DNA of 64,000 bases from contig NZ_LT632322.1 in assembly GCF_900119705.1 (NCBI RefSeq), forward strand, positions 186,001 to 250,000. The letters run 5' to 3'. Every line of letters begins with the position of its first letter. The first letter of the stretch is position 1. Shown piece after piece: positions 1-64,000 of the stretch. The notes beneath the pieces were generated by a model. That model ran no database searches. It was not told where the DNA came from and saw only the letters and a list, made by a program, of their open reading frames with translations. Origin of the DNA: Murdochiella vaginalis (GTDB taxonomy: Bacteria > Bacillota > Clostridia > Tissierellales > Peptoniphilaceae). The position numbers and the translations under genes are program-made.

Positions 1-1
1 G

Positions 2-100
2 CAATCCGAACCTTCTTCGGCGGATCGCTGCACCGCGCCGCATCGTGGCCAAGCCGAAAAGGCAGAGGCAACGCTAAAAACGCCAAAGGAGAAAAAATGA
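2..100 (+). CDS. 3' end of an upstream gene (partial, uncertain)
   Basis: An open frame enters from the left edge and ends in TGA that overlaps the ATG of the next gene as ATGA. The 32 visible codons encode a polar, Lys/Ala/Glu-rich tail with no recognisable domain. The only support is the coupled stop/start arrangement, typical of operons here. A second frame is also open to the edge, so this may be non-coding. Confidence 0.3.
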   Translation, partial: QSEPSSADRCTAPHRGQAEKAEATLKTPKEKK

Positions 101-1026
101 AATCGGATCCATCTCCTCTTTCGACAGCGCAAAAGCCGTTAGAAGTGACCTATCCGGATGAGGGAGCGCAACCGCAGGCGATTTTGCTTCGCCTGATCAA
201 AGGAACCCTGGTCGGTATCGGTGCCATTTTGCCGGGGCTTTCCGGCGGTGTGCTTTCGGTGATTTTCGGCATCTATCAACCGATGATCGCTTTTCTGTCC
301 AATATTCGCCGAGATTTTATGCGCAATGTACGCTATTTCCTGCCCATCGGACTGGGCGGCCTGCTCGGCGTTTTTCTGTTCTCGATTTTCGTTGAAAAAG
401 CGTTCGGTCGATATTCCGCGCAATTTGTATGCCTGTTTTTAGGCTTTGTGATCGGCACCTTTCCGAGCCTCTATCGACAGGCGGGAAAAGAAGGACGCTC
501 TTCGTCGGATCGCGTACTTCTGGCCATCTGTGCGGCGGGGATTTTTCTACTCATGTCGTTCGGATCCCATCTTCCGCAGGTCACGCCGAATCCGCTGGTT
601 TGGCTTCTTTCCGGCGTCTTAGTTGCCTTCGGCTTTATCATTCCGGGGATGAGCCCATCCAACTTTTTGATCTACTTCGGTCTGTATGACAAGATGGCGG
701 CCTCCATTGCGGCCTTCGATTTCGGCATGCTCATTCCGTTTGCTGTCGGTGCCGTCCTATGCATTCTGCTCTTTTCAAAAGTCGTCGCCTGGCAATTTCG
801 CCATCACTACGCACCGATGTTTCATGCCATCTTAGGCATGGTGGTCGGCTCCACGCTGGGAATTTTCCCGGCGATCCTTTTTCCCGCACTGACACCGGAA
901 GGCCTTGCCACAGCGCAGTTGAGTCTTCCTGTGGCCATACTTTTTGGCCTCGGCATGCTTCTCGTCGGTATAGGGATCAGCTATCAATTCAGTAAATTAG
1001 AAGAAAAGGTGAATTATGAACGATGA
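97..1026 (+). CDS. DUF368 membrane protein, probable polyprenyl-phosphate (C55-P) translocase
   Basis: The 309-residue polytopic membrane protein has about eight hydrophobic segments. Two related motifs, ILPGLSGG near residue 45 and IIPGMSPS near residue 185, suggest an internally duplicated fold. This is the DUF368 pattern. Members of DUF368 (PopT) have been shown to return undecaprenyl phosphate across the membrane for peptidoglycan and teichoic acid synthesis. The start is set by AAAGGAG just upstream. The 3' end overlaps the next gene by 11 bases, so the two are translationally coupled. UppP, which makes C55-P, lies 8 kb away. The specific substrate is inferred from the family. Confidence 0.85.
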   Translation: MKSDPSPLSTAQKPLEVTYPDEGAQPQAILLRLIKGTLVGIGAILPGLSGGVLSVIFGIYQPMIAFLSNIRRDFMRNVRYFLPIGLGGLLGVFLFSIFVEKAFGRYSAQFVCLFLGFVIGTFPSLYRQAGKEGRSSSDRVLLAICAAGIFLLMSFGSHLPQVTPNPLVWLLSGVLVAFGFIIPGMSPSNFLIYFGLYDKMAASIAAFDFGMLIPFAVGAVLCILLFSKVVAWQFRHHYAPMFHAILGMVVGSTLGIFPAILFPALTPEGLATAQLSLPVAILFGLGMLLVGIGISYQFSKLEEKVNYER

Positions 1027-1960
1027 AACACGATTGGCCGTATTGATCGACGCAGAGAATATCTCGCCGAAATACATTCAGGTCATTTTTGACGAAGTAT
1101 CCAATTACGGGGTCTCCACCTATCGCCGCATCTACGGCGACTGGACCAGTACCCGCAATAACCGCTGGAAAGAAGTGCTTTTGGATAATTCCATAACGCC
1201 CATCCAGCAATACAGCTATACGGAAGGCAAAAATTCTTCCGATTCCGCCATGATTATCGATGCCATGGATATCCTCTACACGCTTTCTGTGGACGGCTAT
1301 GTCCTGGTCTCCTCCGACAGCGACTTTACGAGGCTGGCCTCCCGCCTTCGCGAATCCGGCATGACTGTCATCGGCATGGGCGAAAGCAAGACGCCGAACG
1401 CGTTTATTTCCGCATGCAATACATTTAAGTATTTGGATATTCTTTTTGCCTCGCTTGCCAATGCAGAAGAAGAGGAAGAAAATCACGAGGATTCGAAAAC
1501 GGCCAAAAGTAAGTCCGGCCGTAGTGCCGCTTCTGCACAGGAGCACGCGGCGACCTCTTCCAAATCGGAAGAAAAAGCTGCAGCAGCAGAAAACGGATCC
1601 ATGACGCCGGCAAAAGGAGCCACCGTTTTAACGCGCAAGGAATGGAAAAAAGATCATGCGCAGGCGACAACCGCGAAACGAAACGGGAAGCGCGAAGTGC
1701 CCCGTCCGCAGACTACCATTCTTTCTGTACGCAAAGCACTACGCAGTATTGTGCGCGAAAATTCCGACGAAGAAGATTGGATCTCGTTGGCGAATTTGGG
1801 CAACCAGCTTTCCAAGCGCTTCCCCGATTTTGACGTGCGAAACTACGGCCACCAAAAATTGGTCACCTTCATTGAATCTTTTCATGAATTCGAAGTCGCC
1901 CATCGACCGGTATCGGAGTTTGGCGACAAACAGCTTTTTGTGCGCCTGCGCAAGAAATAG
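1016..1960 (+). CDS. NYN-domain RNase-like protein with C-terminal OST-HTH/LOTUS domain
   Basis: Residues 1-145 match the NYN (PIN-like) nuclease fold: LIDAENI near residue 10, a central Ser-Asp-rich strand, and SSDSDF near residue 100 supply the acidic residues expected at a metal site. A Lys/Ala/Glu-rich linker of about 90 residues follows. The last 75 residues (from about TTILSVRKAL) resemble an OST-HTH/LOTUS RNA-binding winged helix. The architecture is the common bacterial NYN-LOTUS type, thought to act on RNA; the substrate is unknown. It overlaps the DUF368 gene by 11 bases. It converges with the peptidase gene to its right. Confidence 0.85.
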   Translation: MNDETRLAVLIDAENISPKYIQVIFDEVSNYGVSTYRRIYGDWTSTRNNRWKEVLLDNSITPIQQYSYTEGKNSSDSAMIIDAMDILYTLSVDGYVLVSSDSDFTRLASRLRESGMTVIGMGESKTPNAFISACNTFKYLDILFASLANAEEEEENHEDSKTAKSKSGRSAASAQEHAATSSKSEEKAAAAENGSMTPAKGATVLTRKEWKKDHAQATTAKRNGKREVPRPQTTILSVRKALRSIVRENSDEEDWISLANLGNQLSKRFPDFDVRNYGHQKLVTFIESFHEFEVAHRPVSEFGDKQLFVRLRKK

Positions 1961-1992
1961 GCTTGCGGTCGGCTACAGCGTGGTACACCTCT

Positions 1993-2496
1993 TCACCCTA
2001 AAAAGTTTGCAGGCGGCCGCTCCGGAAGGTGCATTCGACAGCCTTTTTTCTGCATTTCATGTAATTTCACCAGAAGCAGGTTGATGTCCGTCGAAAGCAT
2101 TTTCGCCATCGTCACAATATCGTAGCCTTCATTGGACAAGGCTTGCACCTCTTCTTCATCCAGCAACAGGTGCGCCGCAAAAACGTTCGCCTCATACTCT
2201 TCTCGCTCGCTCATGTTGAGCAGCGTAAACGGCACGAAATCGCGCACCCCGTCCTCTTCTCCTTCGTGAAGCAGCGTATGGCCCAGCTCATGGGCCAAAA
2301 TAATACGGCGGCGGGGCTCTTCAAGCGCAGCATTCAGAAAAATGCATGGTTTTCCGTCAATGCGTGCCACCATGCCGCCAAGCTGGTGAAAATCGCTGCG
2401 TTCGTAGAGACGAATGCCCATGGCGCGCACAATCTCTTCGGGGTCCTTGCTCTGATATTCGATTTTCAGGCGTTTTACGCATTCTTCAATCGACAT
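1993..2496 (-). CDS. ImmA/IrrE-family metallopeptidase
   Basis: The 167-residue protein contains the gluzincin motif HELGH (in ILAHELGHTLLH) and a downstream EYEANVFAAHLLL helix that supplies the third zinc ligand. These are the hallmarks of the ImmA/IrrE (COG2856) family, whose members cleave partner XRE repressors when activated. I chose the ATG giving MSIEECVKRL because the longer open frame adds an Arg/Pro-rich stretch that reads through an intergenic hairpin. The ribosome site for this start is weak. It lies 52 bases downstream of an XRE repressor gene on the same strand, the classic substrate-protease pair. A Cys/Met-rich tail follows the catalytic domain. Confidence 0.9.
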   Translation of the reverse strand: MSIEECVKRLKIEYQSKDPEEIVRAMGIRLYERSDFHQLGGMVARIDGKPCIFLNAALEEPRRRIILAHELGHTLLHEGEEDGVRDFVPFTLLNMSEREEYEANVFAAHLLLDEEEVQALSNEGYDIVTMAKMLSTDINLLLVKLHEMQKKGCRMHLPERPPANFLG

Positions 2497-2518
2497 CCTG
2501 ATCCACTTTCTACCGAAA

Positions 2519-2550
2519 ACGATCGCTCCTTGAGCGGTCGTTCGTTTTTT
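2519..2550. terminator. Hairpin between XRE repressor and peptidase genes
   Basis: Two 10-base arms, ACGATCGCTC and GAGCGGTCGT, enclose a three-base loop. On the + strand the stem has one G-U pair and is followed by six T; on the - strand the same position is an A-C mismatch and the T-run is short. It could stop rightward antisense transcription, or partly attenuate leftward transcription from the repressor gene into the peptidase gene. Confidence 0.55.
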
Positions 2551-2923
2551 AGTTCTCTTTTCGTGCCTCCCAATACGCCTCCTGCAGCGCACGCATGACG
2601 GCATCCTTATCCTCTTCGGAAAGCGTTCCGCCGGAAAACATGGCGCGCGCCTGCCGAAGGAGGCGAGACACTTCCTCTTCCTGTTCCGTGGCGGAAGATG
2701 TCTTGGGAAAGGCAGAATCTTCCTCATGCTCGGTATACAAATAATTCACATCCACAGAAAATAAGGCCGCCAGCGTCGTATACGTCCTTCGCTGTTTGGG
2801 ATAACTTTGGCCCCGCTCATAGCTGACCACGGTACGGGTTGAAACATGCAGGCGTTCCGCCAGTTCTTTTTGCGTCCAGCCCTGTTTTTCGCGCAGCGCT
2901 TTCACCTTTTCACCGAATGTCAT
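2549..2923 (-). CDS. XRE-family repressor, probable ImmA substrate
   Basis: The 124-residue protein opens with a canonical XRE helix-turn-helix (residues 1-60, with QKELAERLHVSTRTVVSYERG). A short acidic linker and a C-terminal helical segment that could mediate dimerisation follow. The ribosome site GAAAGGAGAGAG precedes the ATG. The same-strand neighbour is an ImmA/IrrE-like peptidase, and the gene is divergent from a Y-family DNA polymerase. Three copies of an AGGAAGAT dyad lie in the shared intergenic region. This suggests it represses both its own operon and the polymerase. The family analogy is ImmR/ImmA and DdrO/IrrE; the damage link is inferred. Confidence 0.9.
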   Translation of the reverse strand: MTFGEKVKALREKQGWTQKELAERLHVSTRTVVSYERGQSYPKQRRTYTTLAALFSVDVNYLYTEHEEDSAFPKTSSATEQEEEVSRLLRQARAMFSGGTLSEEDKDAVMRALQEAYWEARKEN

Positions 2924-2941
2924 GCTCTCTCTCCTTTCGAT

Positions 2942-3022
2942 AGGAAGATAATGTTCATCTTTTTCTTGACAAAGGAAGATTATTTTCCTATACTGGCTCT
3001 ACAGTAGGAAGATGATCTTCCT
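2942..3022. promoter_or_regulatory. Three tandem dyad operators for the XRE repressor
   Basis: Three 17-base sites share AGGAAGAT-N-ATCTTCCT symmetry: 2942-2958 (imperfect right half), 2973-2989 (one mismatch) and 3006-3022 (perfect). Their spacings are 31 and 33 bases, close to three helical turns, so they lie on one face of the helix. The middle site fills the spacer of the polymerase promoter. The left site overlaps the likely -10 of the leftward repressor promoter. This geometry is what cooperative repression of both divergent promoters would need. Confidence 0.85.
2966..2994 (+). promoter_or_regulatory. Sigma-A promoter for the Y-family polymerase gene
   Basis: TTGACA at 2966-2971 and TATACT at 2989-2994 are separated by 17 bases, which is near consensus. 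The middle XRE operator occupies the spacer exactly, so repressor binding should block RNA polymerase. The transcript would start near 3001 and carry a leader of about 100 bases before the polymerase ATG. Confidence 0.85.
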
Positions 3023-3099
3023 TTATTGTACGCGCTTCACATGCTGTGTCAAGGGCGATTTGGCACTTTCCGGGTTTTCATCGGAAGAGAGGAAGAACG

Positions 3100-4410
3100 A
3101 TGCGCCGACAAATTCTTCATGTGGATATGAACAGCTTCTATGCTTCCGTCGAACAGGCGTTTGACCCGTCCTTGCGCGGCAAAGCCATGGCTGTCACCGG
3201 AGCCGCCGAAAAGCGCCATGGCATCATTTTGGCCAAATCCCCGGAAGCCAAAGCGAAAGGAGTACAAACCGGTGAGGTCATCTGGCAGGCGAAGCAGAAA
3301 TGCCCCGAACTGATTACAGTTGAGGCGCATTTCGAGCGTTACCAGCTGTATTCCCGTCTCGCCCGAAGCATATATCTGGAATACACCGATCGCGTTGAAC
3401 CGTACGGATTGGATGAATGCTGGATGGACGTATCCGGCTCCTTCCGACTATTTGGTGACGGCTGGACCATTGCGGCAGCCATCCGCAAGCGCATTCGTCG
3501 AGAACTCGGCGTAACGGTATCCATCGGCATAAGCGATAATAAGGTGTTTGCCAAGTTGGGCAGCGATCTGCGCAAACCCGATGCCCAAACACGCCTGGAT
3601 GCCTCCAATTTTCGCGAGCGCGTATGGCCTCTTCCCGTAAGCGATCTGCTCTTTGTCGGCCGCCAGACCACCAAGGCGCTGCTCTCCTTTGGCATCACCA
3701 CCATCGGTGAACTGGCCAATGCCGATACGCAGCTGATTGCGCATCGCTTTCATCGAAACGGCATAAAATTGCAGCAAGCGGCACAGGGAAAAGACACCGA
3801 GCCGGTTCTTCCTTACGGCATGCGACCCATTGCCAAAAGCATAAGCTGTGGCACCACCTTTCCCCGCGACTTATACACAGAAGAAGATATTACCATCGCT
3901 TTGCTTGACTTGGCGGATCACGTGCAATCTCGCCTGATTGATGCCGGCCTCCGCGCCGAGGGGCTTGGCGTGTGGGCTCGTGACCGCCGACTGGTGATCA
4001 CCCATGCCACGGACTCTCTTCCCTATCCCACGCAGAGCGCGCAGACTCTTGCGCGCTATGCGCTGCCTTTGGCGCGATCTCTTTTTGATCCGCAAAACCC
4101 GCTTCGTTCCCTTACGCTTTGCGCCACCGCCCTTCGTCCGGCCAAAGAAGCCGTGCAAACACTGCTGTTTTCGGATATTGTCCGGCACGATAAATGGGAA
4201 CGCGTGGCAGATACGGTTGAAGAATTGCGGACACGCTATGGGAAGCGGGCGATCGGGCCAGCTACGCTTTCTTCGTTGGCCCTGGCTGATCTGGATGCCC
4301 CGCGCGCGCCCATGCCGCTTTATCTTTCCGCCTGTCATGCCCTGCACAACACACAAGACAAAGGCAAAACGGGATATTCTTCTTTGATAAACGAAACAAA
4401 GATCGGATAA
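3100..4410 (+). CDS. dinB: Y-family DNA polymerase (DinB/Pol IV type)
   Basis: The 436-residue protein starts MRRQILHVDMNSFYASVEQ, carrying the first catalytic aspartate. YGLDECWMDVSG near residue 107 carries the second acidic pair. A helix-hairpin-helix region (DLLFVGRQTTKALLSFGI) and a little-finger domain follow. These enzymes copy past damaged template with low fidelity. The ATG is preceded by AGAGAGGAAG; an upstream in-frame GTG is rejected because it lies too near the transcription start and lacks a ribosome site. The promoter is embedded in three XRE operators, so expression is expected to be switched on when the divergent repressor is cleaved. Confidence 0.93.
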   Translation: MRRQILHVDMNSFYASVEQAFDPSLRGKAMAVTGAAEKRHGIILAKSPEAKAKGVQTGEVIWQAKQKCPELITVEAHFERYQLYSRLARSIYLEYTDRVEPYGLDECWMDVSGSFRLFGDGWTIAAAIRKRIRRELGVTVSIGISDNKVFAKLGSDLRKPDAQTRLDASNFRERVWPLPVSDLLFVGRQTTKALLSFGITTIGELANADTQLIAHRFHRNGIKLQQAAQGKDTEPVLPYGMRPIAKSISCGTTFPRDLYTEEDITIALLDLADHVQSRLIDAGLRAEGLGVWARDRRLVITHATDSLPYPTQSAQTLARYALPLARSLFDPQNPLRSLTLCATALRPAKEAVQTLLFSDIVRHDKWERVADTVEELRTRYGKRAIGPATLSSLALADLDAPRAPMPLYLSACHALHNTQDKGKTGYSSLINETKIG

Positions 4411-4554
4411 CACCACATACAGGCAAAATGCGGTAAGATAACAAAGGAAATTCGAGAAGAAATACAAATCGTCATCGCCGTACGATATGGCTTTGTGATG
4501 CGATGGCGTCAAAGCGAACGCGGTTCGCGAAAAACCGAGCGAGAGGAGCCCGCC

Positions 4555-5475
4555 GTGATTTATACCGTAACATTAAATCCTTCCGTAGACTTCATCAGTC
4601 GCGTAGAGAACATGCGCGTCGGCGAAATCAATTATTCCACCGAAGACCGGATGGTTGCCGGAGGCCGAGCCTTGATGGTCTCCCGTATTTTGCATACATT
4701 AAGCATTCCCACGACCGCTACCGGCTTTATAGGAGGACACACCGGTTCCTATATTGAAGAAGAGCTGGATCGCGAAGGAATCTTACATGATTTCATTCGT
4801 ACCAAGAGCAACACGCGACTGAACATGTCTCTTTTTGTGGATGCTGTCGAAACACGCATCCTGGGGCGTGGCGGAGAAATCCAATCGAGCGAGGTCAACG
4901 ATCTGCTCTATTACCTCTCCCGCATTCGGGAAGGGGATTATCTCGTCGTTGCGGGATCGCTTCCTCCACGTATGGACAATGATATTTATGAACGGATGTT
5001 TGATATTGCCACGGTAAACGGTGCAGCGTTTTTGCCCATCATCGCACCCGAGCCATTAAAAAAAGCGCTGGTTAAAAAGCCTCTCTTAATTGCACCGACC
5101 ATGAAGGAGCTCTGCACACTTTTTTCCGTCGACGAAATCCGTCCAAAAGAAGTGGTGAACTACGCCAAACAGCTTCTTTCCGAAGGTGCCCAGAATGTGC
5201 TCATTAACCGCGAGCGCGCCGGCTCACTCTTTGTGACCGCGGATGGTGAAGTCTATCAGGCGGAAGGTCCACAAGGATCCATTGTTTCGGCAACCTATAC
5301 CAATATGGCGCTCATTGCCGGCTTCATCGGTAACTATATGCGCTCAAACGACGCAAAAAAAGCGTTCCCATCTGCGCAAGGGTGTGCCAATGCCACCTAT
5401 GCCGTAGAAACGCTGCCTTCGCTTGCTACCATTCGTCAAGCTGTTGCCGCAGTACAGGTTACTCGCCTGGCGTAA
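4555..5475 (+). CDS. PfkB-fold protein related to 1-phosphofructokinase, probably catalytically inactive
   Basis: The 306-residue protein matches FruK/LacC-type kinases along its length (opening IYTVTLNPSVDFISRV, then VVAGSLPP and APTMKELCTLF). Two key motifs are degenerate. The substrate-binding GGKGINV is GGRALMV (residues 36-42). The anion-hole and catalytic-base motif GAGD is replaced by YTNM (residues 248-251), so the catalytic Asp is lost. The reading frame is intact, which argues for a retained non-kinase role such as sugar-phosphate sensing. The GTG start follows GAGAGGAG. The 3' end overlaps the convergent DUF951 gene by 17 bases. Fold assignment is firm; lack of kinase activity is inferred. 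Confidence 0.8.
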   Translation: MIYTVTLNPSVDFISRVENMRVGEINYSTEDRMVAGGRALMVSRILHTLSIPTTATGFIGGHTGSYIEEELDREGILHDFIRTKSNTRLNMSLFVDAVETRILGRGGEIQSSEVNDLLYYLSRIREGDYLVVAGSLPPRMDNDIYERMFDIATVNGAAFLPIIAPEPLKKALVKKPLLIAPTMKELCTLFSVDEIRPKEVVNYAKQLLSEGAQNVLINRERAGSLFVTADGEVYQAEGPQGSIVSATYTNMALIAGFIGNYMRSNDAKKAFPSAQGCANATYAVETLPSLATIRQAVAAVQVTRLA

Positions 5476-5692
5476 TCGAAGCATCCGTATGCACCGAAAC
5501 GAAACGACCGTCCTGCTCACGGATGCGGCGCGCGCGTTTTTCCCATTCGCTTCGGCGCATCCATAGCTCCTGGCCGCAGCCATTGCAACGCAAGTGAATT
5601 TCCGGGCCTGTGCGCAGAATGGTCCATTCATTCTTTCCGCAGGCATGCGGTTTTTTCATCTGCACGACATCCCCCGATTGATAGCGGCGCAT
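5459..5692 (-). CDS. DUF951 small zinc-ribbon-like protein
   Basis: The 77-residue protein begins MRRYQSGDVVQMKKPHACG and contains HACGKNEW followed by CNGCGQELW, giving a Cys/His arrangement typical of the DUF951 (YyzM-like) family. The usual length is about 65 residues; here the tail is slightly longer. The function is unknown; zinc binding is suggested by the cysteines. AGGAGG lies five to six bases before the ATG. It is 20 bases downstream of the gene to its right on the same strand, so probably co-transcribed with it. Confidence 0.85.
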   Translation of the reverse strand: MRRYQSGDVVQMKKPHACGKNEWTILRTGPEIHLRCNGCGQELWMRRSEWEKRARRIREQDGRFVSVHTDASITPGE

Positions 5693-5712
5693 GAGTGTTC
5701 CTCCTATCCTGA

Positions 5713-6879
5713 TCAAGGCAAAACGAAGAAGGCTTCCCGATAGACCAGCATCGTCGCACCGTCTGCTTGCGGCAGCGCGCGAATGAATTCCTGCGTGTCC
5801 ACCACCTCTTTGTTTTCCCCTTTTAACGTCATCCGACGATTCTTTCCAATGACGACCATTCCGTTTTTTCCGGCAATGACTCGCAAGGGCGGAAAATCTA
5901 AGGCCGTCGTTTTGACAGCTTTTCCATCCACCGCATAGCAGGTAAGCGCTCTGCCGTCCGTCACCCAAACACCTTCTTCGTTGACTGCCATGTCCCAACC
6001 TTCCGCAAGAGGAATGGTAGTGGTAACGATGTTGTCTACCACAAAAAACAAGCGCTTTTCCTGGGAAACGACAAAACTTTTTTCTCCCGTCCAGTAAAGG
6101 CGGGTAAACGGCGTGTCGGCATGCAGTTGAAAGCGATCTTCTCCCAAAAGCGCATCCGGCGTTTCTTCCTTCTTCTCTTTCGGCTTTTCCGGAGTAACCG
6201 AGCGCAAAACCAAAACGCTTCGCACCGGTTCCTCCGCTGTCGACTGCGGCAAGGAAAACCCCGGTGCTTTTTCCACTGTGCCGGTGGTATGTATGCCTTT
6301 GGAAGAACCTTCTTCGGTCCATGCCACATACGTGTCCGTCTGCGCTAATAATCCCGGTGCACCGGCGGTTTTCTGGACCGACTGGATCGTACCTTCTTTA
6401 TCAAAGACGACAAAGCGATCTGCCTTGATACCGATCAGGGCGGCGGGCGAAAAGGCTCTCTTTTCCACCGCCATGAGCCCAAGCAGGCCGTCCTCTTGTA
6501 TCGTTTGTACTTCCTGTCCGTTTTTCGGGTTCAGCACTTGTATGCGGTGATCCTTTTGGATGAGATATACGTTATCCCCGTAAATAGGCTTGGTGTCCCG
6601 CGCAATCGGCACTTCCCAGCGCTTTCCTCCGGCGTCAAAAGCGATCAGATTTTTTCCATCGCGGAAAAAGAAGCAGCCGTCAATCGCACCGATATCCTTC
6701 CAGGAGTCCGCATAATGCAGCGCTACTTCTTTGGTGGACGCGTTTTTTCCTTTCGGCAGAAAAAAAAGAAGGAGCAGAAGCACAAGGATTCCGGCCGCTC
6801 CTGCAATAAACAGGCGTTGCCTTTGGTTCAGGCGCTTTTCTCCTCCCTCGAATTTGGTTTTTTCCGGCATCGTAATCAT
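5713..6879 (-). CDS. Membrane-anchored extracytoplasmic propeller-like protein
   Basis: A short basic cytoplasmic segment precedes one transmembrane helix (about residues 20-40, Leu-rich). The remaining 340 or so residues are extracytoplasmic, with repeated short beta motifs such as NLIAFDAGGKRWEVP and IQVLNPKNGQEVQTI. These resemble PQQ/WD-like propeller blades, as in DUF5711-type clostridial proteins. No catalytic motif is evident. I prefer the ATG at 6879 with GGGGGAG upstream over the GTG two codons earlier. The neighbours are DUF951 and a CNNM/CorC membrane protein. A scaffold or sensor role is plausible but not shown. Confidence 0.65.
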   Translation of the reverse strand: MITMPEKTKFEGGEKRLNQRQRLFIAGAAGILVLLLLLFFLPKGKNASTKEVALHYADSWKDIGAIDGCFFFRDGKNLIAFDAGGKRWEVPIARDTKPIYGDNVYLIQKDHRIQVLNPKNGQEVQTIQEDGLLGLMAVEKRAFSPAALIGIKADRFVVFDKEGTIQSVQKTAGAPGLLAQTDTYVAWTEEGSSKGIHTTGTVEKAPGFSLPQSTAEEPVRSVLVLRSVTPEKPKEKKEETPDALLGEDRFQLHADTPFTRLYWTGEKSFVVSQEKRLFFVVDNIVTTTIPLAEGWDMAVNEEGVWVTDGRALTCYAVDGKAVKTTALDFPPLRVIAGKNGMVVIGKNRRMTLKGENKEVVDTQEFIRALPQADGATMLVYREAFFVLP

Positions 6880-6957
6880 GAACACTCCCCCGCCTGTTCC
6901 CTGGCGAAAACGTTGCAGAACACGTTCCTTGCCACGAATATCGTTCGCTCCGCTTGG

Positions 6958-8346
6958 TTAGGCGTTATTTTGTTTGCGTTTTGCGCGCTCTTCTCGCTCT
7001 TTTTTCCACGCGTCGGGATCGTATTCGATGCGCACCCATTGAATGCGCTTGTTTTCGATTTTCTCGATTTTAAAACGCATTCCTTCATATTCGATAAACG
7101 GCCGTTCCTGGTCCTCCGGAATGCGTCCCATCAGGAAGAAAAGCAAACCGCCGAGTGTATCGTAATCTTCCGTCTCTTCATCAAAATCCGACTCGGTATT
7201 ATAGTTCAATTCTTTAATGGACAACGTGCCCTTGGCATAAAACGTATTGCGGCTGATTTTCTCAATTTCCGGTTCGTCCTGATCATATTCGTCATCAATG
7301 TCGCCGACAATTTCTTCCAACACGTCCTCCATCGTGACAATGCCCGAAAATCCGCCATACTCATCAATAAGAATGGCCAAGTGAAAGTTTTCGTTGCGCA
7401 TTTCATTAAAGAGTTCATTGACATTTTTACGCTCCGGCACGAAATTAGCGGGTCGGATGATCTTTCGCAGCGAAACATGTTCAAAGCCTGTGCTATACGC
7501 TTCCTGTAAGTAATCCTTTATGTAGAGAACGCCAATGACATTGTCGATTTCATCATCGTAAACCGGAATACGCGAATAGCGAACGGAAAGCAGTTCATCA
7601 ATATATTCGGTATAGGGATCATTGACATCAATGGCGAATACTTCGGTTCTCGGGGTCATAATATCTTCCGCCGACTTGTCATCGAAGGAAATGATGGAGG
7701 TGATCATTTCGCCTTCATCACGATTGATCATGCCTTGACTTTGTCCGACCTGCACCAACGACTTAATATCCGAAAGCGTAACTTTTTCTTCGATGGCATC
7801 GATTTCGACGCCCATCAAGTGCAAAATGCTATTGGTACACCACGAAAGAAAATGCACAAAGGGTGTAAGCAGCTTGGAACTCCACCAAAGAATGCCGATC
7901 GCGCTGTCGGCGAAGTTTTCTGCATTTTGCAAGGCCAAGCGCTTGGGCACCAGTTCACCGAAAACAATGGTTAAGAGGGAAAGCAGAATGGTAATCGTAA
8001 TGGTGGCTACGCCGAGGGGGCTTGGAACACCGAAGGAGCCGATAACATCCGCCACGTATGTCGCAAGACCCGTCGCTGCACTGGCGGAGTTGAAGAATCC
8101 CGCTAAGGTAATACAAATTTGAATCATGGAAAGAAAATCCGAAGGGTCTTCCGACAGGCGCAAAATCCGACGCGCCCGCTCGTCGCCTTCGTCACGACGT
8201 TCTTTCAACCGATTGGCATCCACCGAAACCAGCGCCATTTCTGACGCGGCAAAAAACGCATTGACGACGATCAAAATGACCATCAACAACAACTGAAAAA
8301 GTAAGGCCGAACTCCCGGCTCCAGGGTCTGAGACACCTTGGTCCAT
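6958..8346 (-). CDS. CNNM/CorC (hemolysin-C-like) membrane protein with CBS pair
   Basis: The 462-residue protein has an N-terminal DUF21/CNNM membrane domain (about residues 10-200, with NAFFAASEMALVS). A tandem CBS pair (about 215-340, starting IMTPRTEVFAID) and a C-terminal CorC/HlyC domain follow (about 355-445, ending in a basic tail). Family members export or regulate Mg2+ and other cations, with the CBS pair binding Mg-ATP. AGGAGGAAAG precedes the ATG. Its uppP neighbour lies 100 bases upstream on the same strand. The ion is not deducible from the sequence. Confidence 0.9.
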   Translation of the reverse strand: MDQGVSDPGAGSSALLFQLLLMVILIVVNAFFAASEMALVSVDANRLKERRDEGDERARRILRLSEDPSDFLSMIQICITLAGFFNSASAATGLATYVADVIGSFGVPSPLGVATITITILLSLLTIVFGELVPKRLALQNAENFADSAIGILWWSSKLLTPFVHFLSWCTNSILHLMGVEIDAIEEKVTLSDIKSLVQVGQSQGMINRDEGEMITSIISFDDKSAEDIMTPRTEVFAIDVNDPYTEYIDELLSVRYSRIPVYDDEIDNVIGVLYIKDYLQEAYSTGFEHVSLRKIIRPANFVPERKNVNELFNEMRNENFHLAILIDEYGGFSGIVTMEDVLEEIVGDIDDEYDQDEPEIEKISRNTFYAKGTLSIKELNYNTESDFDEETEDYDTLGGLLFFLMGRIPEDQERPFIEYEGMRFKIEKIENKRIQWVRIEYDPDAWKKEREERAKRKQNNA

Positions 8347-8446
8347 TCTTTCCTCCTATTACACGACACCACGCGATGGATCGATTCCAAAGCGGACGAA
8401 CACGCCGTCCTCACCATTCCACGTAGCCATTGACGCGAATATCTTA

Positions 8447-9340
8447 TCACATTCCAAAAAGCATATAAAGCAACAATAAGGCGGACAGGCCGATACGATA
8501 ATAGCCGAAGACCTTGAAGTCTTTTTTCTGCACATAGGCCATAAATTTCTGAATGACCACGTAGGCGACGATAAACGACAGTACAAAGCCCAGGAGGATC
8601 AACAGCCACTGTCCCAGGGTAAAGCCACCCAAGTTCTTGATCACTTTTAATAACGTTGCGCCCATCATCGACGGAATGGCCATGAAAAAGCTGAATTCGG
8701 CAGCGGCGACGCGCGAGCTTCCCAAAACCATCGCACCGATGATGGTAGCGGCGGAACGTGAAGTTCCCGGAACGAGAGCCAAACATTGGAACAGGCCAAT
8801 CATAAAAGCGGTCTGCAGGCTGAAGTCAAGCGGGTCCGCATACTGGGCGGTTTTGCGCTTTGCATTCCAGCTCTCGACAAAAATCATCACCACGCCGTAA
8901 AACAAAAGCGTGAAGGTCACCACGGGCATGGTCATGAGGTGCTCGTCAATCACATCGTCAAAGAGTATGCCCACAACCGCCGACGGAATGACCGCAACGA
9001 CGACACGCAACCAAAGTGCCATCGTGCGTGGATTCACATGCGTCACATTGTAGTAAAGGCGCGTCTGCTTGTTCCACTGTGCGTAACGCTTGGGCTTCTG
9101 CGCAAAACGGGGATCTTCACTATGCCAGGGATTCAGCCTTTTCCAGTAGATGACAATGACGGAAAGAATGGCGCCAAGCTGAATGATGATGTTAAAGGCA
9201 TTGGCAAAGCCCTGCGGGTCCAGTCCAATCCACTGATTCGCCAGAATCAGATGCCCGGTGGAGCTGATGGGCAAAAATTCCGTTACTCCTTCAATGATGG
9301 ATAACAGCGTAACCTTGATGATGTTTACAATGACGTCCAT
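8447..9340 (-). CDS. uppP: Undecaprenyl-diphosphatase (BacA/UppP)
   Basis: The 297-residue polytopic protein carries the two BacA signatures: EGVTEFLPISSTGHL near residue 17 and LVPGTSRSAATI near residue 193. It dephosphorylates undecaprenyl pyrophosphate on the outer membrane face, recycling the lipid carrier for cell-wall synthesis and giving bacitracin tolerance. AGGAGG precedes the ATG. Its start overlaps the end of the preceding thiolase gene by 16 bases, so translation is coupled. An insert of about 30 charged residues (near SEDPRFAQKPKRYAQW) between helices is longer than in E. coli BacA but known in Firmicutes. Confidence 0.95.
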   Translation of the reverse strand: MDVIVNIIKVTLLSIIEGVTEFLPISSTGHLILANQWIGLDPQGFANAFNIIIQLGAILSVIVIYWKRLNPWHSEDPRFAQKPKRYAQWNKQTRLYYNVTHVNPRTMALWLRVVVAVIPSAVVGILFDDVIDEHLMTMPVVTFTLLFYGVVMIFVESWNAKRKTAQYADPLDFSLQTAFMIGLFQCLALVPGTSRSAATIIGAMVLGSSRVAAAEFSFFMAIPSMMGATLLKVIKNLGGFTLGQWLLILLGFVLSFIVAYVVIQKFMAYVQKKDFKVFGYYRIGLSALLLLYMLFGM

Positions 9341-10410
9341 GCGTCCTCCTGATTATAATGTTCCAAAAAAGAATGTTTGTTTCCTGCCAGCGTGTAGCCC
9401 AAAATGGCGTCCAACGCGACATTTTCACCGCTGCGCAAAATGGATTTTTCCACATTGGGATTCAGCGTTTTCAGCGCTTCGATCAAAGCTTTGATGTTGC
9501 GCCGCTGCGAGTCGACCTTCTGCTGTGTCACGACACAGGCGCAGTCAAGGGGCTTGAGTCCTGCAAAATCACGCCATGCTATGATACTTTTCTCTTCCAC
9601 AAAGTACAAGGGGCGAATCAGCTCCATGCGATCAAAGTTTTTTGCCACAATCTTCGGCATCATATTCTTGTAATTAGCCGACCAGAGAACATTAAGCAAG
9701 GTCGTTTCAATCACGTCATTAAAGTGATGCCCCAGCGCCAGCTTATTGCAGCCGAGCTGTTTCGCGCGATCGTAGAGAAAGCCGCGGCGCATCCTCGCGC
9801 AGAGATAGCACGGTGCATCCGCAATTTCATCCGCCACCTGGAAAATATCCGAACGATAGATCGTCGCCGGAATGCCGAGCCAAGAGAGATTAAACAGCAA
9901 CCGCTCCCGATTCATGGGAGCATAGCCCGGATCCATGGCCAAATATTTTACAGTGAAAGGAATGGCGGAATAGCGCGCCAGCGATTCAAAAAGTTTCGCC
10001 AGCAACAGGCTATCCTTGCCGCCGGAAATCGCAACACCGACCACATCCCCCGGTTCCAGCATCTCGTAGGTTTTTAACGCTTTATGAAACTTGGATACCA
10101 GCCGCCCGCGATAGGTCGTTTGAATCGCATGTTCGATTTCTTTTTTGGGCTTGAGCGTTTCGCCAAAAAGGCGATACGTGTCGGGATACAGGCGTGCCAC
10201 CGCCTCTTCATGAGTTTCGCCCTCCTGGGGCACAACGGTTACGGTAAATTCTTCGGGCACCTCTTCCCGGCGCTTTGCCCAGAACGCCTGAATCTCAGAG
10301 GCGGCTTGCTCGTCTGTTTGCTTGCTTTCTTCCCGATCCGCTTCTTCTTTTTGTTTTGTCGCCTCTTCCAGATGTTGCAGGAAGAGCTTTTCGTTAAACA
10401 TTTCCGGCAT
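9325..10410 (-). CDS. TtcA-family PP-loop tRNA thiolation protein
   Basis: A PP-loop motif (VAISGGKDSLLLAKL near residue 127) identifies an ATP pyrophosphatase that adenylates a target base. Cys pairs in PCYLCARMRRG and the later CACV match the iron-sulfur-dependent TtcA/TtuA group that inserts sulfur into tRNA. The 361 residues include an unusual N-terminal extension of about 100 charged residues (Glu/Lys/Gln-rich, partly coiled coil) before the core. GGAGG precedes the ATG. The gene is 10 bases after rlmH and overlaps uppP, forming a tRNA/rRNA-modification and envelope operon. The modified base is not known here. Confidence 0.85.
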   Translation of the reverse strand: MPEMFNEKLFLQHLEEATKQKEEADREESKQTDEQAASEIQAFWAKRREEVPEEFTVTVVPQEGETHEEAVARLYPDTYRLFGETLKPKKEIEHAIQTTYRGRLVSKFHKALKTYEMLEPGDVVGVAISGGKDSLLLAKLFESLARYSAIPFTVKYLAMDPGYAPMNRERLLFNLSWLGIPATIYRSDIFQVADEIADAPCYLCARMRRGFLYDRAKQLGCNKLALGHHFNDVIETTLLNVLWSANYKNMMPKIVAKNFDRMELIRPLYFVEEKSIIAWRDFAGLKPLDCACVVTQQKVDSQRRNIKALIEALKTLNPNVEKSILRSGENVALDAILGYTLAGNKHSFLEHYNQEDAWTSL

Positions 10411-10420
10411 GGTTCCTCCG

Positions 10421-10897
10421 TTATTTATGATACGGCTCGTGATGCAAAATCCGAAAGCCGCGATAAATCTGTTCCAGTAAAATAACGCGCATGAGCGTAT
10501 GAGGGAAGGTCATGCGCGAAAAGGACAGCTGCTTCCCCAGGGCTTTGATCTTCGGCGCCAGCCCGTCACTTCCACCGATGAGAAACGTAATGGCCGATCC
10601 GCCCTCCACTGCCCAGCGGTCAAGCTGCGTTGCAAATGAAACGCTGTCCTGCTGTTTTCCTTCAATACAAAGAGAAACGATACAGCTCTGTTTGGGCAGC
10701 ACTTTCAGAATACGCTCCGCCTCTTTTTCCAGCGCCTGCTCGATTTCTTTTGCACTCGCTTTTTCCGGTCGTGGTTGTTCCGGAACTTCCACGATACGAA
10801 GCGTCGCATACGGACGCAGCCGTTTGCAGTATTCGGCAACCGCCTGCGCATAAAACGGCTCCTTCACCGTACCGACGGCAAGAATGGTGATATTCAT
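10421..10897 (-). CDS. rlmH: 23S rRNA pseudouridine-1915 N3-methyltransferase (RlmH)
   Basis: The 158-residue protein is the standard RlmH length and opens MNITILAVGTVKEPF. FLIGGSDGLAPKI near residue 100 is the SAM-binding trefoil-knot motif, and the end (RVILLEQIYRGFRILHHEPYHK) is the conserved SPOUT tail. It methylates the pseudouridine in helix 69 of 23S rRNA on assembled ribosomes. The start overlaps the walJ stop by four bases (ATGA). The pairing with walJ is common in Firmicutes. Confidence 0.96.
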   Translation of the reverse strand: MNITILAVGTVKEPFYAQAVAEYCKRLRPYATLRIVEVPEQPRPEKASAKEIEQALEKEAERILKVLPKQSCIVSLCIEGKQQDSVSFATQLDRWAVEGGSAITFLIGGSDGLAPKIKALGKQLSFSRMTFPHTLMRVILLEQIYRGFRILHHEPYHK

Positions 10898-11784
10898 CCC
10901 TGCGCTCCTTCGGCAAGGCCCGACAGTTGCGGCGCACCGGCTCTGTCGGCGTCCGGCTCCGCGATCTGCGCCTTGTCCGGCAAGCGTCCCGCCTTTCCGG
11001 CCGAGAAAAAGCCCGACGGGGCGGATCGTGGCGCAACAGACACGTGCACCTGGCTTCCCACGGCAAAGCCATTTTCTGTAAGCAACCGCGATACCGTGTG
11101 CAAGCAGCATTCCTCCGTATTGTTGTTGATGGACATGTGTGCCAAAAGAACCTGTTCCCCACGCCCTTCGAGCCACTCGCACAAGACCTCACCTGCTTGC
11201 CGATTGGAAAGATGCCCCACTTCCGAGGCAATGCGTTTTTTCGACCAGAACGAATACGGCCCGTGACGAAGCAACAGATCCTCGTAATTCGCTTCCAAAT
11301 AATAAATATCCGCTCCGCGCATCGCATTCATCATGTACGAGTCAACAATGCCGGTATCGGTCAAAACAGCGATTTTTTCTTCCCCGCAACGAATAGCATA
11401 CCCGACGGGGTCGGCACAGTCGTGATGGATGGGAACCGGCAAAATGGTCATATCCTGAATTTGGAAAGGCTGTTTATTGCGAAAGACGACATGATCGCGG
11501 TCGCGATGCCGTCCTACCTTCTTTTCCATCGCGCGCCACGTATTCTCATTGGCATAGATGGGAAGGTGATAGCGCCTGGTGAGCACGCCGAGGCCCGCAA
11601 TATGATCCGAATGCTCATGCGTCACCAAAATCGCATCCAGTTTTTTCGGATGCACGCCAGCCGCGCGCAACAACTGCTCTATTCGTTTTGCACTGTATCC
11701 GGCATCAATAAGAACGGTCGCATGGTCCGATTGGATCAATACGCTGTTTCCGCTTGAGCCGGACGCCAGAGAACATAGTCTCAT
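10894..11784 (-). CDS. walJ: MBL-fold hydrolase, WalJ/YycJ family
   Basis: The first 260 residues are a metallo-beta-lactamase fold: LASGSSGNSVLIQ at the start, the metal motif THEHSDH near residue 55, and later HHDCADPVGY, TDTG and LAHMSINNNT. WalJ proteins are single-strand-DNA exonuclease-like enzymes linked to replication and wall control. The last 30 or so residues are an Ala/Gly/Arg-rich tail that overlaps the rlmH start, and probably contributes little to function. The WalKR kinase and regulator genes that often precede walJ are not here; instead the accessory segment begins. Confidence 0.9.
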   Translation of the reverse strand: MRLCSLASGSSGNSVLIQSDHATVLIDAGYSAKRIEQLLRAAGVHPKKLDAILVTHEHSDHIAGLGVLTRRYHLPIYANENTWRAMEKKVGRHRDRDHVVFRNKQPFQIQDMTILPVPIHHDCADPVGYAIRCGEEKIAVLTDTGIVDSYMMNAMRGADIYYLEANYEDLLLRHGPYSFWSKKRIASEVGHLSNRQAGEVLCEWLEGRGEQVLLAHMSINNNTEECCLHTVSRLLTENGFAVGSQVHVSVAPRSAPSGFFSAGKAGRLPDKAQIAEPDADRAGAPQLSGLAEGAQG

Positions 11785-11854
11785 TCGTCCTTCTTTCTGC
11801 TTTGTAATATCGGAATCATTGTATCATACGGTGCAGCTATTCCCTTCAGCAAGT
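11785..11854. other. Short spacer upstream of walJ
   Basis: This AT-richer stretch separates walJ from the remnant of a DUF1016 gene and marks the left edge of the accessory segment. I see no complete gene. It should contain the leftward promoter of the walJ-rlmH-uppP operon, but I could not fix a convincing -35/-10 pair. Confidence 0.4.
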
Positions 11855-12046
11855 TTATTTCAGTTCCTTTTCATTCTCTTCTATACTCGGTAAAGTGCAC
11901 TTAAAAGGCTCAGGAATTACGTTCGTCAGTTGATATTCTGAGATCCCGATAGGCGCTTTGCTGCTCTCAGAGGCATACTTCGCCAACACATTATCTTTGG
12001 TTTTGTAAATTAATGTCGATGGTTCGAAGCTATTAGTCTCTATCAG
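11855..12046 (-). pseudogene. C-terminal remnant of a DUF1016/YhcG-type PDDEXK nuclease
   Basis: About 63 codons are open, with a stop codon immediately upstream and no start. The translation includes YKTKDNVLAKYA, then a segment ending in YQLTNVIPEP and LPSIEENEKELK before the stop. This matches the end of DUF1016 (YhcG) proteins, in which a lysine-rich strand, an A/S-rich turn, YQL and LPT-EE motifs close the nuclease domain. YhcG-type proteins are phage-defence or restriction-associated. The rest of the gene is missing, replaced at about 12047 by the terminator of the sugar operon. Confidence 0.7.
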
Positions 12047-12049
12047 TCA

Positions 12050-12097
12050 CAAAAGCCCCGAGCGTTTTCCAATTGGGAACACGTTCGGAGCTTTTGC
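12050..12097. terminator. Long imperfect hairpin, terminator of the sugar operon
   Basis: Arms of about 22 bases (CAAAAGCCCCGAGCG... and ...CGTTCGGAGCTTTTG) with three or four mismatches enclose an AATTGG-like loop. Each strand ends in TTTTG. It lies about 120 bases beyond the stop of the leftward ABC permease, the right place to end that operon. The bases between the hairpin and the permease stop (12098-12219) hold nothing recognisable. Confidence 0.65.
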
Positions 12098-12219
12098 ATA
12101 TGACCTAAATTACATCCTGTCGCTACTTATAGTAGAACTTAAATGTTCAAAAATATCAACGCCCTTAAAATAATTTGTCAGTCTGAGATTTTCACTATAT
12201 TCTGATGTCAGTTTAATTG

Positions 12220-13185
12220 CTATCGTTTTTTTATTCGAAGGCCGTTGCCTTTTAACGTCAAATCAAGAACAACCGCTATGACAAGCACAGCCCCCTCGAC
12301 GACGAACTGATAGACTGTTCCAATGCCCAACAGGTTCATACCATTGGAAAGATTACCGAGAATCAACGCGCCAATCAGCGTCCCGATCAGCGAGCCCTGA
12401 CCGCCTAACAAACTTGTTCCTCCAAGGATAATCGCAACGATGATTTCAAACTCAATTCCGGAAGTACTGAGGTTGGGGTCGCCAGAATTGATACGTGAGG
12501 ACATCAGAATGCCGACGAATGCAGACATGAGTGCCGTTAGAATATAAAGCGTGCAACGTACTGTGTTGACCTTAATGCCCGACAGACGCGCCGTTTCGAT
12601 GTTGCCTCCAATCGCGTAGGCATATTTCCCAAGCAAGGTACGGTTCAAGAGAATATAATATACCACAAAAACTACTACAGCGATTACCAGCATTAGCGGA
12701 AACGGCCCCACATAGCGGTTAACCCATCCGAAATTGTCAGGAAGTCCCTGCACAATCGCATAACTGTTGCTGATTGCATACGCTAGGCCCTTGGTGATAT
12801 ACCATGTTCCCAGCGTTGCGATCATTGGAGGCACGTTTGCCATCACAACCAGAAGACCGCTGAACGATCCTGCAGCGACGCCAATAAGAAGCGATAGTAG
12901 TGCAGCTGGCACAATACTAACGCCAGAAACGCAAAGCTTAGCGAAAACAACAGAAGTTAATGCGATCACCCCCGCAGGAGATAGATCCATTCCACCAGAA
13001 ATCATCAACATCGTCGCCGCACAGGCAATTATGATTAGCGTACTCTCCTGACGTACAATGTTGATTAGGTTGCTAAATGTAAAATATTTATCGCTAATAC
13101 ATGAAAGGATAACCATAATCAACACCAAAATTAAGAACGTCACCATGCGTTGCTTCATTTGTGTATTTGTTTTAAGCTTTTTCAT
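12220..13185 (-). CDS. Sugar ABC importer permease (RbsC family)
   Basis: The 321-residue protein has eight to ten hydrophobic segments and the RbsC/BPD_transp_2 pattern. MLMISGGMDLSPAGVIAL near residue 60 and GGTSLLGGQGSLIGTLIGA near residue 255 are the family's conserved loops facing the ATPase. It forms the membrane channel of a ribose/galactose-type importer. Its start overlaps the ATPase gene by 14 bases. A single permease gene suggests a homodimer. Substrate cannot be read from this subunit. Confidence 0.92.
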   Translation of the reverse strand: MKKLKTNTQMKQRMVTFLILVLIMVILSCISDKYFTFSNLINIVRQESTLIIIACAATMLMISGGMDLSPAGVIALTSVVFAKLCVSGVSIVPAALLSLLIGVAAGSFSGLLVVMANVPPMIATLGTWYITKGLAYAISNSYAIVQGLPDNFGWVNRYVGPFPLMLVIAVVVFVVYYILLNRTLLGKYAYAIGGNIETARLSGIKVNTVRCTLYILTALMSAFVGILMSSRINSGDPNLSTSGIEFEIIVAIILGGTSLLGGQGSLIGTLIGALILGNLSNGMNLLGIGTVYQFVVEGAVLVIAVVLDLTLKGNGLRIKKR

Positions 13186-14677
13186 CGGTATTTACTCCCA
13201 TAGCGTATAGCATCACACGTTCTTCCGTTAGCTCATCACTTGTTAGGATTTTCGCGACATGGCCGTCTCGCATAACTACAATCCGGTTGCTGAGATTAAT
13301 GATCTCAATCAAGTCAGACGAAACCACAATTACCCCCATTCCCTGCCGCGCAAGGCGGTTAATCAATTGATAGATATCCGCCTTTGCCCCAACATCAATT
13401 CCCTGCGTCGGTTCATCTAGCAAAAGAACCCGCGGTGAAATAGACAACCATTTTGAAACAACGACCTTTTGCTGATTCCCACCAGAGAGGTTTCCTACCT
13501 CCTGCATCGCAGACGGCGTTTTAATGCGTAGGTCGTCGATATAGTGCCGAGTAATTGCGTCGTCATCCGCCTTCTTCAGAAATCCGTATTTTGCATTTAG
13601 CTGTGAATACAATAAGGTGATATTATCCTTTACAGTCAGACAGCTTACGATCCCCTGTCGTTTCCGATCCTCTGGTAGCAGCCCAATGCCGCTCCGGATC
13701 GCATCCATCGGTGAGGATAAAGACAGTTCATTTTCTTCCAGAACGATCTTACCTCCGTACAGCTTATCCGCTGCGAATATCGCGCGCAAAACCTCTGTGC
13801 GCCCGGAACCGACAAGGCCAGCAAGCCCGATCACCTCTCCCTCATGCAGTGCAAAGCTTACGCCGTCAATTTTCTCTGTGGTTAAATTTTCGACTCGTAG
13901 TAATTCTTTGCCGATCGGACGATGCTTATTTGGATATACATCACCAAGCTCACGGCCAACCATCTTTACGATCAGTTGCTGAGGATTGATAGATGACAAG
14001 TCCCACGTTCCGACATATCCTCCATCTTTAAGTACCGTAACCCGATCGCCGATACGGTAAATCTCCTCCATTCGATGCGAGATATATACCACCGTAATAC
14101 CACTGTCGCGCAGGCTACATATGATCTGAAACAGTGTGTGAACCTCCTGCTCATTCAGCATTGCTGTCGGCTCGTCAAGAACGATCAACCTTGCCTTTTT
14201 TGATAGTGCCTTTGCGATCATTACCATTTGCTTTTGCGCAATGGAAAGTGTTTCCATCAACGCAGTTGGCTCAATCTCCAGCCCAACCTGATTTAGAAAC
14301 GGGCGAACAAACTCAATGTTTTTCTTTTGCTGATTGAATCCGCATCTGCTGTTCTCCGCGCCAAGAACAATGTTGTCCGCAATGGAGAGTTTGTCCACAT
14401 TGGTCACATCCTGGTAAACAACAGCTATTCCTTTTGCAGCAGCCTGAGCTGGCGTTTCGATCCGGACAGGCTGTCCATCTATTCGAAGCTCCCCGTTGTC
14501 AATGCTGTATGCTCCGCAAAGGATCTTAATCAGTGTCGATTTTCCCGCTCCATTTTCACCAACGAGGCAATGTACCTCCCCCTCACGAACAGAGAACGAT
14601 ACGTCTTTCAAGGCAACGACCGGCCCAAACTGTTTGCGAACACGATAAAATTCCAATAAAACAGGGCCATTCATCAT
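13172..14677 (-). CDS. Sugar ABC importer ATPase, two-domain (RbsA family)
   Basis: The 501-residue protein contains two ABC cassettes. The first has Walker A GENGAGKST near residue 41 and LDEPTAML. The second has a degenerate P-loop region GLVGSGRTE, signature NLSGGNQQKV and LDEPTQGID. A weakened P-loop in the second half is normal for RbsA/MglA. It powers the adjacent permease. The ribosome site for the first ATG is weak. The gene lies downstream of a strong hairpin that follows the binding-protein gene, which may lower its expression relative to the binding protein. Confidence 0.93.
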   Translation of the reverse strand: MMNGPVLLEFYRVRKQFGPVVALKDVSFSVREGEVHCLVGENGAGKSTLIKILCGAYSIDNGELRIDGQPVRIETPAQAAAKGIAVVYQDVTNVDKLSIADNIVLGAENSRCGFNQQKKNIEFVRPFLNQVGLEIEPTALMETLSIAQKQMVMIAKALSKKARLIVLDEPTAMLNEQEVHTLFQIICSLRDSGITVVYISHRMEEIYRIGDRVTVLKDGGYVGTWDLSSINPQQLIVKMVGRELGDVYPNKHRPIGKELLRVENLTTEKIDGVSFALHEGEVIGLAGLVGSGRTEVLRAIFAADKLYGGKIVLEENELSLSSPMDAIRSGIGLLPEDRKRQGIVSCLTVKDNITLLYSQLNAKYGFLKKADDDAITRHYIDDLRIKTPSAMQEVGNLSGGNQQKVVVSKWLSISPRVLLLDEPTQGIDVGAKADIYQLINRLARQGMGVIVVSSDLIEIINLSNRIVVMRDGHVAKILTSDELTEERVMLYAMGVNTDEKA

Positions 14678-14835
14678 AAATATCGGAGCATTTTCTCCGC
14701 CACCTAAGAATTAATATAGAAACGTCACTACCTGAGCAGTGTCCGTACGACGAAAGCACTACAATATAACCGCATAACGCAGAGCACTTGCATTTTTTGC
14801 AACTCAGATGAGATCCACATATTCGAGTAGCAGAG

Positions 14836-14872
14836 AGCAGTCCGAAGCGAACGCAGATCGCTTCGGACTGCT
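14836..14872 (-). other. Stable hairpin between binding-protein and ATPase genes
   Basis: Perfect 15-base arms AGCAGTCCGAAGCGA and TCGCTTCGGACTGCT enclose a seven-base loop. There is no T-run, so it is unlikely to terminate transcription fully. Its position, just after the binding-protein stop and before the ATPase, is where many ABC operons carry a structure that protects the upstream mRNA so that the binding protein is made in excess. The rest of 14678-14891 shows no gene. Confidence 0.7.
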
Positions 14873-14891
14873 AAATGGGATAACTCGTATA

Positions 14892-15905
14892 TTACTCAAA
14901 GTTCTCTTTGACCCAAGAATCTGCCGTCTCCTTTGTGACCGAAATGATCTCAAGAGACTGCGGAGAATCCGTTTTTGCAGAAATCTCTCCGCGAATAACT
15001 CGCATTACAAGATCCCATGCCGTCTCGGCCATAATGCGCGGAGAGTTGCCCGCAACCGCCTTCAGAGCAGAATCTGGATTCTTCAGCTCTGCGCAATCGG
15101 CCTCTGTTCCGTCAACGCTGGCAACAAGAGAATCTGCAGATGTGCCGCGATTGATCTCACGCAGTGCATCCAGAGCACCGAGTGCGCTGTCGGCGTTTAT
15201 TCCAAACACCACGTTAATTTCAGGATGTGCCTGCAGCATATCCTCGCAGGCTGCCAGAGATAACGATCGTGAACCACCGCCATCCACAGATTGAACGACT
15301 TCAAAATCTGGGTAGACGGAACGAAAACCCTCCATAAAGCCGTCAACGCGCAATTTGCAAACCGGCGCAGCGTACAAGTCAACTGCACCGCCGATAGGCT
15401 TCATATCTGGATGATTTTCTTTCCAATACTTCGCCGCTGCAGTACCAGCGACTCGGCCAAACTCGGAATGATCTGTAACGACCCGCGGGCATTCCACACC
15501 CTCTGGGCTGATGTTATAGGTCACGACAGGAATTCCCGCGTCCTGGAGCGTTTTAACATGGACACCTAGAGTTGAACCCTCCAAACCGCAAGTAATAACT
15601 CCATCCGGTTTCATGGCGACGATATCGTCGATAACATTAGCAAACGTCGTAACGTCGTTGTTCAGATCCATGATCGTCAGATCGACGTTTGCTTCCTTTG
15701 CAAGTCGCTCAAAAGTGTGTTCAACATTGGACCAGAAGTTAATCTGTTGGGACTGGATGGTAGCAACAATGCGCAAGCGCTTTTCTCCGCCGGTACTCGT
15801 CTCGGACTCTTTCTGCGTATCCTTGCTCCCGCTCGGTGCGGAACCACAGGCAGCCATTCCCAAGAGCAGGCAGACGCAAAGCAAAAAAGTAATCAGTTTT
15901 TTCAT
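14892..15905 (-). CDS. Sugar-binding lipoprotein of ABC importer (periplasmic-binding-protein type 1)
   Basis: A 20-residue signal ends in lipobox LGMAAC, so the mature protein is lipid-anchored at Cys20. A Ser/Thr/Glu linker precedes a PBP1-like domain with ATIQSQQINFWSNVEHTFERLA at its start, resembling RbsB/XylF binding proteins. Conserved segments include DGVITCGLEGSTLG, VVTYNISPEG and VFGINADSALGALDAL. It delivers a sugar or cyclitol to the permease. GAAAGGATGAG precedes the ATG; the preceding FAD-oxidoreductase stops only a few bases upstream. The ligand is unknown. Confidence 0.92.
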   Translation of the reverse strand: MKKLITFLLCVCLLLGMAACGSAPSGSKDTQKESETSTGGEKRLRIVATIQSQQINFWSNVEHTFERLAKEANVDLTIMDLNNDVTTFANVIDDIVAMKPDGVITCGLEGSTLGVHVKTLQDAGIPVVTYNISPEGVECPRVVTDHSEFGRVAGTAAAKYWKENHPDMKPIGGAVDLYAAPVCKLRVDGFMEGFRSVYPDFEVVQSVDGGGSRSLSLAACEDMLQAHPEINVVFGINADSALGALDALREINRGTSADSLVASVDGTEADCAELKNPDSALKAVAGNSPRIMAETAWDLVMRVIRGEISAKTDSPQSLEIISVTKETADSWVKENFE

Positions 15906-15911
15906 TTTATC

Positions 15912-17300
15912 TCATCCTTTCAGTTTCCCATTTTCGTCAAGTTTGAATTCGCGTTTGGGATAAACATAGTATTTCTCAACTGTAGGAACCGGCTCCGGAT
16001 CAAGAAGTACGCCATTTTTCACGAGAGTCTTCTGAAGCTTTCCAATGTCCACATGACGGGCATTTACGTCTTCTTGGATGCTGAGCGCAGAGGCTGTGCC
16101 GGCGGCTTCGCCGGTTGCCATGGAAATTGCGGAGCATAAGATGGAACTCGATGCATCACTCTCTGCGGAAACGCATTTTCCCCCAACCAAAAGGTTTTCA
16201 ACAGGCGATTTGGGAACGACTACGCCAAACGGTACGCCGTAGTATTCGCCGGGTGTCAGATAGTACAGGAAATTCTGTCCCCCCATCTCGGGACTATGAA
16301 GATCAATACCGTAGGCGGTGATGGCAATACGGTCGTCCGGCATCTGACGCTTAAGGATCATTTCCTGCGTCATGCTTTTTTCACCAACCAGTGACGGCTG
16401 CGCAAGTGAGCCAAGCGTTGGCGCTGTATCGATAATATATGCGTCTTCAAAGCCGATCCAGTGTTCCTTCAGGTATTGCAGAACTTCCTGGCACTGGCTT
16501 CGGCATTCAATCGTTCCCTTTGTATAATCCTCCGCACTGTTATCACTGCCGATATAGCGGGTCATCTCCACACGAAATTCTCCTTCTCGGAGCAGCGGGA
16601 AGAAATTCACCGCACCGTAAGGAATCTCGTTTACATTCGGTTTGTAGGACGGAACAACATTCTTGACGTTTCCCACCCGAAACATCAACGTCATAGAACC
16701 CTTGCTTCCGACACCACTGCATTCCGCACCCGCCATTTGTGCGACAGCAGCAGTACCAGTACAGTCGACGACACGCTTTGCTAAAATGACTTGACGTCCA
16801 GAGCGATTTTCGATTACACCGCCGATAACCTTGTTACCTTCCTTCAGAACTTCGGTAAATTGTGTGTAAAAATATACCTTCACTCCGTATTTTGCCATCA
16901 ACTCATCGGCAGAGAGTTTAAACGCCTCGGGGTCCCACGGAGTGATTTGTAGATCGTTCTCACAGCGAGAAGTATCGAACGGATAATATTTATTTGAGCG
17001 GATTAAATCATATCCACGAATTGCGCCGCCTTTTTCGACCATGCGAGTGACCAGCTTGTCAAAAACGCCCTTGATCAGGATCTTGTCACCTGAGATCGCT
17101 ACACCAGCCTCGCAGTTCGTGACATAACCATTCGTTAGCAAACCGCCAAGCGCGCCGAAGTACTCCACAAGTGCGACCGAGGCTCCGCACTGTGCGGCCC
17201 CGATAGACGCTCCAATTCCCGCCGCTCCTCCGCCTACGACCAGTACATCAACCTCAGCGATCACAGGACAGTTTTTTGCAGGAATATTTACTGTTTTCAT
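15912..17300 (-). CDS. FAD-dependent oxidoreductase (PF12831-type) in sugar locus
   Basis: A Rossmann FAD motif is clear: DVLVVGGGAAGIGASIGAA at residues 18-36, then GALGGLLTNG, and CTGTAAVAQMAGAE near residue 180. The C-terminal FAD segment reads LLVGGKCVSAESDASSSIL near residue 390. The length (462) fits the FAD_oxidored group, whose members oxidise or epimerise diverse small molecules and are often tied to sugar loci. AAGGAGG lies before the ATG. It is followed at once by the binding-protein gene, so it probably acts early on the imported sugar. The reaction is not known. Confidence 0.85.
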   Translation of the reverse strand: MKTVNIPAKNCPVIAEVDVLVVGGGAAGIGASIGAAQCGASVALVEYFGALGGLLTNGYVTNCEAGVAISGDKILIKGVFDKLVTRMVEKGGAIRGYDLIRSNKYYPFDTSRCENDLQITPWDPEAFKLSADELMAKYGVKVYFYTQFTEVLKEGNKVIGGVIENRSGRQVILAKRVVDCTGTAAVAQMAGAECSGVGSKGSMTLMFRVGNVKNVVPSYKPNVNEIPYGAVNFFPLLREGEFRVEMTRYIGSDNSAEDYTKGTIECRSQCQEVLQYLKEHWIGFEDAYIIDTAPTLGSLAQPSLVGEKSMTQEMILKRQMPDDRIAITAYGIDLHSPEMGGQNFLYYLTPGEYYGVPFGVVVPKSPVENLLVGGKCVSAESDASSSILCSAISMATGEAAGTASALSIQEDVNARHVDIGKLQKTLVKNGVLLDPEPVPTVEKYYVYPKREFKLDENGKLKG

Positions 17301-17593
17301 CGTATCCTCCTTAATTAGTTCTAATACGTGAATATGTATTTGTCACACTTCTTCTGTTCAGAACGGCATTTCGACTCTACCAGTGCACCTTATTTACGCA
17401 AAGCCTCGTGCACCCTTTTGTCGACAATCTATCCAAGTGGATTGAGGGAAATCGTCTTCCCGTTGGTTGCACTACTCTTAACCTCGCTCGTCGGAACAAA
17501 TGTACAATGGTCATGGCGTCATATCCACTCTAGGCCGTTGATATTATTCCGTCTTTTCGATGCTACAATCGACGCCTCTCTCGAGCAACTATA
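17301..17593. other. Non-coding spacer, possibly decayed gene
   Basis: About 290 bases separate a small open frame from the FAD oxidoreductase. All three leftward frames are interrupted by stops, and I recognise no domain. A rightward frame is open here but has no ribosome site and no family resemblance. Given the intact promoter and strong ribosome site of the preceding small frame, this may be the eroded remainder of a first gene of the operon. Confidence 0.4.
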
Positions 17594-17764
17594 CTATCTC
17601 GCTCTCAAAACAGTTCCTTTCATCGACAGACGCCACATGTAAATTTTCATTTTATGCTGATTTGACCATAACTCTGTTACCGGCCAATCTCCGACGACAG
17701 CCCAAACATCTACTTCTTCAAACACGCTACTTCTATGCTTCATAACATCTGGCAGTCTGTCCAT
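17594..17764 (-). CDS. Small first open frame of the sugar operon, possibly truncated
   Basis: A 56-codon frame (MDRLPDVMKHRSSVFEE...) follows an excellent ribosome site, AAAGGAGG, eight bases before the ATG. It lies directly downstream of the leftward promoter and a LacI-type operator. The protein has no recognisable domain; aromatic residues are frequent (VVGDWP, ELWSN). It stops abruptly, with 290 bases of non-coding sequence after it. It may be the head of a gene that has decayed, or a small leader protein. Confidence 0.45.
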   Translation of the reverse strand: MDRLPDVMKHRSSVFEEVDVWAVVGDWPVTELWSNQHKMKIYMWRLSMKGTVLRAR

Positions 17765-17809
17765 TTTTTACGCCTCCTTTCCTTTTCCAGTTTTTATTAA
17801 TCAAATACG

Positions 17810-17819
17810 TAATCGATTA
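17810..17819. promoter_or_regulatory. LacI-type operator, TAATCGATTA
   Basis: A perfect ten-base palindrome with the central CG typical of LacI-family operators lies between the leftward promoter and the first ribosome site of the sugar operon. The divergent LacI-family gene is the obvious binder. Occupancy here would block transcript elongation or initiation of the operon. Confidence 0.6.
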
Positions 17820-17836
17820 ACATTGTTGTTATGATC

Positions 17837-17865
17837 AAATTACCATAGTTGTTCTTCCTTGTCAA
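17837..17865 (-). promoter_or_regulatory. Leftward promoter of the sugar operon
   Basis: Read on the - strand, TTGACA (17860-17865) and a weak -10, TAATTT (17837-17842), are 17 bases apart. The weak -10 is common in activated or catabolite-controlled promoters. The start of transcription would fall near 17830, placing the TAATCGATTA operator about 15 bases into the transcript. Confidence 0.6.
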
Positions 17866-17892
17866 TTTCAAAAACGCCTCTTTTATTGATTT

Positions 17893-17904
17893 ATTATCGA
17901 TAAT
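17893..17904. promoter_or_regulatory. Second LacI-type operator, ATTATCGATAAT
   Basis: This perfect 12-base palindrome with central CG lies midway between the two divergent promoters, 84 bases from the first operator (about eight helical turns). The pair could support repressor looping, as in other LacI-family systems. A third, imperfect CG-centred site (AATACAATCGTTTAC region, 17960-17975) lies just after the -10 of the regulator gene and could mediate autoregulation. Confidence 0.6.
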
Positions 17905-17928
17905 ATCAGCATTCTTTTCATGTTCATC

Positions 17929-17958
17929 TTGACAATCAATTTCTTTACCTGATATAGT
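17929..17958 (+). promoter_or_regulatory. Rightward promoter of the LacI-family regulator
   Basis: TTGACA (17929-17934) and TATAGT (17953-17958) are separated by 18 bases. A CG-centred partial palindrome follows at once. The regulator coding region begins about 75-100 bases downstream. Confidence 0.7.
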
Positions 17959-18032
17959 AAATACAATCGTTTACGCCTCTATGTTTCAAATGTTTACAGC
18001 TGCTAATAAATGCGTGAAGACAACTAAACCTG

Positions 18033-19067
18033 ATGAGTTGGGGGCAACAGAGCCTTATGAGAGCAAAAAGAAAACAGCCTAATATTTCAGACGTTGCGCG
18101 CGCAGCGGGTGTCTCAACTGCAACAGTATCACATGCACTCAACGGTACTCGCGCTGTTTCCGAGCATTCAAAAGCGCTCGTTATGAAGGCCATCAAGGAC
18201 CTCCAGTACACACCAAATGCTTTTGCTCGCAGCTTTCGTACAGGAAAGAAGAACATTATAGGCTTTATTGTTCCGGATATTTCAAACCAATTTTTCGCCC
18301 GCTTGATCGAAGCTGTTGAAAAAACCGTTTCAGCTGAGGATTATCACCTGATCATTGCAAACACACGTGAGAACAAAGAGCGAGAGTTGCAACATTTGCG
18401 CTATTTAACTTCTGGAGTTGTTGACGGAATCTTACTGGCATCCACCATGGAGCAGTACTGCGAATTTTCCGCTGTTCTTCCAGAATCCTTTCCTACAGTT
18501 CTTGTAGACCGCAATGTGGACGAAGCTCCGTTCTCCTCCGTGACGGTATCTGCATATCAATCCGTATATCGAAGCATTGTTGCGCTAATTGAACAAGGAC
18601 AACAGCGAATTGGTTTTATTACAGGATTAAGCCGCTTGAGCACCTCGCAAGAACGTCTTTCGGCATATCGCCAAGCCATGTCAGATTTCGGACTTACGAT
18701 CGAAAAAGATTTTATTCAATATGGAGATTCCATGGAACGCAGCGCCTGGATAAGTGCCAAACATCTTCTGAAAAAAAACTGCACTGCAATTGTGGCCTCC
18801 AATGGCTTGATGGGTACTACCGTCTATCATTGTCTGCACCAATGCGGTGTGGAAATCGGGCGAGATGTTGAACTAGTCTGCTTTTCAGATTTCGACTCCC
18901 CTCTTCTAGAATCATCGCCAGTGCGTTTGGTAGCGCAGCCGGTTGATGAACTCGGTAAAATAGCAGGCGAAGAAATTTTGTGCCGTATCAAAGATCACAC
19001 TGCTGAGAAAAAGCAAATCCTCCTCAGCAGCGTCTATCTGGGCGCACTGTCGCGCCATAACCCATAA
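18033..19067 (+). CDS. LacI-family transcriptional repressor
   Basis: An N-terminal LacI helix-turn-helix (PNISDVARAAGVSTATVSHALNG, about residues 16-38) precedes a PBP1-like effector domain with IGFIVPDISNQFFARL and VLVDRNVDEAPF. The length of 344 is normal. It probably senses the sugar imported by the divergent ABC system or its phosphorylated product. Two ATGs are possible, at 18033 and 18057; neither has a strong ribosome site and the shorter form would begin MRAKRKQPNIS, which is closer to typical family starts. It is followed 12 bases later by the VOC-kinase gene. Confidence 0.93.
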   Translation: MSWGQQSLMRAKRKQPNISDVARAAGVSTATVSHALNGTRAVSEHSKALVMKAIKDLQYTPNAFARSFRTGKKNIIGFIVPDISNQFFARLIEAVEKTVSAEDYHLIIANTRENKERELQHLRYLTSGVVDGILLASTMEQYCEFSAVLPESFPTVLVDRNVDEAPFSSVTVSAYQSVYRSIVALIEQGQQRIGFITGLSRLSTSQERLSAYRQAMSDFGLTIEKDFIQYGDSMERSAWISAKHLLKKNCTAIVASNGLMGTTVYHCLHQCGVEIGRDVELVCFSDFDSPLLESSPVRLVAQPVDELGKIAGEEILCRIKDHTAEKKQILLSSVYLGALSRHNP

Positions 19068-19079
19068 AAGGAGCTTATT

Positions 19080-20747
19080 ATGCGTTTACACTGCATTGAA
19101 TTGCCTGTCCCCGCACTCGATGTGGCGGGACGCTGGCTGGAATCTGTCCTCCATTTTCTTCCTGTCGGTGATGGCAGGCTCTTTGTCTGCGGAAATTGCC
19201 GCCTACGCTTGGTCGCGATAAAGGATAGTCTTCCTTTTTCTGCACCGGACGAGACTGTCGGAATCGAGCACATTGCCCTTGAGACTCCTGATGCTGAGGC
19301 CTTGCTACGCGATCTGCTTTCAAAAGGTCTTCCTCTTGAACACGACAACGGCCTTCCCTTTTTTTCTCCAAAGGTTTTTGGCACAGGTACAAAATATTTT
19401 AATCTGATCGCTCCCTTCGGAACAAAATTTGAGTTTTGTCAGCGACTTGACAAGACATATCCATTTTCTTCACCGCAAATCCTCGGGTTGGAACATATCG
19501 GTCTTTCCGTGCGAGATTTTGATTCCTCCCTAGAATATTATCTCGCACTTGGATTTTCTCCCTGTTTTTCACCTATCGAAAACGATACAACCCGAGGCCG
19601 TGTGCAATGTGTCTTTTTGCATGGCCCAGCACCTATAGAGTTGTACTGCTTTGAGGGTGCTGAGTCCTTTCCAGCCGCAGCCGCCATGCGTTCTGCTCGG
19701 CTGATATTTCGCGGTGATGCTGATCGCCATCTCATAGGTGCAAATGGCGAACATCTCCTTTGCGAAGCGGTTCCGAAATTTGACATTATTGCGCTCGGTG
19801 AATCATTGATCGACTTTGTTCCTGGCAGTGAACAAAACCCTGATAAGCTGTCATACGTTGGCGCTCCTGGCGGTGCGCCAAGCAACGTACTGACCGCCGC
19901 TTCACGTCTCGATCTGCAAGTCGCCTTTATCGGAAAAGTTGGTGACGACGTTTTTGGTAAAATGATTTGTCATTCCATGAAGCAAAACAATATTTGCACA
20001 GATGGCCTCCTTTTTAGCGAGGACGAGCCAACAACTCTGGCGTTTGTTTCCCTTGATGAGCACGGAGATCGTTCTTTTAGCTTCTACCGGAAATACAGTG
20101 CCGATTGCATGCTTCGCACAGATGAGCTACCACTGCCTCTCCTATCACAAGCAAACATTTTCCATTTTGGTTCGGTATCCATGACAGCTGAACCTGCTTG
20201 TTCCGCTACTCTGGACGCCGTGAAATGCGCAAAAGCAAAAGGCGCAACGATTGCGTTTGACCCTAATCTCCGTCTTCCTCTTTGGCCAAACACGGATGCT
20301 GCTCATCGCGCCATTTTCGAGGGGCTGGAATACGCTGATCTCGTCAAGCTCTCTGAAGAAGAGCTCGAATTCCTGACAAAGCATTCCGATCATGAGGCCG
20401 GAATGCGTGAACTAATGGAGCGATACCGCCTTCGAATTCTTGTCGTTACGCTCGGCGCCGACGGCTGCCTCTGCTTATGCAGAGGAGGTCTCCTCTTACG
20501 ACAGCACACCATTCCAGTCACCGTCATAGATACCACCGGTACCGGGGATGCCTTCTGGGGAACTTTCCTTTCAGAACTTCTACTTTGCGATAGCGTCAAC
20601 AAAATTCCTGATCCAAAAGTCTTACAACATATTCTTGGTGTTTCCTGCGTGGCTGGTTCGTTGACTGCAACCGCTTTTGGAGCAATCCCCGCCATGCCGG
20701 TTCCTTCCGAGCTCCATTCAGGAATGCTTCAGCTTTTTGAGCAGTAG
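19080..20747 (+). CDS. VOC-domain / PfkB sugar kinase fusion
   Basis: The 555-residue protein joins two unrelated parts. Residues 1-230 contain two VOC (glyoxalase-fold) repeats: GIEHIALETPDAEALL near residue 60 and GLEHIGLSVRDFDSSLEYY near residue 138, each followed by a beta-rich half-site. Residues 234-555 are a PfkB fructokinase: FDIIALGESLIDFVP, GGAPSNV, and catalytic TTGTGDAFWG with Asp490. AAAAGGAG precedes the ATG. Fusion of a VOC isomerase/lyase-like domain to a kinase suggests consecutive steps on the imported sugar: isomerisation then phosphorylation. I know of no characterised enzyme with this architecture. The two activities are inferred from fold. Confidence 0.88.
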   Translation: MRLHCIELPVPALDVAGRWLESVLHFLPVGDGRLFVCGNCRLRLVAIKDSLPFSAPDETVGIEHIALETPDAEALLRDLLSKGLPLEHDNGLPFFSPKVFGTGTKYFNLIAPFGTKFEFCQRLDKTYPFSSPQILGLEHIGLSVRDFDSSLEYYLALGFSPCFSPIENDTTRGRVQCVFLHGPAPIELYCFEGAESFPAAAAMRSARLIFRGDADRHLIGANGEHLLCEAVPKFDIIALGESLIDFVPGSEQNPDKLSYVGAPGGAPSNVLTAASRLDLQVAFIGKVGDDVFGKMICHSMKQNNICTDGLLFSEDEPTTLAFVSLDEHGDRSFSFYRKYSADCMLRTDELPLPLLSQANIFHFGSVSMTAEPACSATLDAVKCAKAKGATIAFDPNLRLPLWPNTDAAHRAIFEGLEYADLVKLSEEELEFLTKHSDHEAGMRELMERYRLRILVVTLGADGCLCLCRGGLLLRQHTIPVTVIDTTGTGDAFWGTFLSELLLCDSVNKIPDPKVLQHILGVSCVAGSLTATAFGAIPAMPVPSELHSGMLQLFEQ

Positions 20748-20789
20748 CAGATCTCTTTGCTATGAAGTTTCTATATTATAGTGATATCG

Positions 20790-20850
20790 TCCTCTTGTTG
20801 CGTCTACACGGACAAAATGGTATTATTTCCGTGTGATAACAACAAGAGGA
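20790..20850. promoter_or_regulatory. 61-base nested dyad at the AbiEi start
   Basis: Outer 11-base arms TCCTCTTGTTG (20790-20800) and CAACAAGAGGA (20840-20850) and inner arms ACACGGA (20806-20812) and TCCGTGT (20828-20834) share one centre at 20820. A TATTAT -10-like element lies just upstream. AbiEi antitoxins are known to repress their own operon through inverted repeats, so this is the probable operator. If transcribed, the ATG at 20817 would sit in the loop of the hairpin, which could also control translation. Confidence 0.75.
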
Positions 20851-21452
20851 GAAAGAAGTCGAATTATCAGTCTAAAATTGAATCGTATTTGCAAAAAAAC
20901 AATGGGTTGATCTCTTCTTCGTATTGCAAAAGTCGCGGCATTCCAACCGTCTATCTGACCCGATTGCACAGAAGAGGAAAGCTGCTCCGCCTGACAAAAG
21001 GACTTTATGGGTTGCCGGATGGCGGATATGATGAGCTCTTCGTTTTTCAACATCGTTATAAAAGCACGATCTTTTCCTATGAAACTGCTCTTTTCCTGTT
21101 GGGCGAAAGCGACCGGATTCCGCAGAGTATCGATGTCACGGTAGCCAATAGCTACAAATTTAATGAACCCCCGGCAAATCTGCTGATTCATTATGTAGAT
21201 CCAAAAATTATTTCTCTCGGTGTCCAATCTGTTCAAACGATGTTTGGTAATTCGGTCAAGGCCTACAGCTATGAGCGTGTACTTTGTGATTTCATCGCGA
21301 ATAAAGATAAAGTAGATGCCGAAAGTTATGTTAAAACGATTCAAGGCTATGCAAAGTATCAAAATAGAGATGTTCATCACCTTTGGGAGATTGCGCATGC
21401 CTTGGGCATTGAAAATCGTGTACGAAATATCTTGGAGCTGATTTATGAATAA
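20817..21452 (+). CDS. AbiEi-like type IV antitoxin / repressor
   Basis: The protein (211 residues from this ATG) has an N-terminal winged helix-turn-helix, with KIESYLQKNNGLISSSYCKSRG followed by a YLTRLHRRGKLLRLTKGLYG wing. The AbiEi C-terminal domain follows (SYETALFLLGESDRIPQSIDVTV, YSYERVLCDFI). AbiEi neutralises the nucleotidyltransferase toxin AbiEii and represses its operon. The start is uncertain: an earlier in-frame GTG (20781) lies too near the -10, and no classic ribosome site precedes 20817. It overlaps the toxin remnant by eight bases. The antitoxin frame is intact although its toxin is destroyed. Confidence 0.85.
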   Translation: MVLFPCDNNKRRKKSNYQSKIESYLQKNNGLISSSYCKSRGIPTVYLTRLHRRGKLLRLTKGLYGLPDGGYDELFVFQHRYKSTIFSYETALFLLGESDRIPQSIDVTVANSYKFNEPPANLLIHYVDPKIISLGVQSVQTMFGNSVKAYSYERVLCDFIANKDKVDAESYVKTIQGYAKYQNRDVHHLWEIAHALGIENRVRNILELIYE

Positions 21453-21767
21453 AGCAAATGTTCTCGCTCTTTGTCATAAGGTTGAGCAAAAAACAGGCCT
21501 TAGTTTCAATACGGTTCTGCTCTATTATTTTCTGGAAAGTATCTTAAAGCGTTTAACGGATGGGGAAAACAAGGATTCCTTTCGTCAAATGGTATCGCTT
21601 GATATCGCCATGGTGGATGTCATTACTCCTCTTTTTTGACGAGATGGAGCGCATACATCAAGAAAAATCGATATATTGGCGACCTCTCTATTGCAGAAAT
21701 TGTTGAAGGTTCAGTGAATTTGCTTGTATTAATGGAAGAATGCGAGGACGAAAGTGTAGAAGAATAA
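21445..21767 (+). pseudogene. Eroded AbiEii-type nucleotidyltransferase toxin
   Basis: The first 43 or so codons match the head of AbiEii (MNKANVLALCHKVEQKTGL, then LLYYFLESILKRL). The frame then jumps to SLDIAMVDVITP, which in intact toxins lies far downstream (usually SLDIATGDVITP), and stops at 21639. In a second frame, RWSAYIKKNRYIGDLSIAE to the stop at 21767 matches the toxin's C-terminal end. The catalytic core, including the GG-S and D-x-D region, is missing. Two internal deletions and a frameshift explain this. A normal toxin would be about 280-300 residues. Confidence 0.8.
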
Positions 21768-21797
21768 AAAAGTTTCGAACGAGCTTCTGTCGCGATT

Positions 21798-21826
21798 TTC
21801 CCATTTCCTTCCCTTTCCGCTATAAT
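21798..21826 (+). promoter_or_regulatory. Promoter of the riboswitch-ATPase unit
   Basis: TATAAT at 21821-21826 is consensus; a poor -35 (TTCCCA, 21798-21803) lies 17 bases upstream. The transcript would begin at about 21832, exactly at the start of the riboswitch aptamer. Confidence 0.7.
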
Positions 21827-21830
21827 AGAG

Positions 21831-21918
21831 CCCGAGGGAGTAGCTTGTGAATATCGAATCGTCAACCCGACATCCTAATGTTCGGTTCGAGACCTGTATA
21901 AACAGGTAAGCGAGACTC
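21831..21918 (+). promoter_or_regulatory. yybP-ykoY manganese riboswitch
   Basis: The leader carries the two conserved parts of this aptamer class. The 5' strand GAGGGAGTAGC corresponds to GGGGAGUAGC. A stem bounded by TCGAATCGTCAAC and GGTTCGA and a second hairpin ACCTGT-ATAA-ACAGGT lead into AAGCGAGACTC, the equivalent of AGCAAGACCU, where the metal-binding loops dock. The expression platform is probably the GC-rich hairpin at about 21918-21955. The class senses Mn2+ and turns on Mn2+ exporters. It lies about 90 bases before the ribosome site of a P-type ATPase. Confidence 0.85.
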
Positions 21919-22006
21919 AGCGCAGTTTTCCGGCGCAAATGGCATTTTGCCCGCGCGATGGGAAGTTTCGAAGAGAAGAACAATAACCGAACACAAAGGA
22001 GGTACC

Positions 22007-24751
22007 ATGGAGTGGTATCAAAAGTCCACCGAAGAGGTGGAAAAGGAGCTTAAAACCAGCCAAACGAAGGGTCTTGCACTGCGAGAGATCCCCGGGCGCC
22101 TCGAAAAATACGGGCCAAACAAGCTGAAGGAAGCGGAGAAAACGTCGCTGATCGAAAAACTCATCAACCAGCTGAAAGATCCTCTCGTACTCATTCTGAT
22201 TGCCGCAGCGATCATTTCCGCCCTCACCGATTCCGGCATTGAAGCCGTCATTATTATTGCGATCGTCGTTTTGAATGCGATTTTGTCCATCTATCAAGAG
22301 GGGAAGGCGGAAGATTCCGTCGCCGCCCTGCAAAAAATGAGCTCTCCCAACGCCAAAGCCATTCGCGACGGGCAATTGGTCAGCGTCAAAGCCGAAGAAC
22401 TCGTTCCGGGCGATTTGGTGCTGTTGGAAACGGGCGATATTGTTCCCGCAGACCTGCGACTGATCGAATCCTCCAACTTGCAAATTGATGAATCCTCCTT
22501 TACCGGAGAATCCGTTGCTGCCGAAAAACAAGCGAAATCGCTGTTTTCGGAGGAGCGCGGTATTGGCGACCGTGAGAATTTAGCCTTTTCTTCGACCATC
22601 GTCACGTATGGCCACGGCCGCGGCATTGTCACGACGACAGGTCACGATACGGAAATCGGTCAAATTGCCGATACCATTCAGTCGTATGAAGAAGAAGCTT
22701 CTCCCTTACAGAAAAAACTCAATCAGCTCTCCGGGGTATTGGGGCGCATGGTACTTGCCGTTTCCGCCTTTGTGTTTGTGCTAGGGCTTATCAGCGGTGA
22801 ACAGCCTTTACGCATCGCCATGACGGCGGTGTCGCTCGGCGTGGCAGCCATTCCCGAAGGTATGACGGCCGTTGTCACAATTGTGCTTTCCATCGGCATG
22901 AAGCGCATGGCGAACCGAAATGCCATTGTCAAAAAACTCTTGTCCGTCGAAACGCTCGGTACGACAACTGTCATCTGCTCCGATAAAACCGGAACCTTGA
23001 CGCAAAATGAGATGACCGTCACCAAGATTTTCGCCAACGGCCGCGATCTGGAAGTGACGGGCATCGGCTATTCGCCTGTTGGCGATCTGCTTTTCAACGG
23101 TGAAAAAATCACGACCGAAGACGATCGCATGCTAGAAACTCTCATCGTGATCGCTGCCTCCGCCAACGATGCCAAAATCGTGCCGGACGAACAGAAGGGC
23201 AACACCACCATCGGAGATCCGACGGAAGGCGCCCTTTTGACCATGGCACACAAAGCCGGCATCGTTCCGGAAGAGCTCGCCGCCCGCAGTCCGCGTGTGG
23301 ACGAAATTCCCTTTGATTCCTCGCGCAAGATGATGACCACCTTCAACGAGAATTACTTTGAGAATGCCATCGCTTCCTTTACAAAAGGAGCGCCGGACAT
23401 TGTTATCAACTACTGCAACCGCATTCTTTTGGACGGCAAAGAACAGCCACTTACCCCGGAAATCCGCCAGGAACTCTTGGCCAAGAACTCCGAATATGCC
23501 CGCCATGCTCTGCGCTGCCTAGCGTATGCCTATCGCAGCTGGGAAGAATTGCCGGAAAAAGAAAGACAGACACCGGAAAACGTCGAACGGGATATGGTCT
23601 TTGTCGGGCTGACCGGCATGATTGACCCGCCGCGTTCCGAGGCCAAAGCCGCCATTGCGGAAACCCGATCCGCCGGCATTACGACCATGATGATCACAGG
23701 TGACTATTTGGAGACCGCCTATGCTATCGGAAAAGACTTGGGCATTGCGGATCACGAATCCCAAGCCATCATGGGGGCGGAACTCAACGACAAGAGCGAA
23801 GAGGAAATCCGGGAAATCGTCAAAGAAAAGCGCATTTTTGCTCGCGTCTCGCCGCAGAATAAGGTACAAATCGTCGATGCATTAAAGGCAAACGGCGAAA
23901 TCACCGCCATGACGGGCGACGGCGTCAACGATGCACCGGCGATTAAGCGCGCCGACATCGGGGTTTCGATGGGAATCACCGGCACGGATGTCGCGAAAAA
24001 CACGGCGGAAGTCATTTTAACCGACGATAACTTTGCAACCATTGTGAATGCGGTGGAAGAAGGGCGCATCATCTACGCCAACATCAAAAAATTCGTCAAC
24101 TTTCTGCTTTCTTGCAACATTGGAGAGGTGATTGTGGTCGCTGCCGCTATGATTATTGACCTCATTCTGGTATTCTCTAACAGTGGCTTTCGCTTTCCGA
24201 CGCCGCTTTCTCCGATCATGCTGTTATGGCTGAATCTGGTAACCGATTCGTTGCCGGCGCTGGCTTTGGGCATGGAACCGGGTGAAAAGGGCGTGATGAA
24301 CGAGAAGCCGCGCGATCCGGCGGAAGCCATCATCGGCAAGAAGGAAATGTCCTCGATTATCGTGCAGGCGATAGCGATCGGGGTGGCGACGTTGGCCGCC
24401 TTCGCAATTGGCTATTTCTACTTTGGCCACGGACTCAGCGGCGAAGCGAAATTAGCGGAAGGACGCACCATGACGTTTGCGACCCTCATCTTGGCGGAAC
24501 TCTTCCGTGCTATGGCCGCGCGATCGGAAACGCAAACTATGGGCGAAATTGGCTGGTTCTCCAACAAGTCCATGAATATGGCGATCCTCATCGGCGTATT
24601 TCTGCTGTTGATCGTACTCTACATTCCCTTCCTCGCCTCGCTCTTCCATGTGTCGTTCATGACGCTTAAGGAATGGGTGCCGACACTGGTATTGGCCACC
24701 ATCCCCTTCTTGGCGACCGAGATTCATCAGGGAATGCGAGAGAAAAAGTGA
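22007..24751 (+). CDS. P2-type cation ATPase, probable Mn2+/Ca2+ exporter
   Basis: The 914-residue protein has the full P2A layout: an N-terminal cation-ATPase domain, an actuator TGES motif (SSFTGESVAAEKQ), phosphorylation DKTGTLT (Asp326), and hinge TGDGVNDAPAIKRAD. About ten membrane helices are present, with GVAAIPEGM in the ion-binding fourth helix. PEGM is the Ca2+/Mn2+-type (PMR1/SERCA-like) signature. It pumps divalent cation out of the cytoplasm. AAAGGAGG precedes the ATG. The upstream yybP-ykoY element argues that Mn2+ is the physiological substrate or inducer; specificity is otherwise not visible. Confidence 0.92.
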   Translation: MEWYQKSTEEVEKELKTSQTKGLALREIPGRLEKYGPNKLKEAEKTSLIEKLINQLKDPLVLILIAAAIISALTDSGIEAVIIIAIVVLNAILSIYQEGKAEDSVAALQKMSSPNAKAIRDGQLVSVKAEELVPGDLVLLETGDIVPADLRLIESSNLQIDESSFTGESVAAEKQAKSLFSEERGIGDRENLAFSSTIVTYGHGRGIVTTTGHDTEIGQIADTIQSYEEEASPLQKKLNQLSGVLGRMVLAVSAFVFVLGLISGEQPLRIAMTAVSLGVAAIPEGMTAVVTIVLSIGMKRMANRNAIVKKLLSVETLGTTTVICSDKTGTLTQNEMTVTKIFANGRDLEVTGIGYSPVGDLLFNGEKITTEDDRMLETLIVIAASANDAKIVPDEQKGNTTIGDPTEGALLTMAHKAGIVPEELAARSPRVDEIPFDSSRKMMTTFNENYFENAIASFTKGAPDIVINYCNRILLDGKEQPLTPEIRQELLAKNSEYARHALRCLAYAYRSWEELPEKERQTPENVERDMVFVGLTGMIDPPRSEAKAAIAETRSAGITTMMITGDYLETAYAIGKDLGIADHESQAIMGAELNDKSEEEIREIVKEKRIFARVSPQNKVQIVDALKANGEITAMTGDGVNDAPAIKRADIGVSMGITGTDVAKNTAEVILTDDNFATIVNAVEEGRIIYANIKKFVNFLLSCNIGEVIVVAAAMIIDLILVFSNSGFRFPTPLSPIMLLWLNLVTDSLPALALGMEPGEKGVMNEKPRDPAEAIIGKKEMSSIIVQAIAIGVATLAAFAIGYFYFGHGLSGEAKLAEGRTMTFATLILAELFRAMAARSETQTMGEIGWFSNKSMNMAILIGVFLLLIVLYIPFLASLFHVSFMTLKEWVPTLVLATIPFLATEIHQGMREKK

Positions 24752-24830
24752 TTCTTCGCCCGGTTCTTTCCGACGAAGAAAAATTCGTTACAAAAGCGGC
24801 ATCGCCGCAGGATTGACGAAAGGAGTTATC

Positions 24831-25328
24831 ATGAAAAAAGTAGCGTTGATCATGGGCAGCGACAGCGATTTGCCCATCATGGAAAAAGCGGTAGACATCC
24901 TGAAAGAATTGGAAATTCCCTTTGCAGTACACGTCTATTCTGCGCACCGCACGCCACAAGAAGCACGTGATTTTGCGGTACATGCCAAAGAAAACGGCTT
25001 CGGGGTGCTCATCTGTGCGGCAGGCATGGCAGCGCATCTGGCCGGTGCGTTTGCGGCAAATACCACGCTTCCGGTCATCGGCATTCCCTGCACATCGCAG
25101 GCCCTGGACGGTATGGACGCCCTGCTTTCAACGGTTATGATGCCCTCCGGCATTCCGGTCGCGACAGTTGCGATCAACGGGTCGAAAAACGCTGCGCTCC
25201 TGGCCGCACAAATTCTTGCGCTCAGTGATGAAGCGCTCGACAAGCGTCTGGAAGAAAAGCGCGCAAAAGATGCCGAAAATGTCCGGGAAAAAGATCGCAA
25301 AATTTCTGCCCGCTTCGCTGAAAAATAA
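24831..25328 (+). CDS. purE: PurE, AIR carboxylase of class II type
   Basis: The 165-residue protein has the PurE core: [16 protein letters not shown], then [22 protein letters not shown] and LDALLSTV-like [28 protein letters not shown]. The MAAHLAG and [15 protein letters not shown] segments resemble class II PurE, which carboxylates AIR directly with CO2, rather than class I (usually GAAHLPG and GVPVATV-AGATNAG). No purK lies in the operon, which fits. AAAGGAG precedes the ATG; a GTG upstream is rejected. It is the first gene of the purine operon. Confidence 0.93.
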
Positions 25329-25332
25329 GCAT

Positions 25333-25375
25333 TTGCCGCTTGGCCGCCTTCGGGCAGACCTGCGGCAATTTTGTT
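25333..25375 (+). terminator. Candidate attenuator hairpin between purE and purC
   Basis: TTGCCGC and GCGGCAA arms, with an inner GCC-TTCG-GGC hairpin, are followed by TTTTGTTT. It could partially terminate transcription after purE. No purine riboswitch aptamer was recognised here. Confidence 0.5.
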
Positions 25376-25455
25376 TCCCCGTCTGTTGAGCACCGTGATA
25401 TGGTGCAAGGTGTAATGTACAAGGTAATGGTACAGTATAAATAAGGAGGATACCC

Positions 25456-26172
25456 ATGGAAAAATTGGAACAGCTCTACGAAGGAAAAGCGAAAAAAGTG
25501 TACGCTACGGACGAAAGTGACAAGGTCATCGTGTCGTATAAGGACGATGCCACGGCCGGAGACGGCGCAAAACGCGGCACCATCGTTGGAAAGGGTGCCA
25601 TCAACAACCGTATGACCAACTTCCTCATGCAACTGTTGGAAAAAGAAGGTGTGCCCACACACTTCGTTAAAGAGCTCGATGATCGCAATACCGTGGTGAA
25701 AAAAGTCGAGATCGTCCCACTGGAAGTCATTATTCGCAACATTTCCGCCGGCTCCTTTGCGAAACGCTATGGTGTCGAGGAAGGCATTGTTTTCGACAAG
25801 CCGACGCTGGAATTTTCCCTGAAGGATGATGACCTGCATGATCCGCTGATTAACCGCTATCATGTGCTGGCCTTAAAGCTCGCCACCGAAGAGGAACTGA
25901 ACCGCATCGCCGAGATGGCATTTAAGGTCAATGACACGCTCAAAGCCTATTTCAAGAAGCTCAACGTCAAGTTGGTGGACTTTAAATTGGAATTTGGTCG
26001 TACCGCCGACGGTTCCATCGTTTTAGCCGATGAAATCTCGCCGGATACCTGCCGTTTCTGGGATGCCGAGACCAATGAAAAGCTCGATAAGGATCGCTTC
26101 CGCCGTGATATGGGCGGTGTCGAAGATGCCTATAAAGAAATGATGCATCGCGTATTCGGCGAACAGGCCTAA
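25456..26172 (+). CDS. purC: SAICAR synthase
   Basis: The 238-residue protein is the standard length and contains [13 protein letters not shown] at the start, [17 protein letters not shown] near residue 80 and [12 protein letters not shown] near residue 195. It joins CAIR and aspartate with ATP. AAGGAGG precedes the ATG. It follows purE in the operon after a 127-base spacer that contains a candidate attenuator. Confidence 0.97.
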
Positions 26173-26240
26173 CATCCCCTGCGGACGGCCTCATGGCCGT
26201 CTGCTTGCAACGAACCCACGAACGAAGTGAAGGAGTAACT

Positions 26241-27665
26241 ATGGGCGGTTTTTTTGGCGTTGCCTCCCGGCGAGACGCCCTGGTCGATGTGTTTTATGGC
26301 ACCGACTACCATTCGCATCTCGGTACACACCGTGCCGGCATGGCCGGCTATGACAAGGAGATCGGGCTGCAACGGGAAATTCATGACATTGAAAATTCTC
26401 CGTTTCGTACCCGCTTTGAATCCATCTTCGATGAGATGAAGGCGACGTCCGCGATCGGCTGCATCAGTGATTACGATCCGCAACCGCTTTTGATCCGATC
26501 GAAATTCGGCACCTTTGCCCTCTGTTTCATCGGCATAATCAATAATAAAGAGGAACTGATTAAAGAATACCTCTCGAAACCCGGCGCACATTTTGACGCC
26601 ATGACCAATGGCCAGGTCAACAGCGTGGAACTCATCGCTGCCATGATGGCGGAAGAGGATTCCTATATCGACGGCATCCGCGCTGTACAACGACGTATCG
26701 AAGGAACGGCGTCGCTGCTGCTTTTAAAGGACGACGGCACCATCTTAGCCGCTCGCGATTACTACGGACGCCTTCCTGTCTTTGTAGGCGAAAACGCCGA
26801 TGGCCACTGCGTCTCGTTTGAGCCCTTCCCTTATCACAAGTTGGGCTATCAAACGGTAAAAGAGCTGGGTCCGGGCGAAGCGGTGGAAATTACGCCCACC
26901 GGCTTCAAAACCGTTCTGGAGGCGCAAGAAGAGATGAAAATCTGTGCCTTTCTCTGGACGTATTACGGCTATGCCAATTCCTCTTATGAAGGCGAAGGCG
27001 TCGAAAAATCCCGTTACCGCAACGGCGAAATTCTGGCGGAAAACGACCGGAAAAACAACGGGATTCCCGATATTGACTTTGTCGGCGGCGTGCCGGATTC
27101 CGGCTTGGCATACGGACAGGGCTATGCCTACGAAAGCGGCGTTCCCTTCGGTCGTCCGATGCTGAAATACACGCCGACCTGGTCGCGTTCGTTTACACCC
27201 TCGCGCCAATCGGAGCGAAACCGCGTCGCCCACATGAAACAGTTGCCCATTACGGACTATATCGACGACAAGAAGCTGCTCATTGTGGATGATTCCATCG
27301 TGCGCGGCACGCAACTGCGCGAAACGGTCGATTTTCTCTACAGGAACGGCGCAAAATGCGTTCACATGCGCTCCGCATCGCCTCCGATTCTCTTCAGCTG
27401 CAAATACTTGAACTTTTCGCGCACCAACAACGAGATGGAACTGCTCACTCGTCGCATCATCCTGCAGCTGGAAGGCGAGGAAGGCTTTAACCATCTTGAC
27501 GAATATCGCGACGGCACCACCGAACGCGGGCGCGCCATGCGTGATAAGATTGCCGAACAATTTCATTTTTCCTCGTTGGAATACCAGACGCTGGAAGGAA
27601 CCATCGAAGCCATTGGGCTTCCGCGCTGCCAACTGTGCACCTATTGCTGGAATGGAGAAGAATAA
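26241..27665 (+). CDS. purF: Amidophosphoribosyltransferase-like protein lacking the N-terminal Cys
   Basis: The 474-residue protein has the PurF layout: an Ntn-type glutaminase domain (about 1-235) and a PRPP-binding domain with LLIVDDSIVRGTQLRE near residue 350. Canonical PurF exposes Cys after Met1 (CGI/VFG); here the start is MGGFFGVASRRDA, so the nucleophile is absent. A CxxCxxC motif near the end (RCQLCTYC) may hold metal. Similar MGGFFG proteins are annotated as PurF in other anaerobes. It could use free ammonia or be a non-glutaminase paralogue. AAGGAGTAACT precedes the ATG; the longer frame is rejected. The stop overlaps the purM start by one base (TAATG). Confidence 0.88.
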   Translation: MGGFFGVASRRDALVDVFYGTDYHSHLGTHRAGMAGYDKEIGLQREIHDIENSPFRTRFESIFDEMKATSAIGCISDYDPQPLLIRSKFGTFALCFIGIINNKEELIKEYLSKPGAHFDAMTNGQVNSVELIAAMMAEEDSYIDGIRAVQRRIEGTASLLLLKDDGTILAARDYYGRLPVFVGENADGHCVSFEPFPYHKLGYQTVKELGPGEAVEITPTGFKTVLEAQEEMKICAFLWTYYGYANSSYEGEGVEKSRYRNGEILAENDRKNNGIPDIDFVGGVPDSGLAYGQGYAYESGVPFGRPMLKYTPTWSRSFTPSRQSERNRVAHMKQLPITDYIDDKKLLIVDDSIVRGTQLRETVDFLYRNGAKCVHMRSASPPILFSCKYLNFSRTNNEMELLTRRIILQLEGEEGFNHLDEYRDGTTERGRAMRDKIAEQFHFSSLEYQTLEGTIEAIGLPRCQLCTYCWNGEE

Positions 27666-28717
27666 TGGATGAGATGAATCGACAGTCCTCTTCCGAAGCC
27701 TATAAAGAAGCGGGCGTAGATATTACCGCCGGCTATCGCGCGGTAGAGTTAATGAAGGAGCATATTGCACGCACAACAACGCCGGGCGTGCTCTCCGGCA
27801 TCGGCGGATTCGGCGGACTCTTTGCTCCGGACATCGCCGGCATGGAAAAGCCGATTCTCGTCAGCGGCACCGACGGCGTGGGCACCAAGCTCAAGTATGC
27901 TTTTTTGCTGGATAAACACGACACCATCGGCATCGACTGCGTCGCCATGTGTGTCAACGATATTTTATGTAGCGGCGCTGTACCGCTGTTTTTCCTCGAC
28001 TATATCGCCTGTGGAAAGAATGACCCGGAACGCATCGCCCAAATCGTAAAAGGCGTCGCGGAAGGCTGCGTCCAATCCGGATGCGCCTTGATTGGCGGCG
28101 AAACGGCGGAAATGCCCGGCTTCTACCCGGAAGACGAGTATGATTTGGCCGGCTTTGCCGTGGGTCTTGTCGATGAAAAGGACATGATTGACAAAAACAA
28201 CGTCAAGGAAGGAGATCAGCTTATTGCCCTACCTTCTTCCGGTGTACATTCCAACGGCTTTTCGCTCGTGCGTAAAATCCTAGACGGCAATAAAAACACC
28301 GACTGGACGACCCGTTATTCCACGCTCGACGGCAAAACGCTCGGCGAAGCACTTTTAGAGCCGACACGCATCTATGTAAAGCCCGTGCTCTCGCTCATGA
28401 AGCAGGTAAAGGTGAAAAGCATGGCCCACATCACCGGCGGCGGTTTCTATGAAAACATTCCGCGTGCCCTTCCGGACGGTCTCGGCGCCAACATCGACCG
28501 CGCCGCGCTTCGTCTTCCCTTCCTCTTCCGCTTCATCCAAGAAGCCGGAAAAATCACGACACACGATATGTACAACACCTTTAATATGGGCGTCGGTTTC
28601 GTGCTCGTCGTATCGAAAGAAGATCTGCCTACCGCACTCGAAATCCTGCAGGAAGAAGGCGAAGAAGCCTATCGTCTCGGCGAAGTGGTATCCTCACCGG
28701 AGAGGGTGATTCTATGA
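27665..28717 (+). CDS. purM: Phosphoribosylformylglycinamidine cyclo-ligase (AIR synthetase)
   Basis: The 350-residue protein carries GTDGVGTKLK near residue 70, the dimer/ATP site GGETAEMPGFY near residue 145, and ITGGGFYENIPRALP near residue 260. These are the AIRS signatures. It closes the imidazole ring of AIR from FGAM. GGAGAAGAATA precedes the start. It is coupled to both neighbours: one-base overlap with purF and four-base ATGA overlap with the next gene. Confidence 0.97.
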   Translation: MDEMNRQSSSEAYKEAGVDITAGYRAVELMKEHIARTTTPGVLSGIGGFGGLFAPDIAGMEKPILVSGTDGVGTKLKYAFLLDKHDTIGIDCVAMCVNDILCSGAVPLFFLDYIACGKNDPERIAQIVKGVAEGCVQSGCALIGGETAEMPGFYPEDEYDLAGFAVGLVDEKDMIDKNNVKEGDQLIALPSSGVHSNGFSLVRKILDGNKNTDWTTRYSTLDGKTLGEALLEPTRIYVKPVLSLMKQVKVKSMAHITGGGFYENIPRALPDGLGANIDRAALRLPFLFRFIQEAGKITTHDMYNTFNMGVGFVLVVSKEDLPTALEILQEEGEEAYRLGEVVSSPERVIL

Positions 28718-30147
28718 CCGGCGCACCTTCCTGCGTTCCCGTTGCGGTCTTTGTATCGGGTGGCGGCACCAATTTACAGGCGCTTCTCGATGCCCAGGCC
28801 GCCGGAAAGCTTGCCCCGGCAAAGATTTGTCTCGTACTTTCCGATCAGCCGGATGTCTATGCGTTGGAGCGGGCAAAAAATTCGAACATTCCTACCGCGG
28901 TCTTTTCTGCTAAAGATCTTCCCGGCGATGCCTGGGAGGAAGCGGTTTTAAAAGCCTTACAGGACGCGGATATTGCACTGATTGCATTAGCCGGCTTTTT
29001 GCGTGTGCTCTCGCCGCGCCTGATTGAGGCTTATCCCGATCGCATCGTGAACATTCACCCAGCACTACTGCCTTCGTTTGGTGGGCGCGGGTATTACGGC
29101 TTGCACGTACACGAAGCCGTGCTTGCAAATCGCCAACAGGTTACCGGCGCAACGGTACATTTTGTGACAGCCGAAGCGGATGCCGGCCCGATTCTGGCAC
29201 AACACGCCGTGGAAATTCACGAAGATGACACACCGGAAACGCTGCAACGCCGCGTTATGGAACAGGCCGAATGGCGTCTGCTGCCGGCAGTGGTTCATGC
29301 GCTTGCCGTGCGCTTAATACAGAACTTGCCGGAAGAAGCCGTTTGTGCGCCTCTTTCCGAAGCGGAAAAAGCGCCCTTCTTTGTCGCTGGTACGGCAGAG
29401 GCACAAGTCCCTGCGCAAGCCGGCTCCCAAGTGGGAAACGAGGCACCATCGCTGGCCTCTCTGGTCGACGGCAATCCCTATCCGGGACGCGGCATTGCGC
29501 TCGCGCATGGCCCGCACGGCGAACGCCTGGTAGCCTATTTCATCATGGGAAGAAGCACGAACAGCCAAAATCGCATCTTTGTGCAGCGGGACGGCGATCT
29601 TTACACGCAAGCCCATGATCCGGCCCTTGTGGAAGATCCCCGTCTCATTATCTATCGCGCACTGTCTCACACGGTATATCGCGAACAGCCCGTGACTGTG
29701 GTCACCAACGGAGACCAGACGGATACCATACTGGATGGCTTGGCCCAAGGGATGTCCTTCGACGAGGCTTTACAATGCCGTCGGTTCGAGCCGGATGCGC
29801 CCCATTATACGCCGCGCATATCCGGTTTGCTTGATACCGACGGTATGCAGCTTTCCATCTGGAAGGCCTTGAACGCAAGCGGACAACAGGCCGGCTACTA
29901 CGCCTTCCGGTACGAAAAAGAGCCCGGATTCGGGCGCTTTCTCTCCACCTATGTGACCGACGCTAATCCGCTGCCGAGCTTTCAGGGAGAACCGTTGCGC
30001 TTCTCCTGGGATGGCGACGCCGAGGCGTTCGCGGACCATCTCTGGAACGCATTGGATGCCCAGAACCGCATTGCACTCTATGTGGAAGTGCAAACCGCAA
30101 ACGGTATCCAAACCATTCAAAAGAGTCGCTTTTCCGAAACGTTGTGA
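28714..30147 (+). CDS. PurN-PurO fusion: GAR formyltransferase with IMP cyclohydrolase domain
   Basis: Residues 1-200 are PurN: VFVSGGGTNLQALL, NIHPALLPSFGG, and ADAGPI, covering the Asn-His-Asp catalytic set. A linker of about 50 Ala/Glu-rich residues follows. Residues 254-477 begin NPYPGRGIALA and contain YFIMGRSTNSQNRIF, VVTNGDQTDTI and FEPDAPHYTPRISGL, all typical of the PurO-like (PF07826) IMP cyclohydrolase family known from archaea and some bacteria. The fusion would do an early formylation and the last ring closure to IMP. Both fit a pathway in which no full PurH is present in the operon. It overlaps purM by four bases. Confidence 0.9.
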   Translation: MTGAPSCVPVAVFVSGGGTNLQALLDAQAAGKLAPAKICLVLSDQPDVYALERAKNSNIPTAVFSAKDLPGDAWEEAVLKALQDADIALIALAGFLRVLSPRLIEAYPDRIVNIHPALLPSFGGRGYYGLHVHEAVLANRQQVTGATVHFVTAEADAGPILAQHAVEIHEDDTPETLQRRVMEQAEWRLLPAVVHALAVRLIQNLPEEAVCAPLSEAEKAPFFVAGTAEAQVPAQAGSQVGNEAPSLASLVDGNPYPGRGIALAHGPHGERLVAYFIMGRSTNSQNRIFVQRDGDLYTQAHDPALVEDPRLIIYRALSHTVYREQPVTVVTNGDQTDTILDGLAQGMSFDEALQCRRFEPDAPHYTPRISGLLDTDGMQLSIWKALNASGQQAGYYAFRYEKEPGFGRFLSTYVTDANPLPSFQGEPLRFSWDGDAEAFADHLWNALDAQNRIALYVEVQTANGIQTIQKSRFSETL

Positions 30148-30233
30148 GCTGCAGGCGCTTCTTCCTTTCCCGGAAGCACTTGGATTTGCGGCGTTTCTTC
30201 ATTGTCACCGTTTTTTGACAGAAAGGATATTTC

Positions 30234-31664
30234 ATGGACGCTTACGATCGTTATCTTTCTCCCCTATCCACGCGCTATGCCAGCGACGAAATGCAGTTTC
30301 TCTTTTCTGCGCAGCATAAATTTCATCTGTGGCGCAAGCTCTGGATTGCGCTTGCCCGTGCGGAAAAAGAACTGGGTTTGGATATCAGCGATGCACAAAT
30401 CGCGGAAATGGAAAAAGTGGAAGACGACATCAACTTTTCCGTTGCCGAAGCACGCGAAAAGATCGTTCGCCATGACGTCATGAGTCACGTCTATGCCTTC
30501 AGCCAACAGGCGCCAAGCGCCGCACCCATTATCCACTTGGGTGCCACGAGCTGCTATGTGACCGACAACACCGACCTCATCATCCTGCGTGAAGCATCGA
30601 TGGTGCTGCTTCATAAAGCGGCGCAGGTGTTGGTGAATCTGCGCGCTTTCGCCGATCGCTATAAAGACGTTCCGGCGCTGGCCTATACGCACCTGCAGCC
30701 TGCACAGCTGACAACGCTGGGAAAACGCGCGACGCTCTGGATGAACGAGCTCGCCATGGATATGGAGCAGCTACAATTCCAGATCGACCAACTGGCCTTC
30801 CGCGGGGCAAAGGGCACGACCGGTTCCCAAGCCAGCTTCATGGAGCTGTTTGACGGAGATAGCGAAAAGGTGCAGGCACTCGATGAAAAAATTGCTGCCT
30901 CCTTTGATTTTCCTCGCCTGATTCCGGTCTGCGGACAGACCTATTCTCGCAAAATCGATTCCTTCTTCCTCTCCGCTTTATCCGGCATCGCACAGAGCGC
31001 TTCCAAATTTGCAAACGATCTGCGCCTGTTACAGTCTTTTGAAGAGATGGAAGAACCCTTCCAAAAAGAACAGATCGGTTCCTCTGCCATGCCCTATAAG
31101 CGCAACCCCATGCGCGCGGAACGCATGACCGCTCTGGCACGCTATGTCATGACGGATGCCTTAAATCCTGCCTTTACGGCGTCCACCCAGTGGATGGAAC
31201 GCACGCTCGATGATTCCGCCAACAAGCGCATTGCCGTCGCTGAAGCCTTCCTCGCCACGGATGCAATTTTGAACATCTATATGAATGTTACGGAAAATAT
31301 GACCGTCTACGAAGCGGTGGTGCACCGTCGCGTCATGGAAAAGCTGCCCTTCATGGCCACGGAAAATATTATGATGGAATCGGTAAAACGCGGCGGCAAT
31401 CGTCAAGAGCTCCATGAACTGATCCGCGTGCATTCCCATGCGGCGGCGCGTGCGGTAAAAGAGGGAAAACCCAACGATCTCATCCAACGACTGGCCCAAG
31501 AAGAGAAAATTCCTCTTACCGAGGAAGAAATTCGCTCGCATCTGGAGCCTTCCGCCTATATTGGCCGTTGCCGCGAGCAGGTGGAACATTTTCTGGCAGA
31601 CGTCGCCGATCCCTTGATTGCAAGGTATCACGATAGCGATCGTAAAATTACTCTGTCGGTCTGA
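30234..31664 (+). CDS. purB: Adenylosuccinate lyase
   Basis: The 476-residue protein contains HLGATSCYVTDNTDL near residue 100, TGSQASFMELF near residue 200, and the family signature GSSAMPYKRNPMRAE near residue 280. It cleaves SAICAR to AICAR and adenylosuccinate to AMP. GAAAGGAT precedes the ATG. It lies between purN-purO and the AICAR transformylase, in the order of the pathway. Confidence 0.97.
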   Translation: MDAYDRYLSPLSTRYASDEMQFLFSAQHKFHLWRKLWIALARAEKELGLDISDAQIAEMEKVEDDINFSVAEAREKIVRHDVMSHVYAFSQQAPSAAPIIHLGATSCYVTDNTDLIILREASMVLLHKAAQVLVNLRAFADRYKDVPALAYTHLQPAQLTTLGKRATLWMNELAMDMEQLQFQIDQLAFRGAKGTTGSQASFMELFDGDSEKVQALDEKIAASFDFPRLIPVCGQTYSRKIDSFFLSALSGIAQSASKFANDLRLLQSFEEMEEPFQKEQIGSSAMPYKRNPMRAERMTALARYVMTDALNPAFTASTQWMERTLDDSANKRIAVAEAFLATDAILNIYMNVTENMTVYEAVVHRRVMEKLPFMATENIMMESVKRGGNRQELHELIRVHSHAAARAVKEGKPNDLIQRLAQEEKIPLTEEEIRSHLEPSAYIGRCREQVEHFLADVADPLIARYHDSDRKITLSV

Positions 31665-31747
31665 GGCAAACGGCGGCGGGCCTCGAAGGAACCGCTTGCC
31701 GTTTGGTGTTCGTGCGTTTTTCTTATTCGAAATGTTTGGAGGTCATC

Positions 31748-32932
31748 ATGCAGGAATGTCCATTAAAGTATGGCTGTAATCCCAATCAGATTCCGGCACG
31801 TCTGGATCGAGCCGACGGCGGCGAACTGCCTTTTACGGTTCTCAACGGCAAGCCCGGCTATATCAATTTTCTGGATGCCTTAAATGCTTGGCAGCTGGTC
31901 CGCGAACTGGACGAAGCAACCGGAATGGCGGCCGCTGCCTCCTTTAAGCACGTTTCCCCCACATCGGCCGCGCTCGGTCTTCCCCTTCCGGATGCCCTGA
32001 AGCGCGCCTGTTTTGTCGAGGATGTCGATGGTCTGGATGAATCTCCGCTGGCTTCGGCCTATGCGCGGGCACGCGGCACCGACCGCCTCAGCTCCTTTGG
32101 CGACTGGGCCGCTCTTTCCCGTCCCGTCGATGTTACCACCGCGCGTCTGCTCCGCCGCGAAGTGTCGGACGGCGTCATTGCGCCGGGCTATAGCGAAGAA
32201 GCGCTCGCGCTGTTACGCGAAAAGAAAAACGGCAACTATAACGTTGTTTCCATAGACCCCGACTATGTTCCACAACCCCTGGAATCCAAGGAAGTTTTCG
32301 GCATTCGCTTCACGCAAAAGCGCAACGATTGCCGCTTTTCCCTGGATGCCCTGGGCGATATTGTCACCGAGAACAAGGATCTGCCGGCGACGGCAAAACG
32401 GGATCTTCTCGTTGCCCTCATCACGCTAAAGTATACGCAGTCCAATTCCGTCTGCTTTGCGGTAGACGGGCAGGCCATCGGCGTCGGAGCGGGACAACAA
32501 TCCCGCATTCACTGTACACGCCTGGCCGGCGATAAAGCCGATACCTGGCGACTTCGTCAAAGCGAACGCGTACTTTCGCTGCCGTTTCGCAGCGATCTGA
32601 CACGCGCTGCGCGCGATAACGTCATCGACCAGTATCTGCACGATTATGAAGAGGATGTCACCGCCGAGGATCGCTGGCCGTTGTATTTCACAGCGCGCCC
32701 CGAACCCTTCACCAGAGAAGAGCGCGCCGCGTATCTTCGTCGCGAGGCGCATCTCGCCCTCGCCAGCGATGCGTTTTTCCCCTTTGCCGACAATATTTTG
32801 CGTGCCGCACAGAGCGGCGTGCAATACATTGCGCAGCCCGGCGGCTCCACTCGCGATGACGCCGTTCGACAGCAAGCAGACGCCTGCGGCATGACCATGG
32901 TCTTTACGCATCAGCGTCTGTTCCATCACTAA
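31748..32932 (+). CDS. Stand-alone AICAR transformylase (PurH C-domain)
   Basis: The 394-residue protein corresponds only to the formyltransferase part of PurH. Motifs include YGCNPNQ near the start, SFKHVSPTSAALGLP near residue 75 (the Lys-His pair of the active site), QSNSVCFAVDGQAIGVGAGQQSRIHCT near residue 240, and DAFFPFADNI near residue 345. The MGS-like IMP cyclohydrolase domain of normal PurH is missing. That activity is provided by the PurO domain two genes upstream. TTTGGAGG precedes the ATG. Confidence 0.92.
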   Translation: MQECPLKYGCNPNQIPARLDRADGGELPFTVLNGKPGYINFLDALNAWQLVRELDEATGMAAAASFKHVSPTSAALGLPLPDALKRACFVEDVDGLDESPLASAYARARGTDRLSSFGDWAALSRPVDVTTARLLRREVSDGVIAPGYSEEALALLREKKNGNYNVVSIDPDYVPQPLESKEVFGIRFTQKRNDCRFSLDALGDIVTENKDLPATAKRDLLVALITLKYTQSNSVCFAVDGQAIGVGAGQQSRIHCTRLAGDKADTWRLRQSERVLSLPFRSDLTRAARDNVIDQYLHDYEEDVTAEDRWPLYFTARPEPFTREERAAYLRREAHLALASDAFFPFADNILRAAQSGVQYIAQPGGSTRDDAVRQQADACGMTMVFTHQRLFHH

Positions 32933-33022
32933 AAAAACGCGCTCCCTAATAAGGGGCGTTGCGATACGACGTGAGGCAAACATATTTACGCGCAATGCGC
33001 GAAGCACAGAAAGAGGTGTCCG

Positions 33023-34309
33023 ATGAATGTATTGATCTTGGGCGGCGGTGGCCGCGAGCACGCCATCATCAAGGCGTTGCGTAAAAACCCGACCATAAAC
33101 CGCATCTATTGTACGCCGGGAAACGACGGCATGGACGGCGGCACGCCCTTTCCCATTGCGGCTGATGCCTTTTCGACGTTGATTCGATTTGCAAAAACCG
33201 AGCACGTGGACTATATCGTCGTCAGTCCCGACAACCCGCTTGTGGACGGTGCGGTCGATTGCTTTACAGAAGCCGGCTTTGCTTGCTTCGGGCCGACCAA
33301 AGCCGCTGCACAGTTGGAAGGCTCCAAAATTTTTGCAAAAGCCTTTATGAAACGCCATGCCATTCCCACCGCACGCTATGAAGCGTTCGAGAATGTGCAG
33401 GAAGCCCGTGACTATGTACATGCCGAGGCGAATGCCGGACACCTGCCGCTGGTCATCAAGGCCGACGGTCTGGCGCTGGGAAAAGGCGTCGTCATTGCCG
33501 AAACCGAAGAAGAAGCGCAGGAAACCATTACCCGTTTCATGGAACAGGATGCCTTCGGCGAAAGCGGACATCGCCTCATTGTGGAAGAGTTCATGGAAGG
33601 TCCGGAAGTAACGGTGCTCACCCTGACAGATGGCAAGACCATTGTTCCGCTTCTTTCCTCCATGGATCATAAACGCGCTTACGACGGGGACAAGGGCCCC
33701 AATACTGGCGGCATGGGCGTCATTGCGCCCAATCCCTTCTATACCGAGGATATCGCCGAAATTTGCCGAAAAACCATCTTTGAGCCGACCATAAAAGGGA
33801 TGCGCGAGGAAGGCACGCCCTTCAAAGGGTGCCTCTACTTTGGCCTCATGCTCACGAAGGAGGGCCCGAAAGTAGTGGAATACAACTGTCGTTTTGGCGA
33901 TCCCGAAGCGCAAGCGATTCTTCCTCTTCTGGAAAGTGACCTCTTCACGCTGTTTCAGGCGGTCACCAATGAAACGCTGGAGGAGGAAATGGTACAGTTT
34001 AAGGATGGCGCTTCCTGCTGCGTCATTTTGGCCTCCAAAGGTTATCCCAAACAATACGAAAAAAATGTGGAAATCACGCTTCCCCGTCACCTGCGCGAAA
34101 AAATTTACTGCGCCGGTGTGCGCAAAAAGGGCAGCACGTATTATACCAACGGCGGACGCGTGGTCGGCGTAGTGGAAACGGCTCCGACGCTTCGCGAAGC
34201 TATCGAGAAAGCATATGAAACGGCGGAAGCTGTCACCTTCCGTACCAAATATTTCCGCACCGATATCGGACAAAAAGCGCTGGAGGCGCTGGAAAGGAGC
34301 CAAGCATGA
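33023..34309 (+). CDS. purD: Phosphoribosylamine-glycine ligase (GAR synthetase)
   Basis: The 428-residue ATP-grasp protein opens NVLILGGGGREHAI. It contains LVIKADGLALGKGVV near residue 147, KGPNTGGMGVIAP near residue 230 and VVEYNCRFGDPEAQ near residue 285. These mark PurD. It couples phosphoribosylamine to glycine. GAAAGAGG precedes the ATG. It overlaps purL by four bases. Confidence 0.97.
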   Translation: MNVLILGGGGREHAIIKALRKNPTINRIYCTPGNDGMDGGTPFPIAADAFSTLIRFAKTEHVDYIVVSPDNPLVDGAVDCFTEAGFACFGPTKAAAQLEGSKIFAKAFMKRHAIPTARYEAFENVQEARDYVHAEANAGHLPLVIKADGLALGKGVVIAETEEEAQETITRFMEQDAFGESGHRLIVEEFMEGPEVTVLTLTDGKTIVPLLSSMDHKRAYDGDKGPNTGGMGVIAPNPFYTEDIAEICRKTIFEPTIKGMREEGTPFKGCLYFGLMLTKEGPKVVEYNCRFGDPEAQAILPLLESDLFTLFQAVTNETLEEEMVQFKDGASCCVILASKGYPKQYEKNVEITLPRHLREKIYCAGVRKKGSTYYTNGGRVVGVVETAPTLREAIEKAYETAEAVTFRTKYFRTDIGQKALEALERSQA

Positions 34310-37300
34310 TCCGTCGTGTTTATGTCGAAAAAAAGCCGGCCCATGCGCAGGAAGCGCGCGCGCTTCTGCATGACCTACAGGACTTTGTGCAGGTGCAAGA
34401 CCTCAAGAACGTACGCATCTTGCATCGTTACGATGTAGAAGGCGTTGACGATGCCGTTTTTGCCCAGGCAGTGGATACCATTTTCTCCGATCCCACGGTC
34501 GATCAGGTTCTGGAAAAATTGCCGGCATCCGACGCGCATCTTACGGTCGAGCCCCTTCCCGGCCAATTTGATCAGCGTGCCGATTCCGCCGAGCTTTGTC
34601 TGCGCTTGCTTTCCCGTGTGGAAGAACCGCGCGTAAAAACCGCGCGCGTCTATCTCTTTGAAGGGTCGCTTTCCGAACAAGACCAAAAACGCTTGCGGGC
34701 GCACCTGATTAACCCCGTCGAAGCACGCGAGGCATCCGATGCGCTTCCGGAAACCTTGCAATGGGCCAAAACCGAGCCGAAAGCCGTGCCGACACTCGAC
34801 GGCTTCATCCAAGCGGATGCCAAGGCGCTGGCAGCCTTTCGGGAAGAAAAAGGTCTCGCCATGGACGACGATGATCTCCTCTTCTGTCAACGCTATTTCC
34901 AAAAGGAACAGCGCGATCCGACCGAAACCGAAATTCGCATGATCGACACGTACTGGTCGGATCACTGCCGTCACACCACCTTCCGCACCATCATCGACGA
35001 AGTGACGTTTGAAGATCGCCTGTTGCAGGAAACCTACGAGACCTATCTTCGTTTGCGCAAAGAAACCGGCGACAGTAAGCCCATTTGTCTGATGGATATG
35101 GCTCTCATCGCTGCACGCTATCTGCGCAAGACCGGAAAGCTCACCGGCGAGGATGTTTCAGAAGAAATTAACGCCTGCACGGTACACATGGACGTGACCA
35201 TCGACGGCAAGAAAGAGCCGTGGCTACTGCTATTCAAAAATGAGACACATAACCATCCCACCGAAATCGAACCATTCGGTGGTGCTTCCACCTGTATCGG
35301 CGGCGCCATTCGTGATCCCCTTTCGGGACGCGCCTATGTCTATGCCGCCATGCGCGTGACCGGCGCGGCGGATCCTCGCACCCCGCTTGCCGAAACTCTG
35401 GAAGGCAAACTCCCGCAGCGCAAAATTGTCACCGAGGCCGCCCAAGGCTATGCCTCCTATGGCAACCAAATCGGCCTGGCCACCGGCATGGTGCATGAAA
35501 TCTATCATCCGGGCTATGCGGCGAAGCGTATGGAAATCGGGGCGGTCGTTGCTGCGACGCCGAAGGAAAATGTCGTGCGAGAGACCCCGACCCCCGGCGA
35601 TGTGGTCATTCTTCTCGGCGGACGTACCGGCCGCGACGGCATCGGCGGCGCCACCGGCTCCTCCAAGGCGCACACCCTGCATTCCGTGGAAACGGCAGGG
35701 GCCGAAGTGCAAAAAGGCAATGCGCCGGAAGAGCGCAAATTACAACGCTTCTTCCGCAATCCCGAAGCGGCGCGCATGATAAAACGCTGCAACGACTTCG
35801 GTGCGGGCGGGGTGTCCGTTGCCATCGGAGAACTGGCGGAAGGCATTCATATCTATCTGGATCGGGTGCCGAAAAAATATGCGGGACTCGACGGTACGGA
35901 ATTGGCCATCAGTGAATCGCAGGAGCGCATGGCCGTTGTCATAGCCCCGGAAAATTGCGAACGCTTCATGGCCCTTGCCGCATCGGAAAACCTTGAAGCG
36001 ACCGTCGTCGCGGAAATTCAGGCCATTCCCCGTCTACAGATGGAATGGAACGGGCAAACCATTCTGGATCTTTCCCGTGAATTTCTGGACTCCAACGGGG
36101 CGGAAAAGCACATTTCCATTCCGACAGGAAGCGCGAATTGGCAGCCGCATCCCACGCATAAAGAAGAAAACCTCGAAAAGCTTTTTACGGATTTCGCGCG
36201 CGACTTGCGTAACGCAAATCAGCACGGGCTAGTGGATCGCTTCGATTCCACCATCGGTGCGGGAACCGTCCTCATGCCGTATGGCGGAAAAACGCATTCC
36301 ACGCCGATTCAGGCCATGGTGCATCAGATTGCACTCGAAAAGGGCGAAACGGACACCGCATCCTACATGTCCTGGGCCTACTCTCCGGAAGTCGCAGAAA
36401 AAAGCCCCTATCATGGCGCCTATTTGGCGGTCGTGGAGTCGCTGGCGAAACTGCTCGCAACCGGTGCGGATCGTAAACAGACGTATCTGACCTTCCAGGA
36501 ATACTTCAAACGCCCAGGAGACATCCCCGAGCGTTGGCAGGAACCTTTGGAAGCCCTCCTCGGCGCGCTGCAGGCACAGATCGACTTTGAAGTCGGCTCC
36601 ATCGGCGGCAAGGATTCCATGTCGGGCACCTTTGAATCCATGGATGTTCCGCCGACACTCGTATCCTTCGCCATCACCACAAACAGCGCCGAACGCGTAC
36701 TTTCCCCCGAATGGAAAGCGCCGGGAGAGCGGCTCACACTCGTATATCCGACCCAACAAGCCTCAGGATTACCGGACCCTGCTTCCTTGAACACCCTCTT
36801 CACCGCCATCGCAGATCTCACGCAGCGGGAAGACGTGCACAGCGCGTATGCGCTCGGCTACGGCGGACTGATGGAAGCGTTGGTGCTCTCCGCCGCCGGA
36901 AACGAGATTGGCGCAACTCTAACAAAAGATGTCACGCCGGACATGCTGACAACGCCCGGTTTCGGTTCCTTCCTGCTTGCATCGGAAAAGCCGATTGGAG
37001 ACATTCCGGGTGTACAGGTACAGGAAATCGGCAAAACAGCCGAAGCTTACGCCATCGCCTTCCCGAATACCACGATTGCTCTGCAAAACATTGCCGCTCT
37101 TCGCAAAGAAACACTTGAAGACATCTATCCCACGACGCCGGCCACGCCGCCTGCGCCACTCTTTGCCGAAGCGAAGGAGGCCGTACAGCTGGCGAAAAAA
37201 CATGCCGAGGCGCATCCCTTCCCGCTCTATCATGGCGCAGCTTTCTCGCTGCAAAATACAGCACCAAGCGTCGTGATCCCCGTCTTTCCGGGCACAAACT

Positions 37301-38064
37301 GTGAAGTGGACTCGGCGCGCTACGTTGAACGCGCGGGACTTGTTCCTCGCATTCAGCTCGTGCGCAACCAGACAACGGAAGATATTTCCCGCAGCGTAGA
37401 GGAAATGGCGGCGGCCCTTCGCGAGGCGCAAGTCCTCTTCCTGCCGGGCGGCTTTTCCGGCGGAGATGAGCCGGATGGCAGTGCCAAGCTCATCAATGCG
37501 TTCTTCCGCAATGCAGAGCTTGCCGAGGCGCTCACCGACTTGTTGGATCGTCGCGAAGGACTGATTCTGGGTATTTGCAACGGTTTCCAAGCGCTGGTAA
37601 AGCTGGGGTTGCTTCCCTTTGGACGCCTGATGCCGCCGAGCCCCGAATTGACGACGCTCACGTATAACACCATCCGGCGTCACCAATCGCAGATGGTTAC
37701 GACACGCATCGTCACTAATAACTCGCCGTGGCTTGCCCATGTTACGCCGGGACAATGCTTCCGCGTGCCCGTTTCCCACGGCGAAGGCCGTTTGGAAATG
37801 GACGAAGCGCGCTTAAAGAAGCTGTTCGAAAAGGGACAGGTCGCCGGACAATATGTTGACGAGAATGGCGAGCCGAGCATGGATGTGGCCTACAATCCGA
37901 ACGGATCCTTAGGCGCTGTCGAAGCGCTGCTCTCGCCCAATGGGCGCATTCTCGGCAAAATGGGCCACAGCGAACGTACCGGTCGCTTCCTTTATCGCAA
38001 TCTGCCGGAAGTGGCGGATCTTAAGCTGTTTGAAGCGGCAAAAGACTACTTTAATAAAGAATAA
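34306..38064 (+). CDS. purL: FGAM synthase, single large chain (PurSLQ type)
   Basis: At 1252 residues this is the fused form. The N-terminal 150 or so residues resemble the PurS/linker part. The middle (from DTYWSDHCRHTTF near residue 213) holds the two PurL domains, with HNHPTEIEPFGGA near residue 315. The last 260 are the glutaminase, with FPGTNCEVDSARY, catalytic ILGICNGFQ and VSHGEGR. It converts FGAR and glutamine to FGAM. GAAAGGAGCC precedes the ATG. This is the last purine gene; the stop is eight bases from a convergent gene. Confidence 0.97.
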   Translation: MIRRVYVEKKPAHAQEARALLHDLQDFVQVQDLKNVRILHRYDVEGVDDAVFAQAVDTIFSDPTVDQVLEKLPASDAHLTVEPLPGQFDQRADSAELCLRLLSRVEEPRVKTARVYLFEGSLSEQDQKRLRAHLINPVEAREASDALPETLQWAKTEPKAVPTLDGFIQADAKALAAFREEKGLAMDDDDLLFCQRYFQKEQRDPTETEIRMIDTYWSDHCRHTTFRTIIDEVTFEDRLLQETYETYLRLRKETGDSKPICLMDMALIAARYLRKTGKLTGEDVSEEINACTVHMDVTIDGKKEPWLLLFKNETHNHPTEIEPFGGASTCIGGAIRDPLSGRAYVYAAMRVTGAADPRTPLAETLEGKLPQRKIVTEAAQGYASYGNQIGLATGMVHEIYHPGYAAKRMEIGAVVAATPKENVVRETPTPGDVVILLGGRTGRDGIGGATGSSKAHTLHSVETAGAEVQKGNAPEERKLQRFFRNPEAARMIKRCNDFGAGGVSVAIGELAEGIHIYLDRVPKKYAGLDGTELAISESQERMAVVIAPENCERFMALAASENLEATVVAEIQAIPRLQMEWNGQTILDLSREFLDSNGAEKHISIPTGSANWQPHPTHKEENLEKLFTDFARDLRNANQHGLVDRFDSTIGAGTVLMPYGGKTHSTPIQAMVHQIALEKGETDTASYMSWAYSPEVAEKSPYHGAYLAVVESLAKLLATGADRKQTYLTFQEYFKRPGDIPERWQEPLEALLGALQAQIDFEVGSIGGKDSMSGTFESMDVPPTLVSFAITTNSAERVLSPEWKAPGERLTLVYPTQQASGLPDPASLNTLFTAIADLTQREDVHSAYALGYGGLMEALVLSAAGNEIGATLTKDVTPDMLTTPGFGSFLLASEKPIGDIPGVQVQEIGKTAEAYAIAFPNTTIALQNIAALRKETLEDIYPTTPATPPAPLFAEAKEAVQLAKKHAEAHPFPLYHGAAFSLQNTAPSVVIPVFPGTNCEVDSARYVERAGLVPRIQLVRNQTTEDISRSVEEMAAALREAQVLFLPGGFSGGDEPDGSAKLINAFFRNAELAEALTDLLDRREGLILGICNGFQALVKLGLLPFGRLMPPSPELTTLTYNTIRRHQSQMVTTRIVTNNSPWLAHVTPGQCFRVPVSHGEGRLEMDEARLKKLFEKGQVAGQYVDENGEPSMDVAYNPNGSLGAVEALLSPNGRILGKMGHSERTGRFLYRNLPEVADLKLFEAAKDYFNKE

Positions 38065-38071
38065 GAAGGGC

Positions 38072-38752
38072 TTACGCTTCGGCGTGAACCACTTCGGTTG
38101 TAAACTTGAGCCCGGGCATGCATTCGGCCATGTCCCGGGCGATGCGCTCAAGAGACTCCAAGCGCATATCAACCGAGGTTACGGCATTACCCGCAATAAT
38201 AAAGATCGCATTTTTCGTTTCCGGATCAAATTTATAATTTTCCCCGTCACGCACGCCCATCCAGGCCATAATGCCGTTTGCGTCGCGATAGAGATAGTCC
38301 GTCTCGGCCACATGCTTTTCCGTGGATAAAATAGGCAAAAAAACATCTTCTTTTCCACTTACCGTAAAAGTTACCGGCTCCACTACCTTGTCCAGGTCAT
38401 GGCCGCCAATGGCCAAAAAGGAGCGCAGCGATTCCACGTTGTACAAATCGACAATGGTATTCACGTGCGGTAAAGCGCCCCGACTTTGTATGTTGCGAAT
38501 CAAGGCCGGTACCGTCGGCGGATTTTTCTTCACGCTGCGTTTTACGCGTTGCATCATGTCCAGATAGCCTTGGGTGATCGGGTGCGCCAAGGCTTCCTCC
38601 AGCGTAGTTGCCAGCGCCCATTCCTCCATTTCCTTCTGCTTTTGCTTTAGATTTTCCGTCAATGCGGCCTGCGGATTGACATTCTTGGCAAACCCGACCA
38701 CCACATCCGTAATGCCCAAGTCGACCATACTGCGATCCACGATCAGTTTCAT
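38072..38752 (-). CDS. B3/B4 domain tRNA-binding-like protein
   Basis: The 226-residue protein matches stand-alone B3/B4 domain proteins derived from the phenylalanyl-tRNA synthetase beta chain. IQSRGALPHVNTIVDLYNVESL near residue 85 and AIGGHDLDKVVEPVTF near residue 110 are the typical core, followed by a DANGIMAWMGVRDGENYKF strand pair. Such proteins may edit or bind misacylated tRNA. The gene is convergent with purL. The function is inferred from the family alone. Confidence 0.88.
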   Translation of the reverse strand: MKLIVDRSMVDLGITDVVVGFAKNVNPQAALTENLKQKQKEMEEWALATTLEEALAHPITQGYLDMMQRVKRSVKKNPPTVPALIRNIQSRGALPHVNTIVDLYNVESLRSFLAIGGHDLDKVVEPVTFTVSGKEDVFLPILSTEKHVAETDYLYRDANGIMAWMGVRDGENYKFDPETKNAIFIIAGNAVTSVDMRLESLERIARDMAECMPGLKFTTEVVHAEA

Positions 38753-38840
38753 GTGCTTTCCTTTCCGGTTTCCTGTCTGTCACAACAATGCTACGGACGA
38801 TCCATCCGTTCTCTTTCTCGCTCTCTTGCTTTCACAACAT

Positions 38841-38874
38841 AACAAAAGAGGGCGGCAAGCCGTCCTCTTTTGTT
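38841..38874. terminator. Bidirectional-type terminator hairpin
   Basis: Arms of 16 bases (AACAAAAGAGG... and ...CCTCTTTTGTT) with one mismatch enclose an AA loop. It lies 14 bases beyond the stop of the leftward Ser-rich membrane protein gene and isolates it from the B3/B4 gene. Confidence 0.8.
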
Positions 38875-38888
38875 CCGTAAAATAGGGG

Positions 38889-40748
38889 TTATTCGACGCG
38901 ATCGAAATCGCCGGGCGTCAACACGGCATCCAGATCCTTGAACGTTGCGGTCGAGGTCGCTTTTTTCAAGCGCTCCGGCGTAAGTGGCAGATCCGGATAG
39001 CGTTCCTGTAAGTACCGCAGCGGATCCTCGATCTTCGTTTCCCGCGTCCCATGCGGGTTGGTGATTCCTGTTTTCGCGTCGGTCACCGGTCCGACAAGCT
39101 CTACATACTTTGCGTCATTCATCACTTCGACGGCGTAATCCAGCAGTTTTTCCAATTCGGACATCTTGAACAGGTACACTTTATCCTTCATCGGCACCAC
39201 CGAAGCGTCGGGATATTTTTCCGCCAATTCTTTGCCGGTTCCCTCATCCGCAACGCGGAAGGTTACCTTGGGCATGTCTTTGCGATTCGTTTCCTTGGCT
39301 AAGCCGGTTTCCTGCACCGTCAGCGAAACGGATTTCTCATTTTGATCCACAGTCGGCAAAATGAATTTGTCCTGACTCCGCAACAAATCCCCATTGCCTT
39401 CCGGAATAATGTTGGCGACTTTCAGTCCGGAAGGTGTCGGCTCCAGGATGGCCCAATAGCCAGCGGCCACGCCTGTTTTCGAACCGCTTGTCGTCGCATG
39501 AATCAGATACTCCGGCACCTGATCGCCGTTCAGGTCCATGCGGCCAAAGGTATACGTGGGTTCTCCTGACGGAACATTATGACGAAGATCCTCGCCGTTA
39601 TACAGGTAGCCTTCGGAAGAGGAGAGCAGTGGTAAATTCCAGTTCCATTCGACCACGGCCGGATTATCCTTCATCATGGCGACCAATTTTTCCCAATCGC
39701 TCTGCTGTTGACCGAGTGTAACGTTATCGGCCTCTTTCGGCGGATTGCCGATCATGCCGCCCGTGCTCAGGTTTTCTGCGATAAACTCCGGATTGAGCTT
39801 GCTGTCGAGCATGTCATAGATTTTTTGGTACCGATCCGCCTTTTCTTCCTGTTGACGAATCACGTAAAAACGACCGTCCTCCGCCTCGGTGAAGCGAAGT
39901 TTTTTGTCCGGATCCGCTTTCTCCAGCTCTTCTTTCTTTTTCTTATCCACCAGAGAAACGACAACGGAGCCGGGAATGGCTTCGCCTTTTTCGAGCCGCT
40001 CTTTTAAGGTTTCTTCATCCAGGCCAAGCAGATTCATCATCTGGCGCGGGAAGATCACGAAGCCGTCTTTCGTCGGATACGCAAAAAGCTGTTCCGCCAT
40101 TCTGTTGGCTTTCCGTAAATCCAGCCCTACGCTAAGAGAAGGGTGCTGATAAAAATAGACTTTGGTGTTTCCCAAAAGCTGTCCTTTAAAAACCGGCAGA
40201 TCCGCCAGTGCTTTGGAGGACGGTGTCGACGGTATGCGCGCCGCCTCTTCCTCCAACGCTTGGGATTGATTGATGGACGATTGTTCCTCCGGTGTCCGCT
40301 CACTTGAGAGCTGCCCGATTTTCGGCTTCTGAGAAGACGTCTGGCCGCTTGATCCGCCTGGTTTTTGCGATTCGGAAGGAGCTTTTTCCGGACCCGATGT
40401 CGCCTGGCTCGTCTTTTCGGCTGTTTTCGATGAGGACCCGGAAGGACGAACGACTAAATTTCCGCTCTTTTCCTCCGATGCGGATCTTTCTTTTTCCGGC
40501 AAACTCATAGAGTTATAGGAAGCCCTTGAAAGAGATTCCTGTGTAGCGAATCCCGGCCCGGAAGAGGTGCTGCCGGAAGAAGCATCCTCCGAAATGGTAA
40601 ACGACTCGTGATAGCTTCCGGACTGGCCGTCATCGACAATGCTGATGGGTTTTTGATTTAATTTTAGAGCGCCGAAAAGCACACCCGTTCCGGCGATCAG
40701 AATGCCGACCAGTGCGCCAATCTTCTTTTTATCCTGATTGCTTAGCAT
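38889..40748 (-). CDS. Membrane-anchored secreted protein of unknown function
   Basis: The 619-residue protein starts with a short basic segment and one transmembrane helix (about residues 10-27). A Ser/Gly/Glu/Lys-rich, low-complexity stalk to about residue 185 follows, then a 430-residue folded region. The latter includes YQHPSLSVGLDLRKANRMAE, a charged helical stretch and a DLNGDQVPEYLI segment resembling a calcium-binding or FG-GAP-like turn. No enzyme motif is recognised. A -10-like TATACT lies upstream. It is not in an operon and ends at a strong terminator. Confidence 0.7.
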   Translation of the reverse strand: MLSNQDKKKIGALVGILIAGTGVLFGALKLNQKPISIVDDGQSGSYHESFTISEDASSGSTSSGPGFATQESLSRASYNSMSLPEKERSASEEKSGNLVVRPSGSSSKTAEKTSQATSGPEKAPSESQKPGGSSGQTSSQKPKIGQLSSERTPEEQSSINQSQALEEEAARIPSTPSSKALADLPVFKGQLLGNTKVYFYQHPSLSVGLDLRKANRMAEQLFAYPTKDGFVIFPRQMMNLLGLDEETLKERLEKGEAIPGSVVVSLVDKKKKEELEKADPDKKLRFTEAEDGRFYVIRQQEEKADRYQKIYDMLDSKLNPEFIAENLSTGGMIGNPPKEADNVTLGQQQSDWEKLVAMMKDNPAVVEWNWNLPLLSSSEGYLYNGEDLRHNVPSGEPTYTFGRMDLNGDQVPEYLIHATTSGSKTGVAAGYWAILEPTPSGLKVANIIPEGNGDLLRSQDKFILPTVDQNEKSVSLTVQETGLAKETNRKDMPKVTFRVADEGTGKELAEKYPDASVVPMKDKVYLFKMSELEKLLDYAVEVMNDAKYVELVGPVTDAKTGITNPHGTRETKIEDPLRYLQERYPDLPLTPERLKKATSTATFKDLDAVLTPGDFDRVE

Positions 40749-40991
40749 ACGCCCTCCTTCAACCGCTCTTTACTCTCTCTCAGTATAGCGGATGCCCCTC
40801 TCCCTTGCATGGATAAGAGGATTTTCTTTTTCCCTCACTATAATGAGAAGGCGTGAATAAAATATGTTCTTTCTAACGAAAGCCCGGAAAAGAGGCGCTG
40901 CGTAATGCAATTTAAGAATGGGTATAGTGCCTAACGTTAAGATGCGATACCCTTTCGAAAACTCTCTTCGCGCAAAGGGAAGAAGGATGCA

Positions 40992-42716
40992 ATGCTAAAA
41001 AAACTTTATCCCTATACAAAAAACGTTCGTCTTCAGGTATTTCTCACCCCAATGCTGATGATTCTGGAAGTTATCGGCGATATCGTCATTCCCATGATGA
41101 TGGTACGCCTTGTCGATCAGGGCATTGCGCAAAACGATTCAGCCTTTATAACGCAACAGGCGTTGCGTATGATCGGCATCGCCTTCCTCAGCATGGTCTT
41201 TGGCGCCCTCAGCTCCCGTCTCGGCGCGACCGCAGGCTACGGAATTGCCGGCAATCTGCGCAAAGCCGCTTACGGCGCCATCCAGCATTTTTCCTACCAC
41301 AACCTTGATAAAATCAGCGTTCCCTCGCTTATCACACGCCTGACGAGTGATATCGATACCGTCGGCATGGTCGCCATGATGAGCCTTCGCATGGCGTTTC
41401 GCTTTCCCTTCTTACTTATCTTTGCGTTGATTTTCTCGTTTCGCATTCACGCCGGTTTGGCCCTCATCTTTCTTCTGATGTTGCCGCTCTCCGGACTCGT
41501 CATCTATCTCGTATTTCGCAAAGCCATCCCGGTTTTTCTGGCCACGCGCAAGCGCATCGATGCATTAAACGCCACGATACAGGAACAGCTCAACGGCATC
41601 CATATCATTACAGCCTTTGGAAGGCAGAAGCACGCTGCGAAAGAATTTGAACGACCGAATCAAAATTCCCTGCAAACGGAACTGAAGGCGGTGCGCATCG
41701 TCAGTTGGATGAATCCGCTTTCGAGCATTTTGTTCTACTTTACGCTCCTCTTCGTGCTCTATCGCGGGGGACTGCTCGTTTATCACGGCGAAATGCTTCC
41801 CGGAACCATCATCGGCTTTACCACCTATGTCTTTCAGGTGATGCTGGCCGTCATGATGATCACTATGTACGTCGTGAATTTTTCCTTTGCGTACACTTCT
41901 TTAAAACGCATTTTTGAGGTCATTGACACCACGTCGGAAATCAAAGAATCGCCGCATCCAATCGAGATGCTTCCCGATGCTTCCGTGCGTTTTGATCACG
42001 TATGCTTCCGCTATCCCGACTATCGGGAAGACACCTTGCACGACATCAGCTTTTCGCTCGGTGCCGGGGAGCATCTCGGCATTATCGGTCCCACCGGATC
42101 CTCCAAGTCCACCCTGGTGAAGCTCATTGCCCGGCTGTATGACGTCGATCGCGGCGCCATCTATGTCGGCGGTATCAACGTAAAGGAGTATTCCCTGCAC
42201 ACCCTGCGTGAAAACATCGGTATTGTGCTGCAAAAGAACACCCTCATTTCCGGCACCATTCGCTCCAATATGCAGTGGGGAAAGGCGGATGCGACAGAGG
42301 AAGAAATTGTGGATGCCCTCAAAAAGGCGCAGGCCTGGGAGTTCGTCTCCCGCTATCCGGACACGCTGGACCATGAAGTTGAACAAAACGGCGGAAACTT
42401 TTCCGGCGGGCAAAAACAACGCCTGACCATTGCACGCGCCCTCATTAAAAAACCGCAAATTCTCATTTTGGACGATTCCACCAGCGCTCTCGACATGGCC
42501 ACCGATGCCAAGCTTCGTCACGTGCTGCAGCACGAACTTTCCGGCGTAACGACCATTACCATTGCCCAGCGCATTGATTCTCTGCGCGACTGCGACCAGA
42601 TTCTCGTCTTAGATGCGGGACATCTTGACGCCATCGGAACGCATGAAACGCTGCTGGCCACTTCATCGATCTATAAAGACATTGCGGAATCGCAGGAAGG
42701 AGGGCTTTCGGAATGA
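40992..42716 (+). CDS. ABC exporter half-transporter A (degenerate ATP site)
   Basis: The 574-residue protein has six membrane helices (about 1-310) and one ATP-binding domain with GPTGSSKSTL near residue 370, NFSGGQKQRL and LILDDSTSALD. The catalytic glutamate after Walker B is Asp, the mark of the degenerate site in heterodimeric exporters such as BmrC/TM287. It pairs with the next gene. GAAGAAGGATG precedes the ATG. The substrate may be a drug, lipid or peptide and is not known. It overlaps the partner by four bases. Confidence 0.92.
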   Translation: MLKKLYPYTKNVRLQVFLTPMLMILEVIGDIVIPMMMVRLVDQGIAQNDSAFITQQALRMIGIAFLSMVFGALSSRLGATAGYGIAGNLRKAAYGAIQHFSYHNLDKISVPSLITRLTSDIDTVGMVAMMSLRMAFRFPFLLIFALIFSFRIHAGLALIFLLMLPLSGLVIYLVFRKAIPVFLATRKRIDALNATIQEQLNGIHIITAFGRQKHAAKEFERPNQNSLQTELKAVRIVSWMNPLSSILFYFTLLFVLYRGGLLVYHGEMLPGTIIGFTTYVFQVMLAVMMITMYVVNFSFAYTSLKRIFEVIDTTSEIKESPHPIEMLPDASVRFDHVCFRYPDYREDTLHDISFSLGAGEHLGIIGPTGSSKSTLVKLIARLYDVDRGAIYVGGINVKEYSLHTLRENIGIVLQKNTLISGTIRSNMQWGKADATEEEIVDALKKAQAWEFVSRYPDTLDHEVEQNGGNFSGGQKQRLTIARALIKKPQILILDDSTSALDMATDAKLRHVLQHELSGVTTITIAQRIDSLRDCDQILVLDAGHLDAIGTHETLLATSSIYKDIAESQEGGLSE

Positions 42717-44539
42717 AGCAAAAATCCTCTCGCCGGGCGATACTCAATATACCGGTTCTAAAACGGCTATTTTCCTATTTCCGCTACAATAAGAAGCTCT
42801 TCCTTGGCGGCTTAGCGATGGTGATCGGCTCCACCTTTTTAGGGGTGCTTGGCAACGGCTTGTTGGCGCCCGTAGTGGATGCCGTTGCGGTTTCACACGA
42901 TTTGCATGCCTTCTTTCTTGCCTTGGGCCAAATGGTCGTCGTGTTTACCCTAGCCACCATTTCGGAATATTACGGTTTTCTGTGGTTGGCGGAGCTCTCC
43001 CAGCACACCATCTATCAGCTGCGACGCGAGATGAATGCACATATGCTGTCTCTTCCCATCACGTACTTTGACCGTACCGCCAACGGGAAAATTATGTCCT
43101 CGTTCACCAACGATGTGAATACCCTGGCGCAGACCATCCAACAAGCGCTTCCTCAATTTCTTCTTTCCGTCGTGCAGTTTACATCTACCATCGTGATGAT
43201 GTTCTTTTTACGCTGGCAACTGACCCTCATCGTCCTAGCCTTTTTGATGGTGATTCTGCTTCTCATGCGCATCATTTCGCAAAAGAGCGGCAAATATTAT
43301 CGCTCGCGGCAAAAGCAGATTGCCGAAATCAACGGCTACGTCGAGGAGATGCTCTCTGCGCAACAGGTCGTACAGCTCTTTAACCGGCAGGACGCCGCCA
43401 AGGCGGAGTTTAATCGCCGCTCCGATTCCGTGCAGGATGCTTCTACCAACGCCGCAACCTTCGGTGTCATCAGCTTTCCGATTATGGGAAATCTCGCATA
43501 TGTTCTGTATGCTCTTGTCGCATTGGTGGGCAGTTTTTATACCATGAACGGCGTCATGACCATCGGCGCGTTAACCGCCTTTATGCAATACACCCGCACC
43601 GTCAATCGTCCGGTGACTATGGTGGCGCAACAGCTTAACGGCGTGCTTTCCGCCATCGCCGGCGCCGAGCGCATCTTCCAGCTGATGGATGAACCAGCGG
43701 AAAATATGGACGGTGCCATACGCGTAGAAAAGGATCCGCAAACACAGGAGCTGTTTTGGGTCGTGCCGGACAGTGAAGAGAAAGATGGCCTAAGAAAAAT
43801 CCCCGTCCATGGTGATGTGCGCTTTTCCAATGTGCGTTTTGGCTACGACGCCGAGCATCCGGTTCTCAAAGGCATTTCACTCTATGCCAAGCCGGGACAA
43901 AAAATCGCGCTGGTGGGCTCGACCGGCGCGGGAAAAACGACCATTACCAATTTAATCAATCGCTTTTATGAAATTAATGACGGCGAAATTACCATCGACG
44001 GTTTGCCTCTTCAGGAAATGCAAAAAGAAGACCTTCGTTCCCTGTTGTCGATGGTTCTACAGGAAACGCATCTCTTTAGCGGCACCATCCGCGAAAACAT
44101 TCGCTTCGGAAGGCTGGATGCCACCGACGAAGAAGTGGAATATGCCGCAAAGCTGGCAAACGCTGACGGCTTTATCCGCCGATTGAAAGACGGCTACGAT
44201 ACCCTCATTTCCGATAAAGACGAAGAGTTATCGCAAGGCAAGCGTCAGCTGCTCGCCATTGCACGTGCGGCGGTGGCCGATCCGGTCATTCTCATTCTGG
44301 ATGAAGCGACCAGCTCCGTCGATACCCATACCGAAAAGCTCATCGCCGAAGGCATGGATCAGCTCATGCAGGGCCGTACAACCTTTGTCATCGCTCATCG
44401 TCTCTCCACCGTCCGCAATGCCGACGCCATCATGGTCCTCGAAGACGGCCAGATTGTGGAACGCGGCGATCATGAAGATCTCATGCGCCAAAAAGGGCGC
44501 TATTATCGCTTGAATAAGGGCTTGGAAGAATTAGCGTAG
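42713..44539 (+). CDS. ABC exporter half-transporter B (catalytic site)
   Basis: The 608-residue protein has six membrane helices and an ATPase domain with GSTGAGKTTITNL near residue 400 and LILDEATSSVD, keeping the catalytic Glu. Its signature motif is ELSQGKRQLL rather than LSGGQ, a change common in the second partner of heterodimeric exporters (BmrD/TM288 type). A short insert (near QTQELFWVVPDSEEKDG) precedes the ATPase domain. Start and stop overlap with partner A show one translational unit. Confidence 0.93.
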   Translation: MKQKSSRRAILNIPVLKRLFSYFRYNKKLFLGGLAMVIGSTFLGVLGNGLLAPVVDAVAVSHDLHAFFLALGQMVVVFTLATISEYYGFLWLAELSQHTIYQLRREMNAHMLSLPITYFDRTANGKIMSSFTNDVNTLAQTIQQALPQFLLSVVQFTSTIVMMFFLRWQLTLIVLAFLMVILLLMRIISQKSGKYYRSRQKQIAEINGYVEEMLSAQQVVQLFNRQDAAKAEFNRRSDSVQDASTNAATFGVISFPIMGNLAYVLYALVALVGSFYTMNGVMTIGALTAFMQYTRTVNRPVTMVAQQLNGVLSAIAGAERIFQLMDEPAENMDGAIRVEKDPQTQELFWVVPDSEEKDGLRKIPVHGDVRFSNVRFGYDAEHPVLKGISLYAKPGQKIALVGSTGAGKTTITNLINRFYEINDGEITIDGLPLQEMQKEDLRSLLSMVLQETHLFSGTIRENIRFGRLDATDEEVEYAAKLANADGFIRRLKDGYDTLISDKDEELSQGKRQLLAIARAAVADPVILILDEATSSVDTHTEKLIAEGMDQLMQGRTTFVIAHRLSTVRNADAIMVLEDGQIVERGDHEDLMRQKGRYYRLNKGLEELA

Positions 44540-44541
44540 CC

Positions 44542-44579
44542 TATCATCAGAAAATAGTAATGTATCATCAGGAAATAGT
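44542..44579 (+). repeat. 17-base direct repeat upstream of the ECF sigma gene
   Basis: TATCATCAGAAAATAGT and TATCATCAGGAAATAGT occur in tandem with a period of 21 bases, two helical turns. They begin three bases after the exporter stop and lie about 85-120 bases before the sigma-factor ATG. The same-face spacing suggests a protein-binding site, perhaps for autoregulation or for the exporter's regulator; no assay evidence. Confidence 0.6.
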
Positions 44580-44662
44580 CGTAAATAAAATAATAAGCAG
44601 TGCAAAACACTTTGTCCCTCTCATCCGTTCTATAAGTGAAGACCAAGGAAAGGAGGACGCCC

Positions 44663-45118
44663 ATGGTTGCCGAGCTTTATACCGTATTCGGAAGCGAATT
44701 GCTCAACTATTGCTGCATGATGTGCAGAAATATCGGCGATGCGCAAGATCTACTGCAGGAGACCTTCCTTAAGGCGCTCTCTTACCAAGATCTTTTGGAA
44801 GGCATGGAAACCAAACAGCGCCGAGCATGGCTCTATAAAGTGGCCCGAAACCTCTTTTATGACCAATGTCGCCGCCGAGCGGTAGAAAAAAAATATTCCC
44901 CTGCGCCCGATGTCGAGGAAGATACGACATATTCCGAGGCGGAGGTCGGCTTTCTGCTTTCCGTTTTGCCATCTGATTTATCAGAGCTGTTTATCAAGCG
45001 CTATCTTGAGGGCTATAACTCAAAAGAATTAGCGGAGCTATACGGTTGCTCCGCATCCGGTATTCGCGCGAAGCTTAGCCGCGCCAGAAAAATACTACGC
45101 GAAGAGTGTTCTCGATAG
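44663..45118 (+). CDS. ECF-like sigma-70 family factor
   Basis: The 151-residue protein has sigma region 2 (DAQDLLQETFLKALSYQDL, then AWLYKVARNLFYDQCRRR) and region 4 (LPSDLSELFIKRYLEGYNSKELAELYGCSASGIRAKLSRARKIL), the minimal ECF layout. It would direct RNA polymerase to a small regulon. AAAGGAGG precedes the ATG, which I prefer over an upstream in-frame ATG. The next gene, 28 bases downstream, is an uncharacterised Cys-starting protein and not a recognisable anti-sigma factor with a membrane segment. Confidence 0.9.
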   Translation: MVAELYTVFGSELLNYCCMMCRNIGDAQDLLQETFLKALSYQDLLEGMETKQRRAWLYKVARNLFYDQCRRRAVEKKYSPAPDVEEDTTYSEAEVGFLLSVLPSDLSELFIKRYLEGYNSKELAELYGCSASGIRAKLSRARKILREECSR

Positions 45119-45146
45119 CCATATTTCTACCAAAAAGGAGGATCAA

Positions 45147-46364
45147 ATGAAAAAGAAAATGATCAATTGTGCCATTTGTGACGCTCGAAATGTCTCGGAA
45201 GAATCCCTTACCGGTTATGATCAGATCATGATCAATGCCGCCATTATATTAACCACGGAACGTGCCAAACAACTATTGGATCGCTATCCGGTCGCACTGA
45301 ATGTAGCGAGTGTCACGATGCTGCCGGATAACGCGGATATCACCGCAAAAGTGGTCAACAATAAATTTACACTCGGACCGGATGCTGACGGAAAAGATTG
45401 CTTGTTGGTGGTAAACGGGAAGCTCACCTTAGAAAACGGGAGTTTGGCCGCTGCAGAAAGTTTTCAACAAATTATTGCTAACGGAACCGTCCTGATGCCC
45501 CGCAGCTTTAATGGAAAACTGCATCATTTGAAGAATAATGGAAAAATTATCTACTATCCAGATGGTGCGTCACTCCTAAATTCCACAACATCCATTGATG
45601 ATCTCTTTGTACAACGTGCACAAAACGACTTCTATTATTGTCTCGATACCTTGTTCTTCCTCGATACCTCTCTTAACACGGCCAGAATAGAAGAAAAAGA
45701 ACTTCGTTTTTCCGCTGAAAAAGTCGTGATTGCTGAGAGCCTGATGCCTGCTCTGTTGCCGCGGATTGAGGAAGAAACCAAAGTGATTCCTGTCCCGGAC
45801 GGAACCGTATTATTAGAGGACGACGTTGCGTTAAAACCGCGTACCATCAAAAAGTACGGCTCTAAGCTTTACGTTGACGGCGACATCACCATCAAGGATA
45901 AAGAAGCGCTGGATCGCTTAGAATATCTCTATGTAACCGGAGACGCGCGCGTCCTTAAGAGCTTGGAAGATGCCTTTCTTGATCAGTCCTTTGTTTATGA
46001 CGAGCTGAAGGTCATCGATCCGGAAATCGGCTACGTATCGGATAAAATATCGGCAAAAGTAGGGCCACAACTGCTTCGTAGCTATCCCAAGGGTGTGGTT
46101 GTGGAAGAATGTGCTGTGGTGAAACTTTCCCCTGATCTTTCTCCAGCAGACATTCTGAAGAATTTAACCATTCGCGATTGCGCTACCGTCAAATGTACAA
46201 AAGAGCAGGAGGAGGCGGTCGGCATGATTGCGGAAGATATCGCCTCCATTGATACGAACCAAGACAGCGAAGAGAAAAGCGGTCTCTTGGGTGGCGTCTT
46301 AGGAGAAGTTTTCCACGATCTCAAAGATACGCAATTGATCAATGCAGCAGAGTATACACTCTAA
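45147..46364 (+). CDS. Uncharacterised partner of the ECF sigma, solenoid-like
   Basis: The 405-residue protein has no signal or membrane segment. It opens MKKKMINCAICDARNVSEE with a CxxC pair, then YDQIMINAAIILTTERAKQL. The remainder has repeated short beta units rich in N, G and V (for example VVNNKFTLGPDADGKDCLLV), ordered like a beta-helix or polymer-forming domain. AAAAAGGAGG precedes the ATG, and the gene is 28 bases from the sigma factor. Candidate roles are a cytosolic anti-sigma factor or the main target of the sigma factor; neither is shown by motif. Confidence 0.75.
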   Translation: MKKKMINCAICDARNVSEESLTGYDQIMINAAIILTTERAKQLLDRYPVALNVASVTMLPDNADITAKVVNNKFTLGPDADGKDCLLVVNGKLTLENGSLAAAESFQQIIANGTVLMPRSFNGKLHHLKNNGKIIYYPDGASLLNSTTSIDDLFVQRAQNDFYYCLDTLFFLDTSLNTARIEEKELRFSAEKVVIAESLMPALLPRIEEETKVIPVPDGTVLLEDDVALKPRTIKKYGSKLYVDGDITIKDKEALDRLEYLYVTGDARVLKSLEDAFLDQSFVYDELKVIDPEIGYVSDKISAKVGPQLLRSYPKGVVVEECAVVKLSPDLSPADILKNLTIRDCATVKCTKEQEEAVGMIAEDIASIDTNQDSEEKSGLLGGVLGEVFHDLKDTQLINAAEYTL

Positions 46365-46380
46365 TCTTTCTTTAAAAAGA

Positions 46381-46429
46381 AAAAGGTGCTGCGTGCAAAC
46401 GTGAGGATCGTTCGCACGCAGCACCTTTT
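46381..46429. terminator. Strong bidirectional terminator
   Basis: Sixteen-base arms (AAAAGGTGCTGCGTGC and GCACGCAGCACCTTTT) enclose a 17-base loop and end in T-runs on both strands. It separates the rightward sigma/solenoid pair from the leftward NUDIX gene, whose stop is 42 bases beyond. Confidence 0.9.
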
Positions 46430-46470
46430 GCGTAAAAAGACCGTTTCGTGCTTTTGTCTCGTCAAATTAG

Positions 46471-47649
46471 TTAATCAAAATAGACTTTCCAATGCGGATC
46501 GTCTTTTGCCGCAAAGCATTGACGTATTGCGCGTTCATTCACACGGGCTTCACTGAGACGTGGCAATTCCTCCAGGCCGAAGAATCGGGCATCCGAGGTT
46601 TCCGCGTTCGGCTGAAAGCCTTCTTCGTCTGTGGGGATTTCCTCCGCGAGAACGTAAATTTTATAGATATCATAAGGCGTGACGTAGACGTAATCCTCTT
46701 TTGTGGGATCTTCTATGGCCACAACGGCTCTCGTGCGGACACGAAGGCCCGCCTCTTCCCAGACTTCTTTTTCCGCATTTTCCGCCAGCGTCAAACCGGC
46801 ATCACACCAACCGCCCGGAAGCGACCACGCATCTTTGGGGCGTTTTTCCTGCACCAAAAGAATTTGGTCTCCGCGAAATACCGCCACACGCACCTCCACA
46901 TTGGGAGTACGATACATCGACGATATCGGCGCAAAAAGGCCCAACACCTTGCGCGGGGAAATGCCTGTTTTTTCCGCCAGCATTTCATTGGCCAGTAAAG
47001 AAATTGCATCAAAGCGCTCTTTATCGAACGGGTCCTTTGTATAGGCCTGCCCCTGCTGCGCATAAAACTGCAGTTGCTTTGCCCAGGAGAGCCACGGCTC
47101 ATAACGATTCGCCCACTGTAAATGCGGATCCTTGGTCTTTACCGGGTCAAGAAAGCTCTCCAATTCCTGCCAGAAATAGACCAGACGCAAGCGCACCGGT
47201 TCCGACAGCGACGAGTCCGAACACAGCGACCACGACAGCGGAACCCATTTTGCATCTACGGTCTCGCCCTCTTGCAGGCGAATGTCTGCAAGGTCCACAT
47301 CGCGGTCCAGGAAAAACGCATGCATCCGGGCATTCTGCTCTCGTCTGGCGATAAGATTGCCCAAATACACTAATTCGTCTTCGGCCGCTTCAATCCCTGT
47401 CTCTTCCACGAGCTCACGAACCGCCGCCTGGCGAAGCGTTTCGCCTGCCTGCACAGCGCCGCCGGTATTTTCCCACTCGAGCGGATGGCTTTTGGTTTCT
47501 GCCCGACGGGTCAGCAAAAGCTCCCGCTTGCTGTTGATGGTAAAAACGCACACCAAATGCAAGTATGTTCCTTCGGGAATGGCCTGCCCGCGAATGTGTT
47601 TTCCGACATAACTGCCGTCGCTTATCCGGTAAAGATCCTGATATTCCAC
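46471..47649 (-). CDS. Double-NUDIX hydrolase fusion
   Basis: Two NUDIX modules are joined in 392 residues. The first (about 1-165) has GGAVQAGETLRQAAVRELVEETG, a full Nudix box, in an IPP-isomerase/YfcD-like setting (ISDGSYVGKHIRGQAIPEGTYLHL). The second starts with a NUDIX_N-type region (LSWAKQLQFYAQQGQAYTKDPFDKERFDAI) and has GGWCDAGLTLAENAEKEVWEEAGL. Its box lacks the usual first Glu (Leu here), as is common in that subfamily. The GTG start uses the AAAGGGTGA of the preceding sigma gene's end; it begins five bases after that stop. Likely nucleotide-diphosphate clean-up, perhaps in stress. Confidence 0.88.
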   Translation of the reverse strand: MEYQDLYRISDGSYVGKHIRGQAIPEGTYLHLVCVFTINSKRELLLTRRAETKSHPLEWENTGGAVQAGETLRQAAVRELVEETGIEAAEDELVYLGNLIARREQNARMHAFFLDRDVDLADIRLQEGETVDAKWVPLSWSLCSDSSLSEPVRLRLVYFWQELESFLDPVKTKDPHLQWANRYEPWLSWAKQLQFYAQQGQAYTKDPFDKERFDAISLLANEMLAEKTGISPRKVLGLFAPISSMYRTPNVEVRVAVFRGDQILLVQEKRPKDAWSLPGGWCDAGLTLAENAEKEVWEEAGLRVRTRAVVAIEDPTKEDYVYVTPYDIYKIYVLAEEIPTDEEGFQPNAETSDARFFGLEELPRLSEARVNERAIRQCFAAKDDPHWKVYFD

Positions 47650-47653
47650 AACA

Positions 47654-48460
47654 TCACCCTTTTTTCTTTCCGCTTTGCACGGGAACTTGCAATTCCTGAC
47701 GAAATTTTTTGATGATTTTCTTTTCAATGCGCGAAACGGTCATTTGACTGATTTCCAGCTCTTCCGCAATGGAAATTTGCGTGCGTTTCTCAAAATAGCG
47801 ATAGAGAAAAATGCGTTTTTCCAGGTCGTTGAGCGTTGCCGTCAGACGATCCACCACATCATTAAAGTCAATTTCATTGAAGCGATCGTCCTCTTCCCCA
47901 ATCAAATCGCCGAGGCTCATTTCCTGGTCATCCACGCCCGTATCCAGTGTTTTATCTAAGGACTGTGGCGCGTAGACTTTGGAGGCTTCCATGGCTTCCA
48001 ATACTTGCTCCGCGCTGACGCCCAGCCGTTCCGCCACCTCATCCACCGTCGGCTGACGCTGCATTTCCTGCGCAAGCGACAACCGGGCGAGATTCACCTT
48101 TTTTGACAACTCCTGAATGCGACGCGGAACACGAATGACCCATCCTTTATCCCGAAAATGACGCTTCAGCTCCCCGACAATGGTGGGCGTGGCAAAGCTG
48201 GAAAAGGCGAATCCTTTGGATACATCATAACGATCCACCGCAAAAATAAGCCCTAACGAAGCCACTTGCAGCAGATCATCGTATTCCATTCCGCGATTCA
48301 CGTATTTTTTCGCCAAAATTTCCGCAATATAAAGATGGTCGGTGATGATCTTTTCACGCAGTTTCGGATCGCGCGTTTCCGCGAGACGACGAAATTCTTC
48401 CCGTTCCTCGTCGAGTCTCGCTTTGCGCGAATCTTTGCTATTTTCTCGCTCGTTCGCCAT
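47654..48460 (-). CDS. Sigma-B/F/G-family RNA polymerase sigma factor
   Basis: The 268-residue protein has regions 2-4. Region 2 includes GMEYDDLLQVASLGLIFAVDRYD and GFAFSSFATPTIVGELKRHFRDKGWVIRVPRR. Region 4 is LEKRIFLYRYFEKRTQISIAEELEISQMTVSRIEKKIIKKF. The layout, with RsbV- and RsbW-like genes directly upstream, is that of SigB-type stress or SigF-type sporulation factors. No other sporulation gene is visible, so SigB-like stress control is more probable. The gene lies 11 bases after the RsbW-like gene. Confidence 0.92.
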   Translation of the reverse strand: MANERENSKDSRKARLDEEREEFRRLAETRDPKLREKIITDHLYIAEILAKKYVNRGMEYDDLLQVASLGLIFAVDRYDVSKGFAFSSFATPTIVGELKRHFRDKGWVIRVPRRIQELSKKVNLARLSLAQEMQRQPTVDEVAERLGVSAEQVLEAMEASKVYAPQSLDKTLDTGVDDQEMSLGDLIGEEDDRFNEIDFNDVVDRLTATLNDLEKRIFLYRYFEKRTQISIAEELEISQMTVSRIEKKIIKKFRQELQVPVQSGKKKG

Positions 48461-48471
48461 CCCTCATCCTC

Positions 48472-48807
48472 TCAGCGTAATTTGATTAACCGCAAAGTCT
48501 CGTCTTCTGTTTCTACGCCGTCCAAAAGCGTCTCCATAATCTGGCGATGCAGTAGATAGCCTTCTTCTTCCGTTTCCTCTCCGCCGGCACAGATTTCAAT
48601 CACCAGCCGGTCGCTCTCTTCTCGAAAACGGATCCGAATCACTTCATTGGAGGGCAAGAGATAATTCACCGCCTCGGAAACACAGACGCGTAAATCGTCA
48701 ATCGCTTCCATGTCAAACTGCATTTTTTGCGCAATGGATGCAGTCACCAGGCGCAATGTCGTCACATATTCCGCCTGCGAAGGAATGCATAATTCTACCG
48801 GGTTCAT
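48472..48807 (-). CDS. RsbW/SpoIIAB-like anti-sigma kinase
   Basis: The 111-residue protein is a GHKL-ATPase-like small domain. DDLRVCVSEAVNYLLPSNEVIRIRF near residue 37 corresponds to the N box (E-A-V-N). The C-terminal glycine motifs are weak (the ICAGGEETEEEGYLLHR segment). RsbW-type proteins bind their sigma factor and phosphorylate the RsbV antagonist. It is shorter than typical RsbW (about 140-160), so kinase activity may be weak. It starts one base after the rsbV stop. Confidence 0.82.
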   Translation of the reverse strand: MNPVELCIPSQAEYVTTLRLVTASIAQKMQFDMEAIDDLRVCVSEAVNYLLPSNEVIRIRFREESDRLVIEICAGGEETEEEGYLLHRQIMETLLDGVETEDETLRLIKLR

Positions 48808-48808
48808 C

Positions 48809-49117
48809 TCAATCCTCCAACTGAAAATCCTGATCTAATTCCGTGATCGTAAAGAGTTTTCTCACATTCGGCTTTGCCTTTCGAATCGTGATGGAATGGC
48901 CTGCCGGCTTCGTGTTCTTGAGAATGGAAATTAAGGCGCCGAGGCCGGTCGAATCCAGATAATCCAGTTCGGAAAGATCAAAGATAATGGGCGATGGGCT
49001 ATCCTGATATGCCTCCAACACCCTTGTTTTTAAAGTTGCCGCGCTGATAATGTCCAAATCGCCCTGCAAGGCGATTTCCAGCGCATCGCCATGCTCCAGT
49101 TGAATGTGAAATGCCAT
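48809..49117 (-). CDS. RsbV/SpoIIAA-like anti-anti-sigma factor (STAS domain)
   Basis: The 102-residue STAS protein contains IIFDLSELDYLDSTGLGALISIL near residue 46, with the regulatory serine/threonine of the D-S-T-G loop. In its unphosphorylated form it would bind the RsbW-like kinase and free the sigma factor. GGGAAGGGG precedes the ATG. It begins 20 bases after gyrA on the same strand, so the stress module may be read through from the gyrase operon. Confidence 0.92.
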   Translation of the reverse strand: MAFHIQLEHGDALEIALQGDLDIISAATLKTRVLEAYQDSPSPIIFDLSELDYLDSTGLGALISILKNTKPAGHSITIRKAKPNVRKLFTITELDQDFQLED

Positions 49118-49137
49118 CGTTCCCCTTCCCTTTCCGC

Positions 49138-51588
49138 TTAGGATTCGGCCGGATCCCAGTCGTCCATGTACTTGGCCACCGCCACGATCCGCTCTTCTTC
49201 CGATTTGACGTCTTTCAGCTTCACACCCTGAGTCGAACGACCCAGCGTACTGATTTTAGCCACTTCCAAACGAATGAGGTCGTTATTCTGCGACATCAGC
49301 AACACCTCATCCGCCTTATCCACCAACATGCCGGCAATAATGCTTCCGGTTTTCTTGGTCACCTTATAGGTTTTCAGGCCCTTGCCTCCACGGTTCTGCA
49401 GCGTGTAATGCTCGATCAGGGTCTTCTTGCCATAACCGTTTTCGCTGATGATGAGCACATACGGAAGGTCTTTGACCACATCCATATCGATGACTTCATC
49501 CTTCTTGCCCAGTGTGATGCCCTTTACGCCCATGGCGGAGCGACCCACACCGCGCACCGCCGCAAGCGACGTGCGGACGGACATACCCTCTTTTGTCACG
49601 ATGATAATTTCTCCGTCTCCCTTGGCAATACGCACGGCAACGAGTTCATCGTCTTCTGCAAGCGTAATGGCGCGAATACCGCTTGCGCGCACATTCGTAA
49701 AGTTCGATGTCGCCGTCTTCTTGAGTGTTCCCTTTTTCGTCATCATGACAAAATACTTATCTTTGGAAAGCGCCGCACTCTTCGGGAACATCGCCTCGAT
49801 CACTTCATTCGGCTCCAGTTGCAACAGATTGACAATGGCCTGTCCGCGCGATGTGCGTCCGCCTTCCGGAATGTTATATGCCGTTAAGGTGTAAAGTCTT
49901 CCCTGATTGGTGAAGAACTGAATCTCATCATGTGTCGATACGACGTAGAGATGGCGCACATAGTCGTCCTCTTTTGTCGTCATGCCGCGAATGCCTTTTC
50001 CGCCGCGCTGCTGCACTTTATACTCGTCCGCCGGCGTGCGCTTGATATAGCCGCGTTCCGTAAGCGAAATCACCACCGCTTCCTTCTCGATCAAGTCTTC
50101 AATGTCGATTTCTTCCGCTGCCGGCATAATCTTCGTGCGCCGTTCGTCCGCATATTTTTCTTTGATTTCCAGCAATTCCTGCTCAATCACGCCGAGCAGC
50201 ACGCGACGGCTGTTCAGAATTTCACGATAGTAGGCGATTTTCTGCAATAGCTCATTGTATTCCGCATCCAGCTTTTCGCGTTCCAAACCGGAAAGGCGTT
50301 TCAGACGCATGTCCAAAATCGCCTGCGACTGCAGATCATCCAGACCGAAGCGCTTCAGGAAAATGGCTTTAATCTCCGCATCATCATAGCTGGAACGGAT
50401 AATTTTAATGATCGCATCGATATTGTCCAACGCGATTCGTAAGCCCTCAATGATGTGCGCCCGTGCCTCCGCTTTCGCGAGATCAAAGCGCGTACGACGC
50501 GTCACCACCTCAATCTGATGCTCAATGTAATAGCGAATCAGATCTTTCATGGGCAATATGCGAGGACGACCGTTCACCAGCGCCAGGTTGATGATACCGA
50601 ACGTGGTTTCCATCGCCGTATATTTGAACAGGTTGTTCAGCACCACTTTGGGGATGGCGTCACGTTTCAGATCAATGACAATGCGCATTCCCGTGCGGTT
50701 GGAGTCATCGCGAATGCCAGAAATGCCGTCAATGCGCTTTTCCTTCACGAGATCGGCGATCTTGAGAATGAGTTTGGCTTTATTCACCTGATACGGAATT
50801 TCCGTGATCGTAATCCGATTGTGGCCGCGAACTTCATCCACGCGGGCCACGGCACGCAGTTTCAGGCGACCGCGTCCGGTTTCATAGGCTTCCTGAATGC
50901 CGGATTTTCCCATGATATGCGCACCGGTCGGAAAATCGGGGCCGGGCATAATGGCTAAAATGTCTTCCGTCGTCAGATCCGGATTATTCATGTAAGCAAT
51001 GCAGGCATCGATGGCTTCTCCCAGGTTGTGCGGTGCCATGTTCGTTGCCATACCGACGGCAATACCCGCGGAACCATTGACGATGAGATTCGGAAAACGC
51101 GCCGGCAATACCGTCGGTTCTTGCTCCTCTTCGTCAAAGTTGGGCTGAAAGTCCACCGTCTCCTTGTTAATGTCCCGAAGCATTTCTTGTGCCAGCTTGG
51201 TCATGCGTACCTCGGTATAACGCATGGCTGCAGCACCGTCGCCGTCGATGGAGCCATAGTTTCCTTGGCCGTCCGCCAGCATATAGCGCGTGTTAAAAGG
51301 CTGCGCTAAACGTACCACCGCGTCATAAATCGCCGAATCGCCATGGGGATGAAAACGACCCATAACATCGCCGACCAGACGGGCGGATTTTCGATACGGT
51401 TTATCCGGCGTCAATCCTAATTGGGCCATACCGTATAGGATGCGCCGATGCACCGGTTTTAAGCCGTCACGCACATCGGGCAACGCGCGGCCAACAATAA
51501 CCGACATGGAATAATCCAGATAGGAGCTTTTCATCTCCTCTTCCAGATCCGCATCCAATACGGTTTGTTTGGTAAACTCTTCTACCAT
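49138..51588 (-). CDS. gyrA: DNA gyrase subunit A
   Basis: The 816-residue protein has catalytic Tyr124 in [11 protein letters not shown], and the quinolone-determining segment [10 protein letters not shown] with wild-type-like Ser85 and Asp89. The gyrase-specific GyrA box QRGGKGI near residue 555 separates it from topoisomerase IV. It wraps, cuts and rejoins DNA for negative supercoiling. The ATG at 51588 with GGAG upstream is preferred over the GTG two codons before. It follows gyrB directly in the leftward oriC operon. Confidence 0.97.
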
Positions 51589-51633
51589 ACTCACTCCTTC
51601 TCTATGTTTTGAGGCTTACGAGAAAATTTTCGC

Positions 51634-53628
<1,995 letters not shown>

Positions 53629-53661
53629 TCATTGATCAACTGTTTCTTATAAACACATGTC

Positions 53662-54744
53662 CTACGTTTGACACGTAATATGTCCATCCTGCACACGATA
53701 AAAGTGTGCCTCTTTTGCCTCGCGACGAAGAAAATCCGCCGCATTTGTCGTCACCAAACTCTGATAAGGACGAATCAGTTGCAATAACGCTTTCGCTCGT
53801 GGCTTGTCCAATTCGGAAAACACATCATCCAACAGCAACAATGGACGCAGACCATGGGTTGTTTCCCGTATTTTTAGCTCCGCTAATTTGCAGGAAAGTG
53901 TCAAGGTTCTTGCCTGTCCCTGTGAAGCGAAAAGCCTTGCGGGAAGTCCGTTAATCGTCATCTCCACTTCGTCACGATGAGGACCGATCTGTGTCGTTCG
54001 CATCTCCATATCCTGCGCTCGATTCTCTTCCAGCCGTTTTCGAAAGACTTCTTCCTCCTCCGCCCCGTTTGTCACATAGGTGAAGCGACAAGTTTCCCGT
54101 TTCCCGCTGAGCTGATGATGCAGCGAAATCGTCTCCTCTTCCCATTGTTTCACCATCGCACGTCGCTTCTTCACCAACGGAACCGCCGAAGAAACCAGTT
54201 CCTGATCATAACTCGCTAGCTGTTCCTCAAAGTACGATCCTTGCGTTTTTAGAAGCTGATTGCGCTGAAAAAGAGCTTTTTCATACCGTCGAAGAAGCGG
54301 ACGATAGGTCGGATCCGTCGAAAGTAATAACGAGTTGAGATACGATCGCCTCTCGGAAGGCGCCCCCTTCACCAATTCCAAATGTTCCGGCGCAAACAGC
54401 ACCACATCGAATTGCTCCGTCAGTTCCTCCGCACGATCCAGTTCTACTTCATTGATGCGACAACGCTTTCGATCCACCATGGAAAACTTGATTTCTACAT
54501 TCTTTTCACGTTCCTTTTGCAAGATACGTGCACGGATATAGGCCGAACGTTCTCCAAAACGGATCAATTTTTTATCTGTCGTTGTCTTAAAAGAAGATCC
54601 TTTGGCGGTGATATACACACTTTCCAGCAAATTCGTTTTTCCCTGTGCATTCGCTCCGTAAAAGACGTGGCATCCGGCAGAAAATGGTATTTTTTCATAT
54701 TCATAGTTGCGAAAATTAATCAATACCAATTCGAGAAGGCTCAC
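53662..54744 (-). CDS. recF: RecF recombination mediator
   Basis: The 360-residue ABC-like ATPase has Walker A GANAQGKTNLLES near residue 30 and Walker B LLLLDDVFSELD near residue 303. It helps load RecA at gaps and restart forks. GTG is the start, with AGGAGG ahead. It begins 39 bases after the dnaN stop; the small S4-domain gene (yaaA) often between dnaN and recF is absent here. Confidence 0.96.
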   Translation of the reverse strand: MSLLELVLINFRNYEYEKIPFSAGCHVFYGANAQGKTNLLESVYITAKGSSFKTTTDKKLIRFGERSAYIRARILQKEREKNVEIKFSMVDRKRCRINEVELDRAEELTEQFDVVLFAPEHLELVKGAPSERRSYLNSLLLSTDPTYRPLLRRYEKALFQRNQLLKTQGSYFEEQLASYDQELVSSAVPLVKKRRAMVKQWEEETISLHHQLSGKRETCRFTYVTNGAEEEEVFRKRLEENRAQDMEMRTTQIGPHRDEVEMTINGLPARLFASQGQARTLTLSCKLAELKIRETTHGLRPLLLLDDVFSELDKPRAKALLQLIRPYQSLVTTNAADFLRREAKEAHFYRVQDGHITCQT

Positions 54745-54783
54745 TTCTTCCTCCTTCCGCTTTCTTTGCCGAACGCCTCTTCT

Positions 54784-55893
54784 TTACTGTCCGGCAATGC
54801 GCACCGGTAACACAAGATAGAGGTACGATTCTTCCTCTTCTGTAGGACGAATAATCATCGGATTTAACGTACCGTTCAAGGCCAGCGTAATGCGCTCGCT
54901 TTGCAGGGCACGCACGCCATCCAACAAATACTTCGCATTAAAAGCGATGCAGCAATTTTCCCCCTTACAATCCACGTCTACAAATTCATCGACATGCCCT
55001 AATTCCGAATTGGATTCAATGTGCAGTCCCTCTTCCTGAAAATCCAATTTAATCAGATGTGCACGTTCCCCTTGTGTCAGAAGGGAAGCGCGTTCAATCG
55101 CATCCCGAAACGCCTGCCGGTCAACGATGACGGTCGACTTCTTTTCATCGGAAATAATTTCTTCGTAATTGATGAAATTCTTATCAATCAGGCGAGAATA
55201 GAGTTTGAGTAAACCACTTTCAAAGTAAATATGACCGGGAACCGAACGAATCACCGTGTTTTCTTCCGGCTGAAGCAAACGCGACAGTTCAATCATGCAA
55301 CGCTTCGGAACGATCATCGATTCTTCAAACACTTCCTGATGCGCATCCAAAGCAATATCTCGCACAGCCAGGCGATAGCCGTCAAGCGTAACCAAACGCA
55401 CATTTTCCGGACGACGTTCATAGAAAATGCCCGTCAAGGCGATTTTGGATTCGTCAAGCGACGTTGCAAACTCCGTTTCGGTGATAGCTTGCGCCAAGAC
55501 ATCGTTCGCAATCACGGTCATGCGCTCGCTATTCACTTCCGGAACCTCCGGAAAATCCGAAGCACTTGGCACCTGTAGATCGAAATGACTTTCCGCGCAG
55601 CGAATCTTCAGCACCCCGCGATTTTCCTCTACCGTAGCCATGGCACCGGGAAGTTTACGGAAAATATTGCCGATCATTGCGGAGGCTGCCACCATGACAC
55701 CTTCTTCCAGTACCTTGCAGGGCATGGATGTTTGAATCGTCAACTCCAAATCGGTAGCGGTGAGTGTTAGGGTTTCGCCATATGCCTCAAAACGGATGCA
55801 TTCCAAGATCGGCATGGTTGTACGCGTGGAAATGGCTCGTTGACATTGTCCGATGAGTTTAACCAACTCACTTGGCAACACTTGAATTTTCAT
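54784..55893 (-). CDS. dnaN: DNA polymerase III beta sliding clamp
   Basis: The 369-residue protein has the three repeated clamp domains, beginning MKIQVLPSELVKLIGQCQRAISTRTTMPILECI and ending YLVLPVRI near the C terminus. The ATG at 55893 with GGGAGGAG upstream is chosen; a longer open frame is rejected because it reads through a DnaA-box region. It encircles DNA and tethers polymerase. It lies between dnaA and recF, separated from dnaA by 166 bases with origin sequences. Confidence 0.97.
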   Translation of the reverse strand: MKIQVLPSELVKLIGQCQRAISTRTTMPILECIRFEAYGETLTLTATDLELTIQTSMPCKVLEEGVMVAASAMIGNIFRKLPGAMATVEENRGVLKIRCAESHFDLQVPSASDFPEVPEVNSERMTVIANDVLAQAITETEFATSLDESKIALTGIFYERRPENVRLVTLDGYRLAVRDIALDAHQEVFEESMIVPKRCMIELSRLLQPEENTVIRSVPGHIYFESGLLKLYSRLIDKNFINYEEIISDEKKSTVIVDRQAFRDAIERASLLTQGERAHLIKLDFQEEGLHIESNSELGHVDEFVDVDCKGENCCIAFNAKYLLDGVRALQSERITLALNGTLNPMIIRPTEEEESYLYLVLPVRIAGQ

Positions 55894-56059
55894 CTCTGCT
55901 CCTCCCTTATAGTAGTAATACGTTAGTAGCATTAGTAGTAGGGCTTGTGTATTCTGTGGAAAAGAGGATCTCCTTTCGACAGGATCTTCTCTATCCTTTG
56001 GGACAGATTTTGTGGATAAGATTATTTTCCTCGTTTTCCTTCCACAGCTGTCCACTTTC
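55894..56059. other. dnaA-dnaN spacer with DnaA boxes
   Basis: A consensus box TGTGGATAA lies at 56011-56019 and a near-match TGTGGAAAA at 55955-55963, with AT-rich tracts. It also holds the dnaN leader. Boxes on both sides of dnaA point to a bipartite origin of the Bacillus type. Confidence 0.65.
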
Positions 56060-57523
56060 TCAGGTATGGGTCAATTGCGTTACCAGCGAATTGATGTCTT
56101 CTTTCAACGAAGGCTCTTTTTCCATTCTTGCACGTATTTTATCCACAGCATGCATGATAGTCGTATGATCCCGTGAAAATCCGCGTCCGATCGCCACCAG
56201 AGATTCATTCGTTAATTCCCGACACAGATACATGGCAACCTGACGAGGAAGAACAATGGATCCCTGTCTGGATTTCGAGGTCATGTCGTGAAGAGAAAGA
56301 TTGTAATATTCACATACGCGTCGAATAATTTCCTCTACAGAAAGCTTGCTTTCTGTATATTCTTCGATTTTTAACGCTTCTCGTGCAATCGCCATCGCCT
56401 CTTCTTTAGAAAGCTCTTCCGAACCTTCTTTGAAGCGATAGTAGGCCAATACGCGCAAAAGCGCACCTTCCAATTCCCGAATATTCGCCGTAATGTTGTT
56501 GGCAATGAATTCGAGAATATATTGTGGAAGTTTAATGGACTCCCCTTTCATTTTATGATTTAAAATTGCCACGCGTGTTTCAAAATCCGGCTGCTGAATA
56601 TCCACGGTCATGCCGCCTTCAAAGCGTGTAACCAAGCGGTCTTCCAGATTTTTTAATTCTTTTGGAGGCTTATCCGCGGAGAGAACGATTTGTTTTCCCG
56701 CTTCTTTTAGATCATTAAAAGTATGAAATACTTCCTCCATTGTCGCTTTTTTTCCCGCGATGAACTGGATATCATCAATGAGAAGCACATCAATGGAGCG
56801 ATATTTATGACGGAAATTCTCTTTTTCCGCATTGGTACCGTTCTCGATAACCGCAATCATTTCATTCATGAAATTTTCACTGGTGATATAAAGAACTTTT
56901 TTTTGTGGATCCGTTTGCAAAATCTCATGGGCAATCGCCTGCATGAGGTGTGTTTTTCCAAGGCCGGAAAGACCATAGATAAAAAGGGGATTATATACTT
57001 TTCCGGGCGCACGAATCACCGCAATGGCCGTCGCGTACGCAAAGTCATTACTGGCTCCGCGCACAAAACTTTCCATGGTGTATTTCGGATTTAACGTGTT
57101 ATAGCCATTGCGACGGTGCTGTTGCTCCAAAAAATCATTTTTTTCGCGCAGTTTCCGGCTAATCTCCTGTGGATTTTCGTATGCTGTTGCTTCTTCCGGT
57201 GTCGAAGAAACGACATCCTCCTCTATGGTGCGACCTTCCTTTTCTGCCCCGAGGAGACGCTGTTCATAATCCGGCATACTCGGATCAATGAGTTCCACAC
57301 GAATGGCTTTCTCACAAATGTAAGAAAGGCACCGTTCGATGTCGCTCTTGTATTTTTTTTCGACCATGGAATGAATAAAAGCGCTGGTGCCGTCCAAAAC
57401 GAACGTATTTTCATGAAGGGCAACCGGAATAAGCGGTTGAAGCCAATTTTTCAACTGTATACGATTCAGTTGAATATCCAACATACTGAGGACTTCATTC
57501 CAAATCATGGTTAAATCATTCAT
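56060..57523 (-). CDS. dnaA: Chromosomal replication initiator
   Basis: The 487-residue protein has an N-terminal domain I, a linker, and the AAA+ core with Walker A GLSGLGKTHL near residue 183 and Walker B VLLIDDIQFIAGK. The C-terminal box-binding domain holds SKSRQGSIVLPRQVAMYLCRELT and GRDHTTIMHAVDKI. It binds TTATCCACA boxes and melts the origin. The ATG at 57523 with GGGGAAACG is preferred over the upstream GTG. The SKSRQGS segment (commonly SKRR- or SRKR-) is normal for this group. Confidence 0.97.
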   Translation of the reverse strand: MNDLTMIWNEVLSMLDIQLNRIQLKNWLQPLIPVALHENTFVLDGTSAFIHSMVEKKYKSDIERCLSYICEKAIRVELIDPSMPDYEQRLLGAEKEGRTIEEDVVSSTPEEATAYENPQEISRKLREKNDFLEQQHRRNGYNTLNPKYTMESFVRGASNDFAYATAIAVIRAPGKVYNPLFIYGLSGLGKTHLMQAIAHEILQTDPQKKVLYITSENFMNEMIAVIENGTNAEKENFRHKYRSIDVLLIDDIQFIAGKKATMEEVFHTFNDLKEAGKQIVLSADKPPKELKNLEDRLVTRFEGGMTVDIQQPDFETRVAILNHKMKGESIKLPQYILEFIANNITANIRELEGALLRVLAYYRFKEGSEELSKEEAMAIAREALKIEEYTESKLSVEEIIRRVCEYYNLSLHDMTSKSRQGSIVLPRQVAMYLCRELTNESLVAIGRGFSRDHTTIMHAVDKIRARMEKEPSLKEDINSLVTQLTHT

Positions 57524-58018
57524 CGTTTCCCCAATCACTATCCACCAACTTTTCCACCGTTTCTTTCGATGGATTGCCCGTCTAAAAAAGACGGGATTTA
57601 CTTTTTTCTTGTTCGATTCGGCTCGATTGCATATAACTTATCCACTTATCCACAATCGATGCTGCGGAAAAACTTATCCACAAGGAAAATCGACGGGCAA
57701 ACGAAAAGTTACGCCTTTTCTATACTTTTTGCTCTACTTTATACACAACTTATCAACAAATGTGGATAAGAGAGCTTCCCATAGGAAAAAGCACAGGTTC
57801 ACACATGCTGACATTATATCATAGAATGCCTTTTTTCGTGACAAAGGCGGTTATCCACAATTTCGCTTTTATGGAAAAAAGCGGCTATTTTGCGCTTTTC
57901 CGCCTCATGCATCTTGACACCATTTTATAGCCTCAATATAATAACAACGATACTCTTCTCCTGCGAGCGACGCAGGAAAGGCGCGAGCGATGCGCCGAGA
58001 ATAGGAAAGGAGGAAGAG
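57524..58018. other. oriC: DnaA-box cluster and AT-rich region
   Basis: No protein gene lies here. DnaA boxes: TTATCCACT at 57638-57646, TTATCCACA at 57646-57654, 57674-57682 and 57851-57859, TTATCAACA at 57750-57758, and reverse TGTGGATAA at 57761-57769. AT-rich stretches around 57700-57750 may be the unwinding element. Its setting between dnaA and rpmH, with genes diverging on both sides, is the classic Firmicute origin. Confidence 0.9.
57914..57942 (+). promoter_or_regulatory. rpmH promoter
   Basis: TTGACA (57914-57919) and TATAAT (57937-57942) with a 17-base spacer match consensus exactly. It drives the rpmH-rnpA-yidD-yidC-jag operon, with a leader of about 70 bases containing a GCGAGCGA direct repeat before the ribosome site. 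Confidence 0.93.
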
Positions 58019-58153
58019 ATGAAAAGAACCTATCAACCGAATAAGCATAAGAGAAAAAAAGATCATGGATTTCGTGCCAGAATGTCCACAAAAACCGGAC
58101 GTCGTGTGTTAAAAGCAAGACGCTTGAAGGGTCGCAAGAGACTGTCTGCATAG
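58019..58153 (+). CDS. rpmH: Ribosomal protein L34
   Basis: The 44-residue basic protein is the standard L34 length, [20 protein letters not shown] with a final [19 protein letters not shown] precedes the ATG. It sits first in the rightward oriC operon, followed by a partial terminator. Confidence 0.97.
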
Positions 58154-58178
58154 GTCCGGTACAGGGCCTATTTTTTTT
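58152..58178 (+). terminator. Attenuator-like terminator after rpmH
   Basis: AGGTCC and GGGCCT arms with a six-base loop are followed by ATTTTTTTT. It overlaps the rpmH stop and lies 36 bases before rnpA, so it probably limits RnpA relative to L34. Confidence 0.75.
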
Positions 58179-58213
58179 CGGGTGAAGTTCGGGTGAAGAA
58201 AAAAAGGAAAAGT

Positions 58214-58696
58214 ATGAAACGTTCTTTTCGTTTACGGAAAAATGATGAATTTCAACGCGTGTATAGACGCGGTATTCCCGCGTATGATCGCGATTTTAAA
58301 ATCATCGGCTTTCGCAATCACCTGGGGCACAATCGCTACGGATTTTCGTTGTCTAAAAAATTCGGAAAAGCGCATGAACGCAATCGCACGAAAAGGCGTC
58401 TTCGCGAGATTGTGCGCGCCCATGAGCAGACTTTCCCACAGAGCTTTGATTACGTGATTTTGCCGAAGCCATCGGCAAAAACGTGTACTTTTCAACAGCT
58501 TGAACAATCGTTATTGCACTGCCTTGCGCAGTGGAAAAAGCGCATGGAAACGAAAACGAAACGATCCGAAACGCCGACGCAACGCAATATGCCGTCTTCA
58601 CAGACGAAAGCGGAAAACAACACTACAGAGTCCACAGCAAATGCGGCTTTTCATGCCGTCGCGGATTCTGTTGTCAAAGAAAGTCATCTGTTATGA
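58214..58696 (+). CDS. rnpA: Ribonuclease P protein component
   Basis: The first 115 or so residues match Rnp[17 protein letters not shown] near the start and the basic RNR motif [14 protein letters not shown] near residue 58. It aids P RNA in maturing tRNA 5' ends. The last 45 residues are a Ser/Thr/Lys/Ala-rich low-complexity tail not typical of the family. AAAAAGGAAAA precedes the ATG; an upstream GTG is less likely. The stop overlaps yidD (ATGA). Confidence 0.95.
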
Positions 58697-58908
58697 ACCG
58701 CATCGCCTATTTTTTGATACGTGGCTACCAGCGTTTTCTTTCCCCCCTTCTGGGAAGAGGAAAGTGCCGTTTCCATCCGACGTGTTCACATTATGCGTTG
58801 GAAGCATTTACGCGCTTTCGTTTTTCAACGGCGCTTATGCTCACCCTTTGGCGAATTCTCCGATGTAATCCGTTTCAAAAAGGAGGAGAAGATCCTCTGC
58901 TTCCCTGA
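58693..58908 (+). CDS. yidD: YidD membrane-insertion factor
   Basis: The 71-residue protein contains [32 protein letters not shown] and [13 protein letters not shown], the two YidD signatures (Cys pair and Gly-Asp-Pro end). It peripherally helps YidC insert proteins. The usual order rnpA-yidD-yidC holds; its start overlaps rnpA by four bases. Confidence 0.95.
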
Positions 58909-59008
58909 TACCTTCCGAAAGGTATTCTTTCGTTTGCTCTCTATGAGCGAAGGCGGAAGAAAGCGGGTGCCGACTCGATGAATTCCTAAACAGAAAAAGA
59001 GGTATAAC

Positions 59009-59746
59009 TTGCAAAACATCTTTTCTCCGCTGAGCGATATTTTTGGCTGGATGATGGGACAAATCTATCACTTCCTTGCCAACAGTTTCGCAGAACCGGC
59101 GCGGATGTCTTATTTTGCGATCACAATTCTTGTGATGGCCGTGATTAGTAAGCTGATTACCATTCCTCTTATGGCCCAGACAACCAAATCGTCAGCAAAA
59201 ATGCAGGCGCTGGGTCCCAAGACGGAGGAATTAAAGAGAAAATACGGCTACGATGAGCGCATTTTGCAGCAAAAAACACAGGAGCTCTACAAAGAAGAGG
59301 GCGTTTCCATGATGGGCTGCTCCAGTTGCTTACCGATGCTGATTCAATTGACGTTGATTATCGCTTTATTTAACGTCCTGCGAGAACCGGCGAAATACAT
59401 GGCTTCTTCTCTGGACAACTTTTCGGCGATTTCCAAAAATTTCTTCTGGATTTCCGACCTGCTTAAGAGCGATCCACTTACCTGGTTCGGCTTACCGCTG
59501 CTCAACGCAATTTCGCAGTTAGGCATTCAGCTTTTTGGCCCGATGCGTCAGCAACAGCAGATGAATAAAAATATGAACATCACCTTTATGCTCATGCCCG
59601 TCATGTTCTATTTTCTGTCGGTGAATTGGGCCGCCGGACTTCTGCTTTACTGGGTATTCGGCAACCTGCTGGAACTGCTTTACCGCGGTATCGCTGCATT
59701 GATCAATCGTTCCAAGCTGCATAGTGCGACAGAGGGAGGTAAGTAA
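59009..59746 (+). CDS. yidC: YidC/Oxa1 membrane-protein insertase
   Basis: The 245-residue protein is the Gram-positive length, with five or so membrane segments and the Oxa1 core: AITILVMAVISKLITIPLM near residue 38, CLPMLIQLTLIIALFNVL, then NFFWISDLLKSDPL and FMLMPVMFYFLSVNWAAGLLLYWV. It folds and inserts membrane proteins with or after SecYEG. It lacks the lipobox of many Firmicute YidC. TTG is the start, with AAAGAGG ahead. The stop overlaps jag by one base. Confidence 0.95.
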   Translation: MQNIFSPLSDIFGWMMGQIYHFLANSFAEPARMSYFAITILVMAVISKLITIPLMAQTTKSSAKMQALGPKTEELKRKYGYDERILQQKTQELYKEEGVSMMGCSSCLPMLIQLTLIIALFNVLREPAKYMASSLDNFSAISKNFFWISDLLKSDPLTWFGLPLLNAISQLGIQLFGPMRQQQQMNKNMNITFMLMPVMFYFLSVNWAAGLLLYWVFGNLLELLYRGIAALINRSKLHSATEGGK

Positions 59747-60849
59747 TGCAATCCATTGTCAAAACGGGAAAAACCGTAGATGAAGCAGTGCAAGCCGCTT
59801 TACAGGCATTAGATGCCACATTGGATGATGTCAGCATTGAAATTATGGAAGAAGCCAAATCCGGCTTTTTAGGCGTATTCGGCACAAAAGAAGCAATTGT
59901 ACGTGTCTCGCGAAAAGAATCCACTCTGCATGATGTTCTCCATGAAAAGAAACCGGCCAAACCGGTCGCAAAAAAAGAACAGAATGACAAAACGGCGAGT
60001 GCTTCTGCTGCGTTGAATACTGCGGAAACGAAGCCTGAAGCGGAAAAGGTAGTTTCCAAAGCACCGGAAGCGAAGGTGGAAGTGGCGGAAACCAAGGCCG
60101 AGGAGCCGGATACTGAAGCTGAAGCGAAAGGAAGCAAGGCCGAGGTGCCCTCTTCCCTTCCCCAAGAAGATGCTGTCGCAGAAAAGCCCGCTCATAGTCT
60201 TCTCGATCGCATTCATGAAGAAGTGGAGCGCGAACAGAGCAAGCAGGAAATCTCCCTTGTGGGTGCTGATAAAGAGTCCTCTGCGTCGCAAAAGGCTCCT
60301 TCCGCCGAAAGCGCATCGACAGAGGAAGCTGCTTCTGCCGAAAGCACCTCGGTAAAAAAGAGTACAACGCCAACGCGAGAGTTGGACAACGTTGAGATTA
60401 TTCGTTTTTCAGAGAACTGGCTGTCTTCCATTCTGGAGGAAATGCACATTACCGCACAGCTTAACTTCTTTATCGAAGAGGAAAACCTGCGCGTTGAGAT
60501 GACAGACATTTCCGAGACGGATATGGGCATTGTGATCGGTAGACGTGCGGAAACGCTGAACGCCATTCAGTATCTTTTGGGAGTCACGCTCAACCGAATC
60601 AGCAAACGCCATTATCGCGTCTACCTGGATGTCGGCGATTATCGCAAGCGTCGCGCACAGAACATCACCCGTTTGGCAGAACGCAATGCGGAAAAAGTCA
60701 GACGCAGCAAACGATCGGTAAAGCTGGAACCGATGAATGCGTACGAGCGACGTATTGTGCATACCGCGTTGCAGGATATGGAACACATCGAAACGGTTTC
60801 GGAAGGCCGTGAGCCACATCGCAAAGTGGTGATTCTCTATAAAGAATAG
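59746..60849 (+). CDS. jag: Jag/KhpB RNA-binding protein
   Basis: Three domains are present: Jag-N (residues 1-55, IVKTGKTVDEAVQAAL and KSGFLGVFG), a long Ala/Glu/Lys-rich disordered linker (about 60-205), then KH (with the GRRAETLNAIQYL loop) and R3H (to the end, AYERRIVHTALQD). KhpB binds RNA with KhpA and influences cell elongation and division. The linker, about 145 residues, makes this longer than Bacillus Jag, as in some cocci. GGGAGG precedes the ATG within yidC's end. Confidence 0.95.
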   Translation: MQSIVKTGKTVDEAVQAALQALDATLDDVSIEIMEEAKSGFLGVFGTKEAIVRVSRKESTLHDVLHEKKPAKPVAKKEQNDKTASASAALNTAETKPEAEKVVSKAPEAKVEVAETKAEEPDTEAEAKGSKAEVPSSLPQEDAVAEKPAHSLLDRIHEEVEREQSKQEISLVGADKESSASQKAPSAESASTEEAASAESTSVKKSTTPTRELDNVEIIRFSENWLSSILEEMHITAQLNFFIEEENLRVEMTDISETDMGIVIGRRAETLNAIQYLLGVTLNRISKRHYRVYLDVGDYRKRRAQNITRLAERNAEKVRRSKRSVKLEPMNAYERRIVHTALQDMEHIETVSEGREPHRKVVILYKE

Positions 60850-60855
60850 AAAGGG

Positions 60856-60880
60856 GGCACTCCGAAGGAGTGCCTTTTTT
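60856..60880 (+). terminator. Terminator after jag
   Basis: GGCACTCC-GAA-GGAGTGCC with six T is a compact intrinsic terminator. It lies only five bases before the mnmE ATG, so mnmE must be reached by read-through or use a promoter within jag. Confidence 0.85.
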
Positions 60881-60885
60881 ATCGT

Positions 60886-62307
60886 ATGACAAAAACGACT
60901 TCTACAACAGCGATCGGAAACTTTCGAGAAGATACGATTGCCGCCATCTCGACGTCTTTAGGGCCATCCGGCATCGGCATCGTTCGATTGAGCGGCCCGG
61001 ATGCTTTTTCCATCGTCCATCGCTTATTTCAACCGGCCGAGAATAAACCATTCTCCCCTGCGCAGTATCGCCGTCTTCGTTATGGCTGGATCGTCGAGAA
61101 CGGCGAGCGGATTGATGAGGTTCTGGTCTCCTGTATGCCGGGGCCGCATACGTATACGGCCGAAGACGTTGCAGAAATCAACACCCATGGTGGCGCGATC
61201 TCGGTGAAGCGGGTTTTGGCCTGTGTACTTCGCTGTGGTGCGCGATTGGCCGATGCAGGTGAATTTACACGCCGAGCGTTTTTAAACGGACGCATTGATC
61301 TTGCACAGGCAGAGGCGGTCATGGACATCATTGACGCCAAAACGGAGCAGGCACAGACACAGGCTTTGCAGCAGCTTTCCGGAGAACTTTCTTCTGAAAT
61401 CAACGCGCTAAAAGAGAGTATGTTGCACCTGCTCAGCCATGTGGAATATGCCATCAATTTTATGGAAGATGCGCAAGAGGAGCTTCCCACGAAACCGATG
61501 CTGGAAGAAGCGGAGGCCATTCTGCAACGCATGGACGCTTTATTGCAGGACGCGAACAGCGGCCGACTCATTCGGGAAGGCATTGCAACCGTCATTGCCG
61601 GTCGTCCCAACGTCGGAAAATCTTCTTTACTGAATGCTCTTTTACGTCGCGAGCGTGCGATTGTAACGGATATTCCCGGCACCACACGCGATGCCATTGA
61701 AGAAAGTTACATTTTGGACGGCGTCTGCTTACGGCTGATTGATACCGCAGGCATTCGCGATACTGAAGATACCGTGGAATCCATCGGGGTGACGATCAGT
61801 CGAAGCCAGGTAGCACAAGCCGATCTGATTCTGGCGATGCTCGACGGTTCCCGGCCATTTTCGAAGGACGAGGAGTCCTTTCTGCAAGAGGTGGCAGATA
61901 AGCCTGTGATCATTCTTTTAAACAAGCAGGACCTTCCTCTCTCCCCCAGCATGCAAAGTGCACGAGATCGTTGGCAAGACGAAAAACCGGACATTCCTTG
62001 GATTGCGTTGTCAGCCAAAGAGAAAACCGGCTTGGATAGACTTAAGGACGCCATACTGGAGCGTATTTTTCATGGCGCTGCGCCGAAGCAGCCGGCCATG
62101 CTGTCCAACATGCGCCATATTGACCGTTTAACGAAGGCAAAGGAAGCGCTGGAAGAAGCGCGCCGGGCCTTGGCGAGCGGCGTGGTGCTGGATGCATTGG
62201 AGGTAGACTTGCGCGACAGCTACAATCGTTTAGCGGACATTACCGGCGAACGCGCCGGAGAGGATGTGCTCGATCGAATTTTTCATGATTTTTGTGTAGG
62301 GAAATAA
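60886..62307 (+). CDS. mnmE: tRNA modification GTPase MnmE
   Basis: The 473-residue protein has the N-terminal folate-binding domain, a central helical part, and a G domain (about residues 220-375) with GRPNVGKSSLLNALL, DIPGTTRDAIEE, DTAGIRDTED and NKQD. It ends in FCVGK, the conserved C-x-G-K tail. With MnmG it makes the cmnm5 modification of wobble U34. The start has no near ribosome site; the nearest GGAG is in the terminator stem 15 bases upstream. Confidence 0.97.
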   Translation: MTKTTSTTAIGNFREDTIAAISTSLGPSGIGIVRLSGPDAFSIVHRLFQPAENKPFSPAQYRRLRYGWIVENGERIDEVLVSCMPGPHTYTAEDVAEINTHGGAISVKRVLACVLRCGARLADAGEFTRRAFLNGRIDLAQAEAVMDIIDAKTEQAQTQALQQLSGELSSEINALKESMLHLLSHVEYAINFMEDAQEELPTKPMLEEAEAILQRMDALLQDANSGRLIREGIATVIAGRPNVGKSSLLNALLRRERAIVTDIPGTTRDAIEESYILDGVCLRLIDTAGIRDTEDTVESIGVTISRSQVAQADLILAMLDGSRPFSKDEESFLQEVADKPVIILLNKQDLPLSPSMQSARDRWQDEKPDIPWIALSAKEKTGLDRLKDAILERIFHGAAPKQPAMLSNMRHIDRLTKAKEALEEARRALASGVVLDALEVDLRDSYNRLADITGERAGEDVLDRIFHDFCVGK

Positions 62308-62316
62308 GGGAACACC

Positions 62317-64000
62317 ATGGACAAAAAATATTACAAACGCAAAACGGTAGATGTGGTTGTGATCGGTGCCGGACACGCAGGCTGTGAGGCGGCTTTAGCA
62401 AGCGCACGACTGGGTATGGAAACTGTCATGTTGACCATCAGCTTGGACTCGGTTGGCGACATGCCCTGCAATCCGAACGTCGGCGGCACGGGAAAAGGTC
62501 ATCTGGTGCGTGAAGTGGATGCGCTTGGCGGCGAAATGGCGAGAGTCATTGACGAGACGTTTTTACAATCCCGCATGCTCAACACATCCAAGGGGCCGGC
62601 CATCCATTCCCTTCGCGTGCAAGCAGACAAGCGCCGTTATCACGAATGCATGAAGAAACGCTTGGAAGACCAACCACATCTACAGCTGATTGAAGGAGAA
62701 GCCGTTGAGCTGGTTATAGAGGACGGTCAAGTACGCGGCGTCGGCACCTTGCAGGGTGCTTTTTATGAAGCGCAGGCGGTCATCATCTGTACCGGGACCT
62801 TCTTAAACGGAACTATTCTTATGGGCGACGTAAGTTATTCCTCCGGCCCGCATGGGCTGCGTCCTTCCCTTTATTTCAGTGACGCCTTGCGGAAAGCGGG
62901 CATTCCCTTAAAACGCTTTAAAACCGGAACGCCGGCCCGCGTGAACCGCCGTTCGATTGACTATTCTCGGCTCGTTGTACAGGATGGCGATCCGGAAATC
63001 GTCCCCTTCTCGTTTTTGAACCAAGATAAGAGCTATGATGCGACGAATCAGATGCCCTGTTATTTGACCTATACAACGGACGAAACCAAACGCATTATTG
63101 AGGAAAATCTTCATCGCTCCCCCATGTATTCCGGGGAAAAACACGGCGTCGGGCCGCGTTATTGTCCGTCCCTCGAGGATAAAATGGTGCGCTTTGCGGA
63201 TCATCCGCAGCATCAGATATTCTTGGAACCGGAAGGTAGAGACACAGAAGAAGTGTATGTACAAGGCGCAAGTACCACGCTTCCGGAAGAGGTGCAAATG
63301 GCTTTTTATCGCACTATTACGGGCCTGGAGCACGTGGAGATCATGCGATCCGCCTATGGAATTGAATACGACTGTATTGATGCGCGCGCCTTGAAAAGCT
63401 CCTTGGAAGCGCGTTCCTGTAAAGGACTTTTCTTTGCCGGACAGGTCAACGGCTCTTCCGGTTATGAAGAAGCTGCGGCGCAAGGCTTGATGGCCGGCAT
63501 CAATGCCGCCCGTCTCCTGACCAACAAGGACCCTCTCGTTCTTGACCGCAGCCAAGCATATATAGGCGTTCTCATTGACGATCTGGTAACCAAGGGAACC
63601 AATGAACCGTATCGAATGATGACTTCCCGTTGCGAATATCGGTTAAGCCTTCGTCAGAACAATGCGGATTTGCGCCTGACCGGCATTGGCCATACGATTG
63701 GGCTTGCATCAGAAGAACGCTATAAGCGCATGAAAGCAAAGTGGGAGCGTATTGCAAAGGAAGAAGAACGCTTAAAAACACGGATGGTTACTCCAACGGA
63801 AGAAACCAATGCGTTTTTGATCGCACAGTCCTCTTCCCCACTCAAGACAGGGGTTACGCTGGCGGAATTGCTTCGACGCCCTGAATTGACATATGCCTCG
63901 CTATCTCCTCTCGACCCGGATCGGGAAAAACTGCCCAAAGAAATCCGAATGGAAGTGGAGACACAAATCAAATACGAAGGCTACATTGCGAAGCAAAATG
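62317..64000 (+). CDS. mnmG: tRNA uridine modification enzyme MnmG (3' truncated by window)
   Basis: About 561 codons are visible, from MDKKYYKRKTVDVVVIGAGHAGCEAA. PCNPNVGGTGKGHLVREVDALGG near residue 49, CTGTFLNG, then FFAGQVNGSSGYEEAAAQG near residue 370 are FAD-site signatures. It partners MnmE. AGGGAACACC precedes the ATG. The gene runs off the right edge with perhaps 60-80 residues missing, judged from usual family length of about 620-640. Confidence 0.97.
   Translation, partial: MDKKYYKRKTVDVVVIGAGHAGCEAALASARLGMETVMLTISLDSVGDMPCNPNVGGTGKGHLVREVDALGGEMARVIDETFLQSRMLNTSKGPAIHSLRVQADKRRYHECMKKRLEDQPHLQLIEGEAVELVIEDGQVRGVGTLQGAFYEAQAVIICTGTFLNGTILMGDVSYSSGPHGLRPSLYFSDALRKAGIPLKRFKTGTPARVNRRSIDYSRLVVQDGDPEIVPFSFLNQDKSYDATNQMPCYLTYTTDETKRIIEENLHRSPMYSGEKHGVGPRYCPSLEDKMVRFADHPQHQIFLEPEGRDTEEVYVQGASTTLPEEVQMAFYRTITGLEHVEIMRSAYGIEYDCIDARALKSSLEARSCKGLFFAGQVNGSSGYEEAAAQGLMAGINAARLLTNKDPLVLDRSQAYIGVLIDDLVTKGTNEPYRMMTSRCEYRLSLRQNNADLRLTGIGHTIGLASEERYKRMKAKWERIAKEEERLKTRMVTPTEETNAFLIAQSSSPLKTGVTLAELLRRPELTYASLSPLDPDREKLPKEIRMEVETQIKYEGYIAKQN

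Follow-up and report, generated by a model that had tools for sequence, protein, structure and literature searches.

A predicted PurN-PurO fusion enzyme and a stand-alone AICAR formyltransferase in a clostridial purine operon

How does a bacterium complete IMP synthesis when no PurH is found in its genome, and how do enzymes of two distant steps of the pathway come to lie on one chain? Both questions are raised by a purine operon of Murdochiella vaginalis (contig NZ_LT632322.1, positions 186,001 to 250,000; this whole stretch of 64,000 nucleotides is called the window). In this operon, a gene combining GAR formyltransferase (PurN) with a PurO-type IMP cyclohydrolase domain is found together with other purine genes (Table 1). 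The PurF of the operon lacks its glutaminase cysteine. No Rfam match at gathering thresholds was found within the window.

Table 1. Purine genes of the operon and parts of the fusion protein
Feature	Position	Strand	Basis or remark
purE	24831..25328	+	PF00731, TIGR01162 over cut-offs
purC	25456..26172	+	profile matches
purF, divergent, without N-terminal Cys	26193..27665	+	profile matches
purM	27635..28717	+	profile matches; overlaps fusion gene start by 4 bases
purN-purO fusion gene, 477 aa: predicted GAR formyltransferase + PurO-type IMP cyclohydrolase	28714..30147	+	single ORF; PF00551 + PF07826
PurN domain, residues 10-193	28741..29292	+	PF00551, TIGR00639 over cut-offs
linker, about residues 203-251	29320..29466	+	AlphaFold2 model, translation
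PurO (PF07826) domain, residues 256-461	29479..30096	+	PF07826; VIA to 2ntk; alignments
purB	30234..31664	+	profile matches; between fusion and AICAR formyltransferase gene
stand-alone AICAR formyltransferase, NF005492 type, 394 aa	31748..32932	+	PF01808, NF005492, phmmer
purD	33023..34309	+	profile matches
purL, large form with GATase	34306..38064	+	profile matches

Two purine enzyme domains on one reading frame

The fusion gene is an uninterrupted ORF with an ATG start, and Pfam places both PF00551 (156.2 bits, cut-off 26.1) and PF07826 (145.7 bits, gathering cut-off 28.1) on its product. This result confirms the PurN and PurO-type assignments of an earlier note on this DNA and, at the level of domain assignment, its statement that one protein unites step 3 of IMP synthesis with step 10.

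The N-terminal half also scores above the cut-off of the NCBIfam PurN model TIGR00639 (183.4 versus 150.1 bits), which assigns it to PurN, and in an AlphaFold2 model it matches 2ywr with a VIA Z of 26.4. We take Asn106 to be the catalytic Asn of E. coli PurN. N113, H115 and D156 of the fusion, which we paired visually with E. coli PurN residues via the NIHP and D.GPI motifs, are invariant in seven fusions (alignment A2). His108 and Asp144 are catalytic residues of the E. coli enzyme according to PMC3261824.

In the predicted model, the C-terminal half (residues 252-472) matches 2ntk with a VIA Z of 21.2 and an rmsd of 2.7 over 196 aligned residues, consistent with the Ntn-hydrolase-like fold of the archaeal PurO MTH1020. 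Its scores against the archaeal equivalogs TIGR01922 (27.4, cut-off 158.35) and NF003167 (40.7, cut-off 150) are too low, and we therefore do not file it as an archaeal PurO. All three clostridial PF07826 proteins scored against the archaeal equivalog models, namely those of the window, of L028 (a separate PurO) and of the L187 fusion, fall below the cut-offs.

The model has a mean pLDDT of 91.8 and a low pTM of 0.57, and does not fix how the two halves are placed relative to each other. Linker residues 226-239 have a pLDDT below 50, and no ATG is found between codons 182 and 278. Between the window and the Levyella genome G488, the linker has an NG86 dN of 0.279 and dS of 0.597.

Probable replacement of PurH

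The product of the AICAR formyltransferase gene matches PF01808 (183.3 bits) and, over residues 1-394, the entire NF005492 profile (positions 1-390 of 390; 602.8 bits, cut-off 415). The PurH C-domain does stand alone, as the earlier note had claimed, and the interval it gave (28714-32932) holds the fusion and the formyltransferase, but also purB, which is outside the fusion. Its description as a split and rewired PurH was too strong. In phmmer searches, the formyltransferase matches PDB ATIC chains of 592-613 residues at E values of about 1e-128, compared to 9e-23 to 8e-19 for PDB PurH chains of 464-538 residues. Since it is far closer to the ATIC chains, it appears unlike a trimmed bacterial PurH, and replacement of the whole module would fit better than a split within the lineage.

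We then consider the rest of the genome, a single contig of 1.67 Mb that is 99.84% complete. It has no match to PF02142, the PurH N-domain (the same search was positive in 13 of 14 controls), and one match each to PF01808 and PF07826. On these counts we reject a hidden PurH or a stand-alone PurH N-domain, in agreement with the earlier reading, which leaves the fusion as the sole candidate IMP cyclohydrolase of known type. The genome also encodes a formate-THF ligase (886.6 bits).

The same exchange is seen within the family. Among 130 Peptoniphilaceae genomes, 123 have PF01808 and 10 have PF07826. In 113 genomes the PF01808 match is of the PurH type and starts at profile position 1-2, while in 10 it starts only at 53-74; these are exactly the 10 genomes with PurO. 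This exact exchange of PurH for PurO plus a stand-alone formyltransferase within one family is strong evidence, at the genomic level, that the PF07826 proteins of clostridia are IMP cyclohydrolases. We found no report of an assay of a bacterial PF07826 IMP cyclohydrolase in the literature searched.

We consider it likely that the gene encodes a bifunctional PurN/PurO enzyme that arose by loss of a stop codon. The N-terminal half would convert GAR and 10-formyl-THF to FGAR (step 3), and the C-terminal half would cyclise FAICAR to IMP (step 10). The FAICAR would be supplied by the AICAR formyltransferase, a protein of its own whose gene is the second one on, past purB, and PurO and this enzyme would jointly substitute for PurH. 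The active sites of the two halves probably work independently, with only a flexible tether between them; as step 10 does not directly follow step 3, no direct channelling between the halves is expected.

Distribution and origin of the fusion

The combination of PurO with a stand-alone formyltransferase is widespread in Clostridia, with purN and purO often adjoining. PF07826 is found in 24 of 398 genomes of a phylum sample, and a scan of clostridial contigs gave at least 596 matching stretches, 80 loci of which were examined. The two genes are separate but adjacent in the five PurO genomes of the family's other genera and at many other clostridial loci. The fusion is rare, being found in all five genomes of the window's genus (which we infer to be Levyella) and in scattered clostridia, with 6 fused loci among the 80. 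Cases outside Levyella include a Subdoligranulum variabile record and apparent fusions in four single MAGs (L045, L053, L069 and L077). The arrangement had been called unusual in bacteria; this is true for the fusion but not for the split, and NCBI has an equivalog model for the stand-alone formyltransferase. What may be new is the rare bacterial PurN-PurO fusion, which we did not find in the literature searched.

In a class scan of 391 genomes, 20 rows among the matches listed span both domains, and only that of the window's genome has no internal stop. A number of other long frames were rejected. For example, G315/L022 has an open frame of 446 aa, but its upstream part has no PurN match and its PurO has its own Met; the upstream parts of L064, L073 and L090 likewise have no PurN match, and by eye these frames look open by accident. 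The frames of 436-443 aa in G612, G639, G793, G759 and G742 are in fact purN, one stop codon and purO.

The fusion seems to have arisen several times. It needs four changes on a first PurO tree, all four forced by starred branches, and five on a quick tree, three of them forced. The first tree omits the second copy of the window's locus, L033, L035 and L036 (same region as, or identical to, kept rows) as well as L019 and L020, whose PurO was not recovered by blastp. In this tree Levyella groups with other Peptoniphilaceae PurO (support 99/94), but its stem is long (1.92 changes per column) and the grouping may therefore reflect long branches. In the quick tree, the separate row nearest to Levyella by path is L052.

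In 61 adjacent clostridial pairs (L005-L116, with overlapping pairs and those separated by over 400 nt left out), the end of purN is a median of 49 nt from the start of the PurO domain, and 13 pairs are in one frame with a single intervening stop. This fraction falls short of the one third that chance would give, and so offers no indication that the neighbours are held in one frame. We do not use a larger count (28 of 88 single-stop neighbours) because some of its loci had been chosen for covering both domains. Most likely, the purN stop codon was lost where purN and purO adjoined; the linker would have lengthened later, in Levyella. The case points to a short, repeatable route by which bacteria can tether purine enzymes of distant steps to each other, from adjacent operon genes through loss of a stop codon.

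Such pairs, one stop codon away from a common frame, also invite the suspicion that a missed stop codon or a frameshift has merged two genes in the assembly. Nonetheless, since both domains are in one open frame in five of five Levyella genomes, a sequencing slip is unlikely; these genomes speak against an artefact in this genus. The Levyella linker, at near 50 residues, is about 35-40 residues longer than in three other complete fusions aligned, and fusions are also present in records from other lineages. For Levyella, an artefact is extremely improbable. A different question is whether the fusion is advantageous, for example as a scaffold for purine enzyme assembly, and not the neutral result of adjacency. 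Repeated changes on both PurO trees favour an advantage, while the low fraction of fused loci, the distance between the two steps and the fact that the PurO reaction uses no folate speak against it. Haloarchaea instead fuse PurN with AICAR formyltransferase (PMC3261824), which favours an advantage. Human PurH, whose two activities catalyse successive steps, shows no channelling between them (PMC6797443), which speaks against one. On balance we find an advantage rather unlikely.

The PurO active site and known systems

We take Tyr59 and Glu104 of MTH1020 to be the catalytic pair of PurO, and Arg30 to be its catalytic Arg. Equivalents of Tyr59 and Glu104 are present in 107 of 107 rows of a PurO alignment that omits L076. 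Tyr and Glu are given as catalytic residue types of PurO in PMC6797443. Gln285 of the window aligns with the archaeal Arg30 in three alignments, a sequence-based pairing. Only 3 of 143 distinct PurO sequences have Gln here, each of them a fusion from Levyella (the window, G488 and L. massiliensis); the other 140 have Arg, counting L009 from the 107-row alignment.

Together with the long Levyella stem, this change raises the alternative that the PurO half is weakened or inactive and serves as a structural or regulatory appendage, with FAICAR cyclised by another, unrecognised enzyme. We judge this to be improbable. The dN/dS between the window and G488 (YN00) is lower in the PurO half (0.069) than in the PurN half (0.132), and selection on the fusion is purifying in this one pair, dS being saturated or undefined in comparisons with two Levyella sequences that are further away. 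Tyr and Glu are both kept, Arg287, two residues after Gln285, is also invariant in all 107 rows, L038, the fourth sequence of the Levyella group, retains Arg at the Arg30 position, and no other known type of cyclohydrolase was found in the nearly complete genome. Within our preferred reading of an active PurO half, the Levyella fusion might work with Gln for the presumed catalytic Arg, by a changed mechanism evolved after fusion amid recurrent clostridial PurN-PurO fusions; we consider this unlikely. With Gln in place of Arg, the Levyella enzyme offers a direct test of the catalytic mechanism proposed for PurO.

Among the closest known systems are separate clostridial purM-purN-purO-AICAR formyltransferase-purD clusters, with the same proteins in the same order as in the window. 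They differ in having purN and purO as two genes, and purB is inserted into this order in the window's genus and in family loci L029-L032. Haloarchaea have a PurN-PurH1 fusion with a separate PurO, as described in PMC3261824. On that description, they have the three activities predicted here (GAR formyltransferase, folate-type AICAR formyltransferase and PurO cyclohydrolase), lack the PurH N-domain like the window, and likewise join PurN to one of the enzymes for the final two steps. The two are mirror images: the haloarchaeal PurN carries the AICAR formyltransferase and leaves PurO alone, whereas the PurN of the window carries PurO and leaves the formyltransferase alone. Accordingly, Pfam finds no PF01808 on the 477-aa fusion protein, which is not of the haloarchaeal PurN-PurH1 type.

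Of the archaeal PurO comparators MTH1020 and TK0430, the comparison was made on MTH1020 (2ntk/1kuu). The PurO half appears to share its fold, with 22% identity in the structural match, and keeps the Tyr and Glu, but it differs by the Gln at the Arg30-aligned position, the fusion to PurN and the equivalog scores below cut-off. Bifunctional PurH/ATIC covers the same last two steps, and its C-terminal half is homologous to the AICAR formyltransferase of the window, while its cyclohydrolase is of another fold and family than PurO (PMC6797443). In the window the last two activities are predicted to be on different proteins, whereas in PurH/ATIC they are on one.

A fused gene for a predicted cyclohydrolase and the purine complement

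The purine genes of the window form an operon with one gene or domain per step of the ten-step path to IMP. As the earlier note had proposed, GAR formyltransferase (PurN; PF00551, residues 10-193) and a putative IMP cyclohydrolase (PurO; PF07826, residues 256-461) share a single ORF, both Pfam domains lying far above their cut-offs. The stand-alone AICAR formyltransferase that it described is likewise recovered, with purB between the two genes. The fusion start overlaps the purM stop by 4 bases. With 183.4 bits the PurN half exceeds the PurN equivalog cut-off of 150.1, and the PurO half fails both archaeal PurO equivalogs (27.4 bits, cut-off 158.35; 40.7 bits, cut-off 150), which are also failed by a separate clostridial PurO (L028) and by another fusion (L187).

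Features of the purine operon (window positions)
Feature	Coordinates	Strand	Details
purE-purC-purF-purM-purNO-purB-AICARFT-purD-purL	24831-38064	one strand	
purE	24831-25328		TIGR01162 (N5-CAIR mutase), 199.6 bits, cut-off 149.6
purF	26193-27665		149.8-156.7 bits, PurF cut-off 350
purN-purO fusion ORF	28714-30147	+	477 codons, ATG start
Stand-alone AICAR formyltransferase	31748-32932		NF005492, 602.8 bits

Because the host genome (1.67 Mb, single contig, 99.84% complete) contains one match to PF07826, one to PF01808 and, by profile search, none to PF02142 (the PurH N-domain), the predicted PurO is its only cyclohydrolase of known type. The search for a normal PurH that the earlier note called for thus returned only the PF01808 match of the stand-alone formyltransferase. 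PF00551 matches twice, once in the fusion and once in a frame of 320 aa. The genome encodes formate-THF ligase, so that the host can, by prediction, produce 10-formyl-THF for both formylation steps. Since no purK is found above the cut-off in the genome (best 23.2 bits against 318.4), PurE alone must be the candidate for AIR carboxylation.

In comparisons with the PDB, the AICAR formyltransferase matches the long ATIC chains 7mgq, 1g8m and 1p4r, presumably eukaryotic, at E ~1e-128, and the shorter PurH chains far more weakly (9e-23 to 8e-19), hinting at a common past for this type of domain.

In the operon's PurF the N-terminal glutaminase cysteine is missing (MGGFFG replaces CG.FG), and so is the Asn-Gly motif (IGI replaces NGN). 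The only other match to TIGR01134 in the host genome is a GlmS-like protein with the Cys present. In a non-random sample of 51 PurF sequences of at least 400 aa (the window and 50 loci), Gly without NG occurs in 41, Ser without NG in 4, and Cys with NG in 6. This pattern suggests that ammonia-dependent PurF may be common across PurO-type operons. A literature search on Cys-less PurF gave nothing by title or abstract opening.

Exchange of PurH for PurO and the predicted enzyme

Across 130 genomes of the family, PF07826 is found in 10 and PF01808 in 123, being absent from seven. For 113 genomes the PF01808 match starts at profile position 1-2, mostly in frames of 499-542 aa (shorter in G417, 466 aa, and G456, 447 aa, and in the broken cases G448 and G474); this fits full PurH, as read from PF01808 and frame length, PF02142 having been searched in the window's genome only. 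For ten genomes the match starts at position 53-74 in frames of 397-430 aa, and four of these matches extend back across a TAG that precedes the gene. The genomes with PurO (G000, G464, G476-G479 and G488-G491) are the very same ten. Of all the evidence, this one-to-one exchange speaks most strongly for the PurO half taking over the job of the PurH N-domain.

PMC6797443 gives one Arg, one Glu and one Tyr as the postulated catalytic residues of PurO. Equivalents of the Tyr and Glu are invariant in 107 bacterial PurO rows, and the Arg-equivalent position holds Arg in 104 (L009 among them) and Gln in 3. We take the postulated trio to be Arg30, Tyr59 and Glu104 of MTH1020; in M. jannaschii PurO, Arg31Lys reportedly costs about three quarters of the activity and Glu102Gln is said to abolish it. 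Among 143 distinct PurO sequences, Gln occupies that position only in the window, in G488 of the same genus and in L. massiliensis; the fourth Levyella-group sequence keeps Arg. HMMER, MAFFT and hhalign agree on pairing the Gln position with the archaeal Arg. Two residues further on lies Arg287, which never varies and might instead be the real counterpart of the catalytic Arg. We think that the predicted PurO half is active, because selection on it is strong: between the window and G488, dN/dS by YN00 is 0.069 for the PurO half and 0.132 for the PurN half (NG86 dN/dS values 0.058/0.873 and 0.059/0.673), a single pair on which these figures rest, as dS is saturated or undefined in the two more distant Levyella pairs and YN00 gives no estimate.

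An AlphaFold2 model of the fusion (53 rows) has a pLDDT of 91.8, below 50 at residues 226-239, and a pTM of 0.57. Its PurN half resembles GAR transformylases (Z 26.4 to 2ywr) and its PurO half MTH1020 PurO (2ntk; Z 21.2, rmsd 2.7, 196 aligned; Foldseek was also run). Since each half matches a known fold and the pTM is low, the model points to two folds joined by a tether and does not support a fixed interface. An internal ATG is unlikely to yield free PurO, as none occurs in the translated frame from codon 182 to codon 278.

Distribution and origins of the fusion

PF07826 is present in 24 of the 398 genomes of the phylum sample; the window's genome aside, none of the 21 (of 23) readable by blastp is fused, a count that omits L019 and L020, whose PurO blastp did not recover. 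Within the family, all five genomes of the window's genus carry the fusion; the five with PurO from other genera lack it. A contig scan with the PurO profile yielded 80 kept loci, six of them fused: L037 (NZ_HG529491.1, Levyella massiliensis), L038 (Peptoniphilaceae bacterium SUG2087), L045, L053 (truncated by the contig edge), L069 and L077. L037 and L038 are of the Levyella group, as the window's genus probably is. L187, a Subdoligranulum variabile record, is also fused, with both Pfam domains above cut-off. On the damaged contig of L076 (4853-5953), a PurM piece, a PurN tail and PurO follow one another in one frame, which looks like a deletion or misassembly within a genome having a PurN-PurO fusion. 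The L069 MAG is named Solobacterium sp. (Erysipelotrichaceae), yet its PurO clusters with Evtepia and Oscillospiraceae (98/83); a wrong name, a misassigned contig or transfer of the gene are possible causes.

Of two PurO trees, the careful one (108 rows, of which 9 are fused) requires 4 changes of the fusion label; starred branches force every one of them, and the bootstraps, which are not fully settled, give a range of 4-4. The quick tree (143 rows, 10 fused) requires 5, of which 3 are forced. A single gain followed by several fissions is formally possible, and the simplest reading of the trees is that the fusion would have had several independent origins. Among 61 neighbouring purN/purO pairs (L005-L116), a median of 49 nt separates the end of purN from the PurO domain; 48 pairs are out of frame and 13 share a frame with a lone stop between, no excess over chance. 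A single stop-codon change would join the two genes in such in-frame pairs, and the short-linker fusions fit this putative route. The L069 fusion retains a Met at the expected purO start. The Levyella linker is about 50 residues long, with a higher dN/dS (NG86 dN 0.279, dS 0.597, window against G488).

Relation to known PurO arrangements

PurO in bacteria is already known: a passage of PMC6797443 gives 22 of 1266 genomes, and a proteome table in PMC5217386 lists a Butyrivibrio PurO. The term exclusively archaeal is applied to PurO in a passage of PMC4177761. Two rhizobial plasmid genes annotated as IMP cyclohydrolase (L185, 1498-2139; L186, 1498-2142) are ~42-43% identical to a stretch of MTH1020; no purine gene is annotated in their 3.4-kb stretches, and L185 (PF07826, 153.8 bits) neighbours a RES-domain gene and a DUF2384 gene. 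A literature search, whose scope did not extend to Cruz 2019, the title of which names exactly this topic, brought up no description of a PurN-PurO fusion. The architecture of the purN-purO fusion is real and rare, and the enzymes that make it up are known ones. It differs from the arrangement in Halobacteria, where, according to a passage of PMC3261824, PurN is joined to AICAR formyltransferase and PurO stands apart.
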